In this document: positions 1 through 33,283 of the stretch, one piece after another
Position numbering within the stretch: position 1 is the stretch's first letter
Layout of the letters: the number at the start of each line of letters is the position of its first letter
Notes under the pieces: model-generated
What the model was told of the DNA's origin: nothing
Database searches by the model: none
Seen by the model: the letters and a program-made list of their open reading frames with translations, nothing else
Program-made: the position numbers and the translations under genes
Assembly (NCBI GenBank): GCA_030694905.1
Contig: JAUYTY010000089.1
Location: 1 to 33,283 of the forward strand
DNA from: Eubacteriales bacterium
GTDB lineage: Bacteria; Bacillota; Clostridia; Tissierellales; Dethiosulfatibacteraceae
Length of the DNA: 33,283 bases
Direction: 5' to 3'

Positions 1-349
1 ATCCAATAATAATATAATTGCCTCTATACGCGCCTTGAATAAAAGCTCCTTTAGTCTTATTATCCCAATTATTCTTCTCAGCAATTAAAAATGAAATGAA
101 ATATGAAGCTAGAACTATGGTGCACGCTAATATGATAAACCGCCAGGTATTCCAATCAAAAACAAATTCAACATCCGCATTTGTCATATTGTAGAAAAGC
201 ATAACTGGAAATGCAATCCTGAAAAGAATAGTTGAACTCTTCTGATTGAATGACTCGTCAATAACATTTGCCTTTCTCAAGCCATAACCTATCAGTACCA
301 TAATAATCAGCGGCACCAGTGCTTGAAAGCTGATAATCAGATATTCCAT
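1..349 (-). CDS. AEC-family transporter, N-terminal part (cut by window edge)
   Basis: This gene starts at an ATG with a good ribosome binding site (GAAAGGAG) and runs off the left edge after about 116 residues. The visible protein begins MEYLIISFQALVPLII and shows at least three hydrophobic segments (about residues 3-20, 38-52 and 66-88). The second carries the FRIAFPVMLFYNM stretch typical of the second helix of auxin-efflux-carrier (AEC) family permeases. Known members export or import small organic acids. The substrate here is unknown. The gene lies 18 bp downstream of the HD-domain gene on the same strand, so the two are probably co-transcribed. A complete, separate AEC gene lies at 29.9-30.8 kb. 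The family call is fairly safe; the C-terminal half is not visible. Confidence 0.75.
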   Translation of the reverse strand, partial: MEYLIISFQALVPLIIMVLIGYGLRKANVIDESFNQKSSTILFRIAFPVMLFYNMTNADVEFVFDWNTWRFIILACTIVLASYFISFLIAEKNNWDNKTKGAFIQGAYRGNYIIIG

Positions 350-367
350 TTAATGCTCCTTTCAAGA

Positions 368-934
368 CTACATCATTGAAATCCCCATGACGATTAATTC
401 CAACTCTCTCTTCTGAAGTGCTTCAATTACGACGGTAATAAGATCCCCTATGTCCATGCCCAACTCATCCGCACCCTTTTGCATTTCATCGCGGTCAACT
501 GCTCTAGCAAATGCCTTGTCTTTCATTTTTTTCTTGACTGATTTGGCTGTCATTCCTTCTAATCCTGTCGGTCTCATGAGCGCCACAGCAATGATAAATG
601 ATGCCATCTGATCCACTGCATATAGACATTTAGCCATCTGTGTGTCTCTGGCAACCAAAGTAAAATCTCCGTGTCCAAGTACGGCTTGTATGAATTCTTC
701 AGGATAACCTGCCTCCTTAAGAATTTTTGGTGCCATCTCGAGATGATTATTGGGCCACTTTTGAAAATCTATGTCATGTAAGAGGCCACAGACACCCCAT
801 ACTTCAACATCTTCATTGTAGTGCCCCGCACATCCTCTCATTGCTCCTTCGACTGCAAGACAGTGTTTGATGAGGCTCTCGGAATCAACATGTCTTTCAA
901 ATAAAGATAATGCTTTTTCTCTTGTTATTTCCAT
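368..934 (-). CDS. HD-domain (metal-dependent phosphohydrolase superfamily) protein
   Basis: The 188-residue protein carries an HD-type fold. H24 lies in the first helix, the His-Asp doublet is at 53-54 (LLHDIDF), further histidines are at 64 and 88, and D108 lies in the YAVDQM segment. Together these resemble the H...HD...D metal ligands of the superfamily. Members hydrolyse phosphate esters or nucleotides, and short stand-alone forms like this are mostly uncharacterised. I chose the start MEITREK because AAAGGAG sits 9 bp before it; an ATG 21 bp upstream would place that ribosome binding site inside the coding region. The gene is the likely first member of a two-gene unit with the AEC transporter. 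The real substrate is unknown. Confidence 0.8.
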   Translation of the reverse strand: MEITREKALSLFERHVDSESLIKHCLAVEGAMRGCAGHYNEDVEVWGVCGLLHDIDFQKWPNNHLEMAPKILKEAGYPEEFIQAVLGHGDFTLVARDTQMAKCLYAVDQMASFIIAVALMRPTGLEGMTAKSVKKKMKDKAFARAVDRDEMQKGADELGMDIGDLITVVIEALQKRELELIVMGISMM

Positions 935-963
935 TTTTGTACACTCCTTTAGCATGATTACAT

Positions 964-992
964 ATTATATCTCAAATGTTTGAACTTTAGAA
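964..992 (-). promoter_or_regulatory. possible promoter of the HD-domain/AEC unit
   Basis: A perfect -10 hexamer (TATAAT on the minus strand) lies 29 bp before the HD gene start. The hexamer 17 bp upstream, TTCTAA, is a poor -35. This is a tentative call. Confidence 0.35.
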
Positions 993-1012
993 CTATGATT
1001 TGAGTTTTTTCC

Positions 1013-2023
1013 TTATTTGTATCCCTCAGGGTTTTTTGACTGCCATCTCCATGAATCCCGACACATATCATAAATATCTTTTTCTGCTCTCCAATCTAAA
1101 ATTCTTGCTGCCTTATCAGGATCCGCGTAACAAACGGCCACATCGCCAGGTCTTCTTCCACTTAAGGTAACGGGAATATTAATTTCATTGGCTTCTTCAA
1201 AATATCTGATAAGCTCCATGACACTGTAGCCAATTCCCGTGCCGAGATTAAAAACATCAGTTCCCTGTTTTTCAAGAATTTTTTTCAGCGCTTTGGCGTG
1301 ACCCTTTGCCAAATCAACAACATGTATATAATCTCTTACACCTGTGCCGTCATGAGTTGGATAATCATTGCCAAATATGGTAAGCTTATCCCTAATTCCA
1401 ACCGCTACTTGAGTGATGTAAGGCATCAGATTATTGGGTTCTCCATTCGGATCTTCACCTATCAAACCACTTTCATGGGCGCCTATCGGATTGAAATATC
1501 TCAATATGGACAAGCGCCAATCCCGGTCGGAATAAGACAGATCATTCAATATCATCTCTATCATCATTTTCGTGCTGCCATAGGGATTGTTGGTGCTCAG
1601 TGGCATATCTTCTGTCAATGGCGAAGTATTGTTCATCCCGTAAACAGTTGCGGATGAACTGAACACCATTTTTTTTACATTATATCTGTTCATTGTTTCG
1701 CACAAAATCAAAGTGCCAACCACATTATTCTTATAATACTTTATCGGATTGGCCACTGACTCACCTACAGCTTTAAACCCTGCAAAATGGATGACAGCGT
1801 CAATTGGATTTTCTTCAAATACCTTTTCAAGCCGTTGTTTGTCCAGAAGGTCAACTTTATATGATTTAAAATCCTTCCCGGTTATGCTTTTTATCCTATT
1901 AACAACCTCGGGTTTACTGTTGCTGAAATTATCCAGCAAGACGATTTCATATCCATCCTCCAAAAGCTCAACAGCTGTATGGCTGCCTATATAGCCAGCG
2001 CCACCTGTAACAAGTATGTTCAT
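1013..2023 (-). CDS. galE: UDP-glucose 4-epimerase
   Basis: The enzyme interconverts UDP-glucose and UDP-galactose using tightly bound NAD+, supplying galactosyl units for cell-surface glycans or feeding the Leloir pathway. The 336-residue length is normal for GalE. Visible motifs are the NAD-binding GGAGYIG at 7-13, the active-site serines in SSSATVYG (around 123-124), and the catalytic Tyr148-x-x-x-Lys152 (YGSTK). The late RDYIHVVDLA segment is also typical of GalE. An AAGGAGATG ribosome binding site precedes the ATG. No other galactose genes (galK, galT) are adjacent, which favours a role in surface polysaccharide synthesis; that is inference. UDP-GlcNAc could be a second substrate and cannot be judged from sequence. 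Confidence 0.95.
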   Translation of the reverse strand: MNILVTGGAGYIGSHTAVELLEDGYEIVLLDNFSNSKPEVVNRIKSITGKDFKSYKVDLLDKQRLEKVFEENPIDAVIHFAGFKAVGESVANPIKYYKNNVVGTLILCETMNRYNVKKMVFSSSATVYGMNNTSPLTEDMPLSTNNPYGSTKMMIEMILNDLSYSDRDWRLSILRYFNPIGAHESGLIGEDPNGEPNNLMPYITQVAVGIRDKLTIFGNDYPTHDGTGVRDYIHVVDLAKGHAKALKKILEKQGTDVFNLGTGIGYSVMELIRYFEEANEINIPVTLSGRRPGDVAVCYADPDKAARILDWRAEKDIYDMCRDSWRWQSKNPEGYK

Positions 2024-2144
2024 AAGTTCATCTCCTTGGTATTGTAATCTTATTTAAATCATTTGAAAGATTTCTCAAAAAAGATTGAGAGCTCGGTATG
2101 ATGGAATACCGATCCCTCAAAGAGCCACCTCATTGATGGATTGA

Positions 2145-3137
2145 CTACTGTTTATTAAAAATATCCTTAACGAAATTCCCTGTTTTGTTTGCGCTGTCTT
2201 TAATCCTATCAACGGTTTTATCTATCGTCGCTTTTCTTGAAGCGGTGACAAAAGCTTTCATGATTGATACGGAATTTTGCTGTACAATCACGCCAAGCAT
2301 TCCACAGGCCTCTAGAGTCGCCGATCTTTTAATCAGCCTTTTGTCGGTACGCGTCAGACTTGAGGAATATTTTCTGGCTATTATACCTACCCTCAATGTT
2401 AGAAAAGCATTGGCTGATCCCTGTATTATTGAGTTGACTATGAGATTTGTCACTGCTGTCGCACCTGGAACCAATGTTCCAAGCGTCCCGCCAATCAACG
2501 AATTGATGACTGGTTGCAACTGTTCGTCCATGAGAGCAAGATCTTCAATCTCTCTTGCCATAAGAACAGTTGCCGCCACGTTGGCATAAAGGTATAAAAT
2601 CTCTTTTGTGTTGGGTCTTTGATTGTAGATGTGACTTATTTGCCAAACCATTCTTGACAAATTAGTCAACACAAAGAAAGCATCCAATATGCCATTTTGC
2701 GATATGGCTGTAGTCAGGAATACCGTAGAAGAGGATTCCTTGATAATCTTAAATGTCTCCTGATTTAGGACTTCGTGTGCCGCTTCTATTTGAGGTAGCA
2801 ATTCCAAGTTTTCATCAAAGCTAAGATTTGCTTCCCTGATATAATTGTTTCTTACTAGCCTTTTCTTCAATGCAGTCAGATATTTGCCGTATGCTTCTGC
2901 ATTGGTCTCATCAGGTAATTCTAAAGGTTTTCTAAGCTGCAGAAAGCCAAATAACGGGACCAGAAATATAACCGCAAAAAACATGGATAGCAATAGGGTC
3001 ACCAGTGTTCCGAATACAGGATGTATTGCTGATGCTGCTAAAAATATCTGGCTGATCTGGTTTACTACAACCAAAAGCAGCAATATAAGCAATCCTATCC
3101 CTGTCCAAGCTAACGTTCTTTTTAACGCTTTATCCAT
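2145..3137 (-). CDS. DUF697-type membrane protein
   Basis: The 330-residue protein has two N-terminal membrane helices (about residues 10-30 and 39-65). A soluble region follows, then a hydrophobic, glycine/alanine-rich segment (SLIGGTLGTLVPGATAVTNLIVNS, in part) and a basic amphipathic C-terminus. The arrangement resembles the DUF697 family, which often accompanies GTPases or stress-response loci; its function is unknown. The start is the ATG preceded by GGGAGGTG. A GTG nine bases upstream overlaps that ribosome binding site and is less likely. The ribosome binding site also lies inside the last codons of the small upstream reading frame, suggesting translational coupling. The assignment rests on overall architecture rather than a diagnostic motif. 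Confidence 0.6.
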   Translation of the reverse strand: MDKALKRTLAWTGIGLLILLLLVVVNQISQIFLAASAIHPVFGTLVTLLLSMFFAVIFLVPLFGFLQLRKPLELPDETNAEAYGKYLTALKKRLVRNNYIREANLSFDENLELLPQIEAAHEVLNQETFKIIKESSSTVFLTTAISQNGILDAFFVLTNLSRMVWQISHIYNQRPNTKEILYLYANVAATVLMAREIEDLALMDEQLQPVINSLIGGTLGTLVPGATAVTNLIVNSIIQGSANAFLTLRVGIIARKYSSSLTRTDKRLIKRSATLEACGMLGVIVQQNSVSIMKAFVTASRKATIDKTVDRIKDSANKTGNFVKDIFNKQ

Positions 3138-3138
3138 T

Positions 3139-3275
3139 TTAAACACCTCCCATACTTCTAATTCTCGCTACTGTCTCTCTTATAACTAATGTAAGGTCTT
3201 TGATGTACTGTTTGTATAAATCGTTTGGTTCATCTTGACCAGTTCTTCATTTGATTTCAGCAATAAAAGAGTCAT
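3139..3275 (-). pseudogene. small gene with an apparent -1 frameshift, upstream of the DUF697 gene
   Basis: An ATG with a good AAGGAG site starts a frame reading MTLLLLKSNEE. In the -1 frame the sequence continues as a coherent charged peptide containing DLYKQYIKDLTLVIRETVAR and ending MGGV-stop, four bases before the DUF697 start codon. Adding one A in the GAAGAACTGG stretch would join them into a 45-residue protein. As written, the first frame instead stops after 29 residues. I read this as a small gene broken by a one-base deletion, or a sequencing error. No slippery heptamer is visible that would argue for programmed frameshifting. I do not recognise the family. Confidence 0.4.
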
Positions 3276-3290
3276 GGTTTCTCCTTCTGC

Positions 3291-3319
3291 TTGACTTTAT
3301 AATCATTACAATTTAATAT
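3291..3319 (+). promoter_or_regulatory. probable promoter of the ABC efflux operon
   Basis: TTGACT and TAATAT are separated by exactly 17 bp and lie 33 bp before the start codon of the membrane fusion protein. The -35 matches the consensus at five of six positions and the -10 at four of six. Confidence 0.5.
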
Positions 3320-3351
3320 TGAATAGAATGAAATTTTAAGGGGGAATATTT

Positions 3352-4638
3352 ATGTCACAAACAAAAAAACGTACTTTTAACATTATTATTATCGTTGTAA
3401 TTATACTTATTATATCTTATTTTTTGTTTTTTAACACGGAAAATATTTCTGTTGAGGTTGATGGTGCTCCAGTTATCAAAGGAGATATTATTAAAACCCT
3501 CAATCTGACAGGTTCAATCAGTACTTCAGATAATGAGATAATCAATCTTCCCACTGGCATGATGGTTAAAAAAGTATTTGCTGAAGAAAACAAATTTGTA
3601 GAAGCTGGACAGGTTTTAGCGGAATTGAATTCCGACGAAGTAAACATTAATATAGAAAAAACCAATCTTCTGATTGCTCAACTACAAGATGATCTCTCAA
3701 CAATATCGGGTGATTCAGGTGCAGTAGAAAAAGCATTGCTAAAAAACGTCCTTCTCATAGCCAAAGAAGATTACGACAAGGCATCAAAGGATTTTGAAAT
3801 CTCTGAAAATGAAATTGGAAAAAGTAAAGCTTTATTATCAGGAGGTGCAATAAGCCAAGCGGAATATGACAAGGTGCTATCTTTATCAGCTGATGTTAAC
3901 AGTTATTACTATATTGCCAAGCTCAATTATGATACTGCCAATAAGCGCTATTTGGATTATGATAGAAATCAAGCTATACGGATTAATTCAATCGAAACGC
4001 AAATCGAATCAGCAAGACTTGATCTGGCTAGTTTAAAACTGAAATTTGAGGATAATTTTGTAACCTCCACTATATCCGGTGTTTTGACCACCTTCCCTAT
4101 TAAGGAAGGACGAAGCATTCTGCCAAATAGCAGGATAGAGATTTATGACATTAGCAGTTTTCAATTCAAATCTATGGTTCCTCAAGAAGACGCGGTTCAA
4201 ATTGGACTTGGTCAAAAGTCACTCGTCAGTATTTCCGGAATACCGACATCATATGAAGGCACAGTAACTTCAATGGGAACTGTTGCAGTCATCGATTCTC
4301 AAAGCGGTAGCCGGACGCCTAAAGTTGCGGTCACTATAACGTTGGAACTGTCAGATGACCAGGTAATCTCAGGGTTTGACGCCGATGCGATTGTTGAGGT
4401 GGTTCGATTAACTGATGAACTAATAATCAAAAGAGAGTCGCTCAAAAGAGATCTGGACGGCAAAGAATTTGTTTTTATTATAAAAGACAACAAAGCCATC
4501 AAAACGTTCATAGAATCAGGTGCCTCAGATAATACAAATGTTTCTGTGCGATCAGGGTTAAATGAAAATGATTTGGTTATTGTCAACCCATCGTTGGAAG
4601 TTAAAGACGGAACATCATTAAAAGTCACATTCAGGTGA
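3352..4638 (+). CDS. HlyD/MacA-type membrane fusion (periplasmic adaptor) protein of an ABC exporter
   Basis: The 428-residue protein starts with a short basic stretch and one membrane anchor (about residues 9-26). A biotinyl-lipoyl-like half motif follows (GMMVKKVFAEENKFVEAGQVLAEL, about 66-90). Next come a long helical hairpin rich in K, E and D (about 95-225) and the returning lipoyl half plus beta-barrel domain (TSTISGVLTTFPIKEG onward). This is the order found in MacA/HlyD adaptors, which couple an ABC permease to substrate export. The ribosome binding site is AAGGGGGA. It is the first gene of a four-gene operon with the cobalamin-domain protein, permease and ATPase, and its stop overlaps the next gene's ribosome binding site. 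In a Gram-positive-type cell it would act outside the membrane, as YknX-type adaptors do. The cargo is unknown. Confidence 0.85.
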   Translation: MSQTKKRTFNIIIIVVIILIISYFLFFNTENISVEVDGAPVIKGDIIKTLNLTGSISTSDNEIINLPTGMMVKKVFAEENKFVEAGQVLAELNSDEVNINIEKTNLLIAQLQDDLSTISGDSGAVEKALLKNVLLIAKEDYDKASKDFEISENEIGKSKALLSGGAISQAEYDKVLSLSADVNSYYYIAKLNYDTANKRYLDYDRNQAIRINSIETQIESARLDLASLKLKFEDNFVTSTISGVLTTFPIKEGRSILPNSRIEIYDISSFQFKSMVPQEDAVQIGLGQKSLVSISGIPTSYEGTVTSMGTVAVIDSQSGSRTPKVAVTITLELSDDQVISGFDADAIVEVVRLTDELIIKRESLKRDLDGKEFVFIIKDNKAIKTFIESGASDNTNVSVRSGLNENDLVIVNPSLEVKDGTSLKVTFR

Positions 4639-4643
4639 ATGAT

Positions 4644-5309
4644 ATGAAAAACCACAAAGAAGAATTTATGCTGCTATTTGAAGAATTCAATAAGGATGAA
4701 TGTGTACGATTTGTATTGAATGGCTTAAACAACAACCGTTTTACCATTCCAGAGTTGTATGAGGAAATCTTAGGTCCTGCTCTTTATGCTGTTGATGAAT
4801 GCAAAAATGATGATAATGACTGCATTTGGCGAGAGCATGTAAAAACTGCTATTGTCAGGACAATTATTGAATCGATATATCCTTACGTCATTGAAATAAA
4901 AAAAAGTGTCAAGCCATTGAATCATAAAGTTGTTTTGGTATGTCCTGAGAAGGAATACCACGAAATAGGTTTGAGAATGATGTCGGATTTTTTTGATATG
5001 AACGGCTATGAATCTATTTTCATCGGCAGCAACACACCGAGGGAACAGGTCTGCGTTGCAATATCACAAAACAATCCAAAATATGTCGCCATTGGCATAA
5101 CGGATTTTTATCTGATGTTTGAGGCCAAGAAACTTATTTCAAATATTAGGGAAAGGCATGAAAACAGAATCACAATTATTCTAGGCGGCACCGCTTTTCT
5201 CAATAATTCAACAGCTATTTTCGATATAGGTGGAGATCTTTATTTGACATCTCATAATGACATCAGAAATCTGGCCAAGGAGGACTCGTTCAATGAGACT
5301 GGCATTTAG
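4644..5309 (+). CDS. stand-alone cobalamin (B12)-binding domain protein, possible sensor
   Basis: The 221-residue protein has two parts. An N-terminal helical region (about 8-90) resembles the B12-binding cap domain and contains a Glu64-His65 pair (IWREHVKTA). A Rossmann-like B12-binding domain (about 94-205) contains E104-x-H106-x-x-G109, close to the classical D-x-H-x-x-G loop in which His is the lower cobalt ligand, and a later GGTAF segment. In CarH-type photoreceptors the EH pair supplies the upper His ligand in the dark; the Trp ten residues before that pair in CarH is not conserved here. There is no DNA-binding domain and no partner methyltransferase nearby. AGGTGA overlapping the previous stop supports this ATG. 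The gene sits between the adaptor and permease genes and overlaps the permease by 17 bp, so it is firmly part of the efflux operon. A sensory or regulatory role is inference. Confidence 0.7.
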   Translation: MKNHKEEFMLLFEEFNKDECVRFVLNGLNNNRFTIPELYEEILGPALYAVDECKNDDNDCIWREHVKTAIVRTIIESIYPYVIEIKKSVKPLNHKVVLVCPEKEYHEIGLRMMSDFFDMNGYESIFIGSNTPREQVCVAISQNNPKYVAIGITDFYLMFEAKKLISNIRERHENRITIILGGTAFLNNSTAIFDIGGDLYLTSHNDIRNLAKEDSFNETGI

Positions 5310-6453
5310 TATAGCACTTCGGTTCTTGAAATCTGGCAAGGGTCAGACTATTCTAATTGTTCTTGGAATCTCCGTTGGTGTCGCTGTCCAATTATTTATC
5401 GGATCCCTTATTCAGGGCCTTCAGATTAATCTAGTCAATACAACCATTGGCAATTCACCACAGATTACAATCACGCCAACCAATACTGAAAAAACAATTA
5501 AGGACTGGGAACGGGCTCTTTATGAAGCGAAAATTAGCAGCAATGATATCATCAATCTATCAGTCGCAGCTGATGGACCCGCGAGCTTTGACTATGAGAG
5601 TGATATTGATCCTGTTTTGATTAGAGGATTTGAATTGAAAAACGGGAATAAGATCTATGGTTTCGAGGAAGGCTTATATTCTGGACAACTCCCTTCCAGA
5701 AAGGATGAAGCTATAATAGGCAGAGAACTTGCAGAAAAAACAGAGACTAATGTCAACGATAAAATTTTAATAGTATCTCCTTTTGGTGGAGCCATACGTC
5801 TGACGGTGACAGGGTTATATGATCTTAAAGTTTCATCTATCAACGAAACATGGGTCATTACAAATTTAGAAACCGCACAAGACATTCTAGGCATAGGCAA
5901 TCAGGTCACTGGTGTTGAAATGCAGGTAAATGAGGTTTTTGAAGCAGATAAGATCGCTAAATCATTGGCTTATACTTTATCTCTTCCAGAAGTAAAAGTT
6001 GATAACTGGAAAGACCAAAATCAACAGCTTCTAAGTGGTTTGAACGGCCAAAGTGTTTCCAGCATTATGATCCAGGTCTTTGTCTTAGTTGCTGTCTTAT
6101 TAGGTATTTCAAGTGTGCTGGCCATCTCAGTAGTTCAACGTTCTAAGCAGCTTGGCATTCTCAAGGCAATGGGCATCAAAGATAGAGATGCAAGTCTTAT
6201 CTTTGTCTTTCAAGGCCTGATGCTTGGGATTCTTGGCGCTATCTTAGGCATAACATTGGGTTTCGGTTTGTTGATTTCGTTTACCACCTTTGCTGTCAAT
6301 CCGGATGGTACGCCAGTCGTGCCTATATATATCAACAATGGTTTTGTTGCCTTATCCGGCGTTTTTGCTATCATTTCCGCCATGACAGCGTCACTGATCC
6401 CTGCGAGATTATCGTCAAATCTGAATCCAATTGAGGTGATTAAGAATGGCTGA
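5293..6453 (+). CDS. ABC transporter permease, FtsX/MacB-LolC type
   Basis: The 386-residue protein shows the standard layout for this family. One N-terminal membrane helix (about 17-40) is followed by a large extracytoplasmic domain (about 41-250). Three C-terminal helices (starting near 258, 310 and 355) form the FtsX-like core, including VVQRSKQLGILKAMGIKD between the first two of these. I placed the start at MRLAFSIALRFL because AAGGAGG lies 9 bp upstream; an upstream in-frame ATG would add 12 residues encoded inside the preceding gene. The reading frame overlaps both neighbours (17 bp and 8 bp), indicating tight coupling with the cobalamin-domain gene and the ATPase. With the adaptor and ATPase it should form a mechanotransmission-type exporter. 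The cargo (drug, peptide, lipid or corrinoid-related compound) cannot be told from the sequence. Confidence 0.88.
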   Translation: MRLAFSIALRFLKSGKGQTILIVLGISVGVAVQLFIGSLIQGLQINLVNTTIGNSPQITITPTNTEKTIKDWERALYEAKISSNDIINLSVAADGPASFDYESDIDPVLIRGFELKNGNKIYGFEEGLYSGQLPSRKDEAIIGRELAEKTETNVNDKILIVSPFGGAIRLTVTGLYDLKVSSINETWVITNLETAQDILGIGNQVTGVEMQVNEVFEADKIAKSLAYTLSLPEVKVDNWKDQNQQLLSGLNGQSVSSIMIQVFVLVAVLLGISSVLAISVVQRSKQLGILKAMGIKDRDASLIFVFQGLMLGILGAILGITLGFGLLISFTTFAVNPDGTPVVPIYINNGFVALSGVFAIISAMTASLIPARLSSNLNPIEVIKNG

Positions 6454-7132
6454 TATTATCAGGTTAAAAGACATCAATAAAATATATGGCGATAAAATAA
6501 AAACTCAAGTGCTGTTTGATATCAATCTGAATTTTGATGCGGGAAGCTTCAACTCCATAATTGGTGAGTCAGGTAGTGGAAAGAGCACAATGCTTAACAT
6601 CATCGGAACCCTAGATAAGCCAACAAGCGGTGAAGTTTATATTTCAGGTGATCGGACAGATACCTTGGACAAACAGGCTCTCGCTAGCCTCAGAAACCAA
6701 ACCATGGGTTTCATTTTTCAGTTTCATTATCTATTGCCTGAATTCACCGCCAAAGAAAACATATTGATGCCCTATAAAATACATGATTACCACGTTCCCA
6801 AGGATGTGGATGAATGGGCGGACGAGTTGTTACAGTTAGTAGGTCTGACAAAAGTCTCTAAAAACCTGGCAAACGATATGTCTGGTGGCCAACAACAAAG
6901 AACTGCTATAGCGAGGGCATTGATCAACAGGCCCAAAATCATTCTTGCAGATGAACCTACGGGTAATTTGGATTCGGACTCAACCGAAAATGTATATAAG
7001 ATTTTGAGAGATATCAACGAAAGGTACAAAACCACCTTTGTAATAATCACTCATGATCAGAGAATAGCAGAAAAAACCGATCGGATCATTGAAGTGAAAG
7101 ACGGTAGAATACATCTGGATTTCAAAAGATGA
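6446..7132 (+). CDS. ABC transporter ATP-binding protein, MacB/LolD type
   Basis: This 228-residue ATPase energises the exporter encoded just upstream. It has a Walker A motif at 40-47 (GESGSGKS), Q-loop Gln92, signature MSGGQ at 145-149, a Walker B ending in ADEPTG (168-173), and switch His203. The length and the run of motifs match the LolD/MacB subfamily that pairs with FtsX-type permeases. The start codon overlaps the permease stop by 8 bp and follows GAGGTGA. It is the last gene of the operon and is followed by a hairpin terminator. Confidence 0.93.
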   Translation: MADIIRLKDINKIYGDKIKTQVLFDINLNFDAGSFNSIIGESGSGKSTMLNIIGTLDKPTSGEVYISGDRTDTLDKQALASLRNQTMGFIFQFHYLLPEFTAKENILMPYKIHDYHVPKDVDEWADELLQLVGLTKVSKNLANDMSGGQQQRTAIARALINRPKIILADEPTGNLDSDSTENVYKILRDINERYKTTFVIITHDQRIAEKTDRIIEVKDGRIHLDFKR

Positions 7133-7142
7133 TGAATACAAC

Positions 7143-7172
7143 AAGAAAACCGCTTATGATGGCGGTTTTCTT
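7143..7172. terminator. bidirectional terminator between the ABC operon and htpG
   Basis: A perfect 11-bp inverted repeat, AAGAAAACCGC / GCGGTTTTCTT, flanks an 8-base loop. The T-rich ends of the stem give a U tract in both directions. It lies between two convergent genes and can serve both. Confidence 0.8.
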
Positions 7173-7189
7173 AATCATAACTATTCTAT

Positions 7190-9070
7190 TTATTGAATGA
7201 GCTTCCAAATATCATTGGCATACTCGACCGGGTCACCAATGGACAAGCCTTCTATCAGAAGCGCCTGATTATACAGAATATTTGTCAGCAATGCCAGTTT
7301 GTCCTTGTCATTATCAAATGCAGCCTTGAGTGATTTATACAGTGGATGATTGATGTTTATTTCCAAAACCTTATCTGCTTTGATGTCCTGGCTATTAGGC
7401 ATGGACTTAAGGATTTTTTCCATCTCTATGGAAACCTCACCCTCATTGCTTAAGCATACCGGATGGTTCTTAAGTCTTTTTGAAACCCTTACTTCTTTTA
7501 TCTTGTCTCCCAATACATCCTTCATGTAATTGAAGATTTCTTTATTCTCTACATTCTCATCTTCCTGCTCTTCTTTTTCAGCTTCGCTCTCAATGCCAAG
7601 ATCTTTGTCCGAAACGGATTTAAATGGCTTTTCGCGATAACTGGAGAGCAGTTTAATGGCAAACTCATCTATGTCATCTGTAAAGTAAAGGATTTCATAA
7701 CCCTTGTCACTGATCATTTCTGATTGTGGCAGTTTTTCAATCCTCTGATATGACTCTCCGGCTCCGTAGTAAATGTACTTCTGGTCTTCAGGCATTCTAT
7801 CTATGTATTCATCAAGAGTCACCATTGATTTAAGCGTTGAGGAGTAAAACATCAGCAAATCCTGCAGCAATTCCTTTTCCATGCCATAATTGTCATATAT
7901 GCCAAATTTCAGTTGCCTTCCAAAGGATTTATAGAATTTTTCATAATTCTCTCTCTCATGCTTCAACATGTTAAGCAATTCGCTTTTAATCTTGGCTTTT
8001 AAGTTCTTTGCGATAAACTTCAGCTGCCTGTCCTGTTGAAGTATTTCCCTTGAAATGTTTAATGACAAGTCCTCTGAGTCCACCATTCCCTTAACAAAAC
8101 TGAAATAATCAGGTAGAAGGTCCTTGCACTTATTCATGATCAATATGCCATTAGCGTATAATTCCAGTCCTTTCTCATACTCTTTTGTGTAGTAGTCAAA
8201 TGGAATATTTTCGGGTATGTATAGTATGGCATTGTATCTGATGACACCGTCCACACTGACGTGCAGATGCTTTAAAGGTTTGTCAAATCCATAATGCTTC
8301 TCTGAATAAAAATTGTCGTAATCCTCATCATTCAGTTCGCTCTTGTTTTTTCTCCAGATCGGCACCATGCTATTGATGGTCTTTTCGACAAAAACATCTT
8401 CGTATTCATCTTCAGTTCCATCCTTTAATTTTGTTTCTTTAACATCCATCTTTATTGGATATCTTACAAAATCCGAATACTTCTTTATTATACTTCTGAG
8501 TCTGTACTGCTCAAGATAATCATCGAACTGGTCATCCTCTGTATTCTCCTTAATCTTAAGGATGATTTCTGTCCCCACTGCATCTTTCTTGCATTCTTCT
8601 ATTGTATAGCCCGAGGTTCCGGTAGATTCCCATTTATAAGCTGTATCACTGCTTAAGGCCTTGGATATGACAGTAACCTTGTCAGCAACCATGAAGGCAG
8701 AATAGAAACCAACACCAAACTGGCCGATAATCTCGTAGCCGTCTGTTATATTGTTTTCTTTCTTGAAGTTCAATGATCCGCTATTGGCTATAACGCCTAA
8801 ATTGCTCTCTAACTCTTCTCTTGTCATTCCAATGCCGGTATCATATACTCTTAAAGTTCTAGTATTTTTATCCGCTTCAATTTTTATATAATAATTGTTC
8901 TTGTCAAAAACCATTGACTCGTCAGTCAATGCCTTGTAGTAAATCTTGTCTATCGCATCACTTGAATTTGAAATCAATTCCCTCAGGAAAATCTCTCTGT
9001 GCGTATAAATTGAGTTGATCATCAACTCCAGTAGTCTTTTTGACTCCGCTTTAAATTGTTTTTTTGCCAT
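7190..9070 (-). CDS. htpG: molecular chaperone HtpG (bacterial Hsp90)
   Basis: HtpG is a dimeric ATP-dependent chaperone acting late in folding and in stress tolerance. The 626-residue protein begins [17 protein letters not shown]. It shows the N-terminal GHKL ATPase motifs: [12 protein letters not shown] (31-42), DTGIGM, and the [11 protein letters not shown] lid region. A middle domain follows ([10 protein letters not shown]), then an acidic linker and a dimerisation domain. AGGGAGA before this ATG fixes the start; an upstream in-frame start would put 15 codons inside the 5' leader and operator. It lies downstream of hsp20 on the same strand but has its own promoter and CIRCE operator, so HrcA repression is expected. 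Confidence 0.97.
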
Positions 9071-9092
9071 ATCAATGTCTCCCTTCTTTGAC

Positions 9093-9143
9093 GGTATAAA
9101 ATTATTAGCACTCAAGCGTTTAGAGTGCTAATAATTTTATACC
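9093..9143. promoter_or_regulatory. CIRCE operator of htpG inside an extended inverted repeat
   Basis: The core at 9105-9131 is a perfect CIRCE: TTAGCACTC, nine bases, GAGTGCTAA, the binding site of the HrcA repressor. The inverted repeat continues without mismatch to 21 bp per arm. Part of each extra arm lies in the -10 hexamer of the htpG promoter. Because it also follows the hsp20 stop codon by 7 bp, the same hairpin could influence read-through or RNA stability; that second role is inference. Confidence 0.93.
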
Positions 9144-9164
9144 ACATTGCTTACTCAATGTCAA
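9136..9164 (-). promoter_or_regulatory. htpG promoter
   Basis: TTGACA and TATAAA are spaced 17 bp apart, near-perfect for the housekeeping sigma factor. The -35 is read from the last codons of hsp20 and its neighbourhood, and the CIRCE core begins just past the -10, where bound HrcA would block initiation. Confidence 0.85.
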
Positions 9165-9594
9165 TCTTGATTGTCCTATCTTCTTTAGCTTTCTTTGGAA
9201 CCTTTATGTTCAAAATGCCATTATCCAGCTTGGCTTTGATACCATCTGATTTGGCATCCTGAAGATACAAAACCCGCTCCATGGAGGAAGTTCTTATTTC
9301 CCTGTGAATATAATTTTTTTGCTCTTCCTCATTTTTCTCGCTTCTTTGAACCGCTATGGACAGCCTGCCGTCATCTAGCTTAACATCGATTTCCTCTTTC
9401 ATAACTCCAGGCAACTCTGCATCAACAGAATACTCATTTTCACCTTCTCGTACATCTAACTTGAAAGTGCCATATGAGGCATTCTTTCCAGTAAGCCAGG
9501 AGTCATTAAAAAAGTCATCAAGAACATCATAGAAGTTCTCAAAACCTCTTGGTCTTAAACTGTTTCTTTTGTTGAAAGGTACTAATCCAGCCAT
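9151..9594 (-). CDS. small heat-shock protein, Hsp20/alpha-crystallin family
   Basis: The 147-residue protein is an ATP-independent holdase that binds unfolding proteins. Its alpha-crystallin domain spans about residues 40-135. It contains VDAELPGVMKEEIDVKLDDG, the YIHREI strand and the closing GILNIKVPKK with the usual L/I-x-V/I type pattern. The start ATG follows AAAGGAG by 8 bp; a TTG three codons upstream is less well placed. A consensus promoter and a perfect CIRCE lie directly upstream, and htpG follows with a second CIRCE, so both chaperones probably belong to the HrcA regulon. Confidence 0.95.
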   Translation of the reverse strand: MAGLVPFNKRNSLRPRGFENFYDVLDDFFNDSWLTGKNASYGTFKLDVREGENEYSVDAELPGVMKEEIDVKLDDGRLSIAVQRSEKNEEEQKNYIHREIRTSSMERVLYLQDAKSDGIKAKLDNGILNIKVPKKAKEDRTIKIDIE

Positions 9595-9619
9595 GTTCAA
9601 CAACTCCTTTCTGATTTTA

Positions 9620-9646
9620 TTAGCACTCTCATTGATTGAGTGCTAA
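9620..9646. promoter_or_regulatory. CIRCE operator of hsp20
   Basis: A perfect CIRCE inverted repeat (TTAGCACTC, nine bases, GAGTGCTAA) lies between the hsp20 promoter and its ribosome binding site. HrcA binding here would repress hsp20 outside heat stress. Confidence 0.95.
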
Positions 9647-9648
9647 TT

Positions 9649-9679
9649 ATTATATATCACTTTTTGGCAATTATGTCAA
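9649..9679 (-). promoter_or_regulatory. hsp20 promoter
   Basis: The -35 is a perfect TTGACA. The -10 region reads TATATAAT, giving TATATA at 17 bp spacing or TATAAT at 19 bp. It lies directly upstream of the CIRCE operator. Confidence 0.8.
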
Positions 9680-9731
9680 CATTTTTAAGCAAAATAATTT
9701 GCTTATTTTATCTCTAGATTTTAGATTTTTA

Positions 9732-9740
9732 TGATACAAT
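9732..9740 (+). promoter_or_regulatory. possible extended -10 promoter of dinB
   Basis: TGATACAAT matches an extended -10 element (TGN followed by TACAAT), 32 bp before the dinB start. No good -35 is present. A 7-bp hairpin (AAGCAAA/TTTGCTT, 9687-9704) lies upstream and has no assigned role. I see no clear LexA box. Confidence 0.4.
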
Positions 9741-9772
9741 ATGTCATATGAAATTGACAATTGGAGAGCGAA

Positions 9773-10792
9773 ATGATTGATAGAAAAATTTTACATGTCG
9801 ATTTGGATGCTTTTTTTGCATCAGTTGAACAATTGGATAATCCATCTTTCAAAGGCAAGCCTATTATTGTCGGAGGCTCTTCTAAACGAGGCGTGGTGGC
9901 CACCTGCAGCTATGAAGCGAGAAAATTTGGCGTTCATAGTGCAATGAGCGGTTTTATGGCAAAAAAGCTTTGCCCGAATGGTATTTTCCTAAAGCCTAGA
10001 ATGGACAGATATGCCCAAATCTCAAAAGAAGTTTTCAGGATTTTGTATGAGGTGACAGACCATATAGAGCGGATTTCAGTCGACGAAGCTTATCTGGATG
10101 TAACTGATTCAGATCGGTCACCATATAAAATAGCTTCCTGGATAAAAACAACAGTCAAGAATAGAATCGGCATAACGATTTCAGTAGGCATATCCTATAA
10201 CAAGTTTTTAGCCAAGCTGGCTTCCGACTGGAACAAGCCAGATGGTATTTTTGAAATTCGCCCGAGTGATGTCCCTAACATTTTAAAGCCACTTAGCATT
10301 ATTAAAGTCCACGGACTTGGGAAAAAAACAGCAGACAGGCTCAATAGTATAGGAATATTCACCGTCAGCGACTTGCTGCAATGCGACCGTAAAACTCTAT
10401 CATACTTTTTAGGTGAGCTGAGATCCAATGAAATCTACAATAGAATAAGGGGAATCGATAATAGATCTTTAAAAATAAAAACCACTCGAAAATCCTATGG
10501 CAGAGAAACTACTTTTGAAGAGGATATCCGAAGCAAGCCTGTCATCAAGGAAGTTTTATTGCAATACCTCTTTGAACTTGCTTTTAAACTGGTAAAAACC
10601 AACAAATCTGCAAAGACTGTAACAATAAAAATCAAATTTGAAGACTTCAGTCAAATCACAAGAAGCCACAGTCTGCTTGCCTACACGAATAATTTGCAAA
10701 CGTTTGAAGAAGCGATGGTTCTCTTGGTGGACAACTTGATAATTGACAAAAAAATTAGGCTGGTGGGCATATCTCTGTCAAATATCGTTTAA
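9773..10792 (+). CDS. dinB: DNA polymerase IV (Y-family translesion polymerase)
   Basis: Y-family polymerases copy past damaged bases with low fidelity. The 339-residue protein has the first catalytic carboxylate at D10 in HVDLDAFFASVEQ, steric-gate Phe at about 14, the second catalytic site S102-V-D104-E105-A in SVDEAYLD, and a helix-hairpin-helix (KVHGLGKKTADRL) before the little-finger domain. The start follows GGAGAG and begins MIDRKILHVD; a TTG four codons upstream lacks a site. The protein ends right after the little-finger strand (VGISLSNIV), with no obvious C-terminal clamp-binding tail. It stands alone, without lexA or other SOS genes nearby. Confidence 0.93.
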   Translation: MIDRKILHVDLDAFFASVEQLDNPSFKGKPIIVGGSSKRGVVATCSYEARKFGVHSAMSGFMAKKLCPNGIFLKPRMDRYAQISKEVFRILYEVTDHIERISVDEAYLDVTDSDRSPYKIASWIKTTVKNRIGITISVGISYNKFLAKLASDWNKPDGIFEIRPSDVPNILKPLSIIKVHGLGKKTADRLNSIGIFTVSDLLQCDRKTLSYFLGELRSNEIYNRIRGIDNRSLKIKTTRKSYGRETTFEEDIRSKPVIKEVLLQYLFELAFKLVKTNKSAKTVTIKIKFEDFSQITRSHSLLAYTNNLQTFEEAMVLLVDNLIIDKKIRLVGISLSNIV

Positions 10793-10808
10793 TCGCAAGA
10801 ATTATCAG

Positions 10809-10837
10809 TTATCAATGTTTGACTGATATGGTATAAT
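10809..10837 (+). promoter_or_regulatory. promoter of the baeRF-type gene
   Basis: A perfect TATAAT preceded by TGG (extended -10) lies 17 bp after TTATCA, and 32 bp before the start codon. The -35 is weak, but the extended -10 compensates. Confidence 0.65.
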
Positions 10838-10869
10838 TAATTAAATAGAATCGAGAGGAGGTTTAATTG

Positions 10870-12012
10870 ATGAACCATTTAACTAAAGAAAACGTTCATA
10901 AACTAATAGACAAAACTCTCACACCTTGCATCTCAATTTATCTGCCCACTGAAAAAGCAGGAAAGGATGTCATGAAAGGTAAAATCCTTTTAAAGAACCT
11001 GTTGAGGGATGCTGAAAACTTTCACAAAGAACAAGGAACGCAGGAAATAGACATGAAAAGCATCCTGAAACCCGCTTACGAATTAGCTGAGGATACTCTT
11101 TTCTGGCAGAGCTGTGATGAGGGTCTGGCGTTGTTTGTGTCTGTAGATACCTTTGAATATTACAAGATGCCCGTGAAGTTTCTAGATAAGGTAACTGTAG
11201 CAGATAACTTCCAAATAATTCCATTATTATCTGTTCTTACCAATAATAAAGATTTTTATATCCTTTCATTGAGCCAAAAGAAAATTCGTCTGTTCCAAGG
11301 CAATAGCTTTGACATTGAAGAAATTGATCTAAAAGATTTACCAACCAATCTCGAAGATGCGCTTCAGATTGATGATCCGGATAGACAACTTCAATCCCAC
11401 GCAGGTGGATCGAGTTCTTCCCAATCGGTTTTCCATGGATATGGCGGTGGTTCGGAGGATAACAAAAATAAAGTTATTCGCTTCATGCAAAAAATAAGCG
11501 ACAGCATACCAAATTATATGCCTTACAAAGATATTCCCTTGATAACTGCTGGCGTGGAGTATATAAATTCCATCTACAAAGAAACCAATAAATATCCAAA
11601 TTTGTTGAAAGATACAATTGAAGGAAGCCCTGACAACATGAAACCTAAAGAACTAAGGGATAAAGCTCAAGAGATTGTAGACACTTACTACAAGAAAACG
11701 ATTAAAAACATAATTGACAAGTTCAATGACACAAAAGATAAAGGGAACGGCACAGAGATTGTCTCCGATATCATTGCAGCTTCATATCACGGCCGAATCA
11801 GCGATCTTGTTCTATCATCCGATGTAGAATCCTGGGGCATGTTTGACAGCAACACACAAATAACCAATTTCATGGATAAGCATCTTCCTGAGAGCCAGGA
11901 TATGCTAAACATTGCCGCCATCAACACCTTGAAAAGCAGTGGCAATGTGTATGTCCTACCCAAGGATGATCTTCCAGATAACCATTCCCAATTTGCGCTC
12001 TTCAGATACTAA
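10870..12012 (+). CDS. baeRF-family protein (bacterial eRF1/Pelota-like)
   Basis: The 380-residue protein matches the pattern of bacterial archaeo-eukaryotic release factor (baeRF) proteins, probably family 3 or 7. It has an N-terminal CISIYLPTEKAG segment and a conserved DEGLALFVS segment. A glycine/serine-rich loop ends in HGYGGGSEDNKNK (around 188-202). A C-terminal L7Ae-like domain carries SYHGRISDLVLSS (about 302-314). Homology to eRF1/Pelota led others to propose roles in translation termination or ribosome rescue, or as RNA-binding stress proteins; biochemical proof is scarce. AGGAGG 8 bp upstream fixes the ATG. It is a single-gene unit with its own extended -10 promoter and a strong terminator. 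Family assignment is by motif memory. Confidence 0.65.
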   Translation: MNHLTKENVHKLIDKTLTPCISIYLPTEKAGKDVMKGKILLKNLLRDAENFHKEQGTQEIDMKSILKPAYELAEDTLFWQSCDEGLALFVSVDTFEYYKMPVKFLDKVTVADNFQIIPLLSVLTNNKDFYILSLSQKKIRLFQGNSFDIEEIDLKDLPTNLEDALQIDDPDRQLQSHAGGSSSSQSVFHGYGGGSEDNKNKVIRFMQKISDSIPNYMPYKDIPLITAGVEYINSIYKETNKYPNLLKDTIEGSPDNMKPKELRDKAQEIVDTYYKKTIKNIIDKFNDTKDKGNGTEIVSDIIAASYHGRISDLVLSSDVESWGMFDSNTQITNFMDKHLPESQDMLNIAAINTLKSSGNVYVLPKDDLPDNHSQFALFRY

Positions 12013-12018
12013 AACCAT

Positions 12019-12047
12019 AGCGCTTCTGAATCTCTTTCAGAAGCGCT
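12019..12047 (+). terminator. Rho-independent terminator of the baeRF-type gene
   Basis: A perfect 12-bp stem, AGCGCTTCTGAA / TTCAGAAGCGCT, with a 5-base loop is followed by TATTTTTT. It starts 7 bp after the stop codon. Some activity for the convergent operon ending at 12110 is possible. Confidence 0.9.
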
Positions 12048-12109
12048 TATTTTTTGTTAATTATGCTAATTCGGGAACAATCCTCAGGGATATCAGGGTT
12101 GATAGTTTG

Positions 12110-12379
12110 TCATATCTCCATTTGACATATCGATTCAACAACCCTTTCAATGCTACTGCTATTATCGACAACAACAAGGTCTGATGCTTCATCTATTCCA
12201 AGATTGACACAAGCTCGTTTGCAGCCACACACGACCAAAGTGAGATCACTTGTGCCTTCCAAGTATGGCCTATATGTATGATATGTCAATGTTTTTTTTA
12301 TTTGAGATACAAATTCCAACCGATCGAAACGGGGATTGCATCCTCCGCAAAATTTAATACCAATATTCAAAATAAGCAC
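12110..12379 (-). CDS. small cysteine-rich protein, unrecognised
   Basis: The 89-residue protein has six cysteines in two clusters, C11-G-G-C14 and C51-G-C53-K-R-A-C57, plus C85. The pattern suggests binding of a metal or Fe-S cluster, or redox chemistry, but I do not recognise the family. It lies immediately downstream of the Nfu-type gene and the 4-hydroxybutyryl-CoA dehydratase, so a role in assembling or repairing the dehydratase cluster is a reasonable guess. The start is uncertain: a GTG two bases after the nfu stop is used here, but AAAGGTG favours an in-frame TTG three codons later. Confidence 0.6.
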   Translation of the reverse strand: MLILNIGIKFCGGCNPRFDRLEFVSQIKKTLTYHTYRPYLEGTSDLTLVVCGCKRACVNLGIDEASDLVVVDNSSSIERVVESICQMEI

Positions 12380-12381
12380 CT

Positions 12382-12657
12382 TTATTTCTTGAGTATTTTT
12401 CTGGCCATTTCAAGCAAATCCTCACTGATTTCATTTATGATGCGGACCTCTTTGACCCAGGAGAAGTTTTTTTTCAATTCATCCTCTATAAAATCCCTTG
12501 TTGTCAAATCTGCACTGGGGCATCCGCTGCAAGCACCCGTGAGTTTAACTCTAACAATACCATCTACCACATCAATAACTTGTACATCTCCGTCATGTGA
12601 CTGAAGTCTGGGTCTTATTTTCTCATTGATAATTTTCTCTAACGCTTTCATTTCCAT
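12382..12657 (-). CDS. NifU C-terminal-domain (Nfu-type) Fe-S carrier
   Basis: The 91-residue protein is a stand-alone Nfu domain, which holds a 4Fe-4S cluster at a dimer interface and hands it to client enzymes. The key motif is C43-S-G-C46 in KLTGACSGCPSADLTTRDFIEDEL, preceded by the usual IRPRLQSHDGDVQVIDV. AAAGGA lies 7 bp before the ATG. It starts only 11 bp after the stop of the 4-hydroxybutyryl-CoA dehydratase, an Fe-S flavoenzyme, and is followed without a gap by the cysteine-rich gene. Dedicated maturation of the dehydratase is therefore the most economical reading. No nifS or iscU is nearby. Confidence 0.9.
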   Translation of the reverse strand: MEMKALEKIINEKIRPRLQSHDGDVQVIDVVDGIVRVKLTGACSGCPSADLTTRDFIEDELKKNFSWVKEVRIINEISEDLLEMARKILKK

Positions 12658-12668
12658 TCACTAATCCT

Positions 12669-14120
12669 TTACTTACCGATTTTTGCTATATTCTTTGCCA
12701 ACTCTTTTTTATGCTCCAGATTTCCCTGTCGCCAGATCATGATTCTCTGGGCCTGTGGAGATCCCGCGCCATGCATTGATTCAGTCCTATAGCCTACAGC
12801 AGCTGTGCCTAAAGTCAAGTTCTCGATCAGCCTCAATATTTTTGCGCGATCGATTGTCGGAACATTTGCATTGCCCTTAAAAAACTTTTCGCATACCGGT
12901 CCCAATTCAGGGTGCATGAAATCTTTTTCGGAAGGCATGGTTACCATAAGCCCTCCGGCAATATCCTCTGCCAGTCTCGTAATTTCATAAGGGTATCTGG
13001 TTACATTTTGTTTGCAAACATTAGCCAACAAAAGGTCAATCTGATAATTGCCGGCTTCAGTAGGATAGCCTTCTGCTGAACAGGCTATGCCGCAGCAATA
13101 CAAGGTTTCGTTCAGGTGCATCATTTCAATCAGTTTGTCCTTTATATGCGCCACCTTAGGTACGCCATTGTATTCCGATGCCAGGGCAGCAGCTCCAATC
13201 AACACATCTCCGACACCTACTTTACAGCCACCATAGCTTTGTCTATGATAGCCGGCAAATCTTTCTACCAACACGCCAGCATATTCAGTTTCCCCATTCA
13301 GGAAAATCCTATTATTCGGTACGAACACGTCATCAAATACGACCAGTGCCTCTTGTCCACCAAACTCACTGTTGCCAACATCTATGGTTCCACCCTCAAG
13401 TTTTCTGGTGTCACAGGATTGTCTGCCATATATCATATAAATTCCCTTAGACCCTGTAGGAACTGCAAATGAGACCGCATAATCCCTGTCCTCCGGACCC
13501 ATGGCAATCGTCGGCATAATCAGGTGTTCGTGAGAATTAATTGAACCTGTCTGATGGGCCTTTGCGCCTCTTACAACTATTCCATCTTCTCGTCGCTCGA
13601 CTACCCTAACATACAGGTCGGGGTCATCCTGTTGGCTTGGCGACAGGCTTCTGTCCCCTTTTGGATCAGTCATGGCACCATCTACAGTCCAATCATTTTC
13701 CTGCACCAGTTTCATGTATTCCAAAAAGTTATCATGATAATGAGTACCATGTTCTTTATCAATATCATAAGTTGTGCTGTATACAGAATTGAAAGCGTCC
13801 ATTCCTACACATCTTTGGAAACAGGCAGCAGTTTTTTGGCCAAGCAATCTTTGCATTTTAACTTTCTTGATAAGATCCTCTGTGCTTTGATGAATATGAC
13901 AGAACCTGTTGACCTTTTCTCCGGTCAAATTGGAAGTTGCTGTCATGAGATCCTCATAAAGGGGATCGTGTGCCAGTTCATAGGTCATTGCAACCGAATT
14001 GATTGACGGGCGGATAATGGGATGATCCACTGGATTCTCAACCAGTTCTCCAAACATGTATACTTTTATGTCGAGTCTTCGTAGGCTCTCAATATACTCT
14101 TGACGGTTCATTAGTGCCAT
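12669..14120 (-). CDS. abfD: 4-hydroxybutyryl-CoA dehydratase / vinylacetyl-CoA delta-isomerase
   Basis: The enzyme dehydrates 4-hydroxybutyryl-CoA to crotonyl-CoA by a ketyl radical route using FAD and a 4Fe-4S cluster, and it isomerises vinylacetyl-CoA. It serves 4-aminobutyrate and succinate fermentation to butyrate. The 483-residue protein keeps all expected cluster ligands: C100 and C104 in ACFQRC, H292 and C299 in YHRQSYGGC. These match Cys99, Cys103, His292 and Cys299 of the Clostridium aminobutyricum enzyme, and they separate it from the related 4-hydroxyphenylacetate 3-hydroxylases. GGAGG lies upstream of the ATG. An extended -10 promoter lies upstream and two Fe-S-type genes follow. 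4-hydroxybutyrate dehydrogenase is not in the window; an AbfT-like CoA-transferase lies 9 kb away in another operon. Confidence 0.95.
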   Translation of the reverse strand: MALMNRQEYIESLRRLDIKVYMFGELVENPVDHPIIRPSINSVAMTYELAHDPLYEDLMTATSNLTGEKVNRFCHIHQSTEDLIKKVKMQRLLGQKTAACFQRCVGMDAFNSVYSTTYDIDKEHGTHYHDNFLEYMKLVQENDWTVDGAMTDPKGDRSLSPSQQDDPDLYVRVVERREDGIVVRGAKAHQTGSINSHEHLIMPTIAMGPEDRDYAVSFAVPTGSKGIYMIYGRQSCDTRKLEGGTIDVGNSEFGGQEALVVFDDVFVPNNRIFLNGETEYAGVLVERFAGYHRQSYGGCKVGVGDVLIGAAALASEYNGVPKVAHIKDKLIEMMHLNETLYCCGIACSAEGYPTEAGNYQIDLLLANVCKQNVTRYPYEITRLAEDIAGGLMVTMPSEKDFMHPELGPVCEKFFKGNANVPTIDRAKILRLIENLTLGTAAVGYRTESMHGAGSPQAQRIMIWRQGNLEHKKELAKNIAKIGK

Positions 14121-14202
14121 AATTGTCTCCTCCGGATTTGAATATTTTCTTTATTTGAACTATCGGTCTACTAGGTTCTTTTTGTCATAAATCAACAAAT
14201 AC

Positions 14203-14231
14203 ATTATACCAACTTTGCATGACTATGTCTT
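14203..14231 (-). promoter_or_regulatory. promoter of the abfD operon
   Basis: A perfect TATAAT preceded by TGG (extended -10) lies 17 bp from AAGACA. It is about 80 bp upstream of the abfD start, in the 160-bp gap after the M20 peptidase gene. No clear terminator for the M20 gene is visible in this gap. Confidence 0.65.
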
Positions 14232-14280
14232 TATTAAAAAGCATAAAAAGAGAGACCGGTTTATCCCTGGAAATCTAAAT

Positions 14281-15483
14281 TCATCTGCAAAATTTCAATG
14301 CTGCTAAAGCGTAGGTTTTTACCGCAAGTGTCAGTTGTTTTTTATCAATGAATTCATCCTTTGAATGTGCTGTCTCCAAATCCCCCGGTCCACACACCAG
14401 TGTTGGTATTTTAGCGTAATGAGATAACAGACCACCGTCTGTCCATGCTGAAAAATAGGTTATTGCAGGTGTGTGATGACCTATTAAATCTGATGATTTC
14501 AATAATGCTTCAACAAGTGCATGATCTTTATCTATCTCCATAGCTTCATGTACATACCCTTCCTTCATCACACTGACATCCATCACTTTCATGCTGCACT
14601 TGAATTCAGAATCATTTTCTGTAAGTTCTGTTAGCGCATCTTCATATTCTCGGATTATGTCTTCATAGTTTTCACCAGGTATCCATCTTCTGTCAATCTT
14701 AATCTTGCAGTTTCCAGCTACTGTACTTGGTTGTGTGCCACCATTGATTGTTCCGAAATTCATAGTTGATGTTCCTGTTATTGGGTGCTTTCTATTATCC
14801 AGTAATGGTGTAATCTTGTTCTCCATCAGCTGAATAAATTTTGATGCTTTAACAATGGCATTGATTCCTTCTTTTTGCTTTCCTCCATGTACGGCTTTCC
14901 CTTCGAAGTCAAACTCAAACCATTCCAAACCCCTATGTGCTATGCAGATGTCAAGATTAGTGGGTTCGCCGACAATCGCACCGTCAGCGTTGATTCCCTT
15001 TTCTATCAAATCAATGGTTCCGAGGCTTTTCTCCTCTTCGTCTATGACCCCTGCAAACATAAGATTACCAGCCAGCTCTATTCCAGCCCTTTTTACAGCG
15101 ACCATGGCCATTATCATGCATGCCAGTGGTCCCTTCATATCATTGGATCCTCTCCCTATCAGGCGGTCTCCCTCCTGTTTCAGTTCAAATGCATCCGGCA
15201 TATCATAAGGCGGTACAGTATCAGTGTGCCCTGTCAGCAGAAGATTTTTTCCGGTACCCTTTCCTTTTATTATCGCGGTTACATTTTTTCTGCCATCCTG
15301 GACATGCTCCAGTTCAGACTCTATTCCCTCTTTCAAAAAGAAGTCATGTATGTATTCTGCTACAGCTGTTTCTTGATTTTCTATTCCAGGATAACTTGGC
15401 CGTTTTATCAGTTCTCTCATCAATCCAATTATTTCTTCTTCATTTAACCATTTGTTTATTTGCTGCAGCATCACTCTATTCAT
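14281..15483 (-). CDS. M20-family zinc peptidase, ArgE/DapE type
   Basis: This 400-residue amidohydrolase carries the dinuclear zinc site of the ArgE/DapE group: H86 and D88 in TGHTDTV, bridging D115 in GRGSNDMKG, catalytic Glu and ligand in the 149-151 acidic triplet (DEEEKS), E173 in GEPTN, and a late His in ETAHSKDE. A central dimerisation domain (about 185-300) is present. Substrates in the group are N-acyl amino acids or small peptides; which one applies here is unknown. The start is the ATG close after AAGGAGG; upstream in-frame starts lack a site. It follows the DASS-type transporter gene on the same strand by 81 bp, suggesting uptake then hydrolysis of an acylated amino acid or dicarboxylate conjugate. 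Confidence 0.85.
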   Translation of the reverse strand: MNRVMLQQINKWLNEEEIIGLMRELIKRPSYPGIENQETAVAEYIHDFFLKEGIESELEHVQDGRKNVTAIIKGKGTGKNLLLTGHTDTVPPYDMPDAFELKQEGDRLIGRGSNDMKGPLACMIMAMVAVKRAGIELAGNLMFAGVIDEEEKSLGTIDLIEKGINADGAIVGEPTNLDICIAHRGLEWFEFDFEGKAVHGGKQKEGINAIVKASKFIQLMENKITPLLDNRKHPITGTSTMNFGTINGGTQPSTVAGNCKIKIDRRWIPGENYEDIIREYEDALTELTENDSEFKCSMKVMDVSVMKEGYVHEAMEIDKDHALVEALLKSSDLIGHHTPAITYFSAWTDGGLLSHYAKIPTLVCGPGDLETAHSKDEFIDKKQLTLAVKTYALAALKFCR

Positions 15484-15564
15484 TCGCCCTCCTTTTTTTT
15501 GCGCCAACCTTTTGATTCTGTTTATACTGTGGATGTTTTTTCAGTATACCATATTTTTTCTAAT

Positions 15565-16905
15565 TTATAAAATACCTAAAATCCGCCACCAGTTAAGATA
15601 AACGGCAAAAATGCTAAAAACCACGATTCCGGTTAGTAATGGTGCGAATCGCAGCATAATTTCCGCATCGAAGTGCCTGTTGCCATTTCCAATCATCATT
15701 AGCACATTATGGAATGGCAAAACAAAATGAGAGCACACTGCAATATAAATGATAAACATCAGAATTTCCACGTTTACCAACCCTGAACCCATTATTAATA
15801 GACCCGGAACGACCACTGACATAGTCGTCACATTGCTTCCTAAAATCATATGGAGTGAAACGGCTGTCAGAATAACAATCATTATGAATTTGATGGAAAA
15901 TGAGTCAGGGAATAATGGCACAAATCTAAGAAAGACAATATCCGAAACCCCACTGTTTTTTAACACGCCTCCAATAGAAAAGGTAGCCGTCAAAAATACC
16001 AATAAATGAATATTGACTGACTTTATGTCTTCAATTTTTAGCAAACCAATCGCAAACATAGTCAAGGATCCAGATACAACAATAGCTGTTCCTTTAATGC
16101 CGTGAAAGCTTTCTGACGCCCATAGCAAAACAGTCAAAGCAATGATCAAAAGATGCTTTCGTTCTTGTTTATTCAACCCAACCCTGACAACAGTATTTTC
16201 TGTATAATTCATTGCAAATCCTGCAAATGACCTTTTGAATCTAAAGTAAAAACCAATGGCTGAAATGAAATATAGCACCAATGATGGCACCAGCATATAC
16301 TGTATCCATATCCCCTCCGTTATTGAATAGTTAGCGATTGTTATCAAGGCATTGTTCAATATGATATCACCTCTAATCATAATCATGTTTATAAAAGCGG
16401 ATGATGCATAAATCCAAAATGTCATGATTCTCTTATTCTCCACGTCAAGAGCTATTCTGTCAAAGTAAGCTATGAAAACCATGGCAATGATGATGACTCT
16501 GGAAAATGGCTGGGGTATGATGAATATCATGAGAATCTGTACAATGAAAATAGAAATGAAAAACTTCAAAATTGTATTTGTGTATCTCATCAGAATTGGT
16601 TGAAGAAGTTTATCCGCAAGCCTGCTATTGGCGATCCCTTTAGAAAAAATAAATGAGAAGACTATCATGATAAAATTTTCTGAAAAAGGAAAACTAAAAA
16701 TCTGTCTTATAGGCGTCCTTCCAAACAGCGTAAAAACAGCCAATAAAAAAAACGATGCGTAAGTTTTACCAATCACATTCGTTGTCCAAAATACAATGGT
16801 CAACAATAACGCTGCAAGAATAACGCTTTGTTCAATAGACATATCAAATGGCCGTAGTATGATAATAGATCCTGCAATAATAATACTGGCAATTGTTATT
16901 TTCAA
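15565..16905 (-). CDS. SLC13/DASS-type anion transporter
   Basis: The 446-residue protein is almost entirely hydrophobic, with about 11-12 membrane segments in two halves. Features of the DASS/ArsB superfamily are the FIFSKGIANSRLADKLL segment in the first half and, in the second, FSIGGVLKNSGVSDIV followed by a GSNVTTMSVVVPGLL hairpin like the SNT/SNA motifs of sodium-coupled dicarboxylate or sulfate carriers. The start is a TTG 8 bp after GGAGG. It is first in a probable two-gene unit with the M20 peptidase. Its promoter region is shared, divergently, with the flavodiiron gene. The substrate, probably an organic anion, is inferred from family only. Confidence 0.75.
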   Translation of the reverse strand: MKITIASIIIAGSIIILRPFDMSIEQSVILAALLLTIVFWTTNVIGKTYASFFLLAVFTLFGRTPIRQIFSFPFSENFIMIVFSFIFSKGIANSRLADKLLQPILMRYTNTILKFFISIFIVQILMIFIIPQPFSRVIIIAMVFIAYFDRIALDVENKRIMTFWIYASSAFINMIMIRGDIILNNALITIANYSITEGIWIQYMLVPSLVLYFISAIGFYFRFKRSFAGFAMNYTENTVVRVGLNKQERKHLLIIALTVLLWASESFHGIKGTAIVVSGSLTMFAIGLLKIEDIKSVNIHLLVFLTATFSIGGVLKNSGVSDIVFLRFVPLFPDSFSIKFIMIVILTAVSLHMILGSNVTTMSVVVPGLLIMGSGLVNVEILMFIIYIAVCSHFVLPFHNVLMMIGNGNRHFDAEIMLRFAPLLTGIVVFSIFAVYLNWWRILGIL

Positions 16906-17013
16906 ATAATGCGCCTCCGACGTTCTGTCAATGTATTATTTGCTGATTATGTGACTGAAAAAACGAGAATTAAGAATACATGCCTCAATATTCGATTATC
17001 CTTTAAGCATTCT

Positions 17014-17043
17014 ATAATATAAACAATTGACCGTCAATGTCAA
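17014..17043 (-). promoter_or_regulatory. promoter with internal palindrome for the transporter/M20 unit
   Basis: TTGACA and TATTAT are 18 bp apart on the minus strand. Between and partly over them lies ATTGAC-C-GTCAAT (17026-17038), a 6-bp inverted repeat that is well placed as a repressor operator. The assigned -10 is about 110 bp from the gene start, so the leader is long. Confidence 0.5.
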
Positions 17044-17064
17044 TCGGTCGGAGTCTATTTTTGT

Positions 17065-17093
17065 TTGAGAATACAACAATTATGATGTATAAT
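17065..17093 (+). promoter_or_regulatory. promoter of the flavodiiron protein gene
   Basis: TTGAGA and a perfect TATAAT are separated by 17 bp, 44 bp before the start codon. Confidence 0.75.
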
Positions 17094-17137
17094 AAGGGTA
17101 TTCATATTACTAAATATCTATAAAGGAGACTACTTAT

Positions 17138-18325
17138 ATGTTTAAGATAACTGATAATGTATCATGGGTTGGTAAAATAGACTGGGAATTAAGAAAATTT
17201 CATGGCGAAGAGTATACTGCCAACAGGGGTTCTTCATATAATTCCTATCTGATCAGGGACAAAAAGACTGTCCTTATTGACACGGTTTGGCTGCCATTTT
17301 CCAAGGAGTTTGTTGCTGACCTAAAAAAAGAAATAGACCTGAAGACTATAGATTATATTATTGTCAATCATGGAGAAGTGGATCATAGCGGTGCTCTGTT
17401 GGATCTGATGATGGAAATTCCAGAAACACCGATATACTGCTCAAAGAAGGGTGTTGAATCATTAAAAGGTCATTACCACACTGATTGGAACCTTAACATC
17501 GTAAAGACAGGTGATACTCTGGATATAGGTGAGGGAACCCTGACCTTTTTAGAGGCGCCTATGCTCCATTGGCCAGATACAATGTTCACCTATTATTCCA
17601 AGGATGCCATACTTTTCAGCAATGACGGTTTTGGACAGCATTATGCCAGTGAAGCTATGTACAACGATAAGGTTGACCAGTCTGAGCTCTACCAAGAGGC
17701 TTTAAAATACTATGCTAATATACTCACGCCATTCAGCGCTCAAGTAACCAGAAAAATCAAGGAGATTTTAGGTTTCAATCTGCCTCTGAAAATGATATGT
17801 CCTTCTCATGGCGTCATTTGGAGAGATAATCCTGCCCAGATTGTAGAGCAGTATCTGAAGTGGGCAGATAATTATCAGGAAAATCAGGTAACCATCATTT
17901 ATGACACAATGTGGGACGGCACTGGAAAGATGGCTCAAGCGATTTCAAAAGGTATAAAATCGGTCAATGATGACGTAGTAATCAAACAATATAACGTCGG
18001 CCGCTCAGATATGAATGACGTGATATCTGAAATATTCAAATCAAAATTTGTACTGGCTGGATCTCCGACCATCAATAAAGGGATACTATCCGGATTGGCA
18101 GGTATCCTGGAGGTCATCAAAGGTCTTCAATTTAAAAACAAGAAAGCTGCAGCATTTGGAACCTATGGTTGGAGTGGGGAATCTCCTGCCCTGATCAAAG
18201 AAGAGCTAAAGAAATGTGGTTTTGATGTCTTGGACGATACAATCAAATCTCTTTGGAATCCCAATGAAGAAGTCATCGGATCTTGTATGGATCTTGGCAG
18301 AAAGGTTGGGGAATTGTGTAAGTAG
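17138..18325 (+). CDS. flavodiiron protein (A-type flavoprotein)
   Basis: Flavodiiron proteins reduce O2 to water, or NO to N2O, protecting anaerobes. The 395-residue protein has the two core domains. A metallo-beta-lactamase-like diiron domain has ligands H78-x-E80-x-D82-H83 (NHGEVDHSG), H144, D163 and H224; H168 is nearby. A C-terminal flavodoxin domain (about 252-395) binds FMN and starts VTIIYDTMWDGTGKMA. There is no fused rubredoxin, and no rubredoxin or flavoredoxin gene is adjacent, so electrons must come from a partner elsewhere. AAAGGAG precedes the ATG. It is a single-gene unit with its own promoter and terminator. O2 versus NO preference cannot be read from the sequence. Confidence 0.94.
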   Translation: MFKITDNVSWVGKIDWELRKFHGEEYTANRGSSYNSYLIRDKKTVLIDTVWLPFSKEFVADLKKEIDLKTIDYIIVNHGEVDHSGALLDLMMEIPETPIYCSKKGVESLKGHYHTDWNLNIVKTGDTLDIGEGTLTFLEAPMLHWPDTMFTYYSKDAILFSNDGFGQHYASEAMYNDKVDQSELYQEALKYYANILTPFSAQVTRKIKEILGFNLPLKMICPSHGVIWRDNPAQIVEQYLKWADNYQENQVTIIYDTMWDGTGKMAQAISKGIKSVNDDVVIKQYNVGRSDMNDVISEIFKSKFVLAGSPTINKGILSGLAGILEVIKGLQFKNKKAAAFGTYGWSGESPALIKEELKKCGFDVLDDTIKSLWNPNEEVIGSCMDLGRKVGELCK

Positions 18326-18343
18326 TGTCATATCTGATGACAG

Positions 18344-18375
18344 AAGGAGAATTCAAATCGAATTCTCCTTTTTTT
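18344..18375 (+). terminator. terminator of the flavodiiron gene, overlapping the mtnA 3' end
   Basis: A perfect 11-bp stem, AAGGAGAATTC / GAATTCTCCTT, with loop AAATC is followed by five more T residues. Its second half encodes the last residues of the convergent mtnA gene. Confidence 0.88.
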
Positions 18376-19432
18376 CAAACATGTCCTTTAGTGATCTTTC
18401 GTAGGGTGGATAGGCAATTCCTTTTTCAGTGATGATTGCTGTTATATATTTCGAATCTGTAACATCGAATGCCGGATTATATGTTTTGATACCTTTAGGT
18501 GCCATAGGTTTCACATACCAAGCTTCATAGATTTCTTCGCCTTTTCTGAGCTCTATTTCGATGTCTTTACCTGTCTTGGTTTCCATATCAATGGTAGATA
18601 AGGGTGCATGGACATAAAAAGGGATTCCAAATTCCTTTGCCAATATTGCAACACCGGCAGTTCCTATCTTATTGGCTGCATCTCCATTGGCAGAGACACG
18701 ATCACAGCCCACCAACACAGCGTCAATCCATCCGTTTTTCATCACCACAGAAGCCATGTTGTCACAGATAAGCGTAACATCGATCCCGGCTTCATTCAAT
18801 TCCCAAGTTGTCAGTCGAGCCCCTTGCAACAATGGTCTTGTCTCATCAGCAAAGACTTTAAAGCTGTATCCTCTTTCCTCTCCCAGATATATAGGCGCTA
18901 AAGCGGTGCCATATTTTGAGGTGGCTATCGTACCTGCATTGCAATGTGTCAGAAGTCCCATTCCCGGTTTTAGCAAGGAAAGGGCGTTCTCTCCTATCAT
19001 TCGGCATACTTCCTCGTCTTCCTGTCTGATAGTTTCAGCTTCCTCTCTTAAAGCCAGTTTGATTTCTGATACAGGTTTATTCCTATTGCTATTGAGGCAA
19101 TGCTCCATCCTGTCAAGTGCCCAGAAGAGATTGACTGCTGTAGGTCTTGACGATGCCAAATAAGCCTTGACCGATTTAAACTCTTCAGAAAAAGCTATAA
19201 AATCATCAGCCAAGCTTTGATTCATCACAACAAAAATACCATAGGCAGCTGCTATTCCAATGGCTGGTGCACCTCTAACCTCCAGTTTATTGATGGCTTG
19301 CCATATTGATTCTTTTTTTGTGTGCCTTTTATAGACTGTTTCATTAGGCAGAGCTGTCTGGTCTAATATAATGACCGCTTGTTTTTCATCGTCCAGTCTT
19401 GACGCCATAACCGTCAATACATCTTTATTCAT
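18353..19432 (-). CDS. mtnA: S-methyl-5-thioribose-1-phosphate isomerase (or 5-deoxyribose-1-phosphate isomerase)
   Basis: The enzyme converts an aldose 1-phosphate (5-methylthioribose-1-P or 5-deoxyribose-1-P) into the 1-phospho-ketose. The 359-residue protein shows the MtnA signature RGAPAIGIAAAYG (53-65), catalytic C164 in THCNAG and D244 in GCDRVSANGD, then NKIGT. Its ATG overlaps the stop of the upstream class II aldolase (ATGA) and follows GGGAGG, so the pair is translationally coupled. The partner aldolase can split the ketose into dihydroxyacetone phosphate and a 2-carbon aldehyde, the DHAP shunt, rather than continue to methionine. No nucleosidase, phosphorylase or kinase gene is present here, so the upstream steps must be encoded elsewhere. 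Confidence 0.93.
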   Translation of the reverse strand: MNKDVLTVMASRLDDEKQAVIILDQTALPNETVYKRHTKKESIWQAINKLEVRGAPAIGIAAAYGIFVVMNQSLADDFIAFSEEFKSVKAYLASSRPTAVNLFWALDRMEHCLNSNRNKPVSEIKLALREEAETIRQEDEEVCRMIGENALSLLKPGMGLLTHCNAGTIATSKYGTALAPIYLGEERGYSFKVFADETRPLLQGARLTTWELNEAGIDVTLICDNMASVVMKNGWIDAVLVGCDRVSANGDAANKIGTAGVAILAKEFGIPFYVHAPLSTIDMETKTGKDIEIELRKGEEIYEAWYVKPMAPKGIKTYNPAFDVTDSKYITAIITEKGIAYPPYERSLKDMFEKKENSI

Positions 19433-20094
19433 AACTTCCTCCCATCTTCCGCACGCTTGATAAGTTTGGACATTTCCAGATTAGTCAACGGGTTGAAATG
19501 TCTTATCGTATATTTGGCATACATTGATATTCTAGCGTAATGCTCCAATGATTCCATTCTGTAGAACGCTTCATAAATATCCTTTCCCCATGTCAAGGCA
19601 CCGTGATTGGCCATTAGGAGAGCTTTGCTGTTTTCAACATATGGCGCTATGGCTTCCGAAACTTCATCGGTTCCCGGTGTGGCATATGGCGCAACATGAA
19701 CTGTACCCAACAATATTACCGCTTCAGGTAATAAATTAGGTTGCAGTTCCAATCCTGCCACAGCAAAAGCTGTGGCGACAGGCGGATGCGCATGCACCAC
19801 ACTGCCTACCTGTTTATTCTCCCTGTAGACCCTGAGATGCATTTTTATTTCAGATGATGGTGTCAGAGAGCCTTCAACAATTTCGCCATTCATTCTTATC
19901 TTCACCAGCATATCCTCGGTCATGACACCTTTTGATACACCTGTTGGTGTGCAGATAATCTCATCTTCACCTGTTTTTACCGATAAATTGCCGTCATTTG
20001 CAGCTACAAAATTTTTAGAGTAAAGTCTCTTGCCGATTTCACAAATGGTTTTTCTTGCCTCTTGTTCAGTCATATAGTTTGAAACTCCTGACAC
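19429..20094 (-). CDS. class II aldolase, probable 5-deoxyribulose-/5-methylthioribulose-1-phosphate aldolase
   Basis: The 221-residue protein belongs to the zinc-dependent class II aldolase/adducin family of L-fuculose-1-phosphate aldolase. Visible active-site residues are the phosphate-binding NDGNLSVK (33-40) and TPTGVSKG segments, catalytic E82 in PSSE, and zinc ligands H101, H103 (HAHPP) and H164 (NHGALTWG). Being the first gene of a coupled pair with mtnA suggests it cleaves the MtnA product to dihydroxyacetone phosphate and acetaldehyde or methylthioacetaldehyde. The GTG start has a strong GGAGGAG site; an internal ATG at codon 8 has AGGAG at longer spacing and is the alternative. Plain fuculose-P aldolase is possible but less likely in this context. 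Confidence 0.85.
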   Translation of the reverse strand: MSGVSNYMTEQEARKTICEIGKRLYSKNFVAANDGNLSVKTGEDEIICTPTGVSKGVMTEDMLVKIRMNGEIVEGSLTPSSEIKMHLRVYRENKQVGSVVHAHPPVATAFAVAGLELQPNLLPEAVILLGTVHVAPYATPGTDEVSEAIAPYVENSKALLMANHGALTWGKDIYEAFYRMESLEHYARISMYAKYTIRHFNPLTNLEMSKLIKRAEDGRKL

Positions 20095-20137
20095 TTCGTC
20101 TCCTCCTCCATAGTTTATCCCTCAACCTTATATTAGT

Positions 20138-20166
20138 AGTATTTCATTGATAAAGTTGGTTGTCAA
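20138..20166 (-). promoter_or_regulatory. promoter of the aldolase-mtnA operon
   Basis: A perfect TTGACA lies 17 bp before AATACT, a four-of-six -10. It is 44 bp upstream of the aldolase start. I see no SAM or other known riboswitch in this short leader. Confidence 0.55.
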
Positions 20167-20211
20167 TTCTTAATTGAATTTTGGACATTATATTTCTTGT
20201 AACCTAAAAGA

Positions 20212-20238
20212 AACAACTCCGAAAAAATCGGAGTTGTT
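20212..20238 (-). terminator. terminator of the five-gene BKACE operon
   Basis: A perfect 11-bp stem, AACAACTCCGA / TCGGAGTTGTT, with a 5-base loop lies 34 bp after the stop of the PanE-like gene. On the minus strand it is followed by TTTCTTTT. Confidence 0.85.
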
Positions 20239-20272
20239 AAAAAGGGGTCTGTTTCAATTGCCTATCTGATCG

Positions 20273-21292
20273 TTATTTTACTTCAGGAACCTTGAATAGC
20301 TCCAGATTTTCAAACACGTAGCTGTGCTTTCCTGATTCAATACTTCTCACAATTTCCACTACCTGATCATTCACAGGTGTTTCAATGCCATACTTGTCGC
20401 CGAAATCACAAACCACACCATTGATTGCGCCAATTTCTGTTTTACGGCCCTTTTCCAAGTCTTGAAGCATACTGGCCTTCAGCTTTCTGTGCGGACCCCA
20501 CATCTTATTGTAAACAGGGTCTTTGCTGTCCATTTCCGCTTTTGTCTCAAATGACAGCAATCCACCAAGATCAAACCCATGCATCGGTTCCATCTTAATA
20601 TTTGCAGCCTTGCCAAGCTTTATTGTTTCATTGGCAATATGCTTGACACAGTCCATTGCCTTCGGATTATCCAAAATATCACCGAATGTGCAGCCAAGAC
20701 ATGCCGACATGCCGCTGAAGGTTGCGTTGACCAATAATTTTGTCCATCTTATCCCCATAAGATTATCCATCACTTCCACGTGACACATACTCTCAAGCAA
20801 ATCTCTCGCTTTCAGCAATCTGTCTGTGATTTGGCCGTCAAGCTCTCCGATTTCAAAGCTCATGTTATTGGGATCGGATGTTAATTCGGATACGCCAGGC
20901 CCTGTCCAAGTAGCTCCCCAGCCAACTGTACCACCCATTGTCCTTTTTTCACCGACTATTGCCGACACTTCAGGTTCGGGAACACCATTCTGCAGAGTCA
21001 AAACCGCACTATCAGGTCCAAGATGCGGCAACAGCTGTTTCAAAGCAACATCATTATAAGTCTGTTTTACGATATAGAAGACAAGGTCATATATTCCTTC
21101 CATTTCTTCAGGTGTGATTGCTCTGACAGGTTGGTTGAACTCCACTGTTCCAATGACTGTCGCACCTTTTTCATTTAAGGCTTTTACATGCTCCGCATTT
21201 GCATCGATGAGATCGATTTCAAATCCCGCTTTTGCAATATATGCGCCGATTATGGTTCCCAATGAGCCAACGCCCATAATAGCTACTCTCAT
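20273..21292 (-). CDS. PanE/ApbA-family 2-dehydropantoate 2-reductase-like dehydrogenase
   Basis: The 339-residue protein has the N-terminal NAD(P) fold with GVGSLG (7-12), the family's L-QNG-V motif (101-103), Lys76 in VKQ, and the catalytic Lys185 and Asn189 in RWTKLLVNATFSG. True PanE makes pantoate. This copy is the last gene of a catabolic operon with a BKACE, a CoA-transferase, a GntP permease and a 3-hydroxyacyl-CoA/carnitine dehydrogenase-like gene, so it more likely handles a keto or hydroxy acid of that pathway. At 339 residues it is somewhat longer than typical PanE (about 300). It starts 12 bp after the BKACE stop with AAAGGAGG. The substrate is unknown. Confidence 0.8.
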   Translation of the reverse strand: MRVAIMGVGSLGTIIGAYIAKAGFEIDLIDANAEHVKALNEKGATVIGTVEFNQPVRAITPEEMEGIYDLVFYIVKQTYNDVALKQLLPHLGPDSAVLTLQNGVPEPEVSAIVGEKRTMGGTVGWGATWTGPGVSELTSDPNNMSFEIGELDGQITDRLLKARDLLESMCHVEVMDNLMGIRWTKLLVNATFSGMSACLGCTFGDILDNPKAMDCVKHIANETIKLGKAANIKMEPMHGFDLGGLLSFETKAEMDSKDPVYNKMWGPHRKLKASMLQDLEKGRKTEIGAINGVVCDFGDKYGIETPVNDQVVEIVRSIESGKHSYVFENLELFKVPEVK

Positions 21293-21304
21293 TTGAATCC
21301 TCCT

Positions 21305-22216
21305 TTATTTTTTTATCCCCAACATTTCTCTGGCTTCGTCTGGAGTGGCAGGTTCATAATCGAACTCTCCCATGATTCTAACCATTTTCTCCACCAATTC
21401 GCCATTATTTTTTGCCATGACGCCTTTACCCAAATATAAGTTGTCTTCCATTCCTACTCTTACATGACCACCTAAGAACAAGTTTTGCGTACAGATAGGA
21501 AATTCGGCTTTACCTGCACCGAAGGCAGACCACTCATAGCCTCCAACGCCAAACAACCTGTCAGCTGTCTGTTTCATCATGTTCAAGTCTTCTACCGCGG
21601 AACCCAATGCGCCGTTGATGCCCAGAACGAATTGAAGATAAGGCTTACCTTGCACCAAACCGACATCCTGAAGAAATTTGACGTTGTAGACGTGTCCGAC
21701 ATCATAGCATTCAAGCTCAGGCTTGGTGCCATTCGCATTCATTGTTTTAATCATGACTTCCATATCAGCAAAGGTGTTTTGGAAAATAAAGCCCTTTGTC
21801 ATGTCAAGCATTGCTTTTTCCCAAGGATACTTGAACTCTTTAATTTTTGCAGCTGCCGGGAAAAGTCCCCAGTTGATGGATCCTGCATTCATAGAGGCCA
21901 GTTCAGGCTTGAATTTCGGTACAACCGCAACTCTCTGTTCAACGGTCATTCCAGCGCCGCCACCCGTTGTGATGCAGATAATCACATCTTTATTCTTATC
22001 CCTGATTTTTCCTATGATTTCCTCATAGAGCCCAAGGTCCGGAGAAGGCATTCCGTTCTCTGGATTTCTGGCATGGATATGAATGGCAGACGCTCCCGCA
22101 TTAGCCGCATCGATAGCATTTTGAGCTATTTCATCTTGTGTGATGGGCAAATAAGGTGACATGCTCGGCACATGAATAGATCCTGTGATGGCACAGTTTA
22201 AAATTCTTTTAGTCAT
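21305..22216 (-). CDS. beta-keto acid cleavage enzyme (BKACE, DUF849 family), copy 1
   Basis: BKACEs use zinc to condense a beta-keto acid with acetyl-CoA and release acetoacetate plus a new acyl-CoA. The 303-residue TIM-barrel protein has the zinc ligands H46 and H48 (IHIHARNPENG) and the late GGHVRVGMEDN motif with the presumed ligand Glu257. Near residue 14, where the lysine-fermentation enzyme Kce has a Glu that recognises the substrate amino group, this protein reads ITGSIHVPSMSPYLPIT and has no Glu, so its substrate should differ. It sits between the GntP permease and PanE-like genes in the sigma-54 operon. A second copy, sharing the HIHARNPENG motif and the same loop, is at 28.2-29.1 kb. 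AAAAGGAGAG precedes the ATG. Confidence 0.9.
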   Translation of the reverse strand: MTKRILNCAITGSIHVPSMSPYLPITQDEIAQNAIDAANAGASAIHIHARNPENGMPSPDLGLYEEIIGKIRDKNKDVIICITTGGGAGMTVEQRVAVVPKFKPELASMNAGSINWGLFPAAAKIKEFKYPWEKAMLDMTKGFIFQNTFADMEVMIKTMNANGTKPELECYDVGHVYNVKFLQDVGLVQGKPYLQFVLGINGALGSAVEDLNMMKQTADRLFGVGGYEWSAFGAGKAEFPICTQNLFLGGHVRVGMEDNLYLGKGVMAKNNGELVEKMVRIMGEFDYEPATPDEAREMLGIKK

Positions 22217-22247
22217 TTTATATCTCTCCTTTTTATTTATTGATTTG

Positions 22248-23552
22248 TTAATATATAGCTATTGCTATAAAAGCACAGATAAAAGCAACAATAATTGGTA
22301 TTACAACAGTTGTCCAGAAAATATGCTTGTAGCCTTCTTTATGCGTGATTCCAACAACTCCCAACAGTATGAATATGCCGCCTGCATGCGGTAATGTATC
22401 CAAACCACCTGCTGCTATTGCTGTTAGCCTATGTAGTATTTCAGGATTAGCGCCTAGAGCCACATACTCTGCCCCCAATGCGTTCAAGAAAATTGTCAAC
22501 CCGCCACTAGATGAACCAACAATACCTGCAACAATCTCTGTTGAAATAACCGCAGATAAATATGGATGCAATTGAATGCCCAATGCAAATTTCACAAATT
22601 CTTGAAAAGCAGGTGCATTCTGAACCACAACACCGAATCCAACGATAACCGCAACATTGACAATAGCGATACCATCTTTTAAACCTTGATTGATGGTTGT
22701 TTTCTTATCGGTCAATTTACTCCAGTTCAAAACAAAAACGATAGCCGTAGCGACAAACATGGCATAAACTACCAGCTCAATTGAGCCAAATGTCTTTCTC
22801 AGAAAAATAATAGCTAGTAATATTAAAATCATTGGAAGGAACGATAATGCCGCACTTGGCAATTTTGACTTGTCAACATTTTCAAACTTACTGACATCGT
22901 CCATAGGGCCAGGTACAAAACCTATCCCTTCAGCTCTAACTTTTTTCTCAGCCCATACAAAATATGCGTATCCGCCTATGAACATTAACACTGCTGCAAA
23001 TATTCCCAGTAAAGGCGCTGCCGTCAAAGATGTTCCCAAAACTTGCGAAGGAATAACATTTGTCAACTGTGGTGATGCTGGCAAAGCAGACATGGTAAAT
23101 GTGGCCGCACCAAAAGCAAGAATCCCTGGCAAAAAGCTTTTCGGCAGATTGGCCTCTTTAAAAAGCACCATAGCTATAGGATATATCGCAAATATGACGA
23201 CAAACAAACTGACACCGCCATAGGTTAGCACGCCAGTTGTAACAATCAATACCAAGACAGCTCTCTTGGGACCGAACCACTCCAGGAACTTATATCCAAC
23301 CGCTTGTGCGGCACCAGAATCAGCCATTGCTCTTGCAAACAGCGCTGAACTGATAAACACCAAAAAGTAGCCGCCAATAAACGCATTGATACCACCCATA
23401 TATGCTTTAGAAAAAGATTCCCAAAGCGGCATTCCATTTGTCAGTATGACAACTATAGAACAAATCAATGATGCTGGAATTGCGCCGATGCCCCTATATG
23501 CTAAAACAATCAATAAAGCAATGGCTATTAATAAACCTAATACTCCTAACAT
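22248..23552 (-). CDS. GntP-family permease
   Basis: The 434-residue protein has about 12 hydrophobic segments and the size of GntP gluconate:H+ symporters. Family-like stretches include an early YRGIGAIPASL segment, FATMSALPASPQLTNVIPSQ-like residues near 155-175 (here FTMSALPASPQLTNVIPS), and a C-terminal AAGGLDTLPHAGGI segment. Members carry gluconate, 3-hydroxybutyrate, glycerate and other hydroxy acids, so it probably brings in the hydroxy acid degraded by this operon. I set the start at MLGVLGLLIA because AGGAGG is 6 bp upstream; the longer version adds a highly basic, non-membrane leader. It begins 22 bp after the CoA-transferase stop. Confidence 0.88.
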   Translation of the reverse strand: MLGVLGLLIAIALLIVLAYRGIGAIPASLICSIVVILTNGMPLWESFSKAYMGGINAFIGGYFLVFISSALFARAMADSGAAQAVGYKFLEWFGPKRAVLVLIVTTGVLTYGGVSLFVVIFAIYPIAMVLFKEANLPKSFLPGILAFGAATFTMSALPASPQLTNVIPSQVLGTSLTAAPLLGIFAAVLMFIGGYAYFVWAEKKVRAEGIGFVPGPMDDVSKFENVDKSKLPSAALSFLPMILILLAIIFLRKTFGSIELVVYAMFVATAIVFVLNWSKLTDKKTTINQGLKDGIAIVNVAVIVGFGVVVQNAPAFQEFVKFALGIQLHPYLSAVISTEIVAGIVGSSSGGLTIFLNALGAEYVALGANPEILHRLTAIAAGGLDTLPHAGGIFILLGVVGITHKEGYKHIFWTTVVIPIIVAFICAFIAIAIY

Positions 23553-23574
23553 AATTTCCTCCTGAATTTTTTGT

Positions 23575-24894
23575 TTAGATAAAGTTATTCTTCTTTGCCT
23601 CTTGCGATAATTCCGCTCTGAAGTCAGGGTGAGCAATATTGATCAGCATTTTTGTCCTATCCTTAATTGAAGAACCTTTTAGACAAGCTATGCCATACTC
23701 CGTTACCACGTACTCCACGTCTGTTCTAGCCAGGGTTATGATAGTCCCCCTGTCAAAAAATGGTACTATTTTCGATACCCTTACTGTTTCATCGCTTCCT
23801 GGTTTTTTGATTTCGGCCGTTGAATGCAAGGTTATAATTGACTTTCCACCTTTGGCCATTTGAGCGCCTATGGCTGTTTCCACCTGTCCTCCTGTTCCAC
23901 TGATTTGTACATTCCTTATAGCCTCTGATGCGCACTGCCCTGTGAAGTCAACCATCAGTGTCGTATTGACAGATACCATATTATCATTTTGTCTGACAAC
24001 GAAAGGATCATTGGTATAGCTGGATCTGAAGTGATACACCAATGGATTGTCATCAATGAAGTCATACACTTTTTTTGTTCCTAGCGAAAAACTTGTTACA
24101 ATCTTATTGGGAAATAAAGTCTTTTTCTTGCCTGTTATGACACCTGCATAATACAAATCAACCATGGCATCATTAAGCATTTCAGTGTGTATTCCCAGAT
24201 CCTTTTTGCTGATCAGCTCCTTGGCGGCTGCATTTGGGATTGCGCCTATACCCAATTGTATGGTAGATCCGTCATCCACCAATTCTGAAACGAATTGGCC
24301 GATCATTTTGTCAACTTCAGTGATTGGTGCATCGGCAATTGTAGGAACTGCTCTATCCACTTCGTACAGATAATTCACCTGAGAAATATGGAACACTGTA
24401 TCACCAAAGGTCCTTGGGTGTTGAGCACTGACTTCAAAAATAACGATTTTAGCATTGTGGATCATCTCATAATCATAAATAACGCCGGGACCTGTGCTAA
24501 AAAATCCGTTTCTATCCATGGGACTGACGGTACAAACATACACATCGGGACTATTATGTCTCCGGATGAAGCTTGGTCCTGAATTTCTCAGATGTGTCGG
24601 CACATGCGATCCGTAACCCAGCTTATCTGTCGCCCTTTGTACCGGACTATAAAAACAGGCCTCAAATTCAAAGACTCCCTTGTACTCAGGTCTTGTCATT
24701 ATTGCATGGGGCTTAAGCGAGAGGACATTTGTCACATTGACATTTTGCACTTTATCCTTTAACAATGTCATGTTTTCAATAAATGTTATCGGTTCAATAG
24801 GTCCACCTCCCAATACCACATGCTGGTTGGATTTAATCAGCATAACCGCGTCTTCAGGCTTGATCATTTTGCTCACATATTCATTTTTATACAT
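23575..24894 (-). CDS. CoA-transferase of the acetyl-CoA hydrolase/4-hydroxybutyrate CoA-transferase family
   Basis: The 439-residue enzyme moves CoA between carboxylic acids through a glutamyl-CoA thioester. The catalytic Glu is E238 in LGIHTEML, the position known for 4-hydroxybutyrate CoA-transferase. The CoA-binding GSTIQLGIGAIPNA (209-222) and the late EYGIACLKG are also visible. AGGAGGTGAACAA precedes the ATG. In this operon it could activate the hydroxy acid, or recycle the acetoacetate and acyl-CoA released by the BKACE. The window also encodes 4-hydroxybutyryl-CoA dehydratase, so a 4-hydroxybutyrate role (AbfT) is possible, but the operon context argues for the BKACE pathway. Confidence 0.88.
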   Translation of the reverse strand: MYKNEYVSKMIKPEDAVMLIKSNQHVVLGGGPIEPITFIENMTLLKDKVQNVNVTNVLSLKPHAIMTRPEYKGVFEFEACFYSPVQRATDKLGYGSHVPTHLRNSGPSFIRRHNSPDVYVCTVSPMDRNGFFSTGPGVIYDYEMIHNAKIVIFEVSAQHPRTFGDTVFHISQVNYLYEVDRAVPTIADAPITEVDKMIGQFVSELVDDGSTIQLGIGAIPNAAAKELISKKDLGIHTEMLNDAMVDLYYAGVITGKKKTLFPNKIVTSFSLGTKKVYDFIDDNPLVYHFRSSYTNDPFVVRQNDNMVSVNTTLMVDFTGQCASEAIRNVQISGTGGQVETAIGAQMAKGGKSIITLHSTAEIKKPGSDETVRVSKIVPFFDRGTIITLARTDVEYVVTEYGIACLKGSSIKDRTKMLINIAHPDFRAELSQEAKKNNFI

Positions 24895-24909
24895 TTGTTC
24901 ACCTCCTTT

Positions 24910-25857
24910 CTACATTTTGTCATGATACTTCAACAACATTATTAGTCCTTTATCTCTAAACATGGCAATTTCGTCATTGGTATTGCCATGGGACTCCCTA
25001 CGATTTTTCATTTCTTCATTGACACCCTTTTGTACTCTTTCTCCGTATCCCTCCGGCCATTTTTTCCAATCAGCCATATCTTCCCACCATTTTTCAACAG
25101 ATGGACCAATATGGGTCAGGACGCCTCTTATGCCGTGTGCACCGCCACCCAGCTGGTAAATCAGATTAGGTCCCATCAGCGCATATCTTAACCCAGGGCC
25201 AAAGCAACAAGCCTTATCAATCTCTTCTACGCTGCAAATTCCCCTTTCCACTATTTCCACCGCTTCTCGGTATAAAGCCAATGCAAGCCTGTTTGAAATA
25301 AAGCCTAAGGCCTCCTTATTCAATACAATTGGCTCTTTATCAATCGATCTATAAAACTCAACTGCTTTATTGATGTATTTTTCTTCAGTCCTGTCGCCTT
25401 TCGTTATTTCCACAAGTGGAATCAACTGAACGGGATTGTATGGATGAGCACCAATAATTCTTTCCGGGTAATCGGCATCTTTCGCAATTTCTGTTACCAA
25501 CAATCCTGATGTGCTCGATGCAATGATGGCATCGTTCTTTCCATATTTTTCTATATTTTGTATGATGCTTCTTTTAATTTCATAATTCTCCGGACCGTTC
25601 TCTTGAATCAAATCAGCATCCTTGACAGCTTTCTCCATAGATGTTGTTGTTGTGATTCGTTCCAAACATCTATTGAACTCTCTCTCGTCTATAACATTTT
25701 CACTATACATGAATTTCAGATTGGACTTTATTCTATCAACAGCTTCGTCCAATTTGCCGTCATCAATGTCGTATAAAGTGGTTTCCAACCCTTTTAAAGT
25801 GAAGTATGTCGCCCATCCACTCCCAATCAAACCTGATCCGATACATGCAACTTTCAT
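24910..25857 (-). CDS. 3-hydroxyacyl-CoA dehydrogenase family, L-carnitine-dehydrogenase-like
   Basis: The 315-residue NAD-dependent enzyme oxidises a 3-hydroxy group to a 3-keto group. It has the N-terminal IGSGLIGSGWA dinucleotide fold (about 7-16), the QENGPEN and SSTSGL segments, catalytic His in GAHPYNPV, and a C-terminal domain with GPGLRYALMGP, a sequence typical of L-carnitine dehydrogenases and close relatives that act on free acids rather than CoA esters. It is the first gene of the operon, downstream of the sigma-54 promoter, with GGAGG 9 bp before ATG; a TTG just before is the alternative. Paired with a BKACE, it should make the beta-keto acid that enzyme splits. No betaine-handling genes are visible, so carnitine itself is not proven. 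Confidence 0.85.
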   Translation of the reverse strand: MKVACIGSGLIGSGWATYFTLKGLETTLYDIDDGKLDEAVDRIKSNLKFMYSENVIDEREFNRCLERITTTTSMEKAVKDADLIQENGPENYEIKRSIIQNIEKYGKNDAIIASSTSGLLVTEIAKDADYPERIIGAHPYNPVQLIPLVEITKGDRTEEKYINKAVEFYRSIDKEPIVLNKEALGFISNRLALALYREAVEIVERGICSVEEIDKACCFGPGLRYALMGPNLIYQLGGGAHGIRGVLTHIGPSVEKWWEDMADWKKWPEGYGERVQKGVNEEMKNRRESHGNTNDEIAMFRDKGLIMLLKYHDKM

Positions 25858-25899
25858 CAATTATTTCCTCCTTATCGTTCGGTATCTTATCTAGTGATT

Positions 25900-25915
25900 T
25901 GCAATTACCATGCCA
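25900..25915 (-). promoter_or_regulatory. sigma-54 (-24/-12) promoter of the BKACE operon
   Basis: On the minus strand the site reads TGGCATGGTAATTGCA: TGGCA(C/T), five bases between hexamer and TTGCA, with the invariant GG and GC in the right spacing. It lies 43 bp upstream of the dehydrogenase start and downstream of two palindromes. The adjacent gene encodes a sigma-54-dependent activator. Confidence 0.88.
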
Positions 25916-25944
25916 TGTTTATTTGAGCAATATGCACAAAAAAA

Positions 25945-25979
25945 TAATGCTAATTTGCATTAAATGCAAATTAGCATTA
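25945..25979. promoter_or_regulatory. 17-bp-arm palindrome, probable activator site (or terminator)
   Basis: TAATGCTAATTTGCATT and its exact complement are separated by a single A. It lies 30 bp upstream of the -24 element. On the minus strand it is followed by seven T residues, so it could also terminate the regulator transcript. Both uses are compatible. Confidence 0.7.
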
Positions 25980-25987
25980 CTCTTTTT

Positions 25988-26019
25988 CTTCAAATAATGC
26001 ATATTTGCATTATTTGAAG
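25988..26019. promoter_or_regulatory. second palindrome, probable activator site overlapping the regulator stop codon
   Basis: CTTCAAATAATGCA and its exact complement flank TATT. It shares the ATTTGCATTA core with the first palindrome, 43 bp away centre to centre. It is not followed by a T tract on the minus strand, so an enhancer role is more likely than termination. Confidence 0.6.
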
Positions 26020-27440
26020 TCGTATTTTCTGGTTTTTCTGGCTATGGTAGACTGATTGACACCCAAAACTTCAGCGGCTTTATAGGTTGTTTTGTATTTT
26101 TCCATTGCATGTTTGATCAACTCCTCCTCGTACTCCTCCATCAGTTCTTTATAGGTTTTATGCTCCAAGTCGAACAAGGAATTATAGTTTTTATCAGAAA
26201 TCAAATCACGGAATATATTTCTGTTCACCAGCGAAAAGTCGTTTTCCTTAAGGCTGAAATCTGTCAGAATGCCCTTGGGTATATCCTGCAGCTCTATGAC
26301 TGACGTAGAGCTCATAACAACCATTCTTTCTATGAAGTTTTTAAGCTCCCTTACATTGCCGGGCCAGTCATAGTTAAGCATTATATCAAACACATTTTTT
26401 GAGAAGTACTTGGTTTTATTGTATTTCCGGCAATAATCCTTCAAAAAATGGATGGCTAGCGGGATAATATCGTATGGTCTTTCCCTCAGAGAAGGTATTC
26501 TGATTGGCACAACATTTAATCTGAAGTAAAGATCCTGTCTGAATTGCTTTTTTTTGACCAATTCATCCAAATCAGCGTTGGTGGCGGTAATCAATCTGAA
26601 ATCAGAATGTATTTCCTTCACGGATCCAATTTTCTTAATCATTTTGGTTTCAAGTACCCGCAAGAGCTTTCCCTGCAACAATAAAGGCAATGAATCAATC
26701 TCATCTAAAAACAAAGTTCCATTATGGGCTGTTTCTACAAGTCCCACTTTACCTGTTTCCAGTGCACCTGTGAATGAGCCCTTCTCATAACCAAACAACT
26801 CGGCCTCCAGCAACGTTTCAGGAAGGGAAGCACAGTTGATTTTTACTAGATTCTTTTCTGATCTTGGGCTGATGTTATGTATGTAATTGGCGATAACCTC
26901 TTTCCCTGTTCCAGATTCACCCAATATGAGTATGGATGTATCATAAGATGCCAGTTTGGACACAGATTCCAACAACCTTTTCATGGCTGTACTCTCGGCA
27001 ATTATATTATTAAATGCCAGCTCGGTGGTGTCTTCATCCTTATGATGGAACACGGTAACTTCATTCTTAATAACAGCCTCTCTGTAGTGCTCATTGATAT
27101 CACTGACATTCTTCAAAACGCCAATAAGATACTTGATCTCTCCGTCCGCTTCAAAAATTGGTGTTTGTGTTATCATAAGCTTATTGACAACCTTGTTTTT
27201 CTTGGTAACATGTTGACATGCTATGATTTTTTGTTTGGTTTGCAGAACCGTTTTAGTAACAGATCTATCTATTGTTCCTTTTTTTTCAAGTTCCAAGGCA
27301 TTGAATGCCAGCAACTCATTTCTTGAGTAACCTGACATCTCAACCAATGCTTTGTTGACAAAAATAAAATCCGCATTCTTGTTCAAAATATAGATTGGGT
27401 CATCCATTGAATCCAATACATCTTCTAAAAGAATATCCAT
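26010..27440 (-). CDS. sigma-54-dependent transcriptional activator (PAS - AAA+ - TyrR-type HTH)
   Basis: The 476-residue regulator has an N-terminal PAS domain (about 8-115) that may sense a small ligand. A central AAA+ domain follows, with Walker A GESGTGKE (174-181), GSFTGA (221-226, the sigma-54 contact loop, with Ser replacing the usual Ala) and Walker B LFLDEID (243-249). The C-terminal helix-turn-helix reads YKAAEVLGVNQSTIARK and resembles TyrR. It would hydrolyse ATP to open sigma-54 polymerase complexes. The operon beginning 150 bp downstream has a sigma-54 promoter and two palindromes, so it is the probable target. It lacks a receiver domain, so it is not a two-component response regulator. 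AGGTGA precedes the ATG at somewhat long spacing. Confidence 0.95.
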   Translation of the reverse strand: MDILLEDVLDSMDDPIYILNKNADFIFVNKALVEMSGYSRNELLAFNALELEKKGTIDRSVTKTVLQTKQKIIACQHVTKKNKVVNKLMITQTPIFEADGEIKYLIGVLKNVSDINEHYREAVIKNEVTVFHHKDEDTTELAFNNIIAESTAMKRLLESVSKLASYDTSILILGESGTGKEVIANYIHNISPRSEKNLVKINCASLPETLLEAELFGYEKGSFTGALETGKVGLVETAHNGTLFLDEIDSLPLLLQGKLLRVLETKMIKKIGSVKEIHSDFRLITATNADLDELVKKKQFRQDLYFRLNVVPIRIPSLRERPYDIIPLAIHFLKDYCRKYNKTKYFSKNVFDIMLNYDWPGNVRELKNFIERMVVMSSTSVIELQDIPKGILTDFSLKENDFSLVNRNIFRDLISDKNYNSLFDLEHKTYKELMEEYEEELIKHAMEKYKTTYKAAEVLGVNQSTIARKTRKYDFK

Positions 27441-27486
27441 AAATTGGTATCACCTGCTTTTATTTTGTATGAACACTGCTTATTAC

Positions 27487-27515
27487 ATCATAATAGCAAT
27501 CACCTCAAATTTCAA
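27487..27515 (-). promoter_or_regulatory. promoter of the sigma-54 activator gene
   Basis: TTGAAA and TATGAT are 17 bp apart on the minus strand. Two direct copies of AATAGCAAT (27492-27500 and 27514-27522) are spaced exactly 22 bp, overlapping the promoter. Confidence 0.6.
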
Positions 27516-27559
27516 TAGCAATAATCATTCAAGAATAAAAATGCAATATTAGATCAATA

Positions 27560-27568
27560 TGATATAAT
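27560..27568 (+). promoter_or_regulatory. possible extended -10 promoter of the four-helix membrane protein
   Basis: TGATATAAT is an extended -10 with a perfect TATAAT, 29 bp before the start codon. No convincing -35 is present. Confidence 0.5.
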
Positions 27569-27597
27569 ATACTCAAAAACCACTAAGGAAAAAACTT

Positions 27598-28143
27598 ATG
27601 GATAAATTAAATGAACTTTCCAAATGGATTAATCAAAAATTCAAACCCTTTCATCTATTTATTTCATTTATTGTATTTGCATTGTTTATGATAGTTGTTC
27701 TCCCCAATGTCTCGGACACGACAAAAGAAATTACCGGGACCAGCACATCACCGGACACTATGTATTTCTACTCATCACAAAAGCTGTATGATATTGCTGA
27801 ATCCTATGGTGAAGAGGGAAGGGCATATTACATTAGAAGCCGATTTAGTTTTGACATCGTCTGGCCTATTGTCTACCTTCTTTTTCTGGTGTCAATGATA
27901 ACTTTCTTGTTCGAAAGCTCTCTAAATCTGATTCCTTTCATTGGTGTGCTGTTTGATTTTCTGGAGAATCTTGGGGCTTCTTATGTCATGTTCCGCTATC
28001 CCCTGGATACCGGATTTATAGCAACAATAACGCCAAAGTTTACATTGCTTAAATGGGTTTTTATTTATATCAGCTTCGGACTCATAATGGCAGGTCTTGT
28101 GAGACTTATCTTCAATAAGCTACTAGTTAAGCTGAATAAATAA
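27598..28143 (+). CDS. four-helix membrane protein of unknown function
   Basis: The 181-residue protein has four predicted membrane helices (about 18-36, 88-106, 108-125 and 148-172). An extracytoplasmic loop of roughly 50 residues between the first two contains PDTMYFYSSQKLYDIAESYGEEGRAYY-type residues (about 50-77). The arrangement, including tyrosine/glycine-rich loop residues and the DIVWPIVYLLFL start of helix 2, resembles a small uncharacterised membrane family that I cannot name. AAGGA precedes the ATG. It is a single gene, divergent from the sigma-54 activator and convergent with the second BKACE gene. Nothing in its sequence links it to either pathway. Confidence 0.7.
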   Translation: MDKLNELSKWINQKFKPFHLFISFIVFALFMIVVLPNVSDTTKEITGTSTSPDTMYFYSSQKLYDIAESYGEEGRAYYIRSRFSFDIVWPIVYLLFLVSMITFLFESSLNLIPFIGVLFDFLENLGASYVMFRYPLDTGFIATITPKFTLLKWVFIYISFGLIMAGLVRLIFNKLLVKLNK

Positions 28144-28144
28144 A

Positions 28145-28175
28145 GACAAGGCTAGTATCTTGAACTAGCCTTGTC
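28145..28175. terminator. terminator between the membrane protein gene and BKACE copy 2
   Basis: A perfect 12-bp stem, GACAAGGCTAGT / ACTAGCCTTGTC, surrounds a 7-base loop. The T-rich flank (TTTATTTATT) lies on the minus-strand side, so it mainly serves the BKACE gene. The hairpin is correctly placed for both convergent genes. Confidence 0.8.
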
Positions 28176-28192
28176 ACATGAAAATCTTCTCA

Positions 28193-29113
28193 CTAAAAAG
28201 CTACCTTTGACTTACCCTTCAAGCTTAGTATCTCTCTCGCCTCATCGGTTGTCGCCACTTCTCCACCGACTGCCTCAATTATCTGCCTGATCTGCGCGAC
28301 CTGTTCCCCACTGTTTTTGGCTAGTACCCTTGGCTTTAGATAGACATTGTCTTCCAGACCTACCCTCACATGACCACCCATAGACAATGCGGCACTGGTC
28401 ATGTAGAACTGGTTTTTCCCTGCCGCGGCAACAGACCACTCGAAGATGTCGCCTAACTGCTGCTTTGCTTTTTTGACCATGAAGGTGAGATTGTCTGTCT
28501 CAGCCGGTATGCCACCCAGTATTCCCATTACGAACTGAAGATAGATCGGTTTGGTCAACAAGCCAATTTCCTTAAAATAGGCAAGATTGTTAATCATACC
28601 TATGTCGTATACCTCAAATTCAGGGATGGTGCCGTTGGCATACATGGTTTCAACATAGGTTCTGATGCCTTTGAACGTATTTGAGAATATCAGGTCCTCC
28701 GTCGATTCCAAATAAGGAATCTCCCAGTCATATTTTGGTTTAAGTCTTTTTGCCGCAGGCGCCAGCACAAAGTTGATGGATCCGGAATTGCATGACGCCA
28801 GTTCCGGTTTCAATACGGTGACCGGTTTTAGTCTTTCCTCGATAGTCATTCCCAGACCGCCTCCTGTTGTAACACAAACCACCAGGTCTGACTGCTCCTT
28901 GATGCCTTTGGCGATTTGGGTGAACAGTTCAATATCAGATGTGGGTCTACCATTCTCAGGATTTCTGGCATGAATGTGGACCACTGCCGCACCTGCCTCA
29001 TAAGCTGTCAGTGCGTCCGCTATGATCTGGTCTGGTGTGATAGGCAAATACTCGCTCATACCCGGTGTATGGATGCCTCCTGTAAGGGCTGCTGTTATAA
29101 TTGTTTTTTTCAT
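28193..29113 (-). CDS. beta-keto acid cleavage enzyme (BKACE, DUF849 family), copy 2
   Basis: The 306-residue protein has the same zinc ligands as copy 1 (H46 and H48 in VHIHARNPENG) and the late GGHVRVGLEDN motif. Its substrate loop, LTGGIHTPGMSEYLPIT, likewise lacks the Glu that binds the amino group in the lysine-pathway enzyme Kce. The two copies are clearly homologous but diverged through most of their length, so they probably act on different beta-keto acids. The start follows GGAGG at 7 bp; an in-frame ATG eight codons upstream lacks a site. It has its own strong promoter with an operator-like palindrome, just after the tetR gene, and a terminator. It is therefore likely controlled by that TetR protein rather than sigma-54. 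Confidence 0.9.
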   Translation of the reverse strand: MKKTIITAALTGGIHTPGMSEYLPITPDQIIADALTAYEAGAAVVHIHARNPENGRPTSDIELFTQIAKGIKEQSDLVVCVTTGGGLGMTIEERLKPVTVLKPELASCNSGSINFVLAPAAKRLKPKYDWEIPYLESTEDLIFSNTFKGIRTYVETMYANGTIPEFEVYDIGMINNLAYFKEIGLLTKPIYLQFVMGILGGIPAETDNLTFMVKKAKQQLGDIFEWSVAAAGKNQFYMTSAALSMGGHVRVGLEDNVYLKPRVLAKNSGEQVAQIRQIIEAVGGEVATTDEAREILSLKGKSKVAF

Positions 29114-29165
29114 ATTGGTACCTCCATTTAACGACATTTATTTGTTGTCTCTCAAAACTATATTA

Positions 29166-29181
29166 AATGACTTTGGTCATT
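29166..29181. promoter_or_regulatory. probable TetR operator of BKACE copy 2
   Basis: AATGAC-TTTG-GTCATT is a perfect 6-bp-arm palindrome placed just downstream of the -10, over the expected transcription start. A degenerate relative, with ACT and AGT half-sites, lies between the -35 and -10. Confidence 0.6.
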
Positions 29182-29191
29182 CAATGTAATC

Positions 29192-29221
29192 ATTATAATG
29201 CACTTCGAGTCATTATGTCAA
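29192..29221 (-). promoter_or_regulatory. promoter of BKACE copy 2
   Basis: TTGACA and TATAAT, both perfect, are 18 bp apart. The -35 overlaps the stop codon of the tetR gene. The strength of the match suggests a promoter that needs repression. Confidence 0.85.
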
Positions 29222-29829
29222 TTTTTTATTGTTTCTAGAAACAAATTGAAGCTTTTGTCAAACTCAGCCGTCAAACTAAAACTACCATCATGTAATATCC
29301 AGTCATAAATGATGGCTCTGACAAATCTTGTCACATGCATAGTGATTTCCTTTGAACTCAGGTCTTCACTGAATTCTTTTTTGCTCTGTCCGTTTTCAAT
29401 AATTTCTTGAATTATTCTAAAATACAAACGCTTTTCATCTATCAGTAATTTGAAGTTACCTGTGGCATTGATCTGACTTCTATACACAACCTTGACGCTG
29501 TCAATTTTCAGAACGTCCTCGGTAAGTACCGCCACGCTGTTTAGAAACGCCATCAATTGAGATTTTGCATTATTATTCTTATCACTATTATTATATCTTT
29601 CCAGATAAAATCTGTCTATTTTTTCGAATTGTTCAACAATAATTGCTTCCTTTGATGGATAGTGTATATAAAAAGTTCCCTTTCCTACGCCAACTTTATC
29701 GGTAATTTGAGAAATGGTGACATTTTCGTATCCGTATCGGTTGAAGAGCTTAATGGCGGCATTGTACAATTTAACTTTTGTCTCCTGTGATTTTTTCCTT
29801 CTACCTGATGAATCATATTTTTGAGGCAA
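29218..29829 (-). CDS. TetR-family transcriptional regulator
   Basis: The protein of about 203 residues has an N-terminal helix-turn-helix (about 20-60) with the family pattern IKLFNRYGYENVTISQITDKVGVGKGTFYIHYPSKEAI (quoted in parts: NVTISQITDKVGVGKGTFYI). The C-terminal ligand-binding region is variable. It is the last gene of the cyclodeaminase/amidohydrolase/AEC operon, and the next gene, BKACE copy 2, has an operator-like palindrome at its promoter. The start is uncertain: I chose a TTG because AGGAG lies 8 bp before it; a GTG six codons upstream is possible but lacks a site. Its inducer is presumably a pathway acid or CoA ester. Confidence 0.88.
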   Translation of the reverse strand: MPQKYDSSGRRKKSQETKVKLYNAAIKLFNRYGYENVTISQITDKVGVGKGTFYIHYPSKEAIIVEQFEKIDRFYLERYNNSDKNNNAKSQLMAFLNSVAVLTEDVLKIDSVKVVYRSQINATGNFKLLIDEKRLYFRIIQEIIENGQSKKEFSEDLSSKEITMHVTRFVRAIIYDWILHDGSFSLTAEFDKSFNLFLETIKN

Positions 29830-29860
29830 TCCAATCACTCCTAACACTTAACATAATACG

Positions 29861-30796
29861 TTATAAATAATTAAGAACAAACATATAAAAAGGAATAAAG
29901 AACAGACCCATAACCGTTGTCAGTGAAATGGTGAAAGCTACATACTTGGAATCCGCACCGTACATTTCAGCCACCAAAGAGGTCTGTACCATAGCAGGCA
30001 TGGCCGACATAATAACCATAACCTGGGTGGATAGTTTATCGAATTGAAACAATCTAGTCATTAGAAACATAATAGCTGGAGACGCGATAAATCTGAGAAA
30101 CAAGATAACCAATATGGAATTCTCAAACTGATAGTTTTTAAAATCTATTTCGTAAATGATTCTACCCACAAAGATAGCTGCCAATGGCGTTACAGGCTTA
30201 CCAAGATAGCTAGAGACTGTCAGAACCAGGTCCGGTGGTTTCAGATCAATTGCCAGTAGAAGAATCGATAAGATCAGAGCTACAAAGGGTGCATTAAAAA
30301 TTTTTCTGACATTCTCTGAAATTCTGATTCTCTTCACATTGCCGTCTTTCATAATTCTCGGTGCGCAAATTCCCCAGAATACAGATGAGTTTGCGATGTA
30401 ATAGAACAAGATGTATGGAAGGCTCACATCTCCAAAAAGACTGAGTACAATAGGCATTCCAAAAAATAAGCTGTTTGAGACTGATGACATGGAGACGAAA
30501 CTACCTGATTTGGTTTTCTCAATCCTGATAAGTTTTGCCACCAACTCAGAAAGAACAAATGCCACCATCATTGACAATATGCCTATCAATACAAAGTGGA
30601 TTGTTGAGCCAATCATTTCCTTAGGAAACATCTGGAAAAAATTTGTCAAGGTCAACGCTGGAATTGATATGTTGATAATGAACAGATGGATGAAGCGTTT
30701 ACCTTCAATGTTCAGCCACCCCACATAAGACATGAGCCAGCCCACACCAATCATAATGATCATGATGAAAACTGTTTCTAGAGATTTGTAGATCAA
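29861..30796 (-). CDS. AEC-family (auxin efflux carrier type) transporter
   Basis: The 311-residue protein has about ten membrane helices in two groups of five separated by a short basic loop (near KDGNVKRIRISENVRK). AEC-type features include the early GWLMSYVGWLNIEGKRFIH segment, the SVSNSLFFGMPIVLSLFG segment near 105-120, and a C-terminal SAMPAMVQTSLVAEMYGAD stretch. Relatives carry malate, malonate and other organic anions. The start is a TTG overlapping the stop of the M20 gene by four bases (TTGA) with GGAGG 6 bp upstream. It belongs to the cyclodeaminase operon; substrate and direction are unknown. Confidence 0.85.
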   Translation of the reverse strand: MIYKSLETVFIMIIMIGVGWLMSYVGWLNIEGKRFIHLFIINISIPALTLTNFFQMFPKEMIGSTIHFVLIGILSMMVAFVLSELVAKLIRIEKTKSGSFVSMSSVSNSLFFGMPIVLSLFGDVSLPYILFYYIANSSVFWGICAPRIMKDGNVKRIRISENVRKIFNAPFVALILSILLLAIDLKPPDLVLTVSSYLGKPVTPLAAIFVGRIIYEIDFKNYQFENSILVILFLRFIASPAIMFLMTRLFQFDKLSTQVMVIMSAMPAMVQTSLVAEMYGADSKYVAFTISLTTVMGLFFIPFYMFVLNYL

Positions 30797-31986
30797 TTGA
30801 TTCCTCCGTCAAGATAGTCAATAGCTGCCTGTGACATCACAAGCATGGAATTTTTGAGATTTCGATCGTCCCATTGAAACTCAGGACTGTGATGAACCAC
30901 TTCTTTACCTTCAGGCGCTATGCCTACGAAGAAAAAGCAAGAAGGGACTTTCTCAGAAAAAAACGCAAAATCCTCAGCTCCCATTGATGGTTCTTTTGGT
31001 TCTATGACTTGTTCTTCTCTCAAAACCTTTCTAGCTGCATTTTTTACAAGCTCTGCAAGCGAATAATCATTCACAACAGGTGGTAAGGCAAAATCCTCAG
31101 CGATTACAAACTCGTAATCAGCCCCCTGTGATTGTGTTATGCCTTTCAAGGTTTCCTCCATTTCCTTGATAATCCAATTTCTTAAGTCAGTGTCAAATGT
31201 TCTTATCGTACCGGTTACTTCAACCACGTCGGGTATTGTGTTGTACTCACTGATCGCATTCAAAGAACAGTAAGAAACCACTGCAGGGTTGAAAGGGTTT
31301 TTCTTTCTGCTGATAATAGACTGCATGTTGTTGATAGCTTGAACCGTAATCATTATTGGGTCTACACAAAGATGAGGCATAGCCGCATGGCCGCCTTTAC
31401 CAATGACTTTAAAGATGAACTTGTCAGGTGCGGCCATAAAGGGCCCCCCTTTGATATACACTTCGCCTTCCGGTACAGAGCCCCAAAAATGAAGCCCAAA
31501 TGCCGCATCAACCCTTGGATTTTCAAGAACTCCCAGATTGACCATCGCCTTTGCTCCGCTATCATACTCCTCATCAGGCTGAAAAACAAACTTGACCGTC
31601 CCATGCAAATCATCTCTCATCTGGCTCAATATCATCGCAACACCTAATAGGTTGGCCGTATGTCCATCATGTCCGCACGCATGCATTTTCCCTTTAACTC
31701 TTGACGCATATTCAAGTCCGGTGCTTTCCTGTATGGGCAAGGCATCCATATCAGCCCTGAGCATAAGGGTTTTTCCGGGATACTTGCCTTTCAACAAACC
31801 TACTACACCGGTTTTCTCAATATTTTCTGTGACTTCGAAACCAAGACCTTTTAAAATCTCAGAAACAGCTTTTGATGTTTCAACCTCTTCATGGCCCAGC
31901 TCGGGATTCATGTGGAACTGATGTCTTAAACCCACAACCTTTTCATAGTATTCTTCACATAATAGTTTTATTTTTTCAGGTGCCAT
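30793..31986 (-). CDS. M20D-type amidohydrolase (hippurate/IAA-amino acid hydrolase family)
   Basis: The 397-residue enzyme cleaves the amide bond of N-acyl amino acids or similar conjugates. It has the family motifs RADMDALPIQE (77-87), metal-binding C104-G-H106-D-G-H109 in MHACGHDGHT, the acidic pair E139-E140 in PDEEYDSGAKAM, H166 in GLHFWGS, and the late SMGAEDFAFF. This is a different M20 branch from the ArgE/DapE-type gene at 14.3-15.5 kb. AAGGAG lies upstream of the ATG. It follows the cyclodeaminase gene by 15 bp and overlaps the AEC gene, so all three are co-transcribed. The acyl group and amino acid are unknown. Confidence 0.92.
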   Translation of the reverse strand: MAPEKIKLLCEEYYEKVVGLRHQFHMNPELGHEEVETSKAVSEILKGLGFEVTENIEKTGVVGLLKGKYPGKTLMLRADMDALPIQESTGLEYASRVKGKMHACGHDGHTANLLGVAMILSQMRDDLHGTVKFVFQPDEEYDSGAKAMVNLGVLENPRVDAAFGLHFWGSVPEGEVYIKGGPFMAAPDKFIFKVIGKGGHAAMPHLCVDPIMITVQAINNMQSIISRKKNPFNPAVVSYCSLNAISEYNTIPDVVEVTGTIRTFDTDLRNWIIKEMEETLKGITQSQGADYEFVIAEDFALPPVVNDYSLAELVKNAARKVLREEQVIEPKEPSMGAEDFAFFSEKVPSCFFFVGIAPEGKEVVHHSPEFQWDDRNLKNSMLVMSQAAIDYLDGGIN

Positions 31987-32001
31987 CCATCTCTCTCCTT
32001 T

Positions 32002-33057
32002 TTATAGTTCTACCACGACGCCAAAATTGTTTTGGTTGGCTTTAGATAACAATTCTTTCGCGGTTATCAGGTCCTGTGCCGCTAACCCGCTAGCGTCAAA
32101 AAGAGTTATTTCATTATCTGAAAGCCTCCCTGGATTCTCACCCTTGATTACTTTTCCGATTTCACAAATGATATCACTTTTTAAGAATAATCCTTTTTTA
32201 ATGGGGATTTCCATTTCTCCCGTCTTGGATGTTTTCTCAATATCATCTGTGAACACTCTTGCCACCGTAAATATATTCTCATCTATTTCCTGCTTACCCA
32301 CCATGTCAGCCCCCATGCAAGTCAGATGTGTGCCCGGTTTAAGCCATTCCTTCATAATCATGGGTTTTCTGGAAGGCGTAGCGGTGATAATGATATCTGC
32401 CTTTTTCACTGCATTTTCGATATCATCAACAGGATTGAATTCTATGTCGTATTTTTTCATCAGTTCATTGAAAAACTGCGGGTTATCCGCAAACCTGGAT
32501 AAAAAATCATTGAACAGTTTTTCTTTTATGGTCTCACAAAATTTTACCGCACTTTCATAGCTCATGGCATCATATACATAAACTCGTTTTATTCCATCCA
32601 AGAGCATCAGATGAGCGGCAATTTGATAGGGTGCCTGATTACCCGCTCCTACCATCAAAATTTCCTCGGAATTCTTCCTTGCAAGATATTTGGTTCCGAT
32701 TCCTCCTGCAGCTCCGGTTCTCATGCCTGTAATAGACGACCCATCCAGCAACGCTAATGGTGACCCTGTCTTTCTGTCATATAGCATGATGTTTCCAACC
32801 AATGTTTCCATACCATTTTTGGCATTCTCTCCAAACCATGACATCAGCTTGAATCCGAAAATCCCAGCTTTATCAACGGTTCCTGATTTGATGTCCATAT
32901 CTGCCTTGCCTTCCTCGAAATCGTAGAATACCGTATCAAACAGCACAATCTCTTTTTCTGAATTCAGCACATATGTTTCTTCAACCGCTCTTACAGCGTC
33001 AAGCATATTTAGATGTGCTTCAATATCCTTCTTGCTGATCACTCTGATTTTATTCAT
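32002..33057 (-). CDS. ornithine cyclodeaminase/mu-crystallin family protein
   Basis: The 352-residue protein has the family's N-terminal dimerisation part and an NAD(P) fold with VGAGNQ (136-141). Upstream is the substrate-side segment GSSITGMRTGAAGGIGTKYLARK (about 106-128), where the Arg is the conserved carboxylate-binding residue. Members include ornithine cyclodeaminase, alanine dehydrogenase and various imine reductases, so the exact reaction is open. At 352 residues it is slightly long. The start MNKIRV has AAAGGAG at 6 bp; an upstream in-frame ATG would read through the tandem repeat leader. It is first in an operon with the M20 amidohydrolase, AEC carrier and TetR gene. Confidence 0.88.
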   Translation of the reverse strand: MNKIRVISKKDIEAHLNMLDAVRAVEETYVLNSEKEIVLFDTVFYDFEEGKADMDIKSGTVDKAGIFGFKLMSWFGENAKNGMETLVGNIMLYDRKTGSPLALLDGSSITGMRTGAAGGIGTKYLARKNSEEILMVGAGNQAPYQIAAHLMLLDGIKRVYVYDAMSYESAVKFCETIKEKLFNDFLSRFADNPQFFNELMKKYDIEFNPVDDIENAVKKADIIITATPSRKPMIMKEWLKPGTHLTCMGADMVGKQEIDENIFTVARVFTDDIEKTSKTGEMEIPIKKGLFLKSDIICEIGKVIKGENPGRLSDNEITLFDASGLAAQDLITAKELLSKANQNNFGVVVEL

Positions 33058-33068
33058 TTTATACTCCT

Positions 33069-33283
33069 TTATCAACAGGGTTCTTGGGTTTAGGTGGTGT
33101 TTCAAGCGCCATCTGAACCTTAGAAACCGTTATCCAGGGACTCTACAGTGCTTATCTCCCACTTATCAACAGGGTTCTTGGATTCAGTTGGCGTTTTAAA
33201 ACGCCATCTGAACCTTAGAAACCGTTATCCAGGGACTCTACAGTGCTTATCTCCCACTTATCAACAGGGTTCTTGGATTCAGT
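33069..33283. repeat. tandem repeat array, 94/95-bp units, in the leader of the cyclodeaminase operon
   Basis: There are two full units (33069-33162, 94 bp; 33163-33257, 95 bp) and the first 26 bases of a third, which runs off the window. The first 19 and the last 56 bases are identical in units 1 and 2; differences are confined to the middle. In unit 2 the middle is an 18-base perfect palindrome, TGGCGTTTTAAAACGCCA (33189-33206), extended by an outer stem. In unit 1 the changed bases still permit a hairpin with G-U pairs when read on the plus strand. The array starts inside the ribosome binding site of the cyclodeaminase gene. Its function is unknown. Confidence 0.9.

Follow-up and report, generated by a model that had tools for sequence, protein, structure and literature searches.

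A stand-alone cobalamin-binding protein encoded with a LolCDE/MacB-type ABC transporter in Bacillota: a candidate light-responsive sensory partner

What is the role of a cobalamin-binding protein whose gene is located in the middle of an ABC transporter operon? This question arises from a contig of a Clostridia genome (JAUYTY010000089.1, assembly GCA_030694905.1), of which a stretch of 33,283 nucleotides, called the window below, was analyzed as a whole. A gene on the forward strand (4644–5309, ATG at 4644) encodes a stand-alone protein of 221 amino acids with a helical cap and a Rossmann B12 fold, referred to here as the sensor. On the same strand it is followed by the gene of an FtsX-family permease with a MacB-like core domain (5293–6453, ATG at 5293) and that of a LolD/MacB-type ABC ATPase (6446–7132), and preceded by the gene of an HlyD/RND-type membrane-fusion (adaptor) protein (3352–4638), which occurs in a subset of the operons only. 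A previous reading of the letters only (the sequence-only reading) had claimed that the B12 gene overlaps both of its neighbors. The overlap with the permease gene (17 nt) is present, and a Shine-Dalgarno-like sequence of the permease, AAGGAGG as read from the sequence, lies within the B12 gene (5277–5283, forward strand). In contrast, the adaptor stop at 4638 leaves a gap of 5 nt to the ATG at 4644, and a 4-nt overlap requires an alternative GTG start at 4635. Permease and ATPase genes overlap by 8 nt.

Pfam analysis of the sensor identified a B12-binding domain at residues 95–185 (E 5.7e-11) and no helix-turn-helix or other DNA-binding domain; in the AlphaFold2 model the first helix of the cap begins at residue 3. 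The N-terminal MerR DNA-binding domain of the CarH/LitR type is absent. Glu64-His65 and E104-x-H106-x-x-G109 were found exactly where they had been reported, and both motifs are beyond chance, as they are invariant in 40 orthologs with identities down to about 27%. NCBIfam was rejected as a means of discriminating between the candidate identities, since every score was far below its cut-off (MtaC on top with 30.7 bits, CarH 19.2). Sigma-70-like promoter sites in the window (23 versus 14.1 ± 4.2 in shuffled sequences) and terminator-like sites (as many as in shuffled sequences) were set aside and not used as evidence.

Gene order was analyzed by searching genomes of the order (249), the class (391) and the phylum (398), sets which overlap in part, with a profile built from 16 orthologs. 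The sensor family was present in 25 genomes of the order, 12 further genomes of the class and 3 further genomes of the phylum (40 genomes), with Soehngenia, Sedimentibacter and other Tissierellia/Clostridia MAGs among the named relatives. In all 38 loci with a continuing contig the permease gene directly follows the sensor gene, and the ATPase gene is next where the contig extends. The two remaining loci stop at a contig edge, and in both genomes the permease is found near the edge of another contig. Sensor and permease genes usually overlap by 4–26 nt, with a typical spacing of 4 nt between sensor and permease and of 8 nt between permease and ATPase. Only one part of the tree has the adaptor; in the other operons the core begins with the sensor gene. 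Fusion proteins were not encountered. The recurrence of the sensor-permease order in the uncut loci, which the sequence-only reading had suggested looking for in relatives, rejects a random neighborhood of sensor and efflux genes (38 of 38) and supports the proposed functional link to the ABC genes. The pairing of sensor and transporter is real and conserved.

The permease model predicts four membrane helices; its extracytoplasmic domain comprises about 190 amino acids. In the ranking by fold LolC/LolE came first, followed by 5xu1 from S. pneumoniae, MacB and YtrF (LolE 9xro, Z 34.1; MacB 5lil, Z 21.4). The heme exporter HrtBA was considered as nearest permease and rejected, as it ranks under LolCDE with a Z of 20. 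PF02687, PF12704, a separate ATPase (PF00005) and the fold match assign the transporter to type VII (MacB/LolCDE/FtsEX). In this superfamily cytoplasmic ATP hydrolysis is reported to drive movement outside the membrane, termed mechanotransmission (PMC5985334). The structure of BceAB with the kinase BceS (8g4c) was also among the matches of the permease and provides a precedent for a permease of this kind whose state is set by a partner protein.

The permease was detected in 45 genomes (29 of the order and 16 further ones of the class), 37 with and 8 without the sensor. In genome G057 an adaptor-permease-ATPase operon has a gap of 64 nt at the place of the sensor, and its permease is 77% identical. 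In the permease tree several rows without sensor are nested among rows with sensor, and G042 and G506 are located outside; with a midpoint root this is a reading and not a proof. Such a distribution is expected of a regulatory accessory with a single gain and repeated losses. Because 8 of 45 genomes have the transporter without the sensor, the sensor is an accessory regulator and not a transport subunit. It is the sensor that relies on the transporter and not vice versa. These sensor-less transporters, the nested losses and the remnant gene described next rule out an essential transport subunit, and the suggestion that the exporter handles corrinoids and needs the B12 protein for this purpose is not supported, as the transporter persists without it. 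The remnant (locus L159, 4885–5061, genome G048) is a decayed sensor gene of 58 amino acids before an intact permease and ATPase; cap and C-terminal half are lost. A search for an interface footprint, in the form of permease residues altered once the sensor had been lost, revealed no pattern and no co-variation with the presence of the sensor.

The AlphaFold2 model of the sensor was confident (pLDDT 90.8, pTM 0.88), and it matches cobalamin photoreceptor domains over the whole length (Z 22–24), which likewise speaks against chance. The closest structures are the photocobilins 8j2w (Z 24.0, 2.2 Å, 204 residues) and 8j2y (Z 22.9), followed by CtMerR (8jbt, Z 21.8; 8jbs, Z 21.6), AerR (7te2, Z 18.6) and TtCarH (Z about 18). 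The methyltransferase corrinoid protein 3ezx (Z 21.8) and MetH (1bmt, Z 21.3) score in a similar range, so that fold comparison was rejected as the sole discriminator between photoreceptor and methyltransferase domain (Z 24 versus 21.8). The sequences are more informative: CarH-like domains align with the window protein across most of its length, methyltransferase corrinoid proteins only in the Rossmann half (about residues 90–212). The Glu-His pair is present in 40 of 40 members of the sensor family and in all 12 other CarH-like domains of the surveyed genomes (XRE-fused, long and one stand-alone) and in none of four methyltransferase corrinoid proteins, which have neither the Trp nor Glu-His. 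Judged by sequence, the pair and a similarity that extends over cap as well as Rossmann fold place the protein on the side of the photoreceptors. The ABC-linked sensor family is monophyletic (support 99/100).

These comparisons bear on the idea that the protein carries methyl groups for a methyltransferase or serves the transporter as a corrinoid chaperone in corrinoid export or repair. Its MtaC-like Rossmann part and the score of 3ezx fit this idea, as do two kinds of loci: in L048 (4260–12862, genome G022) genes of a corrinoid protein, a URO-D-type methyltransferase, a DUF5714 protein and a questin-oxidase-like protein are located upstream of the operon and a CrtI-family desaturase gene downstream, and in L120/L182 a URO-D-like gene follows the operon after 5 nt. 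However, these are exceptions, as most sensor loci contain no methyltransferase-type genes, and the restriction of the match to the Rossmann half, the missing Glu-His pair of such proteins and the persistence of the transporter without the B12 protein make this explanation very improbable. At the window operon no methyltransferase partner is encoded among the nearest genes, as had been remarked before.

The pocket itself is strictly conserved. E64, H65, E104, H106, G109, D115, G128 and P132 are invariant in 40 of 40 sensor orthologs. The codons of W62-R63-E64-H65 (4827–4838, forward strand) specify a W-x-E-H motif, kept in 39 of 40, in place of the Wx9EH of CarH. Those of E104-x-H106-x-x-G109 (4953–4970, forward strand; 40/40) specify the B12 motif with H106 as presumed lower Co ligand, and those of G128-x-x-x-P132 (5025–5039, forward strand; 40/40) the GxxxP element, a signature taken from PMC11796333. 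The strict motif ExHx2Gx41SxV/Tx22-27GG is present in 24 of 40 orthologs, its E, H and G in all 40, its GG in 39 and its Ser in 37; the window copy has Gly instead (S151G). Two of the four light-signature elements of SignatureFinder (PMC11796333) occur in the family, EH and GxxxP, each in 40 of 40. GxxH is KEYH in the window, with Gly in 6 of 40 orthologs, and GxxW is absent: GxxW-x9-EH was found in 0 of 40 sensor orthologs versus 12 of 12 other CarH-like domains. The two His had both been regarded as known cobalt ligands. This is correct for the ExH His, the lower ligand in TtCarH, and not for the His of the Glu-His pair, which is no known ligand; the upper ligand of TtCarH after illumination is the His beside the Wx9EH Trp (PMC8156234, PMC11796333).

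CarH homologs are defined by both the Wx9EH and the B12 motif, and the Trp is required for AdoCbl capping and drives head-to-tail dimerization (PMC8156234). This Trp is missing in the window protein and present in 1 of 40 orthologs, as the sequence-only reading had noticed for the window, but a different Trp, W62 of I-W-R-E-H, is conserved in 39 of 40. By its missing Trp motif and DNA-binding domain the sensor family is not CarH; the description as an atypical, CarH-like stand-alone protein was appropriate. The loss of the dimerization Trp would fit the binding of another partner. CarA, a CarH paralog without Wx9EH, works B12-independently (PMC8156234), which weakens the case for B12 binding by the sensor family. 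A degenerate domain that has ceased to bind cobalamin and acts as a constitutive structural partner would be consistent with this precedent, with the lost Trp and with S151G in the window copy. However, the residues invariant across 40 sequences are those of the pocket, and we regard such a degeneration as the least probable of all explanations.

The neighborhood of the operons provides information about the possible signal. Photolyase, UV-endonuclease or RudS genes are located in the operons of three genera; in two further genera carotenoid/isoprenoid-type genes are nearby and in two the operon lies beside canonical CarH-type domains, which, counted most generously, amounts to 7 of 25 genera. 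Photolyase and RudS (2-thiouracil desulfurase and DUF1722) precede the sensor in one operon in three genomes of genus g7 (L044, L045, L047). Genomes G187 and G198 encode a UvsE-DUF1722 fusion immediately before the adaptor, and G243 encodes one immediately before the sensor; RudS directly follows the ATPase in G243 (4 nt) and G242 (about 11 nt). The CrtI-family desaturase gene of G022 lies 514 nt downstream (443.8 bits, cut-off 238.1), and G580 contains a squalene/phytoene-synthase-family gene three genes upstream, whose closest model is HpnD with a score below the cut-off. Divergent genes encode an XRE-HTH fused to a CarH-type domain in G119 and a CarH-type domain in G005; the latter gene precedes one truncated at the contig edge that begins, by visual comparison, like the GGDEF-EAL gene of L054. 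Within the 40 genomes 8 of 35 DUF1722 genes and 3 of 4 photolyase genes are located at the sensor operon. Based on seven nearby gene places of about 2,400, the binomial probability of the DUF1722 clustering is 1e-13, or 4e-5 if collapsed to genera; as the categories were picked post hoc, these values are a guide and not a test. According to PMC11417400, RudS genes occur in light-responsive operons together with photolyases, carotenoid genes and LitR. Taken together, the photolyase, UvsE, RudS, carotenoid-type and CarH-type neighbors in several genera favor light among the signals that the sequence-only reading had proposed.

The window operon itself has no light-damage gene beside it; its neighbors are a DUF697 gene, htpG (7190–9603), hsp20 and a DNA polymerase IV-like gene. 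The htpG gene also accompanies the operon elsewhere in the family of the window genome and a sensor-less permease-ATPase pair in the distant genome G430 (loci L040, L041 and L178 for both cases together). Elsewhere in the window an HpaB-type 4-hydroxyphenylacetate 3-hydroxylase-family protein (12669–14120) and a flavodiiron-like (ODP and flavodoxin) protein (17138–18325) are encoded; proteins of the latter type are typical of oxygen detoxification in anaerobes.

The surveyed loci contained additional relatives of these genes. XRE-HTH proteins with a CarH-like domain and the full GxxW-x9-EH are encoded in L112 (5867–6718), L051 (6806–7729), L053 (6606–7520), L055 (5319–6251) and L056 (5219–6115) and represent CarH-like regulators with another DNA-binding domain; the gene in L112 is divergent from a sensor-permease-ATPase operon, that in L053 from a CrtI-like desaturase gene (7632–9167). 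Fusions of the UV endonuclease UvsE (UvdE) with DUF1722 (L106, 7346–8632; L102, 5803–7056; L111, 3644–4975) are unlike RudS (TudS-DUF1722) and suggest a role of DUF1722 in UV DNA repair as well. Stand-alone CarH-type domain genes overlap the gene of a PAS-SpoIIE phosphatase in L049 (5937–7791), of a GGDEF protein in L052 (5803–7777) and of a GGDEF-EAL protein in L054 (4–2774). These pairs possibly form two-gene B12 photosensor systems and suggest a general habit in related genomes of encoding sensor and output in adjacent genes.

The same fold and motifs could also belong to a sensor of cobalamin status instead of light, which reports AdoCbl or its oxidized form and adjusts the transporter to oxygen or to the supply of the cofactor, with the photodamage neighbors as part of a general stress regulon. 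The CarH Trp that caps the adenosyl group is missing, those relatives that have names are MAGs from genera of anaerobes, Sedimentibacter and Soehngenia for example, and AdoCbl can be made by the host, since the source genome encodes a PduO-type adenosyltransferase. However, the enriched neighbors (photolyase, UvsE, RudS) are specific to UV or near-UV damage and not to general stress, an Rfam search of the window revealed neither a cobalamin riboswitch nor any other RNA, and no B12-uptake gene was noticed beside the sensor loci. A status sensor seems unlikely to us, although it is the most probable of the rivals.

Alternatively, the protein could act like AerR on a transcription factor that controls the operon and not on the transporter. 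AerR/SCHIC domains are stand-alone or joined to other sensors and act through CrtJ/PpsR, the fold of AerR is matched, and G119 contains a divergent XRE-CarH-type regulator. Yet no regulator or transcription factor is conserved among the nearest neighbors of the sensor operons, whereas the sensor gene is linked to the permease gene in every case, so that we consider a co-regulator of this type quite improbable. Two genomes of one genus (L100, L104) encode a histidine kinase and an OmpR-type response regulator directly upstream of the adaptor, possibly a second input to the operon.

Based on the precedent of BceAB-BceS, the protein contact of a photocobilin and the paired genes for sensor and output, we consider it most likely that the protein is a sensory partner of the transporter; this step taken separately is probable. 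Light as the signal is about evenly balanced, and a direct action of the sensor on the transporter has an even to slightly better chance. The complete proposal, in which the sensor is dedicated to a LolCDE/MacB-type (type VII) ABC transporter and serves it as a cobalamin-dependent, probably light-responsive sensory partner with the following mechanism, stands at an even chance. In the dark, AdoCbl would sit between Rossmann fold and helical cap; H106 would serve as the lower ligand, and the adenosyl group would face E64 and H65. On illumination, or when the upper ligand changes in some other way, the cap would move relative to the Rossmann fold. This shift could alter the contact of the sensor with the permease-ATPase pair from the next, overlapping genes, and the altered contact might turn the transporter on or off within a photodamage response. 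The proposal is based on the predicted fold, the motifs, the monophyly, the invariant gene order, the repeated loss of only the sensor and the light-damage genes nearby; from these we infer B12 binding, the light signal, the direct contact and the direction of the effect. Points against the proposal are the missing CarH Trp together with the CarA precedent, the Gly of the window copy in the B12 motif, the two absent light-signature elements, the restriction of light-damage repair genes to three genera and their absence at the window operon, the methyltransferase-type genes in two lineages, and the lack of permease co-variation and of fusion proteins. The most specific form of the proposal is a light-gated ABC transporter, for which an AdoCbl photoreceptor domain lacking both a DNA-binding domain and the CarH dimerization Trp would have been recruited in Bacillota; as a soluble subunit it would switch a LolCDE/MacB-type transporter through direct contact in the photodamage response. 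This form is less likely than not.

The protein may function in the manner of a cobalamin photoreceptor whose output is of a new kind. Known outputs of such photoreceptors are transcription and a diguanylate cyclase (the latter PMC10979010), and if the proposal is true, membrane transport or transmembrane mechanical signaling would join the processes controllable by B12 and light, in anaerobes, where light sensing is scarcely studied. The system may be an undescribed route by which light or B12 status controls a transporter. A family that keeps Glu-His and has replaced the capping Trp allows one to test directly which residues of the cap are indispensable, and the compact three-gene core could become an optogenetic transporter tool.

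Among the known systems, LolCDE, MacAB and YtrEF of type VII share with the transporter the permease with four helices, the large extracytoplasmic domain, the LolD-like ATPase and the optional adaptor; none of them is known to us to have a cobalamin-binding partner. In the open-access papers searched, no system was described that combines a B12 domain, an ABC transporter and light. Methyltransferase corrinoid proteins (MtaC, MtbC, MetH) share the Rossmann B12 fold but lack the Glu-His pair, and their methyltransferase partner is missing at most sensor loci. The CarH/LitR family consists of AdoCbl-dependent tetramers that are disassembled by light. Its members (TtCarH 5c8d, CtMerR 8jbs/8jbt) have the helical cap, the Rossmann B12 fold, Glu-His and ExHxxG in common with the sensor (Z 18–22), which differs by the absence of the MerR DNA-binding domain, by the Wx9EH Trp missing in 39 of 40 orthologs and by an output that is probably a transporter and not DNA. 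Photocobilins (SasPcob 8j2w, AbDPcob 8j2y), the top structural matches, contain a biliverdin-binding globin-like domain and GxxW, both absent from the sensor, and their stand-alone form regulates a diguanylate cyclase through protein contact (PMC10979010). AerR and the SCHIC domain of AppA (7te2, 4heh) have the same fold and likewise act via a partner protein; AerR retains the capping Trp and binds CrtJ, whereas the partner linked to the sensor is an ABC transporter.
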